Source of the DNA: Eucommia ulmoides
Taxonomy: Eukaryota; Streptophyta; Magnoliopsida; Garryales; Eucommiaceae
Direction: 5' to 3'
NCBI GenBank assembly: GCA_016647705.1
Contig: CM028325.1
Coordinates: 26,088,474-26,152,473 of the forward strand
Length of the DNA stretch: 64,000 bases
Shown here: piece after piece, positions 1 through 64,000 of the stretch
How the letters are laid out: each line of letters begins with the position of its first letter
Position numbering within the stretch: position 1 is the stretch's first letter
The notes under the pieces: model-generated
What the model was told of the DNA's origin: nothing
Databases searched by the model: none
Seen by the model: only the letters and a program-made list of their open reading frames with translations
Program-made: the position numbers and the translations under genes

Positions 1-249
1 TGTCAATGTCCCAGTACATTCGTGTTTGGAGGTAGGAAACTCATGGCCACGGTTTCATGTGGCGACATCATTTGCATGATTATGGAGCGACGTGTGTCGG
101 ATAACGTATGAAACGACTGCATAGTGTTTGTGATTGACTTGATTAACTGATTACATCAACTTGTTTCGTAAAAGATGTGCCTGTGTTAACAAGATTTGCG
201 TTAACGTTAACGTTAACTTGTCTGTCTTTCCCCCTACCTTTACTTACAG

Positions 250-1167
250 GTGATTGATTCGTATGGAGAGTGTTTGGAAGATCAAATTAGATCAATCAAT
301 CGCGTGCGGATGTCCACGTCAATCGTGCTGTTGCACGAAACGCGGTTCACGCTATCATGCATTTGGGTAAGACACTTTAGCACATGTTAGCTTTTTTTCC
401 TTTTTCATCCAAACTTGCTAACACTTTACAAAAAAAATCATAGAATGTTATAAGGGAGGATAATAATGTGCTGCTGAAAGATCTGTACTACACAATCTCC
501 AGCACATTCAGCAAAGAAGCACGTTATGTTGTGTTCCCGATGAACACTCACGGTCGACATGCGTCGCCCAATCACTGGACTGTAATGGTACTGGACATAA
601 ACGATAAAAAATGGACGTTCTACAATTCCATCCGGCCTAGGAAGAACACGACCGATCATTATTATAATGATGCGCTTACGGTGGTATGTAATTTAACATG
701 TGACTACTTTGATTGTCTCTAACTACACGCTGTTTTGTTTGACTAACCTAAATTCTGAACAGAAAAGGTTTGTGGAACGACATATTAACATGCAAATACG
801 TCCAAATTGAGGTGACGCACGTATCGAACAATGTCTCGATTCGCCACAACAACGCGGGGCGTAAGTTCACCCGTCCGAAACATGTGTACTAAAAAGTCGT
901 ATGTATTTGCAAATATATCATTCTCATCTGTTTACCTCCCCCCCCCCCCCCGGGGTTTGCAGGACTGATTGTGGCGTTTTTGTTATGTACATCATGAAAC
1001 AATATGCTGCAAATATGCCCATCGCGAAAAAACTGTTGGTGGCGGATGTACGCGGTGTCCGGAGAGACGTGATACACGCTCTACTCAACCATCCGCACTA
1101 CAGTTGGGTGCCCGTGGTTGGCGCCGATTTTGAAACAACCCAACCAGATGACACAACAAAAATCTGA
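250..1167 (+). pseudogene. Ulp1-like (C48) SUMO-type cysteine protease of the MULE, 3' four exons
   Basis: Clan CE cysteine protease domain, homologous to SUMO/NEDD8-deconjugating Ulp1. Exons with GT-AG borders in consistent phase are 250-366, 444-683, 763-860 and 963-1167. Exon 2 holds the catalytic His in NHWTVMVLD. Exon 3 ends with SPQQRG, supplying the oxyanion-hole Gln, and exon 4 opens with TDCGVFVMYIMKQ, supplying the catalytic Cys. The residue 17 positions after the His, where yeast Ulp1 has its catalytic Asp, is Asn here (FYNS). Exon 3 contains one in-frame TGA at 808-810, in a place where a Trp codon (TGG) would fit; it lies upstream of the Cys, so this copy should not make active protease. 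The gene starts upstream of the window. A poly-C run of 14 sits in the last intron. Function in transposition is unknown for the family. Confidence 0.8.
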
Positions 1168-2149
1168 GAAAATGTATATATCCCACTGATTTATTCATTT
1201 TTTGCGATTGTTGGTGCGTGTGTGGGGTTTGTAATTGTGTTAATTGTTAACGCAATTTGTAATTTTACATGTGTTGGCTGTGACCAAACGCGTTAACGTT
1301 AATGGGCTTAGTTAATGTTTAGATTTTGTTTAGTTTGTTGGTCTGGTTGAACAATTTTTACTGAAAAATGTGTTGCCGTTAACGCAAGTGACCTTAATTG
1401 CGTTGCTTTGTCTTTTGTTGCTGGGTTTTAGTTGTGTTAACGTTAACGCAAGTATGTTAAATTACTGGTTTTGTTAATCAGTTAACTTCAATCCAATTTG
1501 TACTTGTTGCACGTTAACGTTAACTCAAAATTGAAATTGTTTTATTCTGGACTTTGAAAAACTGCGTTAACGTTAACTATATTGGTTAATGTTCAGATTT
1601 GGTTAGTTTGTTTGTCTGGTAGAACAATATTTATTAAAAAAATATGTTACCGTTAACGACATGACCTTAATTGCGTTGTCTTTGACTTTGTTACTGGGTA
1701 GTATTTGCCGTGACGTTAACGCAATAAAGTTACATGTGATGGTTTCTTTACTGCGTTAACGTTAACGCAATTACTTAATTCTCTGCTGTAATTTTCGTTC
1801 CGTTAACGTTAACGTTACGTAGTTGTATCTTGCTAATGTTGGTTTGTAATGAAAAATGCGTTAATGTTTACGCGATTAGTTATTTTGAGTTTTTTTTTGT
1901 TGTAAATGCGTTAACGTTTACGCGATTAATTCTATACAAAAGAATTATGAAAAGCGTTGAACATTAAAATGTGTGAATCGTAATTGTGTTAACGTTAACA
2001 CAAAAAAAAGTTTTTGTGTTTATTATCTGTTTACGCAAAACAAAAACATCATGTGGAAAAAAACGAGGTTCCACCCCCCTTGACATTAAACATATAAATT
2101 GTTGCTGTGTCAAAACTACATAAAAGGAAATATTTGATTACTCTATGCT

Positions 2150-4530
2150 TTAAATTGAAGCAGTGCATGTCTTCCTGTTGTGGTGCCCATTCTTTTTGCA
2201 TCTACCACATCTTATTTCTGGGATCTCACCCCTTGATGGGATGCGTTTCTTCCGCGGTCGACCAGGTTGTTTTTTTGTGATCGGCGGGATAATTACAGCT
2301 TCTAATGCATTCCATTCCGATTTCTCGAACGTGGGTACACCATATATACCTTCCGAGTAGGTCATTCGGTAATATTCTACCAAGAAAAACGACTCAACGG
2401 ATGAATGTATATTCTGGCCGCTTTTTTGTATCGTCGCACAAGCATGAACACACGGGAACCCATTTCCCTGCCACCCGAAACAGGAGCACTTTTTTTTATC
2501 CACATCAACCAGAACAGATGGGATCGAGTGCACTTCGTATACGCTGTTGCCGTGCTCAACAACATTCCACGTCCGCCCGTCGCTTATCATCCGCGACAGC
2601 ATTTTATCGCGTACTGGGCATAGGAAACCCGTCATCAGCAGTGATTCGGCGCGTCTGACTGACAACTGGTTCATTACCTTGCACCTAATCTTGTCGACCA
2701 TTAATATGATCGGCAGGTGCCGGTAATCACGAATCCATGCGTTGAATAACTCCGCTAGGTTGGACGACATCTCCCCATATCTTTTGCCTTTGAAAAACAT
2801 GTTGCAGAAGTTGTCTGGCGGCACATCCTCTAGGAAATTCTCTACTCGTCCCATACCTTCTGTTCTTAATTCTTCCCTCAGCTGGTAGTATTTGTCAAGC
2901 GTCGTCGCATATGCCATCATCGAATATTTGTGCACGAGCTTCTCCTTCCACGCTTGTTTCAAACCCGCCAATTTGTCCCTCAGATTATTCTTCAGGTGGT
3001 TCAAGCAATAAGAATGAAAACAATGCGGGAACATCTTCCGGACCCTTTCAAGAATGCCACTATGTCGATCAGAAATGAAGGTTAGCACACGTTCTTTCAC
3101 AACAATTTTATCTAAATTGGTCATGAACCAATACCAGTTGTCATCGTTCTCCGCATCAACAACAGCGAATGCAACCGGGAAAAGACCTGTCCATTTACGA
3201 AAAACACAAAACAGATCAGCACGCTATGAACAAAAACATTGTATACACAGCCGTTTTTAATGCGTTAACGTTAACGCATTTAACGTTAACGTTGCAAAAA
3301 AATTCCATGTCCCCCCTCACACAAACTGTTCGAAAAAAATATAAAAAAGAAAAAAAAGAAAGCGTTAATTGCATGTAATGTGTAAACGATAGGAGTAATT
3401 GCGTTTATGTAATAAGTAGTCAACCAATTTACCATTGTTTCCATCCTTTGCGCTGGCTGCCAACAAACACCCCTTGTATCTACCCCCCAGAAATGTCCCG
3501 TCTAGAAACAGCATCGGCCTGCAGAATTTGAACCCGTGCGCAGTCGCGTAGAACGATACAAACAGTCTCTTGAAATACCCAGTTTCTTTGTCATAATCCA
3601 ACGCCAGGTGGCTGCCTGGGTTCGTCTGACTGCATGCATCCAAGTACCAGCGCAATTGATCATAAGATAATTCGTGGTCGCCGTACAAATCATCCCGAGC
3701 TTTCTCCACGCCTTTCCATGCAATGTGATATGGGATCTCAATCCCATAGTCGTTCTTGAACGTATGAACAACATCAATTGGGCGAGTTGACGGGGTATTC
3801 CGAACTAAGTCTAAAAGACATGACTTCACAACGCTACAGTTCATCTTCTCATTCCTCGATGTCCTATAAGCAGCACCGCAACTATGATTTCTCTGGAACT
3901 CCCAAATATAAAAAAACCCATTCCTTTCGTCTAGCCTGCCATGCATTCTCCATTTGCATTCCCTCTCCTCCTTAAGTGAGCATTCAGCTGTTACCCTCTT
4001 CTTGTCGTTTTTTATGTACTGAAATGTGAAACCCATTTGTACAGCATATTTCCTTAGTGATTCTCTAAATTCCGGTATTCCACCCTTAAAAATTTGCCCG
4101 GCTTCTTTAAGACCTTCAGCCCAATGATCGGACAATAATGCCTTTTTATGCAATGGGCAGAAAACGGACAACAAGTCGTCCTCCCCGTCCATGCCATCCC
4201 GCCCCCCTGTCCCGTTGGATATTCAAATAACATCCTGTCCCGACTGCCACTTGGTCCACTACCGTTGCCGCACACCTTTATCTCCACCCCCACATATTCA
4301 AGCTTCATTGCTCGTGCAAGGCTAACCATTACCTCTACGTCGTCCTGACACGATATTAGGCACCTGTCATGTCCTGGTATGGAATAAAACATCTCGAACG
4401 AAACATCCCTCAACACATCCCATTGCGACAACACATTTTGAATCAGCACCGCTTGCGTGAAATTATCATCCACCTTAACGCCCAACGAGTAACCATCAAA
4501 CTTGCACATCAAAAATATGCGTGTAGCCAT
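2150..4530 (-). pseudogene. mudrA-like MULE transposase, two exons with a frame change
   Basis: DDE transposase of the MuDR/MULE family, which cuts at the element's ends in the nucleus. Exon 1 runs 4530 down to 3433. It starts MATRIFLMCKFDGYSLGV, an N-terminal PB1-like stretch often seen in plant MULEs, followed by the MuDR DNA-binding region (CKWRMHGRLDERNGFFYIW) and the first catalytic-type Asp in MLFLDGTFLGGRYKG. The intron is 3188-3432 (GT-AG, 245 bp) and contains two copies of the palindrome. Exon 2 runs 3187 to 2150 with AFAVVDAENDDNWYWF, FISDRHSGI, a CCHC-spaced SWIM zinc finger (CSCFGWQGNGFPCVHAC) and a C-terminal zinc knuckle (CGRCKKNGHHNRKTC). The reading frame changes by one base near 4189-4215, within or beside a run of six G on the coding strand. 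This is either a real inactivating indel or a homopolymer error. All domains are otherwise present. Confidence 0.85.
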
Positions 4531-5094
4531 TGACCCCCCCAGTAAATCTGCAAGATCAAAACGGATGCAACCCCATTTTGCAAGAAAAAAACAGTAGACA
4601 AACATTAATGGGCATCGGGGGGGATTTAGATTTCAGTATGCTTATTGGTCAGTAAGCGCGCTTACTACTAATTGCGTAAATGTTAACGCAATCAAAATTG
4701 ACTGTAAAAACACAGGGGTTACATTAACGTTAACGCTGCTGCGTTACTCTGGTCCAGATAAAACACTAATGTGCGTCCGCAAGTTTAGATTTCGTTATGC
4801 TTATTGTTCTAATTGAGCGCTTATACTTATTGCGTAAACATTAACGAAAATACGCTAATTGCGTTAACGTTAACACAATCAGTTCGTGGTTTTACCTATT
4901 GTGAAACGTCACCGTTGATGTACTTAATGCGTTAACGTTAAATGCATTACTTATTGCGTTAACGTTAACGCAATCTATCACTGCTAATTGCGTAAAAACT
5001 TTAATGCATTACTTAATGCGTTAACGTTAACGTTAACGCGAAAGTAGCAGCTTGTTAACACATGTGTTAAACGTCAATCCCTTTTTTTTTAATA

Positions 5095-5760
5095 CAACCG
5101 AGTTCCTCTTTAGTTGGTAGCATCTTACTTTTCGGGAAAAAACTGAAAAAACTGTGAGTTAACTAACTTTACCGTTTACAAGCATTACGTTAATGTTAAC
5201 GCAAAAAAAAAAAAAGTTACAGTTCAAACATGTTAACGTCACTGCGTTTCGTTGCATACAACCCACAGAACCTCTGTATCTTGGAGCATCTTACTTTTCA
5301 GAAAAAAGCTGAAAAATTGTGAGTTATTTAACTTTACCATGTACACCCATTTTCTGACACTGTTTGCTTGTATCCACATTGTTATTACGTCGTCATGCAC
5401 AAAGTACATTAACGTTAACGCATTGCACACGTTATCTCATAACGTACATTCCTCACAAAATGGGCGATCGTTCATCGCCACCCCCCTCGCACATCCAACT
5501 TCGAAAAACGTTGTAACACCGACGAAAAACCCAAAAACGATATTTAAACACCATGACTATGTTTGTTATGTTGACATTGTTATTACGTCGTGATGCACAT
5601 AATACAAACCCATTACATTAACGTTAACGTGCTGCTCACGTTATCTTAGGAGCGTACATCCTTCACAAATGGGCGTTCGTTTATCGCCAACCTCGAACAT
5701 CCAACTTCGAAAAACGTTGTAACAACTCCGAAATACCCAAAAACGATATTAAAACACAAC
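5095..5760. repeat. Diverged tandem duplications in the MULE right flank
   Basis: A block at about 5388-5530 (GTTAAC palindrome, then GTTATCTCATAACGTACATT, then ATCCAACTTCGAAAAACGTT) recurs at about 5585-5735 with the same order of landmarks. A second pair, about 5095-5200 and 5255-5345, shares GAGCATCTTACTTTTC-like sequence followed by GTGAGTTA. The copies differ at many positions, so the duplications are old relative to the element. Confidence 0.7.
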
Positions 5761-5797
5761 TATATAACTTTTCAGTGAATACAATCGAGTAACTGAC

Positions 5798-6055
5798 CTG
5801 TTTCGCCTTTAGGCACAGTCCAAACGCCGTCTCGTGATATATTCGCTGTCGCCGCCGTTTCAAAACCTTCACCTCATACCCGTTCTGCAACGCCTACAAA
5901 TTTGAATCGAATGTTTTTGAAAATCCGCGCCTGTGTAATGGCTGTCGTACATGTATTTGAATCAGCAAAATGAAAAACTCTATTTTGTCGCTTACCATAA
6001 CCGAATTGATTCGTCCACCTGGCTCGTCGGAGTGAATAGAGGTATTATCGTCCAT
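5798..6055 (-). CDS. Two N-terminal leader exons at the right end of the MULE
   Basis: Exon 1 is 6055-5996 (ATG, 20 codons, MDDNTSIHSDEPGGRINSVM), followed by GTAAG. Exon 2 is 5893-5798 (32 codons), beginning after TAG with ALQNGYEVKVLKRRR and ending KAKQ before GTCAGT. Both exons are in phase 0 and both borders are canonical, so they look like the start of a minus-strand gene. They lie just inside the right end, where the transposase promoter would be expected. A plausible continuation is the transposase, through an acceptor just upstream of 4530. The phase does not fit unless a run of seven G there has changed length, so they may instead belong to an independent small gene. The peptide is Arg/Lys rich; I do not recognise a domain. 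Confidence 0.5.
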
Positions 6056-6190
6056 CGACGTTCACCTTGTCTTCGTCGGAGAACTGAAATCTAAACCCAT
6101 CGTACGGGGAGGTCTGAGCCCTAAACGGTCTTGTGAAAAGGTTTATACTCTAAGGGAACTCTCTATACGGGACTATTAAATAAAAAACTC

Positions 6191-6353
6191 TACAAATTAT
6201 CATATAACCTAATGAATACTATTTTTTATTTTATAAATGTAATTTTAATTTTTTATATCTTTACTTTTTATTTTCTCACATATTATTCTATAACATTCAC
6301 CAACAAAACTTTATTATAATACTAGCATATAACCTATGACTGGTAACACTGAC
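6191..6353. other. AT-rich spacer, nothing recognised
   Basis: AT-rich DNA between the right side of the MULE and the next inverted-repeat element. No ORF, no repeat and no regulatory site that I can support. Confidence 0.5.
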
Positions 6354-6356
6354 TAA

Positions 6357-6914
6357 GGCTTAGTTTGGCCCCCTTCTTTTGGAGATGCTTTTCCTTTTGA
6401 AAAGAAAAAAATCACTATGTGAGCTTTTACATTTTTAATCTCCTTTTAAAAGCTAGGAGATGGTGCTTTTAAAAGATAAAATGAGTTTATATGATAAGAT
6501 TACCTTTATTTTTATTTTCTTACTATGAATGAGATTTAATTTTTTTCTCTAGTGATATTTTAATTTTTTTTATTTGCAAGATTTAAGATATTTTATTTTT
6601 ATTTAAATTTTATAATACTATTTTTTTATTTTATAATATGTAGGATATTTCAATTGTAAAATTTTATATTAATCATATGTTAATGTATGCAAATATTTCG
6701 TTTTTTATACTTAGTTAATACTATGAATAAATAAATAAATATTATATATGTCTATTTTAGTAATTTAATAGTTTTTTGATGTTTCAACACAAATGTTTAC
6801 CAAATGCTCATTGTGTGCTTCTCCTTTCAACAATTATTTTTTGATAGATTTACCAAACAACTCATAACTTATTTTCAACAGTCCTTTTGAATAACCACAG
6901 GATCAAACTAAGCC
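6357..6914. mobile_element. Tourist-like (PIF/Harbinger) MITE, 558 bp
   Basis: Terminal inverted repeats GGCTTAGTTTGGCC at the left and the complement of GGCTTAGTTTGATC at the right. It is flanked by TAA at 6354-6356 and TAA at 6915-6917, the 3-bp duplication typical of PIF/Harbinger. The interior is AT-rich with no coding capacity. Confidence 0.75.
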
Positions 6915-6917
6915 TAA

Positions 6918-7533
6918 AAAAAATCATCTTAATTTGAAAAAAAAAAAAACCTTCAATATTTACGCAATAAAACAAAAAGATGAAGTGAAAGAACTTGCAA
7001 AAAAATATTGTGGTGCTAGAAATGATTAAATAAAAGGTAAAATGTATCATGAAAAAATTGTACTTTTGACCCTTATCGATGTTCAAGTAATCCATATATT
7101 TTTTACAATAATACATTTTATTCTAAGAGTTCACTTTCACTTCAATTTGATTCTATTAAAAATGAAATTCACAAATTTGAACAGCATAGATCACGTGAAG
7201 AGCACATGAGTTGACGTCTATTAAGTCCTAATGTTCTATTCTCTAAATTTATTGCAAACTCTAAAATTTCACAATTATGGAATTATTTTTTGATAATTCA
7301 GGAAGCTATACACATTATCGTGAGATAATTTAAGTGAAAGTTTTAGTAAACTCCTTTTTAATTTTGAAATGACAATCTAACATTAGACTATTGCTAGCCA
7401 TTCAAATATATACTAATTCTATTGTTGATTAGAGTAAATTGAAATAAAAATAAAATATCAAAATAAAAATGTATACATTGCAAATTATAAAGATCTAAAT
7501 ACCCATCCCAAGTTGTAAAGAGTAAAAAATATA
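6918..7533. other. AT-rich intergenic DNA
   Basis: No credible gene; the ORFs here are low-complexity Phe/Ile-rich translations of AT-rich DNA. Nothing else recognised. Confidence 0.5.
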
Positions 7534-7881
7534 GGTGGCATTTGGTTAGTGTTTTTGTTTTGCTGTTACCACTTACTGAGACGGGATGGGATGGGATGAA
7601 TTCTATTTTCGTTTTAGAATATCCCGAAAATAGAAACATGTTTGATAACGATTACTGTCCTATAATTATTTCTTTTAATTTATGAAAACAGAAATAAGAA
7701 ATTGTCTAAAAAATTGCCTCTATTTTTCTCCTATATTTGTAACGAAATTTTTTTTCTCGAAAATTATATTGTTTTCTATCCTATTTTATTTTTCTTTCCA
7801 TTTTTCATCCAATCAAATAAGATTTGTTTCTCATTTTTTATTTATTTTTTCTATCCATTTTACACTTAACCAAATGAAACC
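7534..7881. mobile_element. Small inverted-repeat element (MITE)
   Basis: Left end GGTGGCATTTGGTTAGTGT and right end complementary to GGTTTCATTTGGTTAAGTGT, about 350 bp apart, with an AT-rich interior. The ends resemble those of the larger element at 58720-60640, so the two probably share a PIF-like family. The flanks ATA and TAA do not give a clean TSD. A degraded relative of the left half is visible at about 47628-47810. Confidence 0.55.
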
Positions 7882-7909
7882 TAAAATTTCACCCTTCAGT
7901 GTATTGTAT

Positions 7910-8401
7910 TGCTCTTCCCCCAAATAAACCTCCATCTCCAATTTCCAATACTAATATACATAAATCTTGGAATCCCCATCTCAAATCTTCAAGCCATTAT
8001 TCTAATCATCATCAAAAGACTAAAATATTTGTATGTTGCTGTTTTTGATGACTCGAGGTTCGCCGAAAAGGGAACACTCGCGAAAGGCCACGTATACCTT
8101 TTGGAACCCAGACCTTCAATGAGACCTTGCGATGTGGCAACAATGGCGGAAAGCGGGGGGGTGACTCACCCACAGTTCCTTCAACCAACGCACATAAAAC
8201 AAGACACCTATTCATCTCATCCATGAAAATCAATAAACAAATCACCAATTGCAATTATTATAGCTCACCCACATGCAGTTCACCAGAATCCAAAAACTCA
8301 TCTTGTCGCCTCTATGTTCTTCATACAAATAGCAGGAGTTACATACCTTCTTTTCATCAGTCGAGAAACTTTGAGCTGATTCTTCTTATTTTTTGGGTAA
8401 A
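7910..8401 (+). promoter_or_regulatory. 5' flank of the DUF241 gene
   Basis: Between the MITE and the DUF241 start the sequence becomes less AT-rich and has no element ends. I see no clear TATA box or intron. It probably holds the proximal promoter and 5' leader. Confidence 0.3.
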
Positions 8402-9268
8402 ATGGGGATTAAACAGAAGCAACACATTCGATCGGTTAGTTTGCCCTGCAGATCGCATCCCAGTACCGTACGAATCGAAGAGGAGCTGAACAAGATCAAA
8501 GCGCTGGAGCCATCTTCGGTCTGTAATGGAGTATCTGGACTGGACGATTTGTATTTGTGCTTGGATGATCTTCTCAATTTGGCGACGACGCAGCAAGCGC
8601 TTTCTCAACATCATCGGGAGAGTTGGTTCAACGAGTTGTTGGATGGACCGATGAAGATGTTGGATATCTGCGGCACCACGAGAGATTTCGTTTCAGAAAT
8701 CAAGGAGAACGTGAGAGATCTTCGGTCGTCTTTGAGGAGACGAAAGACAGATTCGAGCTTGGAGATCGGCATCGCAAAGTCTAGATCCTTCGGGAAGAAG
8801 ATGAAGAAGGAAGCGAAAAGATTGGTTGCGGCATTAAAACAAACAGATAACCAGCATTGTTCATCATCACCGCTGCTAGATCTCGATCTCCACCTCTCGG
8901 CGGTGGTCAGAGCGCTGAGAGAAGTTAACGCCACGAGCTCCTCCACCTTCCAGTCCCTCTTGTTCTTCCTTTCTTCTCCGATTTCGAAACCGAAGCCATC
9001 GAGATGGTCACTGGTTTCCAAATTGATCCACAAGGGAGCGGTATCATCCGAAGAACAGAGCGATAAACCAAACGAAATGGAAATCGTCGATGCGGCATTG
9101 ATCGATCTGTGCCGGCACGGTTCAGGCGAAATCAAGAAGATTCAAACCGTGCAGAACCGATTGGAGGCACTGGAGAAGATGGTGGAAGAAATTGAGAATG
9201 GATTGGAGTGCTTGTTTAGGCGATTGATCAGAACAAGGGCATCACTTCTCAACATCGCCTCCCATTGA
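8402..9268 (+). CDS. DUF241 family protein, 288 aa, intact
   Basis: Single-exon plant gene of the DUF241 family (PF03087), whose biochemical role is not established. The start is the ATG at 8402; an in-frame TTG three codons upstream is not used in eukaryotes. Family landmarks are in order: an N-terminal basic segment with VSLPCRSHPSTVRIEEELNK (~residues 10-30), a helical segment with WFNELLDGPMKMLDICGTTR (~75-95), an Arg-rich stretch DLRSSLRRRK (~105-115), and the conserved C-terminus with EIENGLECLFRRLIRTRASL then LNIAS. It is predicted to be largely alpha-helical, with no signal peptide or membrane segment. Length is typical of the family. A diverged paralogue lies on the same strand at 46598-47419, so the two probably arose by local duplication. 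The open frame and family-like ends argue for a functional gene. Confidence 0.9.
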   Translation: MGIKQKQHIRSVSLPCRSHPSTVRIEEELNKIKALEPSSVCNGVSGLDDLYLCLDDLLNLATTQQALSQHHRESWFNELLDGPMKMLDICGTTRDFVSEIKENVRDLRSSLRRRKTDSSLEIGIAKSRSFGKKMKKEAKRLVAALKQTDNQHCSSSPLLDLDLHLSAVVRALREVNATSSSTFQSLLFFLSSPISKPKPSRWSLVSKLIHKGAVSSEEQSDKPNEMEIVDAALIDLCRHGSGEIKKIQTVQNRLEALEKMVEEIENGLECLFRRLIRTRASLLNIASH

Positions 9269-10875
9269 TTAGCGTCTCTCCGTTCAGAAATCCGGCGATG
9301 GCGTCCAAGTTTTAGAGGATTCGCCTTTTGAAAAACGAAAAAAACAAATTCAAATTCGATGAGATATTAGTATATAATACATCAATTACAATTTGTAATT
9401 ATACATGATAATACAATATAAATTTTTGGATTACTACAAACTCTCTTTTTCTCGCTCTCTCTTGTACAAGTTACTAAACAATACTTAATTCGGTACGTAA
9501 ATAACGTGTTAAATATCTATATAATAAAATAGAATGGAGGTATACTCATCTATATTTTTTAATCGGAATTGTAATTTGAGATCTTTCACATCCCCCTCTG
9601 TCTCTCTCTTCCAGTTTTACTTTGATCTCTATCTCTCTCGCTTTAGCACTTGCTAATATTCTAATAAACAAGTTTAATTTTTGTTTACCATTTAATGGTG
9701 TGATTTTAGAATTAAGGTATTCTCTAATTGTTCCAGGAATTTGTTTACTATTCTAAAATAAGTTTTTGTATTCTTTAAGTCGTCAGTTGCCTTAGTTCAT
9801 CGTGATTCTCTATTTTTTGAATTGCATTTACTTTCCCATCGCAATTCTTTCATTTTGATTTTTATCTATTCTCTTCATTTTCAGGCTCTATTATACCTCA
9901 TCCCCTTGTCCACGGGAATGGACACGCCATCACCTCTACTGTCGATGGTTTCTAAAAATTGTTTGCCATGGCCTCCATTCCTAGTGAGGAGCACTGGTAT
10001 GTTACTCTCTCCCTCAACCCCACACTCTCTTCGGCCTTATTGGAGTATTATCTTTTGTTCATTGATTCTCTTTGATTTATTTACAAAATATTTTATGGTG
10101 TTATTTCGATTGGTATTCTGATGTTGACTATTGAAATTGTTTAATTAGTATTTTCTTGAATGAGTTTAATTATTAAGATAGAAGCAATGATATTTTATTT
10201 TCTTAGCACTGAGCTTGTATGTTTTACTCCGTCAGGTGTCTTTTGCTTCGTGGCATCTTTGCAACATTCCATTTTTAGTGATTTGATTATTCCACCAATT
10301 TTTAATACTCCATTAGATTTTGGATAAATTAGAAGTGTTGGTGACGTTTAATAAGCTTCCATTAAATCAATATTTTTTAAAAAATAAAAATAAAAAGTTC
10401 TCAATTTTTAGTTTAATATAAAATTTTGAACATAAAACTTCAACTGTTTTGTCTTTTTTTTTTAATTCTACTTTTCTTTTTGCGGTTTTTTTTTTTTTTT
10501 TTTTTTTGTTTTGTTTTGTTTTTTTCTTCTTTGTTGGTGTTGGTAGTGTGTAAAAATTTGGATTTGTTTTTTTTATAATTTCGGCGTATAGTTTTGGGTT
10601 GCCCCTTTTTTTTTGGTTCTGTTTTTCTATTATGTTTTTTTTTTGTATATCCTTTTCTTCCTTTTTTCGTTTCTTTCCTTTTTATTTTTTTTATTTTTTA
10701 TTTTTATTTATTTTTTCTTTTATTTTTTTCAGTGTTTGTACTGGTAGTGTGTGAAATTGCACAAATTCTTTGAATACCTCATCCAAATGCTTCTTTCTTT
10801 TTTTTTTAAAATCTAAATAAATATAATTTTTTTGATTACCAATATGCTTTTCCCCCTTAAATTGTTAGCCCTTTA

Positions 10876-11084
10876 TGAAAGGCCCAAATCATAATTAGTA
10901 TGTCATTAATAGTTGCATTTTAAAGTATTGAAAAATTCGGGGTAAATTTTTGTTAGTAAAAATTAAAATTTAAAAGTGTAGGGGTCAATTTGTAATTTTT
11001 AAAATATTAAATTTGAATTTGGGTTTCACTAAAAACCTAATGAAAACTGAGGGGGGAGGATAATGTAATTTGGGCAAATGAATT

Positions 11085-11136
<52 letters not shown>

Positions 11137-13773
11137 CCGTCGGTGGGATCCAGAGCAAATCGAAATCATGACGTGGCAGCGTTATGATCAACGGACACCA
11201 CTTAATTCATGCATATAAATGCATCCATGCAGAGATCATGATCAAAAACTAAGTGAGGAAATCTGAAAACACAAAATTCTAGAGAGGGAGAGAGAGAGAG
11301 AAAGCTCGGTCGGCGGTGATGCGTTTGGAGCGACGGTGTTGTTCCGGCGTGGGTGTGTCGGTCGTTGTTGGTGAGTAGGTGTGTGTGTTGCTCATGTGTT
11401 TTGTGTAGGTCGACGTTGCGAGGGTATGTGTGGAATCGTCATTTGCTCCTCCGGCGATTTTGTGGGTATACGTGGGTGTGCTGTTCGGCTCTTCTATTCG
11501 TGACAATATGTGTGTGTGTGCGTTTTCTAATCGTTTGACACTGACCCCCAACGTTGCGAGGGGGTGGGGTTCGTCGGAGGTGCAGTTTTGTCCGACGAGT
11601 GTGTGTGTGTTTCGGACGTTCGTGTTTGTGTGTGTCTGGGTGTGATTTGCAATCAGCATGTGTGTGTAGTCTAATGCGTGTGTGGGTGACCGTGTTTTGT
11701 GGGCGACCATGTTTTGTGGGCGTGGCGTGGACGGCGGTGGTTGTGTGGGTGTCGTCGGATGTTCGCCGGCGATAAGCTTAGAGAGAGAAGTGGGTGTGTT
11801 TTCTGTTGGCCGTGTGCGGGTCTGTGCATCCGTGTATGTTTGTGTGTGTCCTGTACGTAAGAGTGTGTATTTGGTCCGGTGGTGTTGTCATTCGGCGGTG
11901 TGTGTGTAGATCGCCGGAGTTGTCGCCGAAGAGTTAGAGAGAGAGGAAGTGGGTATGTGTGTGTGGGTGTGTGGTTGTCTCTGTATGTGTGCTGTGTGTG
12001 TGCTGTTGCAATTGTAGGCGGGTGGTCGGTTGTGGGTTGGCCGGCGGACGGTGGCAGGGAGGAGTGGAAGAGGTCGGCGGCTGCAGCGGAATAGCAAACA
12101 GAAACGGAAAGCAGAAGCAGAAAACGGGAAAGAAAAAAAAAGGAAAAAAAAAAAAAATAAAAATAGAGAATTTGCAGAAACCACCCCCGGAAAATCCAAA
12201 ACCAATCACGTGGTCGCCAAACGATTTGGAAACAGGTGAAATTTCAATCGATGATTAATTTTCGTTAAATTTAATTTAATTTAGCGTTACAAATCCTAAA
12301 ATCATAATAATTTCGTAACGCTTAATTAATTTTAATTACGTGGTACATAAAATAGTAACGATTTGGAATATAGGGTCTGCATTGCATGATTAGGATGTTT
12401 TAAATAAGATATTAATTTAGGCTCTGTCACTATTAGATTCGCAGACACCGGTGTCCCGATAGAGTGTGATTAGTGAAGTTTTTGGAGAGCGGATAACGAG
12501 GTGAGTGTACTGTCTTCTTGTCAAACTATTTATATATATATGATGAAATATTGGTTTACTTAAACTGTACAATTTTATAAATTATATGGATCAAGCAGAT
12601 ATTTGGATAAATTGGTAAAATGAATTTTCGGGATATTGTGTTGGTTTCTAAAAGAGAGTGGAAAGTAACTGGTTTTCTAAGAATGTTTGGTTTTCTAAAA
12701 AATAAGGTGGAAAAAATGGTTTTTATTAAAATCGGTGGTACAAAGGTGAAAAAATGGGTTTTACTGAAATTGGTGGTACTTTTAAAAAGGAGAGTGAAAA
12801 ACGTGATTTTAGAAATTCTCCCCAAAAGGGGTGTGGCTTATATTCTCCCCATAAGGGGTGTGGATTTTTGATGATATGGAGTGAAAATATATTTTTTCCC
12901 ATAAAGGATGTGGATTTTTAACTATATTGATGATTTTGACGATGCCATAGTTGTTCTCCCTGCAAGGGATGTGGTTTCTCTCCGAAAGGGGTGTGAATTT
13001 TATTTCTCCCGTAAGGGGTATGGATTCTTCCCATGGGATGTGGATAGTTCTTCCCGTAAGGGGTGTGGATTATATTTCTCTCCAAAAAGGGGTGTAGATA
13101 TTTCGTAGGAAGGCATTTCTACGGATGTTACGGTACCGTTGCAACTTCTAATCGTGACATTAAAACGATCACTATGACTAGCCAGTGTGTGTGTTGTGGT
13201 GGAGTGGTGGTTTGAGATGTGTGTTTGAGATGTGGTGTTTTACTTATATTGGGTGATTTATTATTTATTATGGTGATTGGTATGATTTTATACTAGATGG
13301 ATTTGGATGAAACTTATACTTATTGGTTTATTTTCACTGCTTATATTATGGAGAATTTTACTAGTTACGTGTTGTTTACATACTTACGCTTGATCCATTT
13401 AGATGTTGTAAAATGATTTATTATTACAAAATATTTTTTACTAAGAAGGCAGTACACTCGCAGGTGAAATAGTTAGGAGTCGGTCGGTCCCTTACTGGCG
13501 CTAAATAGAGTTATGCGGGTCATGCGATGGAGTCATTTGAGAGAAATTTTGAGGCGAGGTGTCAGAGATGAATTTAAGTAAGATTCATGGGATTCGAATT
13601 TTGGTTATTCTTATATTTGGGACAGTGTGTCCCTATCAGTTGGAATTATGTATACGTTGTACATATTATTTGTTTGTATATTATCATAATTGTGGTTGTC
13701 TAGTCAGTTAGGTGATGTCATGTCGATGTCACGCTGGCCCCAGGGTGACAGGAGTCTGGGATGGGGTGTGACA
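10876..13773 (+). mobile_element. Solo LTR of a Ty3 element (Tekay/Del-like), 2.9 kb
   Basis: Starts TGAAAGGCCCAAATC and ends GGGGTGTGACA, flanked on both sides by CTTTA (10871-10875 and 13774-13778). This is a single LTR left after recombination. It contains a (TA)n tract at 11088-11133, a strongly GT-rich segment at 11350-12010, and about seven short repeats around AAGGGGTGTGGA between 12820 and 13110. The length and the GGGTGTGACA end suit the Tekay/Del group, but no internal domain remains to prove it. The clean duplication suggests moderate age. Open frames inside it are by-products of the GT-rich sequence. Confidence 0.65.
12820..13110 (+). repeat. Reiterated AAGGGGTGTGG motif in the solo LTR
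   Basis: Roughly seven copies of CTCCC(N)AAGGGGTGTGGA at irregular spacing of 20-60 bp, with variants such as AAGGATGTGG and AAGGGGTATGG. This is an internal repeat of the LTR, probably spread by slippage. Confidence 0.7.
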
Positions 13774-15322
13774 CTTTAGGTACAGGTGGAATATGAAATT
13801 TTGATTAATGTGCTGTTGTTTGGCTCAAGAGAACAATGTACTAAAGTTAGTTACACAAATCTATATCTATTCTACATGGTAAGGCGTCATTTGTTTATTA
13901 TTTATGTTCCTAAATTTCTTTTTTCGTTCTCCTCTGAAAATTAAGCACGAAAATAAAAACTTTTTTTTACCAAAAAAATCTGTTGTTTTCCCGCCATATA
14001 TATATATATTTTTTACTACAGAAAAATATGTTTGAAAGCGATGAAAGAGACTTTTGTTCAGTCGTGTTCTTAGATTTTATTTTGTTCTTAGGTTTGTCTT
14101 TTGGATCTTTGTTTTATTTTGTTTTAAATTTTTTTTCCACAATTTTCATGGTGCTATCAGAAACACTAAGGCAAGGTATTTTTAGTCTTTCTATTCTTGG
14201 ATTTTGTTTCTGTTTCTAGAAATTTATAAATAATAATGTTTTTTCCTCGAAAAAAATAATGATAACAAAGGTTGGGAATAAATTTGTTACATAAACTTAG
14301 AAACATATAAATATCATTAATATTCAATCTATCTTAATGGAAAAATGAGCTTGATAACATAAGTATATCGAATAAATAATAAAATAATATTGCTCAATAA
14401 GAATTGTATTTAATTGGGATTCTTTGGTTTTGGGTATTAATGTTCAATTCGAAAAACAGAATTATTGTGGTTGTTGTTGTTAAAATATTTTTAAAAGTTA
14501 GCGAATGTAATTGATATTTGTCTATTATTCAGGAATCAAAGAGGATAACCATGGTGTTTTGAATGACAATTTTTCATGAGTTAGTGAATTATGGGTCTAT
14601 TGAAATTTATCTTGGCTATTTTGTATTTCTAATTGTAAATTCGACGGTTTGTTTAGCTGAAATATTTTGGCAAATTTATGATTTTCGTATTAGGTGAATT
14701 GTCTCTAATAGGCTATTTGCAAGGATGTGTAATAATTATTTTTCTATTTGTCTTTTTTTATAAGTTGACATTGACACTACTAAAATGTTTTAGTGCAAAT
14801 TATATAGCATTTTTTTTTTAATAATATTTTAACAAGTTCTCCATTTTTGGTTCATTTTTTATTTAATGTTGTGGTGTGATTTTAACTATCTGTAATGCAT
14901 TCAATTAATTTTTTGAAGACTTTTTTCGCCTTTTGAAGATTGGATTTAATCCCAATATGACTTTATTAAGGTAATGTTTGAAGGCATCATATTTATATTC
15001 GTTTTTTTATAAATGGTTATGGTTAGATTTATGATAGTGCCTATAGGCAAGTGTTTTCACGTTTATAATTGGAGGCATCCATCACTCATTGTCCAAAAAA
15101 CACATTTTAGACGTATACTTATTTTCCATGGTATATTCTATTAATGATTTAGTAATTGTCTAATATTATTCTTTTAGATTTTCTTTAATAAATTCCCATG
15201 TTACAAAAAAATGGTGTTATTTTATTTATTTATTTTTATGTAAATTAGTTTTTTTTTTTTTTTTTGTTATCATGTTTGGGTTATACTTTTAATTTGTGCC
15301 TTGAGGCACAGATAATTACTAG

Positions 15323-16000
15323 CCTATACAATAAGATAGGATAGAGATAAACACAAAGTTGTTGGATCAAAAGACAAAGTCATCTATATTTTTGGACCGT
15401 TAGATCATTTTGACCCACTTATAATGCCAAAATAAAGAAAATTAGAGTTTGTAATTTGAGATCTCTCACAGTCGACCCTTTTTCTCTCTTTTACTTTTAC
15501 TCAATAATTTGATCTCTTTCACAATTGCTTCATCTGCTTCTTATGCCTCTCTGTGTCTCTTGCTCTCTGAGCTTCCATCTCCCCTTCCCCTCTCTGTCTC
15601 AACTTTCATTTCTCCTCTCTCAAAGGCCACCACCACCATCGTCAAGCTACTTCCTTCTCTCTACACATATCAATCTTTCTCAGGAAATGTGGCTAGGGAA
15701 CTTTGGGAAAATGAGGAGGCTCCAAGGTCAACCCTATTTAGGGAGACATCATGGGAAGACACGTCGTCTGCAAGCAGTAGTAGAACCAGTGGGGACGATT
15801 TCTAATTGGTTCCTTACTTTAGCCATTGAATTCAAGAGAATAACGATTAAGGAAGAATAAGAACAGTGAACGAAAAGACGGAGTAAGAATAATCTAAGAG
15901 AAGGAGAGGAGCAATGAAAAATGAAAAAATAAACTGAGAAATAACCTAGGAGGAAAATGAAAGAGAGTGGTTTTCCCACAACCCACGATGAGAATATAAC
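15323..16000 (+). mobile_element. Second Helitron-like 5' end, head to tail with the first
   Basis: Directly after the CTAG of the preceding Helitron comes CCTATACAATAAGATAGGAT, which resembles the 5' end at 9516. Both are followed by the shared block TGTAATTTGAGATCT and then a pyrimidine-rich CTCTTT stretch. This suggests a related Helitron abutting the first. I could not find its 3' hairpin, so the right limit is a guess. Confidence 0.4.
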
Positions 16001-17175
16001 GGGTGAACTATCATGTGCCTGATCTGGTTGGATCCTTGATTATTGTAAATAATATGGGATTGTGGGCCTAAATTGTTAGGCCCACATATGAGAATAAGAC
16101 GAACTTATTAGGCCGATGGGAGATATGAAATAACCGATTATGCCCAAGAATATAATCCAAATAATTGATTCGAACGTAAAAAAATTGAGAATATCTGAAA
16201 GTCGTTCAGTTAAGATTTGCCGAGAATAGAGGGAATCAAACAAGTCTCATTCTATAAATATAGTAATTTGTAAGTTTCAACCTAGGATTCTGATATAGCA
16301 CTAAATTCCTGATTAATTTATTCTCACGACAGAGGGTACTTGGCCAATACCATATCAACATTGCAAGTGTTTTTTCTAAATTTTATAGGTGTTGATCAGT
16401 GAGTTGAAAGTTAGGAGCATCAACGAAATTCCAACATTATCAACAAACATTTCAAAATACAATAAAATAGATCTTGAAACAAAATTGATTTTTTTTTTTC
16501 AATCAAAATCAAAATAAAGAAAAGAAAAAGAACTCACTATGACACCCCACGAAAGTTGAATTGTATCCATATACAAAATCCCCCCGTGCAAACTTCATTA
16601 AAAAATAAACAAAAGTCAATGGGGCATTATTAGGATTATGTACAAAACACATTAGCTGTATTTCTTGATAATAATATTGGTAGATGCATTAATTGAACTA
16701 AAATTGCATTCCTTGGAGGAAACACCATGACAAGAAGCCACTCGTGCACACATTTTTTTTTAATTAAGTAAATGTATCTATCATTATTTGCCCTAACCAC
16801 CATATCCATATACTTCTTTTAATTCATTAATTGATTATTGCAATATCTCCAAGATCATTTATGTGGGTTTACTACATTTTGTCAAATTCTTTTTATATTT
16901 TATGTGAACAAATATTAAATTGCAAAACAAACCGACTTTATTTGTAGTTTTCAATTTTTTTTACAAAAATGAAAATTATTTTTGAAATTAACAAACCACA
17001 TTTTCCCTCACCAAGAAAGATTTCAAAGATTGTTTAAAAAAATTTTTTTTGTCAAATTAAATTGATCACTTGGCTTTTTGTATGTTATTTGGCTCATAAT
17101 TGTAAAACATTTTAGAAGTTTTATTTTAAAATTATTTTTAAAACATAATAATAATAATAATAATAATTAAAAAAT

Positions 17176-17207
<32 letters not shown>

Positions 17208-17275
17208 ACCTACTCTTTTTTGGTGGAAAAAAATTAATTTTGGGATGTAATCAACCTAACCCTTACAGCTAGTTT
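16001..17275. other. AT-rich intergenic DNA
   Basis: No gene recognised. A TATA-like CTATAAATATAG sits near 16254 with no convincing coding region after it, so it may belong to a decayed LTR. Simple AAT/A-rich tracts lie at 17145-17207. Confidence 0.4.
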
Positions 17276-18232
17276 GATTTGATGAAATGGAATGTAAAAA
17301 TGAAATAAGATAAAGAAGAAAAATAGAATGTATTTATCAATGAGATCATTATTCAATCCATTTGTTTTGTTGCTATTATATGCTTAAAGTAATGGAATGA
17401 TTAAACAAAAGAAAATTTTCATAATACCCTTGTACATATCAATTGAGGTCAAACTCATTCAAAAATATACCAAATAACATATTCGTAGTGTAATTTTCAC
17501 GAAACACTTATCGAAACAATTATTGTACATATCAATTGAGGTCAAACTTGTTCATAAATATACCAAATAGCAAATTCGTAGTGTAATTTTCACGAAACAC
17601 TTATCGAAACAATTATATGGAATCATTTATATATTGGTGAGGGCAAAAATTCGCATGTCAATAGCTAATGCTTTCCCTTTTAATTTTCATTACTCACTTT
17701 CCTTCCCTCCCATAATTATGATCTAAGAAGTATATTTTCTTTTTCTAACTATTTTTTTTAATTTATATTTTCAATTCTCTCTTTTGCGTATTTCTATGTC
17801 AAAATTATTTTTTAACAATGGTCTCTCTCTAGAATTAACTTTCTCAGTAACGTATCAATAATGTATAATTTATTTAAATTATTTATATCTGATATTATTT
17901 CTTTTTCTTTTGAAAATTTTATATTTAGACATGTTTTCTCTCTAGATTTTTTTACAATCAATTTATTACTTTCTATCTCTCTCTAAAAAATATATTTCTA
18001 AATATTTATCTCTCAACAATTTTTTTGTATTTGAGTTTTTATTTATTTATTTTAAGTGTGAAAAAATTATTCCGTTGGAAAGAGTGTCATTCCACTCCTT
18101 GAAGTAAGTAATGTCATTCCATCATTTTTTATTCCAATGTAATCAAAGGTTTTCATTCCATTGTTTAAGCAAACAAGAGAATAAAATTGTGATTTCATTC
18201 TACTTTGATTCTATCCAACAAAACATGATTTT
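17276..18232. mobile_element. Degraded inverted-repeat element with an internal 93-bp duplication
   Basis: The ends are loosely inverted (GTTTGATTTGATGAAATGGA at the left, the complement of a GTTTTGTTGGATAGAATC-like sequence at the right), similar in style to the element at 20876. Inside, a unit of about 93 bp beginning TGTACATATCAATTGAGGTC is tandemly duplicated (17431-17523 and 17524-17614) with few differences. No coding capacity. Confidence 0.4.
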
Positions 18233-18425
18233 TAAAATAGTTTTTGAGTAATGTTATTTATTCAAAGGGTGTGAAAAAAACTGTTGAAAAAATTGGTCTA
18301 GAAACTAATTAAATGATTAGATAATTAATTATTAATAAAAAATGTGAGAAATGGCAATAGAATATATTGAAAGTTCCTTGTAGCATAAACATTACAAACA
18401 ACATAAAAAATAGAGATTTATATTA

Positions 18426-18652
18426 GGGTTAATAGTATTTTATCCTTGTGGTTTGGTCAATTTACATTTTACCCTTCTGTGGTTTGGAAATCACTATTTA
18501 CCCCCGTTATTAGATATTTGTTGCACTTATCCTCCTATAGCAGGAGGTAAGTGGTTTAAAAATCTAACTACAGGGGGGTAAGTGGCGATTTTCAAGCCAC
18601 AAGGGGGTAAGTACAAATCGGTCAAATCACAAGGGTAAAGTTTAATTAACCC
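18426..18652. mobile_element. Mutator-type MITE, 227 bp
   Basis: Ends GGGTTAATAGTATTTTATCC and the complement of GGGTTAATTAAACTTTACCC, followed inward by the paired CTTGTGGTTTG / CAAATCACAAG. The flanks TTTATATTA and TCTATAATA match at 7 of 9, consistent with an eroded 9-bp duplication. Same family as the larger element at 19145. Confidence 0.6.
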
Positions 18653-19135
18653 TCTATAATACAATATGAAGTGGAAAAAACAAGAATAAAATACTTACTG
18701 TATTGCCGAACAAAAACATAAACAAAAATAATAGAAAAGAGATTGAGACAAATGTTTGACAATTTCTCCTTAAAGTAGATTTCACCCCAGCTATGATACC
18801 TACGGTTTAATTAAGTCCAAGACAAGTATTCCCCAAGAGTCCCACGGCCACAAGCCGAGGCCCAAGACTCGAGCCCGAGCTTGAGCCATGCCAGGCGGTC
18901 TATCAGCGGAGCGTTCGCGTGTGGTTTTATTTATTTTATAACCTTTAATATACTTTTTGTCCATATAATTTCAACGCCTAAGAGAGTTTATCTTCAAGAG
19001 GTAACCCAAGCTTTAATCAACGACTCTTCATATTTTTCTGTTACCAATATGTAAAAATTCACAAAATACATCAATCAACAATTTTAAATAAGTATTTTAA
19101 TGAGTAATTTTAATTCACCTCTTAAATAATTTTAC
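18653..19135. other. Intergenic DNA, nothing recognised
   Basis: No ORF of note. A short GC-rich patch at 18840-18920 stands out but I cannot assign it. Confidence 0.4.
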
Positions 19136-19144
19136 AAAAATAAA

Positions 19145-20658
19145 GGATTAATAGCACTTTACCCCCGTGGTTTGGTTCATTTGTACTTTATCCCCTATGG
19201 TTTGAACTTCGTCACTTACCTCCCTTGTAGTTTTGGACCTAAGTGCAAATCTAACATTTTCTGTCAAATTTAACAGAAGCGCTTCTCACGCGCCATTTCT
19301 GAAACTGGGCTTGATTTGAGCATGATTTTTCTCTAAATCACAATTTTATCATTCCCATTTCACCCCTATTTCTCCCCTACATAATATCCAAAATTGGTCA
19401 AATGTATATTTTATGCACTATTATGAAATCTGAGATCTCAATTCTTGTTCTTGGATTTCACTTTACCTCTTTCTAATTTGTTGTATTTTGTCCTCAAACA
19501 ATTGCAATGTTGGGGAGAACCCAATCCGACCCCTTGTAAGAACCCAATTAGATACCATTTCCTTATGAGATTCTTCAAGAACAAGGAGGATTCAAGATCC
19601 ACTCTAACCACTGCAAACGATAAGAACGTCGATAAATTAAGCTCCATTAATTTGCATTGCTGTGAAGTTAATGGATCGGTATGGACTATGGAGATACCCA
19701 TTTCTATTGATTGGGTTACCGATTAAAGCTCTAGGATTTCAAATTAATTTGTTCATTAGTTTCCTCTTCATCCCCATATGATTATCATTCATACAAGTTC
19801 ATCATCTATACTTTTGGGTCTATCATGCATTCTAGAGAGTATCTGATTCAAAAACTTCTCAAATTATGGTATTTTTTCTGGGAAAGTTTGACATATTTCG
19901 TATATGAATGCTTGGGAAAACACAAATCGATTTTGAAATTAAGGTCTAAAAAAATGATTTGATGAGAGGAGAAAGCATAGAGAGAGAAGAACAAATAGAG
20001 GTAGAATCTGAGGTTGAGATGAGAGAAGGAGGACAAACCCACCCATCCACATCTCCTGCGAACCCACCCACTTACATCATCTCCCACCCCTACCTCTGCT
20101 CCATCTCCAGCCACCTTCGGACATGACGAGAGATGGTCACGGCGAATCGTTGGCGATGGTGATATGACGGAGAAACAGTGACGGCGATTCGTTGGCGATG
20201 TCGATGATTTCAGTGGCGACGATAGATTGGGGAAGCGAGAGGGAGATAGCAGTGAAATCGGTGAGAGGTCGTATAGATCCGACCACCGCCGGCCTTGGCT
20301 ATCCACATCCGACCTCGCCGCGATCAACGCCGACCACCCCGAACGATCTGGAGTAAATTCGAGTGCGAGGGAGAGACGTGAGAAGGAGAGCAAAGTCGAG
20401 AGCGAGGGAGGCGGTGGAGTTTTTAGAGAGAAGGCTTTGTTTTTAGAAAGAGAGACATTAAGGGTTAATTACACTTTACACTCCAATAATTGTGAATAAT
20501 TACGGAAGGACAAAATCGACATTCTACGTTTTCTGTCAACAAAGTTAGCGTTACACTTAAGTCTACAAACCACAAGGAAGTAAGTGACGACATTTAAACC
20601 ACAAAGGAGGTAAAGTACAAATGGGCTAAACCACTGAGGATAAAGTGCTATTGACCCC
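19145..20658. mobile_element. MULE-type non-autonomous element with GC-rich cargo, 1.5 kb
   Basis: Long inverted ends: the left begins GGATTAATAGCACTTTACCC and the right is complementary to GGGGTCAATAGCACTTTATC. Pairing continues for roughly 100 bp, including CTGTCAAATTTAACAG-like sequence on both arms. Flanks are AAAAATAAA (19136-19144) and ACAAATAAA (20659-20667), 8 of 9 matching, as expected for Mutator. The interior at about 20030-20430 is GC-rich and unlike its surroundings, as in Pack-MULEs that have picked up host sequence. It has open frames on both strands but no domain I recognise. Confidence 0.65.
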
Positions 20659-20875
20659 ACAAATAAATATCCCCACAAATAAATATACCACATTAATTTA
20701 TTTTTTCACTAAGAAGAATACATTAGTATATTCATATATCTCAAAATTAAGATTGAAGTCTCACAAATAATTGGTTGTAAAAAAAAAACATTTTATATAT
20801 AAAAAAAACAACTTTAAAATAACAAAAATAAAATATGTGTTTAATATTTGAAACATGGCATTTACTATATCTTCA

Positions 20876-22117
20876 CGGCATGTTTGGTTGGACGGAATCG
20901 GGGGCGGAATGGAATCGCATTCCGCTTTCGATTCCTATTCCGTTGTTTGGTTCTCCAATGGAATCACTTTTGTGATTCCATTGGAATGAAATATGGTGGA
21001 ATGGGATTCCATTTGAGATAGGGTGAAATGGGATTCCAACCCAAAGAAACCAACAACCTAAATTACATAATAGCCCTTGTATTTAAACTCTTGAAAATTG
21101 AGAACAAAAATTAAAAATTAAGAATAGAAACAAAAATTAGAAAACAAAAATAGAAATTAGAGAACAAAAAATTAGGAATAGAAACAGAAAATTGAAAACA
21201 AAAAATTAAAAACAAAACAAAAAATTGAGAATATAAACTGAAAATTGAGAACAAAAATATAAAATTAGAGAATATAAAATTGAGAACGGAAACTGAAAAT
21301 TGAGAACAAAAAATGAAAATTAAGAACAAAAATAGAAAATTGAGAACATAAACTACAAATTGAGAACAAAAATAAAAATTTAAAGAACAGAAAATTGAGA
21401 ACAGAAACTGAAAATTGAGAACAAAAACTGAAAATTAAAAACAGAAATAAAAAATTGAGAGCAGAAACAAAAAATTTAGAACATAAACTGAAAATTGAGA
21501 ATAAAAACAGAAAATTAGAGAACGGAAATTGAAAATTGCGAACAGAAACAGAAATTAGAGAATAGAAACTGAAAATTGAGAACAAAAACTGAAAATTAAG
21601 AACAGAAACAGAAAATTGAGAACAGAAACAAAAAATTTAGAACATAAACTGAAAATTGAGAAGAAAAATAGAAAATGAGAGAACGGAAACTAAAAATTGC
21701 GAACAGAAACAGAAATTAGAGAATAGAAACTGAAAATTGATAACAGAAACAGAAATTGGAGAATCGAAACTTAAAATTGAATGAAATAGTGAAATATAAT
21801 AAAATGAAGGAAGGAATGGAATAGTGAAATATAATAAAATTTTGTAAAAAGGGTATAATGAGAATTTTATTATATTTTATTTCATTGTTTCACTCATTTC
21901 ATACCAACCAAATAAGATAATGAAATAATAATTTCATAAGAGTATAATGGTAATTTTACTATATTTCATTATTCCATTCCTTCTTTCATTCCATATCAAC
22001 CAAACAAGAGAATGGAATAGTGATTTCATTGATAATTTCATTCCATTTCTTCTCTCATTCTATCCCTTCTTCCATTCTATTCCATTCTCATTCCATTCCG
22101 TCCAACTAAACGAGCCG
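20876..22117. mobile_element. PIF-like non-autonomous element with an AT minisatellite core
   Basis: Ends CGGCATGTTTGGTTGGACGG and the complement of CGGCTCGTTTAGTTGGACGG, flanked by TCA at 20873-20875 and 22118-22120. A 3-bp duplication fits PIF/Harbinger, although TCA is less usual than TWA. Inside both ends are GGAATGGAATC-like subterminal repeats. Confidence 0.65.
21093..21780. repeat. Minisatellite of about 19 bp, GAAAATTGAGAACAAAAAC-like
   Basis: About 35 imperfect tandem copies, occupying more than half of the surrounding PIF-like element. Long open frames on the minus strand here are translations of the repeat and not genes. Confidence 0.85.
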
Positions 22118-22120
22118 TCA

Positions 22121-23212
22121 GTTCCTTATCTAGAGAGAGAGAGAGAGAGAGCAATCTTAGTGAGGTGCCACCATATTTATTTGGTGATTAGATTCAAGGT
22201 CTCGAGACAAGTTGGGTAGGCGCCAATGCATTTTTCTTAATGCATGGCCAACCGACTTTTCGTGAACCATCGTGCATGCATGCATTTTGATAAACCCTAG
22301 TTGGCAGTGCCGTATGTAAGACTTAACACAGCAAGAACATATATATATAAGAAATGCTAAACAAGAAAATCTATATATATTTTGCCAAAATCACTATTTT
22401 CTCGGAGAAATTAATAGAATATATGGAAGTATGTGTTTTTAATGGATGTGTTGGTTGAGGACTTGACAAGATAACACGCTAAAGAGAAATACCCACACCC
22501 CCTTCACATGCTCGTCACATTGCCCCAACCAATCCCTCCATTAAAATTACACTTTTCACCCTATAACTTAGTTGGATTTGAAATTTTATGATTTTTTTTT
22601 GTTGACGTGTTCCGATTGTTTTTAGCTAGAATGTGCTTGGTTTGTGATGTAGCCTAAAGTCCTTTGTCCATAACATGTCAACCTACAACACCAAAAATAC
22701 TAAGACCGGTATCTATATGATGTCAACCAAAAAATCTCTGGCATAAGAATAAGTCAATATGTGCTGAAAGATAAGAATTGAAAATAATCATATGATCCTA
22801 TGTCGCTCTATTTATATTTGATGTCTCGACTGATCGTGGTAATGGGTGGTTATACGTTCTCACGTGATCTCTCCATCAACACATTATCTAGTAATGGATG
22901 GGCTTACGAATCGTGCCCGTGAAGGTGGCCATGCACCAGTTACGTGAGTGATTTTTTTGGTTTGCCATGTTGTTGCATTGGACAGGTTGTTCGGCTGTTT
23001 TGTCTCATGGGCCTTTGATGACCCATATTCGCATACATTCATTGGCCTTTGACATAGCTTGGCCCTAACTGATTATTTTCTTCGGTTATTTATTTCGGCC
23101 CATAAAGTTGGCACGCGTGGTATACGAGGGAAACAATTCAACGGGAGTTTTACCTCCATCAATTTGCAACGGTAAAAATTATTGTTACATTGGTGATAGT
23201 TATAATGAGTTC
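22121..23212. other. Intergenic DNA left of the Ty3 element
   Basis: Contains a (GA)n tract at 22132-22151 and ordinary AT-rich sequence. No gene recognised. Confidence 0.45.
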
Positions 23213-23216
23213 AACT

Positions 23217-23942
23217 TGATGTGGGTAAAAATCAACCAAACCCCTAGTCGCTCCACCTAAGCCCGCCACATGGACTAGCTTATGACATGTCATCAACAGC
23301 CTAAACATCATAGTTCTTTGTCAGCTCGGTATCCCCAGGTCGGTCATTTTGCAGGATTTAGACGATCACCGCCTGAGAGTTTTCTACAATTAAGGAGGAA
23401 CCAACCGATGAAAATTTGGTTGGTATACTCACCTTAGTCTTCGTACTTGTGTCCGGGCTAGATCATCCGTTGTCTTAACAGTGCAACTCATGGACTTCTC
23501 CATTAATGTTGAAAAGCCCAGGACCATAACTCTAATCCCTTCACACGCCTTTTTTCTCCATCACGCGTCGTGTTAAGGTTGATAACCAAGTTTAAGGCTT
23601 CTAATCTCCGAAACGCTAATAAGATTTTCGCCTATAAAAATAAAGGTGAACAGTGTTACACTTTTAGAATATTCAAAGTATTTTTATATTTCTTTCCCCG
23701 AGCTCTTACTCTTACGCTGAAGGGAATTCGCTGGATATAACCCCGGTGGGTCCTTTGTACAGGTACCCATCTGGATCTTAGGTCGGACAACGCCCAGCTT
23801 AGCTTGGGTAGCCCATAGCTTAGAAGACAAAGAACACACAAGACCCTCCTCTATTAAAGACCACCTTTAGATTATAAATAATTTTCCACGTGGATTTTGA
23901 CTAGACTATACTGTGGGTGCAGACCATTTTTCAACATCAACA
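23217..23942 (+). repeat. 5' LTR of the Tat-type element
   Basis: 726 bp, matching the 3' LTR along its whole length by eye. The 3' copy is a little longer, partly because of a C19 run at 45804-45822. Confidence 0.85.
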
Positions 23943-24011
23943 GTTTGGCGTTGTCTGTGGGAAGATGACAAAAAGCTTCCTCCGATCATTAACTCCCTTC
24001 TCTGCTAAGAC

Positions 24012-25000
24012 TAGGGGTGGTCATGGACTGGACTTAAACTAGGGTATTACAAAAATTTGCTAGGCCTGAGTCTGGTTTGGCCCTATGGTCGGGCCTTAAT
24101 TTCATGCCCAAGCGTGGCCCTATAAAAAAAAGACTAAGCCCAAGCCCGGCCCTATAATTTTTTTTATTTTTTTAAACATAACTTGTTATAGGCAGATACA
24201 CAGGTGCAGAACAAGAACATAAACAAGAACAAAAATTGAATGAAACAAGAACAGAAATTAAATGAAATAGGAACAAGAATAGAAATTGAATGAAACAAAT
24301 AATACAAATATTATAAATAGAAACAAGAACATAAATTAAACAAATAAGCAATAAATTGAATGAAACAGATGAAACGAATAAACCTGGATGGCTGGAAACA
24401 GAGCAACGAACCGAAGCAAATGGGTAACTTGAATCTCAATCCCGAATCTCAGTTGAATCACGAATCTCAGTCATGAATCTCACTCGATTCGATTCGATGG
24501 CTAGAATTGAATTGCGCTTGACGGTCGAACAGAGCAACGAAATAAAAGTCAATCTTAATCGTGCTTGAAGGTTGAATCGAATCGTGCTTGAAGGTCTAAT
24601 CGAATCGTGCTTAGGGTTTCGGGAATGAAAAGTGTTCACTGCTAAATCGCTAATGCTTAGCGGAGGATAAAGACTGGAGAATGGATGGAATTGGGGTTTC
24701 AAGATGAAGAGGAACGAAGAGGATGAATGAAGATGATGAAAATATGTTGATATGTGTGTGTGTGTGTGTCTATATATATATATTTATTTATTTATTTATT
24801 ATTTTTTAATTAAAAATCTTCGGGCCAGGCCAGGCTGACCTTATAAAATTTTGGCCTTACCCAAATCCGGCCCTAAAATTGATCAGGCTTAGAAACTAAG
24901 GCCTAAGCCCTGCCCATGGGCTTAACATTAAGGCCCAGGCCCAAAAAAATAGGGTCGGCCCTTGCAGGCTAGGCGGGCCCCGAGCCCATGACCATCCCTA
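24012..25000. mobile_element. hAT-like non-autonomous element nested in the Ty3 leader
   Basis: Ends TAGGGGTGGTCATGG and the complement (CCATGACCATCCCTA), flanked by GCTAAGAC (24004-24011) and GTTAAGAC (25001-25008), an 8-bp duplication matching at 7 of 8. The interior has CCCTA/GGCC-rich subterminal sequence on both sides and an AT-rich middle with a short (TG)n tract at about 24755. No transposase. Confidence 0.75.
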
Positions 25001-25062
25001 GTTAAGACTTAATGATCACAAGGTTTGGTCAAATCATTCAGTGAAAAGATCAGAACGCTGCA

Positions 25063-26700
25063 ATGAATAGCAACTCGAACCAAGAAATGTCAAGGATCCC
25101 TAGGCCGGATGCTAGGGTTTCAGCTCACATCCCAATTGAAGAAGAGAACTTGCCTATTGTGGGCCAAGCAGACCTATCAGTTTCGCCCTTAGGTGTAGTG
25201 GTAGGCCAGACATCTGGGGCAGTTGAAGCATCAAGAATCGACAACTTGGAACGCCGCCTTGGCGAATACCAAAACTATTTCCATGTTTTTCTTTCCTGCT
25301 TGCCTCTGACCTTTGTGCAGGAGGGACCAACTCTCCAGACCACAGGGGGAAGAGAGCAACCCTAGGAGTCGAGAGATCACATGATCTACTCCCATGGACA
25401 TTTGCCCCGAGCCCGACCTCGGCCCTGTAACCAAGTAGTAAGGAAGAGGGATATGGCCCCCCCAACTGCCTCGGGATCATTATGTCAACCCTCACAAGAG
25501 TACCGAGCCAAGGACAGACAAGATTTCCCACCAGGTAGGGCGCTTAGCCACGTTACTCGGTCTGAGCACCGGGTCCACCGTGCTCGCGAGGTAGATTCTC
25601 ATTCTACACTAGCATGGAGCCAGGCACCTGCTAGCCCGGCCGTGGCACCGCCTAAGGCTGAAGCTGTTGTGGAGCGTCGCTTGGCCGAGATGGAAACAGC
25701 TCTCCACCAACTGCAAGGTTCAAGGGGGACAACTCGGCTACCTGATGAGGTGAGGTTACCTTTTGACGGATGATATTATGGACAAGGTGGTACGATACAG
25801 ATTCTCTCACCCCTAGATGGCATTGTATGACGGTACCATCGACCTAGTGGATCACCTCTCGATCTTTATATCCTATATGGATATACACACGGCCTCAATG
25901 GTGGTGCAATGCAAATATTTTTCCCTCACCCTTACCGGAGTAGCCTAGTCATGGTTCTGAGATCTAGCCTCGGCCTTGATCCCTACTTTCTTCCAGCTCG
26001 AACAGTTCTTCTTAGTTCGATTTAGCTGCACCCGATGAATGCTAAAGACCATAACTCATATCTTAGCACTTGGTGAGAGTCTGGGAGATTACATAAATAG
26101 ATTTCACAAGGAGACAATCGCCTGTGAAGATCTCTCGGATGTAGTGGCACTAAATACCTTCATTGATGTGTTGAGGCATCGAAGGTTATCTTACGATCTC
26201 TGCTCGTGCCCCTTCCTAAACTTGCGCGCTGCACTGGATCGAGGCACTAATTTCTATGAGGCTAATATGAGAGATATTGTGAAAAGAGACCGAGAAGAGA
26301 TTAAAAAAAAATGTCAGACTGAAGAAGGACCGAGCTGATCTTAGGGCTCATAATGGCTTCAATTTGAGGGGTGATTAGGACCTCTGCCCGGGGACCAAAG
26401 ACCTCTCCCACCCCTAGGGCATCAACAACAAGGGTTCACCCTTTTGACAGTTTCAGTCACAACGATTTTCCCTCTCCCAGGGCATCGACAACAAGGGTTT
26501 ACTCTGGGAAATGAATCTTCCCACCTACCCCTCTCCTAAGAGGAAAGCCCATGGGCAGGTTCGTCAACAAGTATTGCGAGTTTCACCGAGACCGAGGTCA
26601 CTCCACCGAGAACTGCTTCCAACTTAAGGAGGAGATAGAGACACACATAAGAAGAGGCTACCTTGCAAGTTATGATTGTTGGGTGAAAATAGAGGGCCCT
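25063..26700 (+). pseudogene. gag region of the Tat-type element (fossil)
   Basis: Recognisable by the retrotransposon-gag core (DGTIDLVDHLSIFISYMDIH) and a C-terminal zinc-knuckle-like segment (CEFHRDRGHSTENCFQLKEE) typical of Tat gag. Broken in several places. Confidence 0.75.
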
Positions 26701-26918
26701 AGTTAGAGGAAAATGATCGATAGGAAGAGCACAAAGGTCGGCGAAGAAAGGAAAACTATAGCCGACCTCCACCTCGAGAAAATGAGATCAGTGATGATGA
26801 TAACTAGTGAGTGGACGGTGAAATCAACATCATTGACAATAGGCTTGGCTTTAGAGGGGATATATCTTCTTCTCGAAAGAGATACAAACACAAGGCAAAA
26901 AGAAAGGACGATTAAGAC

Positions 26919-29900
26919 GTGGAGGTGAGCACGATCGATGTCACCACACACAATGTTATCTCCTTCAGCGAGGCCGACCTCAAGGGGGTGCATACTCCCC
27001 ATGACGATGATTTAGTGATATCAGCCCTAATAAATCAATATAAGATAGGGAAGATCCTGGTCAATGTGGGCAGTTCCACTGACATAATCTTCAAATGGGC
27101 TTTCGACAAATTGAAAGTGGATCCAAGCATTGTGTATCTCGCTCTGTCTCTTATTGTTAGCTTTGGTGGAGACGTCGTCAGCTCATTCGAATGGGTTTCC
27201 TTGCCTGTCACAGTGGGATTGAAACCTAGGTCGGCCACAGTGCAAACCAAGTTTTTCATCGTGAATAGGCCCTTGCCCTACAACGCGATCATGGGTCATC
27301 GTATTGTAGCCACCTTGAGGGCCGTTTGATCTTCATACCACCAAATGATGAAGTTCCCTACCAATCATGGGGTGAGAGAAGTACGAGAAGATCAAGAGTC
27401 AGCTAGAGCGTGTGCTATGAAGGCACTAGAAAAGAAGAAATAGTAATTATCGACTGGGCTCAAGCTTAGTGAAATTCAGCTCAGATGTCCTGAGCTCATG
27501 GCCTCGGACAGTAATGCCAGGCTCAAACCAATCAATAATCTCTACAAGAAGAGCTTGAGACCTGACCTCATGAAGATCTCCTGGAAGTACCCAATCACCC
27601 TTCTATCAAAGGGAGGACTGTGAGAATAGGAGTTGGGGTTAGCCCCGAGCAAAAGATCGAGCTCACCGACCTGCTACGGAAGAACTATGATGTCTTCACC
27701 TGGTCCCAATGATCGATCTTGGGGTGGCCATGCATTGGCTGCATGCCGATGTGTATCATCCTCCAGTCTAACAGAAGCAAAGAAAGTTCCACCCTGATCG
27801 ACAGAAGATCATCGAGGAGAAGATGGATAAGCTCATTAAATCCGACATCGTAGAAGATGTCAAGTTCCCAGATTGGCTATCTAACGTGGTAATTTCTCCT
27901 AAGACCGAGAACAAATTGAGCATTTGTGTAGATTTCAAAGATTTGAATAAGGCCTGCTCAAAAGATTGCTTCCCCTACCGAGGATAGACATTGTTATAGA
28001 TGTCACTGCCAGGTATGAGCAGTTGAGCTTTCTCGATGTGTACGCTGGTTACAATCATATTTCGATATACCCTCCTAATAAAAGCAACAGCTCATTCATC
28101 ACATATTGAGGAACTTACTATTACAAGGTCATGCCGTTTGGGCTATGCAACACTGTAGCAACATATCAGCGATTGGTCAACAAAATGTTCAAAGAGGAGA
28201 TCGGGAAAACCGTAGAGGTGTATATCGACGACATGTTGGTTAACAAAATTTGAGCTCAGGAACACCTCGGGTATCTCCAAGCCTGCTTTAACAAGCTTTG
28301 AGCTCATCGCATGGAGCTTAATCCCAACAAATGCATATTTGGAGTGTTTGCGGGTAAGTTTCTCAGGTTTATGGTGTCCCGGCATGGTATTGACGCTAAC
28401 CCCCACCATATCAGTACTATACTCGGGATGGCTTCACCCCGCACCAAGAAAGAAGTCCAAATGCTTACGAGGTGGCTAGCAACACTTCATCACATTAACT
28501 CCCGATCCTCCAAGAAGTGTCTTTCATTTTTTAAAGTAATAAAGGGAAACAATGCATTCGAGTGGATCGAGGAGTGTGAAAAGGCATTCCAAGATCTCAA
28601 GAAGTACCTCTCCTTGGCTCTTCTGCCCAGTACACTGAGAATAAGCGATAAGTTATTCTTCTATATCTCGGTGTCCTCCACGACGGTGAGCACAACCTTG
28701 GTGAGATAAGAGAATGGTATTCAAAGCCTGGTATACTACTCCAGTAGGGTCCTCACTGACGCAGAGACTAGGTATTCACGATTTGAAAAGCTAGCGTATG
28801 CCTTATTGATCTTTTCAAGAAAGCTAAGGTAATATTTTCAGGCCCACACCATTGTCATTCTAATTTATCAACCACTAAGACAAATCTTTCATTCCCTTGA
28901 TGTCTTTGGGCATTAATGAAGTACATATTTGAGCTCGGTTAATTTCATATCGATTAACAACCCTGGATAACAATCAAGGGGCAGGTCTTGGCTGATTTTA
29001 TCGCCGAGCTAACCTTCACAGACAAAGAGTCGAGTATCGACCTAGATCTGCCACGAAAAATCCTTCTCTTAGCAAAGAGGTTGGTGAAACCCCCAGCACG
29101 GGAACTGACCTAAGGTCAAATTTTTTGCAACTGTTCACGGATGGTTCCTTTAATCAAAGTTGTTGTGGGGCCAGGATGGTCCTCGTAGCCCCAGGTAAGG
29201 AGGAGGCTGAATATTCTCTTCGGCTAGGATTCAGATCCAAGAATAACAAAGCAGAGTATGAAGCCATGTTAGTTGGGCTGAAGTTAGCATGGGATTTCAA
29301 CGTGAAGACTCTCCAGATCCTGTGCGATTCCCAGCTCGTGGTCAACCAATTAAATGGTGACTACCTAGCCAAGGACTCAACCATAGTTGCCTACCTGGAG
29401 AGGGTAAGGGATTTGATAAAAAACTTCAAAAGAGTTCAAGTCACACAAATTCCCTGGAAAGAGAACAAGCATGCCAATGCATTGGATAACCTGGCCTCCA
29501 CGATAGAATACATCCTAAAGTGAGTCGTGCCTGAGGAATACCTGGTCGAGAAAGTCTTGAAGCATCAGATAAGGTTACGACCATATGTGTGCTCAATACC
29601 GAGTTGTCCTGGTTGGACCCAATCAAGGATTACCTCGAAAGGAGGAACACTGCCAAATAACCGAGCAGAATCCAGGAAAATAAAGTACCGGGCCACAAGG
29701 TATATCCTCTTCGACGGACTACTATATTGGAAGTCTTTCTCAGGCCCTTACTCTGGATGTGTCCGACTTTAGGAGTCCGATTACGTAATGCGAGAAGTTC
29801 ACAAAGGGGTATGCGGCAACCATGTAGGGGGCAGATCCTTGGCTCGGAAACTCCTCCGACACGAGTACCTCTAGCAAAAAATATTGGAAGATGTAAGTGA

Positions 29901-30010
29901 ATTCGTAAAAAAATTTGACAAGTGCCAGAGATTCGCCGCCCACCTCCACACTCCACCAACCGAGCTGGTTCACATGACCAATCCCTGGTCATTTGCCCAA
30001 TGGTGCATTA
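26919..30010 (+). pseudogene. pol region of the Tat-type element: protease, RT, RNase H, integrase start (fossil)
   Basis: In order: an aspartic-protease region (about 26919-27330), reverse transcriptase (about 27700-28710, with YIDDMLV), an RNase H domain (about 29110-29523, opening LFTDGS and containing NNKAEYEAMLVGLKLA), and the N-terminal part of integrase (about 29790-30010). This is the Ty3 order. The RNase H is the best-preserved part. Broken overall; it is interrupted at about 30010 by the next element. Confidence 0.8.
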
Positions 30011-33000
30011 ATCTTCTTGGCCTATTGATTTACCAACAAATTAAGTACTTTTAGATTCAAATATTTGTGTGTTTTCAAGTACTTTGTTAATTTAATGTGT
30101 TTTTGTATTGTTTTTTAGCTTTTTGAATAAATGGGTGAAAAGAGGCAAAGTCGATACAGATGTAATAATTTCAAGACCATTTTGGACAATTATTCGACTC
30201 AATTTTGGAAAAACTATAAACATAGAAGTTGTATAGCTTTGTCCTATTTTTCCATAAGTTTTCGAATCATCTCAATCGGAGTTCGAACGAGAAAGTTACA
30301 GCCAAAATACCAAAGGGTGACACCACCGCCACAACGGTGAAAATGCAGAGAGTTGCTAAACTCTTTGCATTTCCACCATCGCAGCAGTCTGACAGCAGGC
30401 ATAATAGATATTTTGGGATATTTTCTTGATATTTTATATCCCTATATCATTCCCTCTTTCTCTCACACACTTAGAATGTTTTGGGAGTCCCTTGAGAGCT
30501 CCAAGGGCATACCAACAAGGAGAGATCACAAATTCAAGAAGAGAAATCAAGCTCGGACTGGAAATCACGGACATGGAACTTTCACATCTTCGGATAAAGG
30601 CTAAACTCTCTTGTTTATCTCTTTTATTCTTAAACCTTTGTTTGTATTTGTATATGTTTTGCTTGTATTTCATTGTATATAGAGCCATGACCATGTGTAG
30701 CTAAATATATATTGTCTAGGGAGCGATTGACTCCATGAAAACGTTGTTTGAATAAATCAATTGTGTTTACCGTTTTGCCATGTTTATATGCTAGTTTAGA
30801 TATATTGAGAAATCGGGGTTTGACACTCGGGAGAGGCAACCCCGAATTTGGACTAAGGTTAAACATAACGCAAAGATCTAATAACCCGGGAGAGAGTTAG
30901 AAAATGTGTAATCCGTGACGTGGGGGTGAGACTCATATGGCCAAATGTCATATAGACGCTCGAGGGGGATTTCAGCATTGATACGAAGTCACATATTCAC
31001 TCACTTTATACTCGAGAGAGGTAGTGAGTGAGATTTCGATACCCAGATTGTCGGATAGGATGAACGTCTTTAATATAAATTAGATCGAAACGAACACATT
31101 TAATCCCTAGACAATTTACTCCAATAAACGTTTATATCAGTATAATTAGATTAATTAACTGAGTATTAGTATAATTAATTAAAAAAAAAAACTACATTTT
31201 TATCGTCTAGATAAAGTTAAGTTATGATAATCGCGGTACTCAATGACAGTCTAATCCAATCCCTGTGGATATGACAACCCTAACTCTTCTAATCTATACT
31301 AAAATTTGACCCGTACACTTGCAGTGAAAGTAGCGATGTATCTACGCGCTACCAAGTTTTTAGCACCGTTGCCAGGGATTGGTTTTTAAATTGTTGTTGA
31401 TATTGTGAGTAAATAACTTGATTTTAATTTAGGATTTTATTTTGTTTATAATTTTTTGTTTTTAGTTTTTGTTTTTCCTGCAGGGTACTTGAAGATATTA
31501 GATCAACAGGTACTTTTGTATTTTTCTCAACGGGATTCCGAACTGTTCTATTGTGCTTGGGAACGTTTACAAGGATTTGCTATGTCGGTTCCCAAATCAT
31601 GGTTTCCTAAGGGAGTGTCAACTCTTAAATTTCCTCAACGGGTTACAAGCTGCAACTAGAATATGGGTGGAAGGATGAAATTCTAGCACCTCGTTCGACG
31701 ATCTAACCGCAGATGAAGCCTTTTGGTCGTTTGAGAATATGGCGGGCTTCGATTATCAGAGTTGGAATTATTCACCAAATCTTGGGGGATTTTTCTAGCA
31801 CCACGGTGCCATGGATTGACACTCCAATTCAATATGTGGAGTCTTCCCCCGCCTTAGAGGAAATGTTCGCTACCGTTATGGGGGAGACTCAAATATTCTT
31901 AAGGAAAATAAATGACCGGATCAACGAGCACGGGGATCGTCTTAACAATATCGAGACAGTCTGCGCTGAGATTGATGTGACCGTAACGTCAATTCAGATA
32001 CAAATTGGTCAACTTATCTGCTTTATCGAGACTGAGTCAAAGACGGTGGCACTGAGAGGCGAATAAATCTCATCCGAATGTGAAAGCCACCGGGAGGAAT
32101 CGGATACGAGCGGGAGGAGCTTTGGGTGCGTTCGTTGACGATTATGTTACTGAGGAGAAAACCCAAGCGTGGATCGAAGATTCTGATTCTTCGCCATTAG
32201 AGATCCACATTGTGATGCAACCACCAATCAAAGACGATCATATCTACGAGAATCCGATGTGGCTCACTTATCCTTCGCCGTCATTTGCAACGTACTTCCA
32301 AGCCAACCGAGCACATGAGACGGTGAAGAGTCCAGTTGAGAGGTCGAGCCGAACAAAGCCAAATCTCGCCAGTCTTGAGGGCGTTTTAAATCAAGACCCA
32401 TATGTGGTGTTGTATGACACTTACTATGGGCAGAAACCGCTCTTTGACGAGCTATTCTTTGTGTCAGGCCAAGGACAATAAACCAAGCGCTTCTTGGGAG
32501 ACAACCTAAGTAAAAAATAAATTAGATCCATCTCCGTCGACTTAATTTGGAGGCGAGATTCTCTCATCTCCCAGGTACGTGTTCTAAACCCCCGTCTTCA
32601 TTATCATGTTGTATGCTTTCATTGGGATCGCTGATGGGTTACTGTGGACATTGACTGTTTTAAGTTTTGGGGTGATGTGCAGTATGTTAGTATGTTTCAA
32701 TGTTGTTTAGTTTATTATGTTCATGTTTGTTTAGGTTAGTTATTGTGTTTATGTTTGTAGTTGTTGTTTCATGCTGTGTTTTGCGTTCATCTGAGCCATT
32801 ACTCGATGATGATATTATCCCTTGATTATTTTTTGAGGTAAAGGGTAATGCTCATTCATGTGTATTCTATGTGCTTGGCATATCGTTTTGGTAAAAGTTA
32901 TTGTGGATCCTAATTTGCACGAGCACGTAGACTTAATGTACAGTTATCCAATTGATTAGAGACCAATTATCCATTAGCAAGTTCATGGCAATTTTCGGGA

Positions 33001-35265
33001 TTCTAGAACCTGATTGGGGGAAACTTGATGCGAAATCCTAGGCGAGGTAGTTCAGGAGACGTAACTTAGGCATTTATTTGATCGCTTGAGCCTTTGAAGC
33101 TTACCTTATTATAAGTTTATCCCTCGTTACCCTGTCGAAACCTATTTGCTGTTTCAATTTTGAACACATAACAAATACCCTGGCCAATTGAATTCTTTCC
33201 AAACCTATATCGCTGAACCGAAGGCATAATTTGAGTGAATCAAGTTAGCAGTTGCAAATGCGACTTGAAGTGAGCGGTTAGGTTTAGGGCGAACTTTTGA
33301 TTTGTTCGGTATTCGAGTACTCACTTGTCATTTTTTTCTTTCGTTTCAACCACGCCCGTGAAATTGTAAAATCGAATGAGTTTGGGGGTGTGGTTCTTAA
33401 AAAAAAAAAAAAAAACATGTATAAATATAGTTTATTTTTTATTTCATTTGACAAGTGAGTACGACATTCTTAAAAGATGTTCAGGGTTGTTTCGAATTTA
33501 TTTATGGGGGTTCGAGTATGATTGTGTGCCAAGCATTTTGCCTTGGGTATCGTCAAGTTAACGACGTTAACCTGTTTTGTATTTCTGATATACCCTTGGC
33601 CATGTTCCAAACCGAACCAAGTCTTATTGATCTTTTTGAACTACTTAGCCTACATTAGTGGAAAGTGGAACCCAATCAGGCATATGGATAATCCTTATTA
33701 TTTATGGTTTAAGTTGTGAGATTCGTTGGTGGATAATCCAATCCGGTCGTTGGATAGTTGTATTATTGAGTTTCGCACACACACGTTGAAAGGATCTAGA
33801 ATGACATTTACTATAATTTGAATGTTGAAGTTCTAGAACATCACACGGTGTGTTTTACTCCTGAACTCGATATGATTAGGGGTTGTTGAAGAAAAAATAT
33901 TTTGGTCAATAGTTGAATTTAAAACTCGCATGTCATTATGTTTAGATTATTTGTGTTTAGGTTGGTTATGGATTATTAGTTTTTGTGTTAGTTATTTCGT
34001 TGTGTTTCTTATTTTAGTGTGAGTGTTTTTGCTTGAGGACAAGCAAACATTTGAATTTGGGGGTATTTTATGAGTAGTTTATTTACCAACAAATCAAGTA
34101 CTTTTAGATTCAAATATTTGTGTATTTTTAAGTACTTTTGTTAATTTAATGTGTTTTTGTATTATTTTTTAGGTTTTTGAATAAATGGGTGAAAAGAGGC
34201 AAAGTCGGTACAGAAGTAGTGACTTTAAGGCCATTTTGGACAATGATGCGACTCTATTTTCGAAAACCTCAAAACATGGAAGTTGTATATATTTGTCTTA
34301 TCTTTCTATAGGTTTTTAAATCACCTCAATCAAAGTTCAGACACGAAAGTTACATCCAAAATACCAAAGGGTGTCACCGCCACGGCGGTAAAACAACAGA
34401 GAGTTGCTAAACTTTCTACATTTCCACTACCACGGCGGTGATCCCACCACTGCGGCGATTAGACTGCCGACATAATAGATATTTTGGGATATTTTCTTGA
34501 AATTTTGGATCCTTATTTCATTACCTCTTTCCCCCAACACACTAAAAACGTTTTTGGGAGTCCTTTGAGAGCTCCAAGGCATACCAACAAGGAGAGATTA
34601 TCCATTTGAAGAGGAGAAATCAAGCTCGGAATAGAATTCACGGATGCGGAACCGTCACATCTTCGAATAAAGGCTAATCTATCTTGTTTCTATATTTTAT
34701 TTTTAAACCCTTATTGGTATTTGATGTTGTTTAGCTTGTTCATTATTGTATATTGGTCTATGGCCATATGTAGCTAAACATATATTGTCTAGGGAGCGAT
34801 TCGATTAATAAAAATATCGCTTGGTTGAAGTCATGTTTTGTTATCGGTTTTTCATTCATATTCGATTGTGTTTACCATTTTCCATGCCTAAATGCTTCTT
34901 TAGATATATTGAGAATACAGAGTTTGACACTCGGGAGAGGTAACCCCGGATTCAGACTAAAGTTAAACACAACGCGATGATTTAACGACCCGGGAGGGCA
35001 TTAAAAAATGTGCAATTCGTGACGTTGGGGCGAGACTCATGTGATCTAGTGTCGTATAGACGTTGAGGGGGACTTCGGCATTGACGCGAAGTCACATATT
35101 CATTCACTTTACACTCAGGAGAAGTAGTGTTTGAGATTTCGATACCGAGATTGTCGGATAGGATGAACGCCGTTAATGTAAACTAGATTAAAACGAACAC
35201 ATTTAAATGGACGAAGTTAATCCCTAGACAATAAACTCCCATAAACGTCTATATTAGTATATTAG

Positions 35266-38200
35266 TGATAGGTGTGAAAAACCTATCTATTTCCAATCCG
35301 AATTTGTTAGTTTTCGAATATGTTTATATAGTATTTCATTATGTTTTAATTAGTTTTCATACTTTTTGTATAAATCAGGTGTGTGGGACAAAAAGATAGG
35401 AAACTGGAGCTAAAACGATAAGATTGAACCAAAGCGGTTCGAAATTACAGTGGATAAACAAGCTCGGAGGCTAAAAGATGAAACAGGACCACCGCTTAAG
35501 TGTCCAGACCACCGCCTAAGCGGCGAAGATGCTGAAAAGAGCAAAATATTACTGACGGACGACCGTCTAGGCGAAGATTCTATCGCCTAGGCAAAAACCC
35601 AGCAGATGATGCAGATGGGCTACTGACAGCCGCTCGCTTAGGTGAAGTTTTCTTCGCCTAGGCGAAAATCCAACAAAATATTCTCCCAGTCCACCACCTA
35701 CTTCACCGCCTAGGCGATTAGACCGAACCGACCTAACTCTCCCTAGGCGAAGAATCCAACGCCTAGGCGGATTTTTCCTGCATAGTCTTGAGATATTTTT
35801 AGATAGTTTTGAGATATTTTGGCTATAAATACCTCATATCCTCCCCCTTGGCCGGTGACTCTCTTTCCCCCTTGGCTTTTTGAGCCCCTTAGGCTATATC
35901 TAAGGGTATATTTAGGAGTTTTAGGTGTGGAGCTCACATCCCGAAGTGGAGAAGACGGCGAATCGATCGTGGAGCGTTCTTAGCGGTTTATCTTCGGACG
36001 AGGCTAAGTTCTTCGATTGTTTTTCCTTATTTCTTTATCTTAGGAGTATGTGAGCATGTTTAGTTCATTATTTCATTGTATATTCGGCTATGGCCTCGAG
36101 TAAAATATGGATTGTAGTAGGGATTAACACTATATTTATAAATACGTTGTTTAGATGATTTCGGTGTTGCGTTTATGTTTGTTCTTCGTAGTTTGATTGT
36201 GTTCATCGTATTGTTTGTTTATTATGCTTGGATTGATAAATGGAGAATACGGGATTTTGACAAATCCCGGATTCGGATTAAGGTAAACAAACCCCACGAT
36301 TCTATAACCCGGTCGGGGTTTGAATCGTGGACAATCGATGACGTTGGGCAAGACACACGCAACCTAGGGTTGTTAAGACGTTGAGGAGGACTTTTTCGTT
36401 GACTCAAAGTTGCGTTATATCCCTCGTCTTACACTCGAAAGAGGTGGCGAGGGAGTTTTAGAACGGAGATTGTCGATGGGGTAAATACAACACGACGATC
36501 TAATAACCCGAGAGAGAGTTGGATTTTGTGCAATCAATGATGCTGGACGAGACTCACATAACCTAGGGTCGTTAAGACGTTGAGGGGGACTTCTTCGTTA
36601 GCTCGAAGTCATGTATTCCCCCGTCTTACACTCGGAAGAGATGGCAGTGGAGTTTACGTACCGAGGTTGTCAAATAGGTCGAACAACGTAAACGTGAGTA
36701 AATTGGAATCGAACACGTATTTGTAAACACACTAATTCCTAGACAATTATTCACCCTAAAATATATTAGCATATTAGTGTAGTTAATTGGTAGGGAGCTA
36801 TTTTCGCACGCCTACGTACGCTCGCAAGTATACGAGGTCTAAAGTTTTAATATAGTGGATCTTTGAAGATCGGATATCGTTCCTACAGAGAAAAGTGTGA
36901 ATAATTGAATTGAATACCGCAATTGACGTAGTCTCGTGTTATCCTGACAACGGAAAGCGTGAATTGAAATTAAACTAAGTTAAATTACAATTGGTGGGTT
37001 AATTCTAACTAGGTTGATTAATTAGGTATTGATTTCGTTCACTTAATACACGTTTGATTTCGTTCGGTTAACAATAACGGAGTTTAGGTATCCGACAATC
37101 TCGGTTCGTAAACTCCTCCGCCACTTCTTACGAGTATAAGACGAGGGAATACGTGACTTCGAATCGACGCCGAGGTCCCCCTCGATATCTTAACGACTCT
37201 AGGCCGCGTGAGTCTTGACCCAACGTCATCGATTGCATACTAACTAACGCCCTCCCGGGTCGTTAGGTCGTAACGATGTGTTTACCCTAGTCCGAATCCA
37301 GGGTTACCTCTCCCGAGTGTCAAACCCTAGATTCTCAAATCCAATCCTAATACCGTTACAAGCATATTAAGATCGTCATCAAATGATAAACACAATCGGA
37401 CTTAAAACAACAACCGTTAAAGAAACGTATATTAAACCAAATGAGTATTTACACAACTAAACCTTTCCCTAACTAATCTCTAAATTACACTAACATGTTC
37501 TTAGCCAATACAACATTTAATCAAGAGGAGATCATCATTACCAACTATAAATATTAAATACAAAGATGAAAACAAGGGAAGAAAAGCCGAATCTTAAAGT
37601 GGAGTAGTCCACTTTCGCCAAAGAACGATCCTCCCAAGCTTCCTCTTTTTCGTTGATGAACTTCTTCTTTTGGCTCTTCAAGGATTGGCCAAGAACACTC
37701 TTTACAACTAATCTAATCTACTTCCTAAACTAAACTAATCTAACTAAGGTGGAAGAGAGCTCCCAAGAACAACCAAAGTCTCTCCCACGTCTATGGAGTG
37801 TCTAAGGTGTAAGGGTCTCTTTGGTTTGGTGGAGAAAGGGGTTAAAAAGAGGGATTTGGAAAATATCTTCAAAATATCTAAAAATAGATATTTCTGTACA
37901 GAGTGTCACCGCCTAAGCGGTGGTTCACCGCTCGGGCGGTGAACTTAAGTCGGTTAAAGTCTGTTAGTGATTTCGCCTAAGCGGTGGTTTTTACGCTTAG
38001 GCGGTGGTTGCTGGTAAGATATTCTGTTGTTTTCTCGCCTAGGCGGTGGTTTTCTCGCCTAGGCGGTAGTTCAGCCCTTGAGCACTCCAGCATTCTGTCT
38101 CTTTTCCGCCTAGGGGGTGGTCTTCATTTACCAAAACCTTGTTTTGCACATTTTGTTCACCGTTTTCACTTGTTTCTCGCCCTTTTAGGTCCTTTCCCTG

Positions 38201-38499
38201 TTCTACACTAAAACACAATTAGATATAACTAAAATGCTTGAGAACTAACAAATCCAGTTTAGAAATAGATAGATTTTTCACACCTATAATTAATTTAGGT
38301 TATATTAGTATTAGTTTAATTAATTAAATACATTCGTTTTCGCCTAGATAAACTTATGTCACGATAAACGAGATATTCGATAGTAACGACAACAATCCCT
38401 GTGGATACGATAACTCGATCTTAATGATCACACTATATTAAAACTTAGACCTCGTATACTTGCGAGTGTAAGTAGAGGCGTATTTTTTCCACGCTACCA
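35266..38499 (+). mobile_element. Solo LTR 'A' inside the LARD-like 3' LTR
   Basis: Begins TGATAGGTGTGAAAAACC and ends CGCTACCA, with ATTAG on both sides (35261-35265 and 38500-38504). About 1.7 kb of its own sequence, split by the inverted copy B. It contains a palindrome cluster (35490-35775), a TATA-like GGCTATAAATACC near 35820, and two copies of an internal module. Related in sequence to the LARD-like LTRs, B and C. Confidence 0.75.
36788..38289 (-). mobile_element. Solo LTR 'B', inverted, nested inside LTR 'A'
   Basis: On the minus strand it begins TTATAGGTGTGAAAAATC and ends CTACCA, with TTAAT on both sides (36783-36787 and 38290-38294). 1502 bp, same family as A. It has one copy of the internal module and a palindrome cluster at 37905-38115. 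Confidence 0.75.
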
Positions 38500-38639
38500 A
38501 TTAGTATAATTAGTTAATTTAGTTTAGTATAATTATTATAAATTACATTTTTATCACCTAAATAAAGTTAGGTTATGATAAACGTGGTACTCAATGATAA
38601 TCTAATCCAATCTCTGTGAATACGACAACCTTTACTTAG

Positions 38640-39170
38640 GTCGAGGTCATTAACCGAACTACCTTACAAAACCTAAAGACAAGGTTGGACAAGTCTAAGG
38701 GGTTATGGGTTGAAAAGCTCTATCCCATTCTATAGATGTATCACACAACAACCAGAACCCCAACAAGATAAACGTCTTTCGCAATGACTTATGGGTCTAA
38801 GGTCATCATCCCAGTTGAGATCGGTATGCTGACACGAAGAACCTCGGTCCACTATGGCCGAGCTGAGAATGAAGTAGCATTGAAAATAAACCTGGCTCTC
38901 CTAGAAGAAAAAAGAGAACGAACCTAGTTGCATCAGGCCACTTATTAGGATAGGGCGACCAAGTACTACAACAGAAGAGTTCGACCTCGTTCTTTTGATA
39001 TCGGGGACCTTGTTCTCATGAAGGTCACGTTGGTCACCAAAGATCAAAATGCCGGCAAGCTAGCTCCCACCTGGGAAGGGTCGTACAGAGTCACCAGTAT
39101 AACCCGGCCTGGTACATATGACCTCAAAACTGAAGAAGGGGTACCCCTGAGATACCCTTGGAACGCCAAA
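38640..39170 (+). pseudogene. C-terminal integrase region of the Tat-type element (fossil)
   Basis: Resumes the outer element after the nested insertion. Recognisable by the C-terminal integrase region (FDIGDLVLMKV, then KLAPTWEGSYRVT), typical of Ty3 integrases. Broken; interrupted downstream by LTR C. Confidence 0.75.
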
Positions 39171-40942
39171 TGATAGGTGTAAATTACCTATCTATTTCCA
39201 AATCGAATTTGTTAGTTTTTGAGTACATTTATAGTTATTTTTATATGTTTTTATTCTTTTTGTATTAAAACAGGTACGTGGGGTGAAAATGTATGAAATC
39301 AGAGCATAAACGATCAATTTGTATCGAGAACGGTCAGAGAACGGTGGAAAAATGAGTAAGACGGCAAGATTCTGAAAACAAGCCCATCGCCGCAACATCT
39401 AGACCACTGCCGTGGCGGTGAAGATTCTGAGAAAGACCAAAGGCCACTGACGAACCAGGGCTGTAGCGGTGAAAAAGTAGAGAACACAAATAGGCTACTG
39501 ACTATTCAGTGCCGCAGCGGTGAAATCCACCACCGCGGCGATGAACTAGCAAAAAGTTTTTCCAATCTACCACTGTCTCCATCGCCTCGGCGAACCTTAA
39601 CTGACATACTCCACCGCCGTGGCGGTGGCCTCTGTGCAGTGTTAGATATGTATTTAGATATTTTGCTTATAAATATCCCTTTCCTCCTTCCTCCTTTACC
39701 TCTCTCCGACCATTACAACCCTTAAGGCTTAGGTTAGTATATAGCAAGAGTATGGGGAGTGCTCAAACATATCCGAAGTAGAAGATCAGCACGTAGAGAA
39801 GGAGAATCGTTCGGTGGACGTTTTTAACGGCTAATCTTCGGATATCGGCTAAGTTCACCCATTTTTTATTTTATTTCTTATTTTCTATGTATGTTTGAGC
39901 ATGTTTAGCCTAGTTTCCATTGTATAAATGACTATGGACTTAGGTTAAACGTGGATTATGTATGGGATTAATATCGTTTATAAAAACGTGATTTTGGTTT
40001 AGTTGTGTTTCTTGATGATTGTTCTTCACTGTTTTGAGTATGTTTATCATATTGTTTGTTTATCATACTTAGAATTATGTTATGAGAATACGGGTTTTGA
40101 CAAATCCCAAATTCGGACTAGAATAAACAAACACCACGATCCAATAACTTGGTCGGGGTTAGGATTGTAGACAATCTATGACGTTGGGGCAATACTCACG
40201 CGACCTAGAGTCGTTAAGATGTTGAGGGAGATTTCTTCATTGATTTGAAGTCACGTATTCCCTTGTCTTACACTCGGGAGAGGTGGCGAAGGAGTTTTAG
40301 AACTCAGATTGTTGATAGGGTAAACATAACGCATGAAATCAATGACATTGGGGCGAGACTCTCGTGACCTAGAGTTGTTAAGATGTTGAGGGGGACTTCT
40401 ATGTTGACACGAAGTCACGTTATATCCCTCATCTTACACTCGGGAGAGGTGGAGAGAGAGTTTACGAACTGGGGTTTTGTGTGCAATCAATGAGGTTGGA
40501 GCAAGACTCACTCAACCTAAAGTCGTTAAGACATTGATGGGGACTTCTTCGTTGACACGAAGTTGCGTTATATCCCCCGTCTTACACTCAAGAGAGGTGG
40601 CGGAGGAGTTTTAGATACCGAGATTGTCAAATAGGTTGGACACTATGATTGTGAACTAAACGAAATCAAACGCGTTTAAGTAAATAGAGTTAATCCCTAG
40701 ATAATTCATCTCATAACTATCTCGTATTTGTAATTAGTATAGTTAAAGTAGTATTTTAGTATTAGTATTAAATTATATTCTATTTTTGTCGCCTAGATAA
40801 AATTAGGTTATGACAATCGCAGTACTCGATAGTAATCTCGACCAATTCATGTGGATACGATACCCTACCGAAAGATCCATTATACTAAAACTTGATCTAT
40901 ACGCTTGCGGTGAAAGTGGCAGCACTAAATTAGCGGCCACCA
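39171..40942 (+). mobile_element. Solo LTR 'C', same family as A and B
   Basis: Begins TGATAGGTGTAAATTACC and ends near GGCCACCA. The flanks CCAAA and TCGAA are only a poor match, so the duplication is eroded. It holds a palindrome cluster (39385-39630), a TATA-like TTATAAATATCC near 39667, and three copies of the internal module (about 40130-40610). Confidence 0.65.
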
Positions 40943-42639
40943 TCGAACATCTGAAATGCTATTTTCCTAGAGAAGAAACATCAGTATAAAGTTAAAGAAA
41001 TTTCCAATTTCAAAGTTTGTAACGAAATTTTCTATCAACGAAAGAAGTGTTTGGATAAATGCGTTCTTAGTTCTCGAAAGTTTACAAGGAATTTCACCTC
41101 GACGTACACTGCCGAGGGTGATAACCAGACTCTCCACCAGGTCGATAGTTTATGCCCGAGGACTGACCACTATAGTTCACCGATGGCAGGACATCGATCG
41201 GGTCTAAGGACCTGCAGCCAAACATCTTACCTTTCATTGTTAACCATGGTCAGGCGATATAAAGGGAAGACACTCTTACAAGGACTAACTTGAGATAACC
41301 CGAAAAGGCTTAAATATACGCCCGACTACGGAGAACTCATCTGTGATCGGCCACCGGAATCCACCAACGTGTTGAGATCCTATAGACCGAGAGAGCCTAA
41401 CTCAGGATAGACACCCTTACCAGGTAAACTGACCACCCGAGTACGGCCAAAATCGAGCTCGTGTCGTCGGCTAGGGGCAGAATAATTGAGGACGATAAAG
41501 GGCTGAAAGACCGACCTGATGCCTCGACACTTGAGTGAGACCTTGTTCTCCTCGGTGCGATATATGATTGAAGTCAAGCTCTTCTCAGTGTTGCACTTGA
41601 TTGAGGTGTGACCTCTCGGTGTTGTGATTTGGATGGTTCTAGGTCTAATTTATAATTAAAATATGCTCGGTATTAAAACTAAGGCCGGTGTGAAATTTTG
41701 CTCGGTCCTTGGAAGTTACAAGATGAATTGAAACTCCAAGTCCTTAGAAGTAATCGAGCTCAGTCCCAATTCTAGGGTCGTTTAAATAAGACTAAGTTGA
41801 TCATATGCCCGATTCTTAGAGTCAACGATTGCAAGAAATTAAGCCTAACCGACCTGAGTTCTAATGATGACTTCGGTCGATTTATGGTCAAGGTCGGTGT
41901 TGCGTTCTGCCCGATTCTTAAGGTTAATTCTCGGTTCTTAAAATTGCGAAAGAAATCAAGTGATGAAGTTTCTCAAAATTATTCCAAGTGATTAGGAATG
42001 ACCAATCTAATTACTTATGGTGAGCTTGGTTACTTAAAGCTGGTATGTTCATTCAGAGCGTACTTCCTATTATCTTACTAGTAATGCGAACAACAGAAAT
42101 AAATGCACAATTGTCGACAATTGACTGAGCTAGGCTCTAGTTTTGAGGACGTTTAATTAAGGCTGAGCTGATTATGTGACTGGTTCTTAAAGTTTCGAAA
42201 GGGATTTAGCATTGATTTTTTTTCAAATTTTATGATGACCGAGCTAAGTCCAGATGATGGAATCAATTAAATGAGATCGGTCAGTTAAGTAATATTCCAA
42301 ACTTTATTCATAAATTTTCAGAATTGAAGTTGATTAAGTATTTGAAGGTGACCGAGCTGATTTGCAACAATAAGGACGATTGATTAAGGTCGATATATTT
42401 GGACAATGATTACAATGACGTGGTTGATGTTTAAGCAACAAATGCAAACAAGTAGTGAAAAGGCACTGACCTAAAATAAATGCCGAGCAGAGAAGTCATT
42501 ACCGAGGAAAGTCAATTTATTCATTCAAAAAATGTATTTGCATTATTAGGATTAAAGCTCAGTATTACAATACCCGATCTAGGCAAAAACAAAAATAAAA
42601 AGATAAAAAAGGAAAAAAACTACAAAGTGAAAAAGCTAG

Positions 42640-44940
42640 TTGGTTAGTTAGCTGAGTTTTGGGCTACCCGGCCTAACATCCTCTAGTACCGGCGTCTGTG
42701 TTGGGCCTGACATCGCTGCCCTAAACTCTCCCATCATCCTTCTCATCATCGGAGAATTCTATTTAGATAAGCTGGTAGGGGATCTAGGGGAACTGGCATG
42801 CGAGGGAGCAGATGGTAGCGTCATGGCCGTCCTTCATCATGTCGCCCCCGATCTTGACCTCGAGGTCTTTATAGTCCTGGATTTTCTTCTAATTCTCCAC
42901 GGCCTCCTGCTTCTCCTCCTCGGCAGTAGCTAGTCGGTCCATCATTCCGGTCAGGTTATTCTTCAACTTCCCGGCCAGGGTGTGTAATTACTCCTTGTAA
43001 GCTTCATTAAGGCTCCTCACCATGTTGGATTTCTCTTCGGTGAGAAGTTTGTTCTCCTCATTAGCTCGGTGCAGGCGCAGGACCAACTCAATCACTTTGA
43101 AGAGGTTCTGCATTTAGATTAAAAAAAAAAGTTATTGTATGACAAAACAATAATTTTACAAGTTACAAAAAATTACGAAGAAGAACACTTACCATCTTGG
43201 CGTCCTTGTACACCTCGGTGATCATCTTTGCATTGGTTTTGGAAGCAATTTTCGGTCACCCATCTGGATACGTGATATTGTGGATGAAATTCGGGAGGAG
43301 CTCGGGGAGGTCATGAATCCTCTGCCCAAGCTTCAGGACCGTATCAGGGATAGAGAAGGATCTGCTCTACTTCGGTTGGTCGTCCTTCTTGCTCCGCTTT
43401 GTTTGCGGCTTAGCCTCCACCTTTATCACATTCCTCTTCCATTTATCCTTTCTTTCAGCAGGGACCAGGCTCTTATTTTCTACTAGGATAATGGGTGCAG
43501 TGGGGGCAGGGGTCACTACCTCCGGCATAGACCTCGCAAAGGTGGCATGGGGCATGACCCGGGCTAAGGTAAACTCCTCTTCCTGGGCCTCTTTTCTGGG
43601 TTGAGCCCCCTGTTAGGAGCCAGTGGTAGCAACGGCCTCTTGGGCCTTCTTCTCCTTAGCGAGTCTCCTCATTAAAGCTCGGTCCATGACTGCAAACAAA
43701 GGCCACTCAATCAAAATAGGAGAATGATCAAAAGTTCTAAGTGCATTGAAATAACTGAGAAAAAGTGAAATAACTTACTGTTGGTGGATGCTTAGTCAAA
43801 GACCAGCTGGGGGAGAGAGGGGTCACTCCAAAAGTACAAATCATACAAGGACAATTTGATCAGCTCTTTTACGTGCATAAAGACCATCTTGAAGACCCGA
43901 TCTCTATCCGCAATAATTTTCGGGCTGAAAGTACTCTTCTTTGGCTCTGCAAATACAAAGAAAAGACACAAGTGAGATGAAAATACCGAGAAGAAAATAT
44001 CAAACTTACGTCGGAATCGACACTTACCCACTTTCCCCGAATGCATCTGGATGGGGTAATCCATATCCGCGACCAAACTGAACTCCCATCCGGTTCCCCC
44101 GAAGAAGAAAAACTTGGGTTTTCATCCCTTGATCGACTAGTAGTAGCCACCCAAGAACTGTTGCCAAGTTGTTATGTAACACCAGCCCTAACATCCGGGC
44201 ATGGACTTGGCAACAAATAGAGCCCGAAAAAGGTTTAAAGACGGATTAACGCCCTCAGCACAGAAGATGATGCGGGCTACTACTACCATCCTCATGCTGG
44301 TGGGAGCAAGTTGTGACGAACAAAACCTAAGATCCCAACAGATGACTCGAACCCATTGATTAATGGGAAATCGAAGGTCGGCCAAGAGTTGTTCAACATG
44401 AACCGTGATGTACCCCTTGGGAGGTGTACAAGCACGATCCTCAGTCCAAAGAAATCTTAATTTCACTGAGCTGGGAAATGCATATTTAGTTTGGAGTTTC
44501 TTCGCCTTATCCATCATCAAGCTCGACTCAATTCCCCAGACCAGACGTTTTGGAAAAATTCGATAGACGGGTTTGGTCAGGAGCAGCATTGACCGGCAGA
44601 GCCTAACCTGACGAAGCAAAATGGGGATTAACCTTTGGGATAGCCAGGTCTACAAAACCAAGCTCATCAACAAGACTCATACCGAGCTCAGTCAAGGGAC
44701 TTCTAGAAGAACTCACCCTACGCCAGGCTCTCGACTAAGACTGTTGGTCGTATCAGGAGACCGAGAGGGCCCAACTCTAGTGGACCTGTGAGCCCTTTTA
44801 GACAACGAGGTCATCCAATCGACCTTTTCTAAAGACGAGCTGAGTTAAACCGTTGGATCGGGGACCCCGTTCTAGTCCGTTCGGAAGAACAAGACATCAA
44901 TGAGTTGTACCCTAGAGAGAAGTTAGAGACAAACATTTTA
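42640..44940 (-). pseudogene. Antisense 3' ORF of the Tat-type element (fossil)
   Basis: On the strand opposite to gag-pol, downstream of pol. The region 44188-44619 reads a domain like the plant 'putative transposase, gypsy type' family, with KGYITVHVEQLLADLRFP and SQLAPTSMRMVVVARIIFC. Farther along the gene (about 42800-43110) the sequence is Glu/Lys-rich and looks coiled-coil. An antisense ORF in this position is a known feature of some Tat-lineage elements. Broken in several places. Confidence 0.65.
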
Positions 44941-45309
44941 ACGAAGGAGAAAGAAGGGGAAAAAGTATTGTGCTTTGGAGAAGAAGGAGCGCTCACGTTA
45001 CTCTGGTGCGAAGAAATGATAAAAGAGTTAAGGGTCTATTTATAGGTGAGTTGTCCTACCGATCCATCTCGTTATTCGACGTGGAAGAATACCCTGATCC
45101 TCGTGCCATCAGAAGTTGCAGGCCACGTGTTGTACATCTGGTGAAGTTGCAGCAAGGCTTCTCGAGAAAGCCAAGTAAAACCAGCCGAGCTTTTCTCGGG
45201 ACCGAGCAAAATCTTCTTGAGAATGGAATCCCATTTTTCACCAAATCAAGAGCAGAGCAAAACCCATAGCGTCTCGTGTTCCATTTCCACGCTAAGGGCT
45301 GGGGGTAAC

Positions 45310-46063
45310 TGATGTGGGTAAAAATCAACCAACTCCTAGTCGCTCCACCTAAGCCCGCCATGTGGACCAGCTTATGACATGTCATCAACAGCCTGAACAA
45401 CATAATTCTTCATCAGCTCGGTATCCCCAGGTCGGTCGTTTCACAAGACTTGGACGATCACCGCCTGAGAGTTTTCTACGATTAAGGAGGAACCAACCGA
45501 TAAATATCTGGTTAGTATACTCACTTCGGTCTCTGTACTTGTGTCTAGGCTAGTTCATCCGCTGTCTTAACAGCGCATCCCATGGATTTCTTCATCAACA
45601 TTGAAACGCCCAGGCCCATAGCTCTAATCCCTTCACGCGCCATTTTTCTCCACCACGCACCATGTTAAGGTTGATAACCCAGCTTAAGGCCCCTAATATC
45701 TGAAACGCTAATCAGACTTTCGCCTATAAAAGGAAAGGTGAATAGTATTATAAAGGTAATCGCTTTTAGAATATTCAAAGTATTCTTAAATCTTTTCTTC
45801 CCTCCCCCCCCCCCCCCCCCCCAGCTCTTACTCTCACGCTGGAGGGGATTCACCGGGTACAACCCTAGTGGGTCCTTTGTATAGTACCCATCTAGAGCTC
45901 AAGCCGGACAATGCCCAACTCAACTTGAACAACCCATAGTTTAGAAGACAAAGAACATAGAAGACCCTCATCTATTAAAGACTACCTCCAGATTACAGAT
46001 AATTCTCCACGTGGATTCTTACTAGACCATACTGTGGGTGCAGATCATTTTTTGACACCAACA
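45310..46063 (+). repeat. 3' LTR of the Tat-type element
   Basis: 754 bp, beginning TGATGTGGGTAAAA and ending CACCAACA, pairing with the LTR at 23217-23942. Confidence 0.85.
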
Positions 46064-46597
46064 AACTTGATCTATAATAGTCAAATTCAACCGACTCGTG
46101 TAGTTGTATAGATCAACGTAGTTCACATCCTCAACTCAGTGAAAGATCAAGAACGAATAACGGATTAACGAATTGGTTTTTTACATAAAAAAAAATTACA
46201 AATATATATTTCTCTTGAAAAATATAACTCGAAAAAACTTTATTTTTTAATAAAACGTTTTTGAGCTTGCAAAACCAAATACTTCTATATGCATCCTTTT
46301 CCATTAATGACAACTTAAACAAAATAAACCCCATCTAAAATTGTTTGAGAGATAGCATAATTGTTATTACAAGAGGGAATCATAGCAAAAACAGTCTCAC
46401 AATTGGGGGAGAAATTATTTAAATTGATAAATTAAGGAGTGAAATACAATTGACATACAAATTGGGGGATGAAAGTGTAATTTAATTTCTTTTCCAAATT
46501 GTGCTTATATAGACGGTGCAGGTGATGAATCAGGGAACAAACTTGAAAACCTTTCCGTCCTCCTATGAACCTCTCCGCAATCAAAAGAGCAACAACA
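46064..46597 (+). other. Spacer and 5' flank of the second DUF241 gene
   Basis: AT-rich, no element ends. It probably includes the promoter of the gene that follows, which is now only about 530 bp from the Ty3 LTR. Confidence 0.35.
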
Positions 46598-47419
46598 ATG
46601 GTTACTTTCTCTCCAAGATCAGGCAGCCGCCGCCTTAATTTTCGCTCCACCAGCTTCCCATCGAGATCGCACCCAACGACGATCAGAATCCAAGAACAGC
46701 TGACCAAACTCAAGAATTCAGAATGACCCTTTTCATCCAAATCAGAGGCAATCATCAACGCCCTCTCGATCCTCCTCGAATTATACCAGAACATAGAACA
46801 ACTGCTGAATTCGCCGCAGACCCATCAGTTTTTGGCCGGAAATCAGCGCCGGAAATGGGTGACGGAGCTACTGGAAACGTCGGTCAGATTCATTGACGTC
46901 TGCGGCGGTGCGAGAGAAACCGCAACGGCGATGAAGGAATGCGTACGTGAAACTCAGTCGTCCCTGAGACGTAAAAACGCAGGGGACACGAGCGGCGCCG
47001 ACGGGATTGCCGTCGCCATCGCCGACGCTTATGGTCGAACCAGAAACAAAACCAAACGAGAGATCTCGAATTCTCTCTCGACCATAAAGCGAATCAACAC
47101 GAGAGCCGAACCCAAATGGGGTTCGGAACCGGAACAACTTCCTCCGGAGATCGGGATTATGACGGAAACTTGCTCGATCACCGTTCTGGTTTTCCAATCG
47201 TTGATGTCGTTTCTTTCTCCGCCGGCGATGAAATGGAAGAAACCCAGAAAATGGGGATTGGTTGCGAGAATTAAGGACAGGGGACAAAGCACAGAATCAT
47301 TGGACGGAAAATTGGAAGCTCTGGATGAAGCCATTGGAGAAATTGAAGGTGTTTTGGAGCTTCTGTTCAGACAATTCATCCACAGCAGAGTTTCCATTCT
47401 CAACATACTGTCCCACTGA
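46598..47419 (+). pseudogene. Second DUF241 family gene, one premature stop
   Basis: Plant DUF241 protein, function unknown, 273 codons from the ATG at 46598 to the TGA at 47417-47419 in one frame. The N-terminal signature STSFPSRSHPTTIRIQEQLT is present. So are WVTELLETSVRFIDVCGGAR, ETQSSLRRK and the C-terminal GVLELLFRQFIHSRVSILNI, all matching the gene at 8402 in order and spacing. One in-frame TGA at 46724-46726 (codon 43) interrupts it, just after the N-terminal signature; everything downstream stays open for 230 codons. No intron borders remove the stop. It is therefore a very young pseudogene, an allele, or a base-call error. Translation from an internal ATG would lose the N-terminal signature. 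Confidence 0.8.
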
Positions 47420-49139
47420 GGAAAAAACCGTACATATTCAAGGGGTATTTTATAACCGTTAGAACAGTCATCTTTTCAGATAAATCTTAGTAGTAAAACC
47501 TCCAAAAGGTTTTCAGGTAGAATTATATGTAAATGCATTATAATGTATAGATACAATTGAGAAAGAAATTGATGTGATTTTTTATTTTTGGTACAGTGGA
47601 TAAAAGAACTAAAAATTACGGTCACAAGTGGTTAGTATTTTTGTTTTTCTAATTTCTATTTTCAATAAAATAAGATGATAATTCTTTTTTTTTGTTTTAA
47701 ATTATTTTCAGAATAAAAATATGTTTAGTAATAACTATCGTCCTAAAATTTTTTCTTCTAATTTTAATTTATGAGAACAAAAACAAAGAATCATATTTAG
47801 TTGCAAGAATTATTCTTTTTTTTTTTAAATGTATGATAATAAATTTACACATTTCTTAGCCAACGTGATGTGATGGCCGATGGAGTGGTGGTGGGCATAC
47901 ATAAATTTTTTAAAATTTAAATGATTTTAGAAAATTTTATGTTTTCTGTTAATTCTATTTAAATTTATGAGATATTAATTTTAATAGATAAGGAATTAAA
48001 ATAATTTAAAATTTGAATCAGATTGTATCGTAATTATAGTATGTTGCTGTCCTAGACAACTGAAGCATATTTATGTGGTATTGGAAACAGCGTATGGCAA
48101 TGGGTAAAGAAGATCAGGACTTGGGAGGACTGCTTTGTCGTCTCTCGGCTATGGTTACACTATACACTTTCCATTATTCTTTCTTTATTGAGTTTGAAAA
48201 ATTGGTTTCTTTTTCGTCTGTTAAGCATTTATATGACAAAAAAATGTTTCTTAGTTGTTGAAATTTTGAGGTAATTGATAAAATCCCGTGAACGTATATG
48301 TAGCAAAATTTTGTAGTTGAGTTGGTTTAAAATTACCGTGAATAGCTAAAATATATGAAAATTGAGTAATGATTTTTTTTGGAGGATATCATAATTGAGT
48401 AATGATTTTTTTGGAAGAAATCATAAATTGAGTTGATTGAGTTGATATTTGCTACGATCTTTATGACTTTTGGCTACTTAAGTTGCCAAAAATTATTGGG
48501 GGGGGGGGGGGGGGGGGGGGGAGGTGAAGAAAAAGGGACAAATGCTTCATAAATGATGTAAGATATATTATATGGTTTGACAATCCTTACTCAAGGAATG
48601 TTTTAATAGTTTTAGGTGGTCAGTTTCAGTGTTTTGGATGGTAGACTTATATATTGTTTATAATGCTCATTTCAAAAATAATTATTGAAAATTACTTGGT
48701 TTGTTGTAGTGTGTTGGTTATTGTCTTATTTGGTGTTTGTTGTATTTTATAGTATTATTTATGTGACAAGTACAGAATGTTGCATAAAGATATGAGATTA
48801 TGTCAAAAAATTTGTGTGAATACCACTTTAATATTTATGTTGTTCCTGTTTTTTTTTTTTTTTCCAATGTTTTTGTTATTGTTTATGTACAAGTGCATTT
48901 TTTTTTTGACTAATTAGACATTTGATATTGGTTCCACTTTTCCAAGGGAATTTATAGATTACTGATTTACATTTAATTAGGAGTTCAATTTAATATTATT
49001 TCATTAATGTATTTTTTGTTGTTGCATTGTTCGAGGACATCATATTTACATTTTCAATTATTTGTATCCTCATTTAGATTTTTATTGGTGATTAATTACT
49101 AAAGTTCATTTTATTTCATTGAAATTCTTTTAAAACATT
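47420..49139. other. AT-rich intergenic DNA with a G24 run
   Basis: At 47628-47810 there is a degraded relative of the element at 7534. A run of 24 G lies at 48498-48521. No gene recognised; the small ORF at 48073 has no support. Confidence 0.45.
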
Positions 49140-49583
49140 TACAGGCTAAATTGTTAATTTGCCACTAAAAGTAAAAATAAATATTTTTTAGTGGCATTGT
49201 CACTATACGAAATCTTAGTTAGCCACTAAATATATTATATATTTAACAGTTAAATCGTTTTTTCCCACTACATATATATAAAAAAAAAAAAAAATTATTT
49301 ATTTTTAGTGGAATTTAAATTGTCGCTATATGGAATCTAAATAGTCACTAAATTTTTTATATTTAGCTGCTAAATCATTATTTGCCACTGATTAAATCTA
49401 AATAGCCGATAATTTTTTTGTATTTAGCAGCTAAATCTTAACGGCAATTGTAAATTAGCCGTTATAGCCTATAGTGATTGCAGTATTAGCGGCAGTTGTA
49501 TGAATTGCTACTAAAAGCTTTAGCGACTAAAAAAAATGAGTTTTTAGCGGCTGCCACTAAAGTCCGTTTTTGTTGTAGTAAGA
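49140..49583 (-). mobile_element. CACTA-like terminal region (one end)
   Basis: Many short subterminal repeats of the type TTTAGTGGC / TAGCCACTAAA / TTAGCGGC. On the minus strand the segment ends with ACTACAACAAAAACGGACTT, close to the CACTACAACAAAAA ends of plant CACTA elements. The other end was not found, so this is probably a remnant. Confidence 0.4.
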
Positions 49584-50009
49584 ACTAAATGGCTCGAGTC
49601 TAATCGAATTAAAAAGATACGATCATCCTAGCCCATTTGTATCCAACATTTATTTAGTTATGTTGTATTTGATCAAATTAACTTACTTGTATAAGACATT
49701 ATTTATTTTGTTATATGTATGAGATATATGTGAAACAAACTAAATAATTAAAAGATTAGATCTAAAACTAAAATCTCATAAAATAAATAGTTATATGAAA
49801 GTGTGAGCGTTTGATATGTTTGTTATTGTGGTCTTCCACTGAGAATAAGTTCTGGTTAGAATTGTGTAGGCCCAAAGATGATCAATAACTAATAGTGTGA
49901 GGTTATACTTCAGTAATGGGACTCTCAATGAATAATTTTTATTTCATCACATAAAAAGAGTAAACTGGTGGGAATTAATACCTTATACTATAAGTGTCTG
50001 ATTTGAACT

Positions 50010-50310
50010 TGTTTAGACTATGCTAGGTACGTGTGTGAAGATATGGGTTAATATTGTATTATGTAAGTTTTATGCAAGCCAAATGCCAAATAAGAATTTG
50101 ATCTTACCAAAAGTAAGTCATAAGGATTGAACCTAACTTGGACAATGCTGGGTGGGTGTAGTGTATTTGGGGATGTAGGCCAATACTTGATATTGTGCTG
50201 TTCATACAAGCTAGAGACCAAATAAGAATTAGATCTTCAGTAAGTAGTAAGAGTTACTTGTCCATGTAGGCTTGTTAGGCCAATGTTTGATAGTGTGATG
50301 CCTACTGACA
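50010..50310. repeat. Degenerate tandem repeat, period about 133 bp
   Basis: AATAAGAATTTGATCTT at 50087 and AATAAGAATTAGATCTT at 50220 mark two copies. A partial third follows (GTAGGC...GGCCAAT...TTGATA). Confidence 0.55.
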
Positions 50311-50602
50311 ATAGTGGATATCTAATTCTACCCAAGAAACATTTAGAATGTGGCCGTTTCTCACAGAGGGATCCGAGATTCAAAAAATTTAATAGGAGTA
50401 TAATTAGATTCTTGAAAAATCCTAAAATGTAAAATCAATATATACTACTTTTTTTTTCTCAAAACTTATTCGTTTTATTTATGTAGATATTGTAATGTCT
50501 AAACCATTGTTGAATGTTCTTGAGAAAAACACTTTGGTCGAACTCAACTTCTTGGATTAACTTAGGATATTAAACCTTACTTTAATGTTCCACAAGTTAA
50601 TG

Positions 50603-51000
50603 TGTTGGCCCCAAGGACTAACAAGAGGGGAGGGTGAATTGAATAATTTAAATATTAAGTCTAAAATAGTTATGGCCTATTTAAATTTTATCAGATTTTA
50701 TCTTGTTTGTTGAAGTGTTTTCAGCAAAGCACACACAAGCACAACGCAAAGAAATGTTAGAGATATTGACACAGTGATTTTATAATAGTTCGGCAAATTA
50801 TTCTTACCTACGCCTACTCTCCTGAACTCTTGTAGGGTATTAATCAACTAAAACTATATTTTCTTCCAAAGTAAGAATCAAACCCGTACACCTATGTTTG
50901 ATGAAGTTCTCTTTTATACGCAAACACACTTTCACTTGAACTTGTAATTTTCTAAGGGTAAAGTAACAATTTAATTAAATTTTATTTCCATTTCAATGTC
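50603..51000 (+). mobile_element. Truncated LTR-like sequence
   Basis: Begins TGTTGGCCCCAAGGACTAAC and continues with AAGAGGGGAGGGTGAATTG. This parallels the start of the LTR at 52237 (TGTTGGC...CAAGAGGGGGGCAAATTG). No matching 3' end found, so it is probably a fragment of a related LTR element. Confidence 0.4.
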
Positions 51001-51335
51001 TAGTTAGGGTTAGGTCATGTTTTTTGACCGATAAAGGAATAAAACTTAATCCATTGCGATTAGAATTGACTAATACCAAGTATCTTGAGATTAATTAATC
51101 TCATATTTTGTGAGATTAGGAAATCCTTGGTAGTGAAAATAAAATTTAATCACATGCATCAAACATAGGAATGAAATGGGCATTCCCATGATCATCTCAA
51201 TCTCTTGTCGAATCTCATGTACCAAATATGTCTTAAATGACAATATGAAAACATAGTGCCATTGAAAATTCACTTGAATGGACTTAAAATTCACTAAATA
51301 AAAGATTACAAAGTGACAAACTCATAGAAGACATG

Positions 51336-51369
<34 letters not shown>

Positions 51370-52236
51370 AAGAGCATCTCCAACGGAGATGCTATCCAAT
51401 GTGCCATCCTTCAAATGGCATTTTTGAAGCCCAAAAACAGCTCCAACAGCTGTTGTATCTGGTGTGCCATCAGGTCTGCTGTGCCATAAATGGCACATCC
51501 ATGAGCCTGTGCCATTTGACCGTAGGAGTAGCAACGGCTACTCCAACGGTTTGAAATTTCAAAACCAAACCCACAATTTGAAAAAAAAAAAAAAAAAAAA
51601 AACACAGTCTATAAATAGATGATGAAGGAACAAGAAAATGAAAATCAAACCAGATCGAGAATCGCAAGCCTCCACTACATAACCAGGTCTAAATCGCAAG
51701 CCTCCACCGCAGTTCGCCGTCGCAAATCAGATCTGAACTGCCTCACCATCGCAAGCCTCCTTCACCGCCGACATCTCCATCAATAGCCTTCGTCACCATC
51801 GCCATCGCTTTCACAAATTGCGGCAACGCCGTCGCCGGAAGCCTCCATCGCAACCCAAGGTTGATCCCCTCCTGTGTGTGTGTGTGTGTGTGTGTGTGTC
51901 TTTGTTGTGATTTGTGAATTAGGGCTCAACGCAAGTGGGAATGTATAAATTAATATTTGCTTAATCTATGTTAGATCTGAACTGTGAATTGGGATGGTGG
52001 GCTGGGCTAATTTATGTGAGATTAGGCTATTGGGTTAGGCTTATTTAGATTAGGAAATTGGGGTTGGGTTATGGGCTGGGCTAATAAAAAAAAAATTGAT
52101 TAACTTTAAAATGAAGGAAAAATATTATGTTATCATTTTAATAATTCATTAAACGTTTTTTTATGAGAAAAAATCATTTGTTGTAGTAATATTATAGCAA
52201 TAAAAATTAATTTTCAATAACAAATTTGTTTAATTG

Positions 52237-54683
52237 TGTTGGCTTAGTGAGCTACCCAAGAGGGGGGCAAATTGGGTATATATAAAAAATTATAAGAGAA
52301 AATACTTCAAAAAATCAAATAATTAATTTTAATCATAAATTAATTATTATCTCTATATAGTAGCAAAAATATATTATTAACTAGGTGCACACCAAACAAC
52401 CAAAAATAAACAATGTAAAGAAAACAACACACAAGAAATTTATCCTGGTTCACTCAGTTAATTTTGGCTAATCCAATCCTCCGAGTCCCAAGAAGATTCG
52501 CACCCACTAATCACTAAGATTCCTTTAAACAGGTAGGAACCAAACATTTACACAATGATTATTTTCACAGGTTCAGAATCAACATTTACAAATTTATTTT
52601 CCCAAGCTCAGGACTAACATCTTCTTTTTTCCAAACTCAAGAATAACCTCTAGTTTTTACAGGTTCAAGAATAACCTAATTATTTTTATACTTTAGGTTA
52701 AAGAATCAAATCTCATAGAAACACTCTAACTATCATTTTCCCAGGTAAGGATAGCACCTTTACAAAATCACTCACAAATTCAATCAATGAAGAATTAACA
52801 CCTCAATCTCTTTATCGGAAGAGATTGAAACCAGCTACTCTTGATTAGACACTCCTAATAGTATCTAATTCGACACTCAACTCACCAATTACAATAAATT
52901 AATAAGTTCTTCCCACTTGGAGTTTCTACCACCTCAAATCAATTTAAACTTAATTAATGTCTCGATATTTACTAGTGATAGAATTAAGTGAGGAAACAAA
53001 AAAAATCTGATTATAAAAATAATGCGGGTAGCACAAAATTGAGCACGTAATTAGATTATCACACAAATCGTTTTAAATTTTTTTTTTATACTTTTAAAAT
53101 TCAAAAACGATTTCTCAACAATCAATTAACCAAGCAAACAATGATTGGAATAAACTTAATTAAGAATATGCTTGGAACATTTTCACCAAGAAAACATAAA
53201 AATCTGATTATGATAAATATAAATAGCACACAAATAAGAATGTAATCAGATTTTCACCACAAATCATTTTAAAATATTTTTATGCGATTTAAAGTTCAAA
53301 AAACGATTTTATCAAGATCTTATTAACCAAACAAATATAGAAAAATAAATATGCAATAAAGACTAATAGCTTGGAAAGATCGCACCCGAATAACACCGAC
53401 GAATTAAAGATTGAAAACACTAGACAACTCAAATCGGTGACACTTACACAATCAGCGCTTTAACTCAAGAACTCCTTAGCAATTGATCTCACAATTTGAT
53501 CTCTAAATATAATATCAGAATAATGACTCTTATAAAAATTTATGAACTAAATAGTTCTTGATATGGTGTTAATATTATATGAAATCCGCAGGTCTATTTA
53601 AAGTCACTTGAAACAAACCCTATAACAGCTAGTTTCTACAAAATATGTCATTTACAATCACCTATAGACCCTATTTATTGATTCCTTTCATTTCAGGTGT
53701 ATTTTACTTAATTATAGCTTTCAAAATATTCAATATAGTCTTTCAAAAGAATTTTCAAACTCAAATCAATAAGATAGGAAGTATTAAAAGGACCAATTCG
53801 AAAAATATTTTAATTTCATGTACCAAATCTATATAGATATTCAAATAAGAGTATTATATCTTAAAGACATCCATATCCCTAAAATCTCTCAATCAAGTAA
53901 CCAAATAACGGCTAGTTTTTTAACAAATCCCGAAATTCCACAAACCTGAAATAGACTTATCAGTCGATCGACCAAGACACATCTGTCGACCGCTCGATTC
54001 AGGATACTAGTCAAGCCAAAATTCTTTCGCTCATCAATCGACCGCCCATCCATCATCTGTCGACTGGACGATTCAGAGAGTTTCTCAAGTTGACTTATCT
54101 ATCGACTTAGAGATTCAAAGAGTTTATTCTTTGGCCATAGGTCGACCTACTTGTCGACCGAACGATTCAGGGACTTTGTCTAATTTTCATAAGTCGACTT
54201 ATCTGTCGACTGGACCATGAAAAGCTCCTTAATTTTATTTTAAATCATTTCTTTTGACGTTTTCGCCCCTTTAACCGATTTCATTTTTCAGTTAGCTCCA
54301 CTAACTTCTTAAATTCAATTTTAATTAATTATCTTTATTTATTTTTCAATTATACATAGGAGCAAATAATTTCACTAATTAGGATCCTATAAAAAATACA
54401 CATAATTATAAAATTATTTTTGTATCGTGTGTGATCTTAATCGAGATACATTAAGAGTAAAAATAGATTAGAGTTGTTTTCACCTAGATTCTTCAAAATC
54501 TTCAATCTCTTAGTATCCATCTCTGCATCCTTCACAATTTCTTCATGATGTTATCGTCTTTGCATCTTTTACAATTACTTCATGATATTGTCTGGAATTC
54601 TTTAAACTGGAACACTCAATAAATACATTAGTTCCACAAAAAACATCAACATTTAATTGTTCTTCAAAATCTTAAGATCAACA
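52237..54683 (+). mobile_element. Solo LTR (or compact LTR element) nested in the Harbinger element
   Basis: Begins TGTTGGCTTAGTGAGC and ends AAGATCAACA, with a perfect AATTG duplication (52232-52236 and 54684-54688). No internal coding domain. It has a TATA-like GGGTATATATAAAA near 52276. A cluster of GTCGAC-type repeats lies at 53965-54215. The start resembles LTRs of plant Ty1-type elements, but the family is not certain. Confidence 0.65.
53965..54215 (+). repeat. Cluster of TCGACC..TCTGTCGACyG..CGATTCAG modules
   Basis: About five diverged units of roughly 45-50 bp, each with paired TCGAC/GTCGA boxes and most ending CGATTCAGG or similar. Internal repeat of the LTR. Confidence 0.7.
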
Positions 54684-54780
54684 AATTGTTTTTTCCATGT
54701 TTAGTTGATTAATGTTCGTGTTTTTTCCATGTTATACTTGTTACTTGTCCGATTTATTTACTTTAATTTAATACATGCAG

Positions 54781-55830
54781 ATGGATTCTGAATCAAATCA
54801 TTATTTCACGAGTCTTCTTTCAGATGATTTTTCTAAATATTAACCCGAAACTGAACCAATCCCCAAAAATCAAAATATAGCAAGATTAATGACTAGGAAG
54901 GCACAAAGAGTAAAAAAATATTAATCCTACCAAGGATATTCTTATTGTTTCTAGTTGACTAAACACAAGCAAAGATCCGATCACCGGTAGTGGTCAACAA
55001 CACAATGCGCTTTGGAAGAGAATACATGAATACTTCAACACGAATGAAGGAGATGAATTTGGGCATAGTCAAGCATCTATTATGAGCTGATGGCAAGATA
55101 TTAATAAATAATGTGCTAAATTTGTTGGATTTCATAGCTTGATTCAAAGAACTCATCAAAGCAGTCATACCGACTAAAACAGGGTAATACATTTTGGATA
55201 GAAATTATAAATTTCGAAATTATGTTTTTAAATTTTAATGTTATTTTTGTATTTTTACAGCTTCTTAAAGCAAAAGAATTGTATATTGCAGAATCCAACA
55301 AAAAATTCATGTACGAGCATTGATGGAAAATACTGAAAAATGAACGCAAATGGACTGATCTCCCATCAAGTGATAGCAAAAAGTAAAAAAGTTACTCAAG
55401 TGCAAGTCCTGCTACATATTCTGCTACAAGTCCAGATTGTGTTAATTTAGAAGATGATCATAAAATTGGAATAAGCCAAGAAAGGGCTCTAAGCAGAAAA
55501 ACATCCAAGAAACAAGTCAACGATAAAAAATCAATGGGCGTTGCAGAATTCGGATAAGCTATGTATGTTTTAGAAAAATTTCTAGAAGATAAGTTAAAAA
55601 TATAAAAGAGTAGAGCTGAACGAGATCGTGAGGCATTAGATCTATATGCCCAGCAGTTACACTAACATGCCGTTCAGTTAGAACTTGAAAAAGAAAAAAT
55701 GAAAAATGAGAACAGAGCTGAACGCAATCGTATAATGCAACTCGATACTCGTAACATGGATCATATCTTTGCTCAGTATTATGATGGTCTCAAAATGGAA
55801 ATCATTAGACAGACGAATTTTAATTTGTAA
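54781..55830 (+). pseudogene. Harbinger ORF1, Myb/trihelix-like DNA-binding protein (decayed)
   Basis: PIF/Harbinger elements encode a Myb/SANT-like partner that helps the transposase enter the nucleus and bind DNA. Here the ATG at 54781 starts MDSESNHYFTSLLSDDFS. Conserved pieces include SKDPITGSGQQHNALWKRIH then EYFNT (about 54965-55040), KAKELYIAESNKKFMYEH (about 55268-55322) and a C-terminal Lys/Glu-rich helix LELEKEKMKNENRAERNR (about 55680-55733). Several in-frame stops (for example in the trihelix region and in the C-terminal helix) and at least one frame change break it. It converges on the transposase gene. Confidence 0.7.
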
Positions 55831-55939
55831 GCTATTTTTTTATTTTCAAGAATGTAGTTATGCAGTTTATGCTAGTCATCTACCACTACTATATTAATGT
55901 TATCCTTTTCATTTTAACCTTTTCAATCAATGCATTCGT

Positions 55940-56170
55940 CAAATTCAAACTACGTGAAAAATATATAATACTAATACTAATACAAGTTCAAATTCAAACT
56001 ACTTGAAAAATACATAATACTAATACAAGTTCAAATTCAAACTACTTGAAAAGTATATAATACTAATGCTAATACAAGTTTAAATTCAAACTATAAGAAA
56101 AATACATAATAATAACACAAATTCAAATTCAAATTACATGAAAAATACATAATACTAATATAAATTCAAA
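55940..56170. repeat. Tandem repeat of about 45-50 bp after both Harbinger genes
   Basis: Five diverged copies built on AAATTCAAACTACTTGAAAA followed by TACATAATACTAATACAAG, lying exactly between the converging 3' ends of ORF1 and the transposase. Confidence 0.8.
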
Positions 56171-56173
56171 CTA

Positions 56174-57434
56174 CTACTCTGTCCCATAATGTTGCCATAG
56201 GTGCTCCACAAGATCATTCTGAAGCTAGGAATTACTTGTTGTAGCTTGAATTTCTTGTGTGGCTTGAATACAAGTTGAAAAATTCGGAGTATGAGCATGA
56301 GACACTTTGATAGGTAGATTTGTGTCACTTCTATCAAAGTCGATGTTACCAATTGCTCATTCATCCCCAATGATCATATTATGCATAATTATGCATGCTT
56401 TCATAATATCTGCGAGTATTTCCTCATCCCAAAAACGTGCAGGGCCACGCATAATTGCAAAACGAGGTTGGAGTACTCCAAAAGCACGTTCTACATTTTT
56501 TCTTGCTGACTCTTGTGCCACAGCAAAATATTTATTCTTCAAGCCTTGTGGGCAGGAAATTGTTTTCACAAATGTTGACCAATTTGGATAAATACCATCA
56601 GCTAGGTAATATCCCATTGCATAATTATACCCATTAAGATTATAATTAATAGTAGGGACGCCCCTAGATTAGTTCATCAAAATAGGAGATCGATTCAACA
56701 CATTAATATCATTAAGTGATCCCGGCAAGCCAAAAAAGGCATGCCATATATAGAGATATTGTGAAGCAACAGCTTCCAAAATGACAATTACCAGTATACA
56801 TACCTTGCCATGCGGCAGGATAATTTTTTCACTTCCAGTGCATACAATAAATGTTTCCCAATATTCCTGGAAAGCCACGATTTTGACTAAGGGATAGCAA
56901 TTGGGATATATCATTACTATTTGGTGCTCTTAAATACTCATCGCTAAATATTGCACCAATTGCTTTAACATACCGCTTTAAGCTCTTTACGACAGTGCTT
57001 TATCCAATTCGGACATATTTATCTACAGAATCCGTTGCATTTCCATAAGCAAGTATCCTAAATGCAACAGTTACCTTCTGAAGAGAAGATAAACCTAAAA
57101 CTCCGGCGGCATCTCTTCTTTGGACAAAATATGGATCATATCGTTAAATTTCATCGACAATTCGACATAAGAGAGAACGACTCATACGAAACCTTATTCG
57201 AAATAAATTTTTATTATATATAAGAGATTCAGAGAAATAGTCATGAAAAAACCTTTCATGACCAGAAATTCGATTACGAAAGATAGAATTATGACCTGAG
57301 ACATAACCACCTCGTGGTGCATTTTGACATACACGTTGATCTGCTATAGCCACCCTTGCTAATAGCTCGGATTCTTCATCAGAATCATCATCACGTTTGA
57401 GGATATCAACTATGCTGATGAGATAGTTAGACAT
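56174..57434 (-). pseudogene. PIF/Harbinger DDE transposase (decayed)
   Basis: HARBI1-type transposase that cuts the element at its TAA/TTA target. It starts at 57434 with MSNYLISIVDILKRDDDSDE. Family landmarks are ERFFHDYFSES, the RIRFRMSRSLLCRIVDEI helix-turn-helix region, the second catalytic Asp in GLPGSLNDINVLNRS, YYLADGIYPNWSTFV, and the catalytic Glu in SARKNVERAFGVLQPRF. It ends LVEHLWQHYGTE. Stops occur after the N-terminal block, in the middle and near 56355, with at least one frame change around 56800-56900, so it is not functional. It resembles plant PIF transposases throughout. Confidence 0.8.
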
Positions 57435-57499
57435 GAAATAATATTGGTAGAGAATGTGTGAAAATGAAAAAGAAAATTAGTGTATTTATATATAGTTTG

Positions 57500-57830
57500 G
57501 GAGACAGACCTAAAATTTCAAGATTACAATTTGGCGGCTAAGTTGAAATCTAAAATTTCAATTTTGGTGCTTTATTTTGAAACCAAAATTTAAGATTTGA
57601 AGGTAAAGTTGAATCTAAAATTTCAATTTGGCCACTTTAGTTTGAACCAAAATTTTAGATTTGGCGGTAAAATTAAAATAAAAAATTTTAATTTTTGTGT
57701 TTTAGTTTGAAACAAAAAATTATACCCTTTGGCGGTTTAATTAAAATTTAAAATTTTAATTTTTATGCTTTAGTTTGAAACTAAAAACTAATGTTTAGCG
57801 GTTAAATTAAAATTCCTAAATTCAATTAAA
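57500..57830. repeat. Subterminal repeat near the right end of the Harbinger element
   Basis: About five diverged copies of a ~60-bp unit with TTTGGCGGTTAA.. AAAATTTCAATTTTGGTGC.. TTTAGTTTGAAACCAAAA. Located upstream of the transposase start and inside the right terminal repeat. Confidence 0.7.
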
Positions 57831-57976
57831 TTAATTTATTAATTTTATTTTTTAATTAAAAAAAAATGACACACCCATTGGAGTGCTTTTTGTTTGAGTG
57901 TGCCATTTGGGTTTTTGGTGTGCTATTTGGGCAAATGACACACCAAATTTTAGTATCTCCCTTGGAGATGCTCTAA

Positions 57977-58716
57977 GAGCTCTTACTCATTCTGCCCAAC
58001 AATTTTCATTTTTTTCAGCAAAATTAGATTAAATCATAGTGGAAGAAATCTAATATTAATATTTAAAAGTGGAGGGAGAGAGAATGTCTTAATTAGGTTA
58101 AAAAATTGTCTTTTTCAAGTCTTTGGTGAGTTCTTATAATGTTTTTTATTTTTATTTTTTTATATATCAAATAATGATGGCCCTAATTAATTTTTTTAGT
58201 TAATTTAATTTTTTTTCTATTTAATGTATAAATATATGATTAATTTTCTTAGTTTAAAAAAATAATTGTGATTCAAAAAATATTTCCACCCAAAACGAAA
58301 GACACGATATATATTAGTTAAATTAGAATTTGTCGACTTGCAAAAATTGATAGAATTAATCCTAATTTAGTGGTTATTTATTTGTTATTTTTAAGTATAT
58401 TAGTAAAAGTTAATTTGTCAAAATATTATCTTACTTTCATGATTATTTATGCAATTTTAATAGTATATTTATATTCGGTAATTTTAAAACGTCATTACTC
58501 ATTAAAATATATGTATCATCTCCTGGATATTGTTACTAAAATAACTAAATGATGTAATATGATTTAATATAAGAAATTTATTATAATTTTTTTAAGCTCG
58601 TGCAATGCGTAGGTCTAAACTAGTTATTAATAAAAATTAAGGAGTTTTTTTTTTTTGTTCGAGATTAAGTTATAAATAAATTTAAAAAAATAAAAAATAT
58701 AAGAATACAAAATTAC
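57977..58716. other. AT-rich spacer with a possible Helitron 3' end
   Basis: CTCGTGCAATGCGTAGG followed by TCTAAACTAG (ending 58623) resembles worn Helitron 3' termini, but the stem is poor and no 5' end was found. Otherwise nothing recognised. Confidence 0.3.
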
Positions 58717-58719
58717 TTA

Positions 58720-60640
58720 GGTGGGGTTTGGTTAGTGTTCCCACTTTTCTCAACCCAACTGAGTTGAGTTAGGTTGAGTTGAGTTGAGAATTTTATTTTG
58801 TGCTGGGAACAGAATCGCGTTTGGTAACACATAATTTTATTTGCTTTTCTGGGAACAGAATTACGTTTGGTAATGAAAAATTACGGAATTGTTTCCTCAA
58901 TAAGTGTATTTTTTTTTAAATGTATAATAATAAATATCGAATTATACCAAATTAAAAAAAAAATGAAGAAGAAAAACAAACATTTTACATATTTTACATT
59001 TATTTGATTAAAATATGATTTTTGTCAAAGGTAACAAGTAGAGTGTCTAGCGAATAATTTACCGTTTAAGCGCATAATCCTTTTTGGAGAAAAATACATA
59101 TTTCCTCTACATACTAAAAATTATTACCTGATTCATATTTATTTCAAAACTACAAGCATAAATAATTAACATACGATAAACAAATAAAAATAATAATAAT
59201 AATAATTTATTTCTCAAATTATACAACTGTATTAAAAACAATCAAATAATCCTATACGACCTGGTCAAACTCTTGTCCTAAAATATCAATATACTTGATT
59301 ACAACCACATTTTAAACATTAATTCAACATAAACAAAACTCAATTAAAATTCATAGGCTAACCATATACAACATATTCAAAAGATAAGCTCTCAAAGGAA
59401 CAGTGAATGCCAAACGATCAACATCAATTTCATAATATGTTAAATCTGCAAAAGATTAAATGAAAAAAAATCAGTAGAAGAAACGGATAGTGGACACATA
59501 TATTTTTTATTTTCCTCTACTGATTTTCTTCATTGAAACAAATGAAGCAAATAAAGAAAATTAGCAGAAGAAAAAAGGAACAAAAATCAGCAGAACAAAA
59601 ATCAGGCATGGAGACTGCAAATTCTTTAGCGATACTGCAATAAATATATGAATGATGTATACGAATGTGCATATATGAACACATGATAATACATATATGC
59701 ACTTGCAAGATCAACAACCATTCGATTAATATACATACCACCAGAGGAAGAATTTTCGTTAAAAATGGTAATAGGACTTCAAATGGTCAATTCCCTAATC
59801 TTTTGTGCTAATTGTCGAATCTGAGATGAAAGGGACAAAAAATGGGAAAAAGTGTAAATAGGCAGAAACATCATAGAAACATTATAGGAACATGAACATA
59901 AACATAATCGTTCAAGCTTGAAGAAACATGAACAGATGCATAATCGTTCACGCGAACAAAGAAACCATTTTCTTCATCAGCCGAAAAAAAAAATTGAGGT
60001 TGATTTCAAGCTTAGGAGGCATATTGATGTTTAGATCTATGGATTTGAAGATTTCCATAGATCTAGAGCCAACAAGTATAAATTTGAAGAAATCAAAAGA
60101 AAAAAAAAATTATCGGTAAGACGAACGGCGACGATGACGACCTGGCTTCATGACTGGAAGACAAACGGTGACCTTCGCTGAATCGAAGAGGAGGAGAACA
60201 AATGAATCGGAGAGGAAGATGAGAAATGAAAGAGAGAAAGGCAGTAAGGTGGAATCAATTCTATCATTAAGATTTTAATAAATGCCAAGCATGTCCCAAT
60301 TTTAGGTTGGGTTGGGTTGGGCAAAAAACAAAAAACAACCTTTTTTTTTTATCCTCATTTGTTTAACTTTTCAAGAATTAATTCTCATTTTTTGGATTGG
60401 ATTGGGTTGGGTTGGATTTTGGGTTTGCCAAACGTGTTCCCAAAAATCAAACCCAAAATTTTTAGATTGAATTGGGTTGGGTTAGGTTTTGGGTTTGCCA
60501 AACGTGTTCCCAAAAATCAAACCCAAAATTTTTAGATTGAGTTGGGTTGGGTTGTGTTTTGGGTTTGCCAAACGTGTTCTCAAAAATCAAACCCAAATTT
60601 TTTAGATTGAGTTGGGTTGGAGACGCTAACCAAACGGGCC
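58720..60640. mobile_element. PIF-like non-autonomous element, 1.9 kb
   Basis: Ends GGTGGGGTTTGGTTAGTGT and the complement of GGCCCGTTTGGTTAGCGT, flanked by TTA on both sides (58717-58719, 60641-60643), the classic PIF/Harbinger duplication. Near the left end are TTGAGTTGAG repeats and GGGAACAGAATCGCGTTTGG. Near the right end are three 70-bp repeats. There is no transposase. The middle (about 59750-60240) is less AT-rich and may contain acquired host sequence, but nothing recognisable. Confidence 0.75.
60399..60620. repeat. Three tandem 70-bp repeats
   Basis: Unit containing TTGGGTTTGCCAAACGTGTT followed by CCCAAAAATCAAACCC; the copies are nearly identical. Each unit is itself partly self-complementary. 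Recent slippage inside the PIF-like element. Confidence 0.9.
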
Positions 60641-60643
60641 TTA

Positions 60644-61550
60644 ATTAATTCAATACTAAACAAAAACACTTTGAAGAAATGAGATCGGAAACAACACCCC
60701 TCCCCCCCCCCCCCCCCCCCCCCCCCCCAACATTTTCTGTAAGGACAAACATGTCCAATAAATTTTACTTTTCAGTGAACAGACGGAAGTACCCATACGA
60801 GGCTTGCGCGCGCGTGCGCCTTCCTTCTTCCTTATCCTTTTTCCTCCGAACAACACTGAGACGCACACAAGCTATTACCGGACGAACTCCATAGTCCAGA
60901 CTCACCTCCTTCTGTTGGACGAAAAACTAGCGTCAGGTAATTCCATTATCGCTAAGAGTTACGGCTCCTCCATTTCGTCTCTCTCTCTCTGCGCAGTAAT
61001 CGGTCTAATTTTAATGTTCTATGGTTTATTTTTTGATTTTATATGCATCAAATGAAATGATAAAGGTTTACGAAGTCGTAATTTCTTTTTTTTCGGTTGA
61101 ATTTCTTAATGGGTTTTCGTGAAGTAAAGCTTACATGCCTTTCCTTGTTCTGAATTGGTGTTAATGTAGCTTACCTGTTCGTGAAATTGCCCCTTAGTAC
61201 TATCCCTGCTGGAGCTTTGGAAAAAAAAAAACCATGTTCAGTACGTGTTTTGCCGCATAATTCTTTTCATTAGTTTCTTCAGAATGCATAATTTACATCT
61301 AAGTGGTTGTAATTACTTTGCACATACTTCATTTGATATGTTCAATGTGTGGGAGGTAATAAACATATATATTTTTTCAGGGCAGATGCATTCTCAAAGC
61401 TTTTTTTTGTGAGAAAGCTTTTGTCTGCATATACTTAAATTCTATAATACTTGTATTCATGCGGATATTGACTGAGTCGTCTTTTCTGAAATTTTCGCCC
61501 TTTAGGTTATAATGGGTAATGGATTCAGCCTGTTATGATTTCTCAAGCAG
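60644..61550 (+). promoter_or_regulatory. Promoter and 5' leader region of the RNE gene
   Basis: A C27 run at 60702-60728 is followed by GC-richer sequence and a possible leader-exon donor (GCGTCAG|GTAATT, ending 60936). I could not find the coding start or a plastid transit peptide here. The first coding exon may be missing, very short or diverged. Confidence 0.35.
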
Positions 61551-63960
61551 TCTGTCTCTGGAGTTCACATGCAAAGGGTTGTTCAGAGTACAGTGGGCCG
61601 AAGAAGTTGCGACAGTCGATGATAAGTATTGGAGATGGTTATTCTCATGTCTCCAACTGAATACTCTAACTTATGGAATGCTGAATTTAAGGTGATTTTT
61701 CAATATCCTTGAAGCAAACATATGCATTTGTTAAAAACATGTAATCCACTTCTTGGAAGAACTATTAATGAAGACGAATAAAGATCTTTCTATTATTTGA
61801 GATGGATACTTGGAGTTATATTCTCCCCATATAGTTAAATGGATGTGGTTGAATGCATTTCTTCATTGTCGAATAGATATTTATGCTTAGTAAGGTGTAA
61901 TTTGAAAAAGACGCAAGGCATATATGGCTATGCACCAGATGTTAGGAGGGGTCTAACTCCTTGAGAAAGTCAAGGAGAGAGATGCTCCCGGAAGGGTAGC
62001 AACCCGTAGACCCAAATAAGGGCATATATAAAAAATGACTGCTTAAGAATTGTTGTCTATTACATAGATGGTTTGGAGTGACCTAGTCACTTAATTAAGC
62101 TAGCAAATTGAGTTTAAAATTCATTTTAGAAATAATGGTTCACATTTCTTTTGGAGCACTGCATTAGTCATCAGTCCATACATAACCACTTTAGATGATA
62201 GTTTGTTTCCAAACGCTAATATTGAACAGAACATACTAATTTTTATTCACTCTCTCTTTAGTCATTACTTTGTAAGAAAACACTCTTTCATTCACAAGTT
62301 TAGTTACATGTTTAAATGGTCTTGTTCTTGCTCAAGATGGCACAATGCCCTAGATATAGTTGAGATTCTGACTTCCTTCGTTTAGCAGAATCATAATGGG
62401 AGAAATTTCAAGTGTAAATATATAATAAAAGGGGATTTATGTCCTTCAAGTGATATTATTTGGAGACCCCAGGATCACAAACGAAATAGGAAAAAATCGG
62501 CAAGGAATTCATGGACTAAATCCTTCAATCAAAGACATTCAGCATCATGGACTCAGGAAAGATGGCGTCCTTTACAACCTTTTATCGCAGCTTCAGGTAA
62601 AGTATTATTTTGGGGGGTCAATATGTTTTACACAAAATGTCAGTGTTAATATGTTGCTGAACACTCAAATGCTTCCAGTGATTTGACAGATGAAGAAAAG
62701 ATTGTGAATTGCTTCAAGAGTTCTTACGCGGTCTTGAAGAAATTCGTGGCTGATCTTGCCGTGGATGATGAATTTGAATCCGACAGCAAAAGCAGTTCAG
62801 TTTTCGAGGATCCAGATTCTAGCAGAAGATGCTTGGAAAAAGAAGATCCTCTCGAAGAGCCATGGCTACTACAGTCTCCTCTCCTTTCTCATCATGTTGC
62901 AAACTCAAATGCTCCAAGCAGTAACGGGAAGGTGAAATCCTTCAATCAATCTACAGTGACCACCCCTAAGGACGCAGTTATTACCACGAATACAAACTTT
63001 GACCCTTCTAAAATTTTACCTGAAAGACACGACCCCGTTGAGGAGCCCTGGTTATTCCAATCACCTATTTGCTTACCAGTTCCTAATGCCAAACTAGTTT
63101 GTGAATTGCCCAAGAACGAAGTGCCTGTTAATATCGAGGCAGCTTGTGCAGAACTTCAGGATCAACATCTGCATGGAAAGATGTTGCCTGATGAAGGGAT
63201 TTCCATGGTTCGGCAGGATTCTGTCTCAACAGTTATACTCATCAACTCTTCTATATGTACCATGCAAAGGATTGCTATACTGGAAGATGGGAACTTAGTT
63301 GAATTATTACTGGAACCTGTAAAAGATGATGTCCACTTGGATAGTGTGTTTCTAGGAGTAATCACAAAACTAGTTCCCCACATGGGTGGAGCATTTGTAA
63401 ATATTGGGAGTCATAGATCCGCTTTCATGGACATAGTCCCTCATAGGGCACCATTTACGTTCTCCCAATTCAGCCATGATAACAAGGAAAGGGAAGAAAA
63501 TGGCTCCGTGTTTGTTAAGTTTCTAGAACAAGCTGGCTCCAAAGAGAATGAATCCAGTTCAGATGATGCTGAACTTAGAAATGGAATTGAGGAGCATCAA
63601 TTTGGGCATAATATTGTACAAGACATGCACGATGATTTTGAGGAAGTTGATGTTGAGGAAGACTTCGATCTAGCTGAAGTTCTTAAGGGAAGTATTGATG
63701 GCAGTGTAGTTCGTCAAGGCATGGAGGCAGATTCTGAGCAAGATTTAGATCAGTTAGATGTGTGCAATCCAGGAAATCAAACCATTAATAAGATTCTTCC
63801 TGTTGAGATGGATACTAAAGATTGCAGGGACACAAACGCATATAAAAATAATTGGAATGTTCGGAAAGGTACTAAAATAATTGTACAAGTTGTTAAGGAG
63901 GGGCTAGGCACTAAAGGCCCCAGATTGACTGCTTATCCTAGGCTAAGAAGCAGATTCTGG
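61551..63960 (+). CDS. RNE: RNase E/G-like protein (RNE), 5' half, runs off the right edge
   Basis: Plastid RNase E/G-type endoribonuclease, which processes polycistronic chloroplast transcripts (Arabidopsis At2g04270). Exons with matching phase are 61551-61691, 62389-62596 and 62690-63960; the next donor is GTATGT at 63961. Exon A holds part of the N-terminal starch-binding-like (CBM20) domain: CKGLFRVQWAEEV, then MSPTEYSNLWNAEFK in another frame. Exon B continues it (NFKCKYIIKGDLCPSSDIIW). Exon C has two EEPWL-type linker motifs, the first half of the S1-like domain (ILINSSICTMQRIAILEDG, HMGGAFVNIGSHRSAFMDI), a long acidic insert, and the second half (RKGTKIIVQVVKEGLGTKGP). The catalytic DNase I-like part lies beyond the window. 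In exon A the two CBM20 pieces are in different frames and the segment between them is about ten residues short. Either this domain is damaged or the exon structure differs. The rest is open and well conserved. Confidence 0.8.
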
Positions 63961-64000
63961 GTATGTAACAAGCCCTCTAGTTCTTATCTTAATTTATATT

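Follow-up and report, generated by a model that had tools for sequence, protein, structure and literature searches.

A palindrome array in a Mutator-like element of Eucommia ulmoides as the likely cis half of a VANC-like anti-silencing system

The non-coding DNA of a 10,775-bp Mutator-like element (MULE) in Eucommia ulmoides carries an array of an 18-bp perfect palindrome, TGCGTTAACGTTAACGCA. By analogy with Arabidopsis VANC21 and VANC6, we consider it likely that this array is the cis half of a transposon-encoded, VANC-like anti-silencing system, read by the product of the element's second gene. Sister subfamilies carry other arrayed words in its place, and the motif class matches the clade of the second-gene protein exactly in the loci examined. 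VANC systems are already known; what seems to be new is the palindromic target, together with a possible recognition frame, T-NN-AYRT-NN-A, shared by the motif classes.

The element and its two genes

The window, by which we mean the whole 64-kb stretch of DNA that was analysed (C1:26088474-26152473 of a 947-Mb genome), cuts through the element, which occupies C1:26083889-26094663. The preliminary description had placed the element at 197..5630; its right end is at 6190, and its left end lies 4,585 bp to the left of the window, this outer part occupying positions 5290-9874 of the adjoining stretch L031. The left half of the element, the identity of its second gene and the other motifs of the sister subfamilies had all been missed in that description. 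The features are listed below, in window coordinates unless marked L031.

1..6190, no strand: right 6.2 kb of the MULE, ends located by comparison with other copies
6169..6190, minus strand: right terminal signature, reading inward GAGTTTTTTATTTAATAGTCCC, from comparison with other copies
6191..6199 and L031:5281-5289, no strand: 9-bp target site duplication TACAAATTA, on both sides of the element
250..1167, plus strand: 3' exons of the VANC-like gene, Ulp1/Peptidase_C48, at approximately 250-366, 444-683, 763-860 and 963-1167, edges placed by eye
2150..4530, minus strand: transposase gene (DBD_Tnp_Mut, MULE and SWIM domains), in pieces, from Pfam and reading frames
200..217, no strand: a pair of overlapping GTTAACGTTAAC cores, intronic in the VANC-like/Ulp1 gene, from motif search
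1240..2002, no strand: array in the spacer that separates the 3' ends of both genes, seven TTAACGTTAA cores and degenerate copies, from motif search
3261..3290, no strand: two cores, one a perfect 18-bp palindrome, in the transposase intron, from motif search
4673..5628, no strand: array 5' of the transposase gene, eight TTAACGTTAA cores and degenerate copies, from motif search

The assignment to MULEs, proposed earlier from the window, is borne out by the 9-bp target duplication and by the transposase, whose DBD_Tnp_Mut, MULE and SWIM domains are all matched above the Pfam cut-offs (PF03108 1.7e-14, PF10551 3.2e-10, PF04434 5.5e-9). The transposase intron lies at approximately 3188-3433 (placed by eye), and a -1 frame change falls between about 4054 and 4222. 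A second copy of the element, at C1:11 Mb, is flanked by its own 9-bp duplication, TATAATATA (read by eye). The left end, GGGAATTTTAATTTTTAGTCC, is weakly similar to the right end and forms with it a short, degenerate terminal inverted repeat; long repeats of the Mu/MuDR type are absent from the element ends, which show only about 22 imperfect bp each. Short or degenerate terminal repeats and a 9-bp target duplication, described as a feature of VANDAL MULEs in the available part of PMC6446971, are both present here.

The second gene lies on the plus strand and runs into the window from the left. It begins with a short exon at about L031:5825-5888 (by eye), followed by a 1.2-kb intron and by a conserved exon from about L031:7084, which we call the VC exon. 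The exons at L031:8463-9788 appear coiled-coil-like by eye and from weak Pfam matches, and our guess is that the linker of the protein forms a coiled coil. The overall layout is thus a DUF1985/PMD-like exon (below Pfam cut-offs), a variable linker and an Ulp1 (C48) protease. The protease domain is recognized by PF02902 at 22.0 bits (E 1.7e-4, cut-off 20.7) in window positions 444-722, while the last exon of the gene on its own scores 13.1 bits, below the cut-off. The window copy keeps the candidate protease residues His (NHW), Asp (VLDI) and Cys (DCG), at least one of which is missing from several other copies unless these have stops in the C48 exons instead. Matches to the C48 exons also follow the VC gene in L033/34, L035/36, L038/39, L046 and L049.

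The relationship of the VC exon to known domains is weaker. DUF1985 is matched by four of seven paralogue ORFs at E 0.0012-0.026 (14.9-19.2 bits, below the Pfam cut-off of 35.1), a level that unrelated families also reach on these ORFs (for example UTP20_C, E 0.0044), and the plant mobile domain (PMD) by three of the seven, with a best E of 3.3e-7 (30.3 bits, below the cut-off of 34.9). The window copy's own VC exon ORF gave no Pfam match at E up to 1. DUF287, named for VANCs in the Fig. 5 legend of PMC5735166 (available in part), is not among the Pfam matches of this ORF or of the seven paralogue ORFs, and we do not treat it as defining for VANCs. Searches of PDB and NCBIfam with VC exons, and of PDB with one C48 exon, returned nothing useful. 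The VC exon is mostly under purifying selection: of the 11 pairs that could be measured, 10 had a dN/dS of 0.10-0.53 and one of 0.84, while four further pairs were saturated. In the window copy, two exons of the VC gene carry in-frame stops, which probably makes it a target and not an active source; longer open VC frames are present in other copies.

The palindrome array lies in non-coding DNA

Within the window, 21 matches to TGCGTTAACGTTAACGCA were found at up to three mismatches (shuffle mean 0.00), three of them perfect (at 1752, 3261 and 4955), together with 22 matches to GTTAACGTTAAC at up to one mismatch (shuffle mean 0.21). All lie between 197 and 5628, and the rest of the 64-kb window holds no palindrome at the same stringency. 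The TTAACGTTAA core occurs 38 times in the element, 19 times within the window and 19 times to its left, where about 0.2 would be expected under an order-2 model on the first, 10.4-kb estimate of the element. The at least 16 copies counted earlier are therefore real, and the array is larger than was claimed.

The confinement of the palindrome to non-coding DNA, also noted earlier, holds for the whole element, as none of the 38 cores falls in the approximately delimited exon mask of 5,029 bp. Cores are likewise absent from the element flanks examined and from the window to the right of 5618. Introns hold 22 of the 38, and 18 of the 19 cores left of the window lie in two introns of the Ulp1 gene. 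The window cores comprise two in an intron of the Ulp1 gene (200-217), seven in the inter-gene spacer (1293-1998), two in the transposase intron (3261-3290) and eight on the 5' side of the transposase (4724-5627).

Part of the array 5' of the transposase is made up by a 27-bp tandem repeat (4921-5030), and 293-bp tandem repeats in intron 1 of the second gene include some copies; others are single or spaced 26-30 bp apart, the recurrent spacing of adjacent sites. No clear 10.5-bp helical phase emerged from the 24 adjacent spacings that measure 120 bp or less (vector length 0.28). Extended outward from the cores, the consensus is TGCGTTAACGTTAACGCA. Since the same 18-mer stands in different surroundings and the bases further out carry little information, the array is not one expanded repeat. 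The earlier view that the palindrome is kept while its neighbours drift stands in a modest form for A/T sites, which are identical at 497 of 513 aligned core positions and at 963 of 1,068 positions in nearby flanks (P 8e-7, a value pooled over seven related copies that overstates independence, from an alignment whose anchoring may favour cores). It does not extend to CpG sites, at which the difference between core and flank is not significant (P 0.07).

Genome-wide spread of the motif

Across the 947-Mb genome there are 1,015 perfect copies of the 18-mer and none of its reversed control; TTAACGTTAACG occurs 6,827 and 6,787 times on the two strands, against 281 and 306 for the reversed control. 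The palindrome is present in all 10 class A copies examined (see below) and strongly enriched across the genome.

The first 13.13 Mb of C1 have 16 listed motif sites or clusters, of which we surveyed 13, leaving out those at 7.62, 8.83 and 12.19 Mb. Three of the 13 are long copies with both genes (L033/34, L035/36 and L038/39), and L045 contains the VC gene in a sequence that ended before the remainder of the element. Both ends and the array are retained in L037 (2.6 kb, 19 cores) and L041 (0.95 kb, 6 cores), neither of which matches the element's proteins; these two are non-autonomous carriers of the array. A left end is present in L027, and in L028 together with a 48-bp match to a right end, and L044 shows a single weak 142-bp match inside an element. 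The remaining four (L029/30, L040, L042 and L043) have no similarity to the element beyond the motif. Most but not all of the 13 clusters are thus explained by the element.

Motif class follows the clade of the VC protein

A tblastn search with the VC exon gave 2,159 candidates, 150 of which were scored (identity 56-100%). Among the first four divergent loci (L046-L049), three lack TTAACGTTAA and carry another arrayed word in the same place, and L048 has three TTAACGTTAA cores. Motif finding by EM ended in poly-A solutions for L047 and for one stretch of L049. We assigned 27 VC loci to classes by words picked after viewing k-mers, requiring at least two sites: class A by TTAAYRTTAA (n=10), B by GAAYRTTC (n=4), C by TGTATGTTAA (n=6) and D by any of GAACATCAA, ACATTTACG and ACATCAACAC (n=6). 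This classed 26 of the 27 loci, some on few sites (two each in L045 and L056, three each in L057 and L067), and left L050, with a single A word, unclassed. The VC exons of classes B-D are 56-62% identical to that of the window copy.

On the VC-exon tree, the 26 labelled loci require three label changes, the minimum for four classes, where 1,000 shuffles required at least nine (mean 13.8). The clades have bootstrap values of 80 for A (98 with L050), 97 for B, 95 for C and 100 for D. Furthermore, the words of the other classes are entirely absent from the intron of each of the 26 loci.

The other motifs also extend beyond these loci. The motif B pattern TGTGAAYRTTCACA, which is its own reverse complement, occurs 1,663 times genome-wide against 26 for its control, the motif D pattern GTTGATGTYCACG 198 times against 22, and the motif C pattern TGTATGTTAACTC 126 times against 41. 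Of 100 listed motif D sites, 73 have a VC exon no more than 4 kb away, and each of the 73 is upstream of that exon and shares its strand (chance about 0.2%); the VC-exon list used has 122 entries, is incomplete and includes some exons twice. For motif C, 33 of 100 listed sites are near a VC exon on a partial list, again all upstream and on the same strand. Without the sites in the loci from which the patterns were chosen (12 for D, 11 for C), the counts are 61 of 88 for D and 22 of 89 for C. On these incomplete lists, 27 of the 100 D sites and 67 of the 100 C sites are not near a VC exon. Neighbouring motif C pairs up to 3 kb apart are on the same strand in 49 of 49 cases.

A VANC-like protein as the likely reader

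Given these observations, we consider it likely that the second gene encodes a VANC-like protein, comprising a DUF1985/PMD-like domain, a variable, coiled-coil-like linker and an Ulp1 protease, which could be supplied by any active copy. This protein would bind TGCGTTAACGTTAACGCA at dozens of sites in introns, spacers and gene 5' regions and would strip silent chromatin from the element, allowing the transposase and VANC-like genes of that copy to be expressed. Non-autonomous copies carrying the sites would be opened too. Both the binding of the palindrome and a consequent removal of DNA methylation are suggested by what is known of VANC21 and VANC6 in Arabidopsis. Because the site has two-fold symmetry, we propose, as a guess, that the protein binds as a dimer; equally speculatively, the protease might remove SUMO from silencing proteins at the bound site. 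The second gene is of a VANC-like, Ulp1-bearing type whose Arabidopsis relatives bind arrays of this sort, and a MULE with short, degenerate ends and a second gene that changes in step with a motif placed in just these positions matches the account of VANC21 and VANC6 by Hosaka et al. 2017 (PMC5735166).

The preliminary description had suggested, among other options, that the array is a landing platform for the element's transposase or zinc-knuckle domain. An element-encoded protein is indeed the best reading, but the transposase (MURA) or a zinc-knuckle domain as the reader is unsupported, and we regard as unlikely the idea that the palindromes are MURA sites that help the ends to pair for transposition. 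Sub-terminal arrays do serve the TnpA protein of En/Spm and the Ac transposase in this manner. Moreover, the element encodes a MURA with a DNA-binding domain, non-autonomous copies retain the sites, and, as motif and VC gene are co-inherited, the agreement between clade and motif alone would fit a transposase as well. The positions of the sites argue against it: the outermost 316 bp or so of the element on the left and some 560 bp on the right are free of them, and 22 of 38 are intronic. In L037, about 190 bp separate the left end from the first core, and about 1 kb the last core from the right end. It is thus improbable that the transposase reads the array.

That a host DNA-binding protein, such as a promoter, insulator or nucleosome factor, reads the palindromes would suit their dense, spaced arrangement at promoter-like and intron positions; it is nevertheless highly improbable, as sister elements in this genome have three further motifs that vary together with the VC gene of each, which a single host factor would not need. 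We give just as little credence to neutral spread, by which a chance word was multiplied by tandem duplication and gene conversion without any reader: part of the array does lie inside the 293-bp and 27-bp tandem repeats, but the 18-mer recurs in different contexts with little flank information, does not occur in the exon mask and shows somewhat higher conservation than the bases around it.

If the VANC-like reading is correct, the system operates at an apparently large scale, with the 1,015 perfect class A sites as its targets, and their palindromic form predicts dimer binding. With at least four natural protein-motif pairs in one genome, which may have a frame in common, binding specificity could be exchanged and mapped directly, which bears on how a protein of a VANC system recognizes a whole element and yet switches targets fast. 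Sasaki et al. (EMBO J, 2022) reportedly describe several distinct systems and a role of motif density.

A possible shared recognition frame

Aligned on their central AYRT, the sites of the four classes are CGT-TA-ACGT-TA-ACG (A), TGT-GA-AYRT-TC-A (B), TGT-GT-ATGT-TA-ACT (C) and TGT-TG-ATGT-YC-ACG (D), and differ mainly by the two spacers. Tentatively, and with more doubt than confidence, we propose that all four are versions of one frame, T-NN-AYRT-NN-A, in which the two dinucleotide spacers form a specificity code and the frame itself is read by a conserved part of VANC-like dimers. In many sites YGT precedes the frame on its left side and AC follows on its right. With part of the core fixed by the seed words, YGT is present on the left in 63 of 100 A, 14 of 30 B, 28 of 42 C and 35 of 43 D sites, and ACR on the right in 65 of 100, 6 of 30, 12 of 42 and 33 of 43, class C preferring ACT.

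The pattern YGT-Nk-AYRT-Nk-ACR stands out only at k=2, with counts of 49 (A), 3 (B), 9 (C) and 36 (D) against shuffle means of at most 0.63 and counts of 0-3 at other k; it is absent from the VC exons, where only 0.2 would be expected. A looser frame, RYRY-NN-AYRT-NN-RYRY, was written before the held-out loci were viewed. It peaks at the 2-bp spacer in held-out A, with a count of 40 against 8 for a 0-bp and 13 for a 4-bp spacer, and in held-out D, with 45 against 7 for a 4-bp spacer. Held-out C shows no such peak (7, 4 and 5 at 0, 2 and 4 bp). The refined frame, refined after the words of these loci had been seen, scores best at k=2 in the held-out loci of A (23), C (6) and D (29), and the full frame occurs in none of three further B loci (L064-L066). 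The shared frame is therefore a lead, partly fitted to the same data and weak in B. If it is true, specificity could evolve when two base pairs change in each half-site, and the outcome would be either palindromes, as in A and B, or sites of mixed halves, as in C and D.

Comparison with known systems

MuDR/Mu of maize combines a MURA-type transposase and a 9-bp target duplication with long terminal inverted repeats. The element described here shares the first two, and differs in lacking long terminal inverted repeats and in having a different second gene.

Its closer counterparts are VANC systems. According to the available parts of a 2026 review (PMC13317346), which cites Sasaki et al. 2022, VANC genes that carry Ulp1 likewise target specific motifs in elements of their own type, and eudicots show strong conservation of the Ulp1 domain. 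With the KI-MULE/Kaonashi (KIU) VANDALs treated there, our element has in common that it is a non-TIR MULE and that an Ulp1 (C48) domain lies at the end of its VANC-type gene. Our literature search, with most subscription papers outside its coverage, found no palindromic VANC motif, and the word "palindromic" does not occur in PMC5735166 or PMC10398659.

In Arabidopsis, VANC21 of VANDAL21/Hiun binds YAGTATTAY, and the regions affected by VANC6 of VANDAL6 carry AGTTGTCC/AGTTGTAC; these motifs lie in non-coding DNA, form tandem repeats and differ between related transposons (Hosaka et al. 2017, PMC5735166, in the parts available). As far as the accessible text of PMC5735166 and PMC10398659 goes, our element shares with VANDAL21/VANC21 and VANDAL6/VANC6 its MULE nature, with a MURA-type transposase here, and short, degenerate ends. 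It also shares a second protein with variable regions, in which a DUF1985-type domain is a candidate here on similarity below the Pfam cut-off, as well as a short motif, arrayed in introns, spacers and ends, partly in tandem repeats, and kept out of coding DNA. In both cases the motifs differ between related elements, here together with the VANC-like protein. By the same sources, it differs from them in that its site is an 18-bp perfect palindrome rather than an asymmetric word of 8-9 bp, in that an Ulp1 domain was found and DUF287 was not, and in that four motif classes stand side by side in one non-Arabidopsis genome.

Gene-less copies and probable decay of the palindromes

Two non-autonomous copies lack both genes and retain both element ends together with arrayed palindromes.

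L037:3537-6157, gene-less copy of 2.6 kb, both ends and 19 palindromes kept
L041:4547-5497, gene-less copy of 0.95 kb, both ends and 6 palindromes kept

An element of 0.95 kb would be a handy test target. In L035, a piece of a long copy with both genes (C1:13.12 Mb), the central CG has become CA or TG at many sites (TTAACATTAA, n=17; TTAACGTTAA, n=17), the pattern to be expected if older copies lose their methylated CpG sites by decay.

At locus L050 (C10:46750523), the conserved exon of the VANC-like gene is free of stops, while in intron 1 no array could be recognised and class A is represented by a single word. This locus may have lost its motif or may carry one of an unrecognised class.

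Transposase reading frame

A -1 frame change, close to a G run and between the same two conserved stretches, is present in all four transposase copies examined, three of them in pieces of other long copies.

Window 4054-4222, minus strand, -1 frame change
L033:3440-3680, -1 frame change
L035:1930-2170, -1 frame change
L038:2970-3210, -1 frame change

The change could be an ancient frameshift common to the copies, an unrecognised intron, or programmed frameshifting.

Other features of the window

Window 21092-21780 comprises 34.5 tandem copies of an AT-rich 20-bp unit, with a higher-order period of 161 bp. Three open frames were also noted.

8375-9268, plus strand, 297 aa
28996-29523, plus strand, 175 aa
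46727-47419, plus strand, 230 aa

The 175-aa frame presumably resembles retrotransposon RNase H. The 297-aa and 230-aa frames are similar to each other when compared by eye and seem to belong to a single family of host genes; we take both to resemble plant DUF241 proteins.
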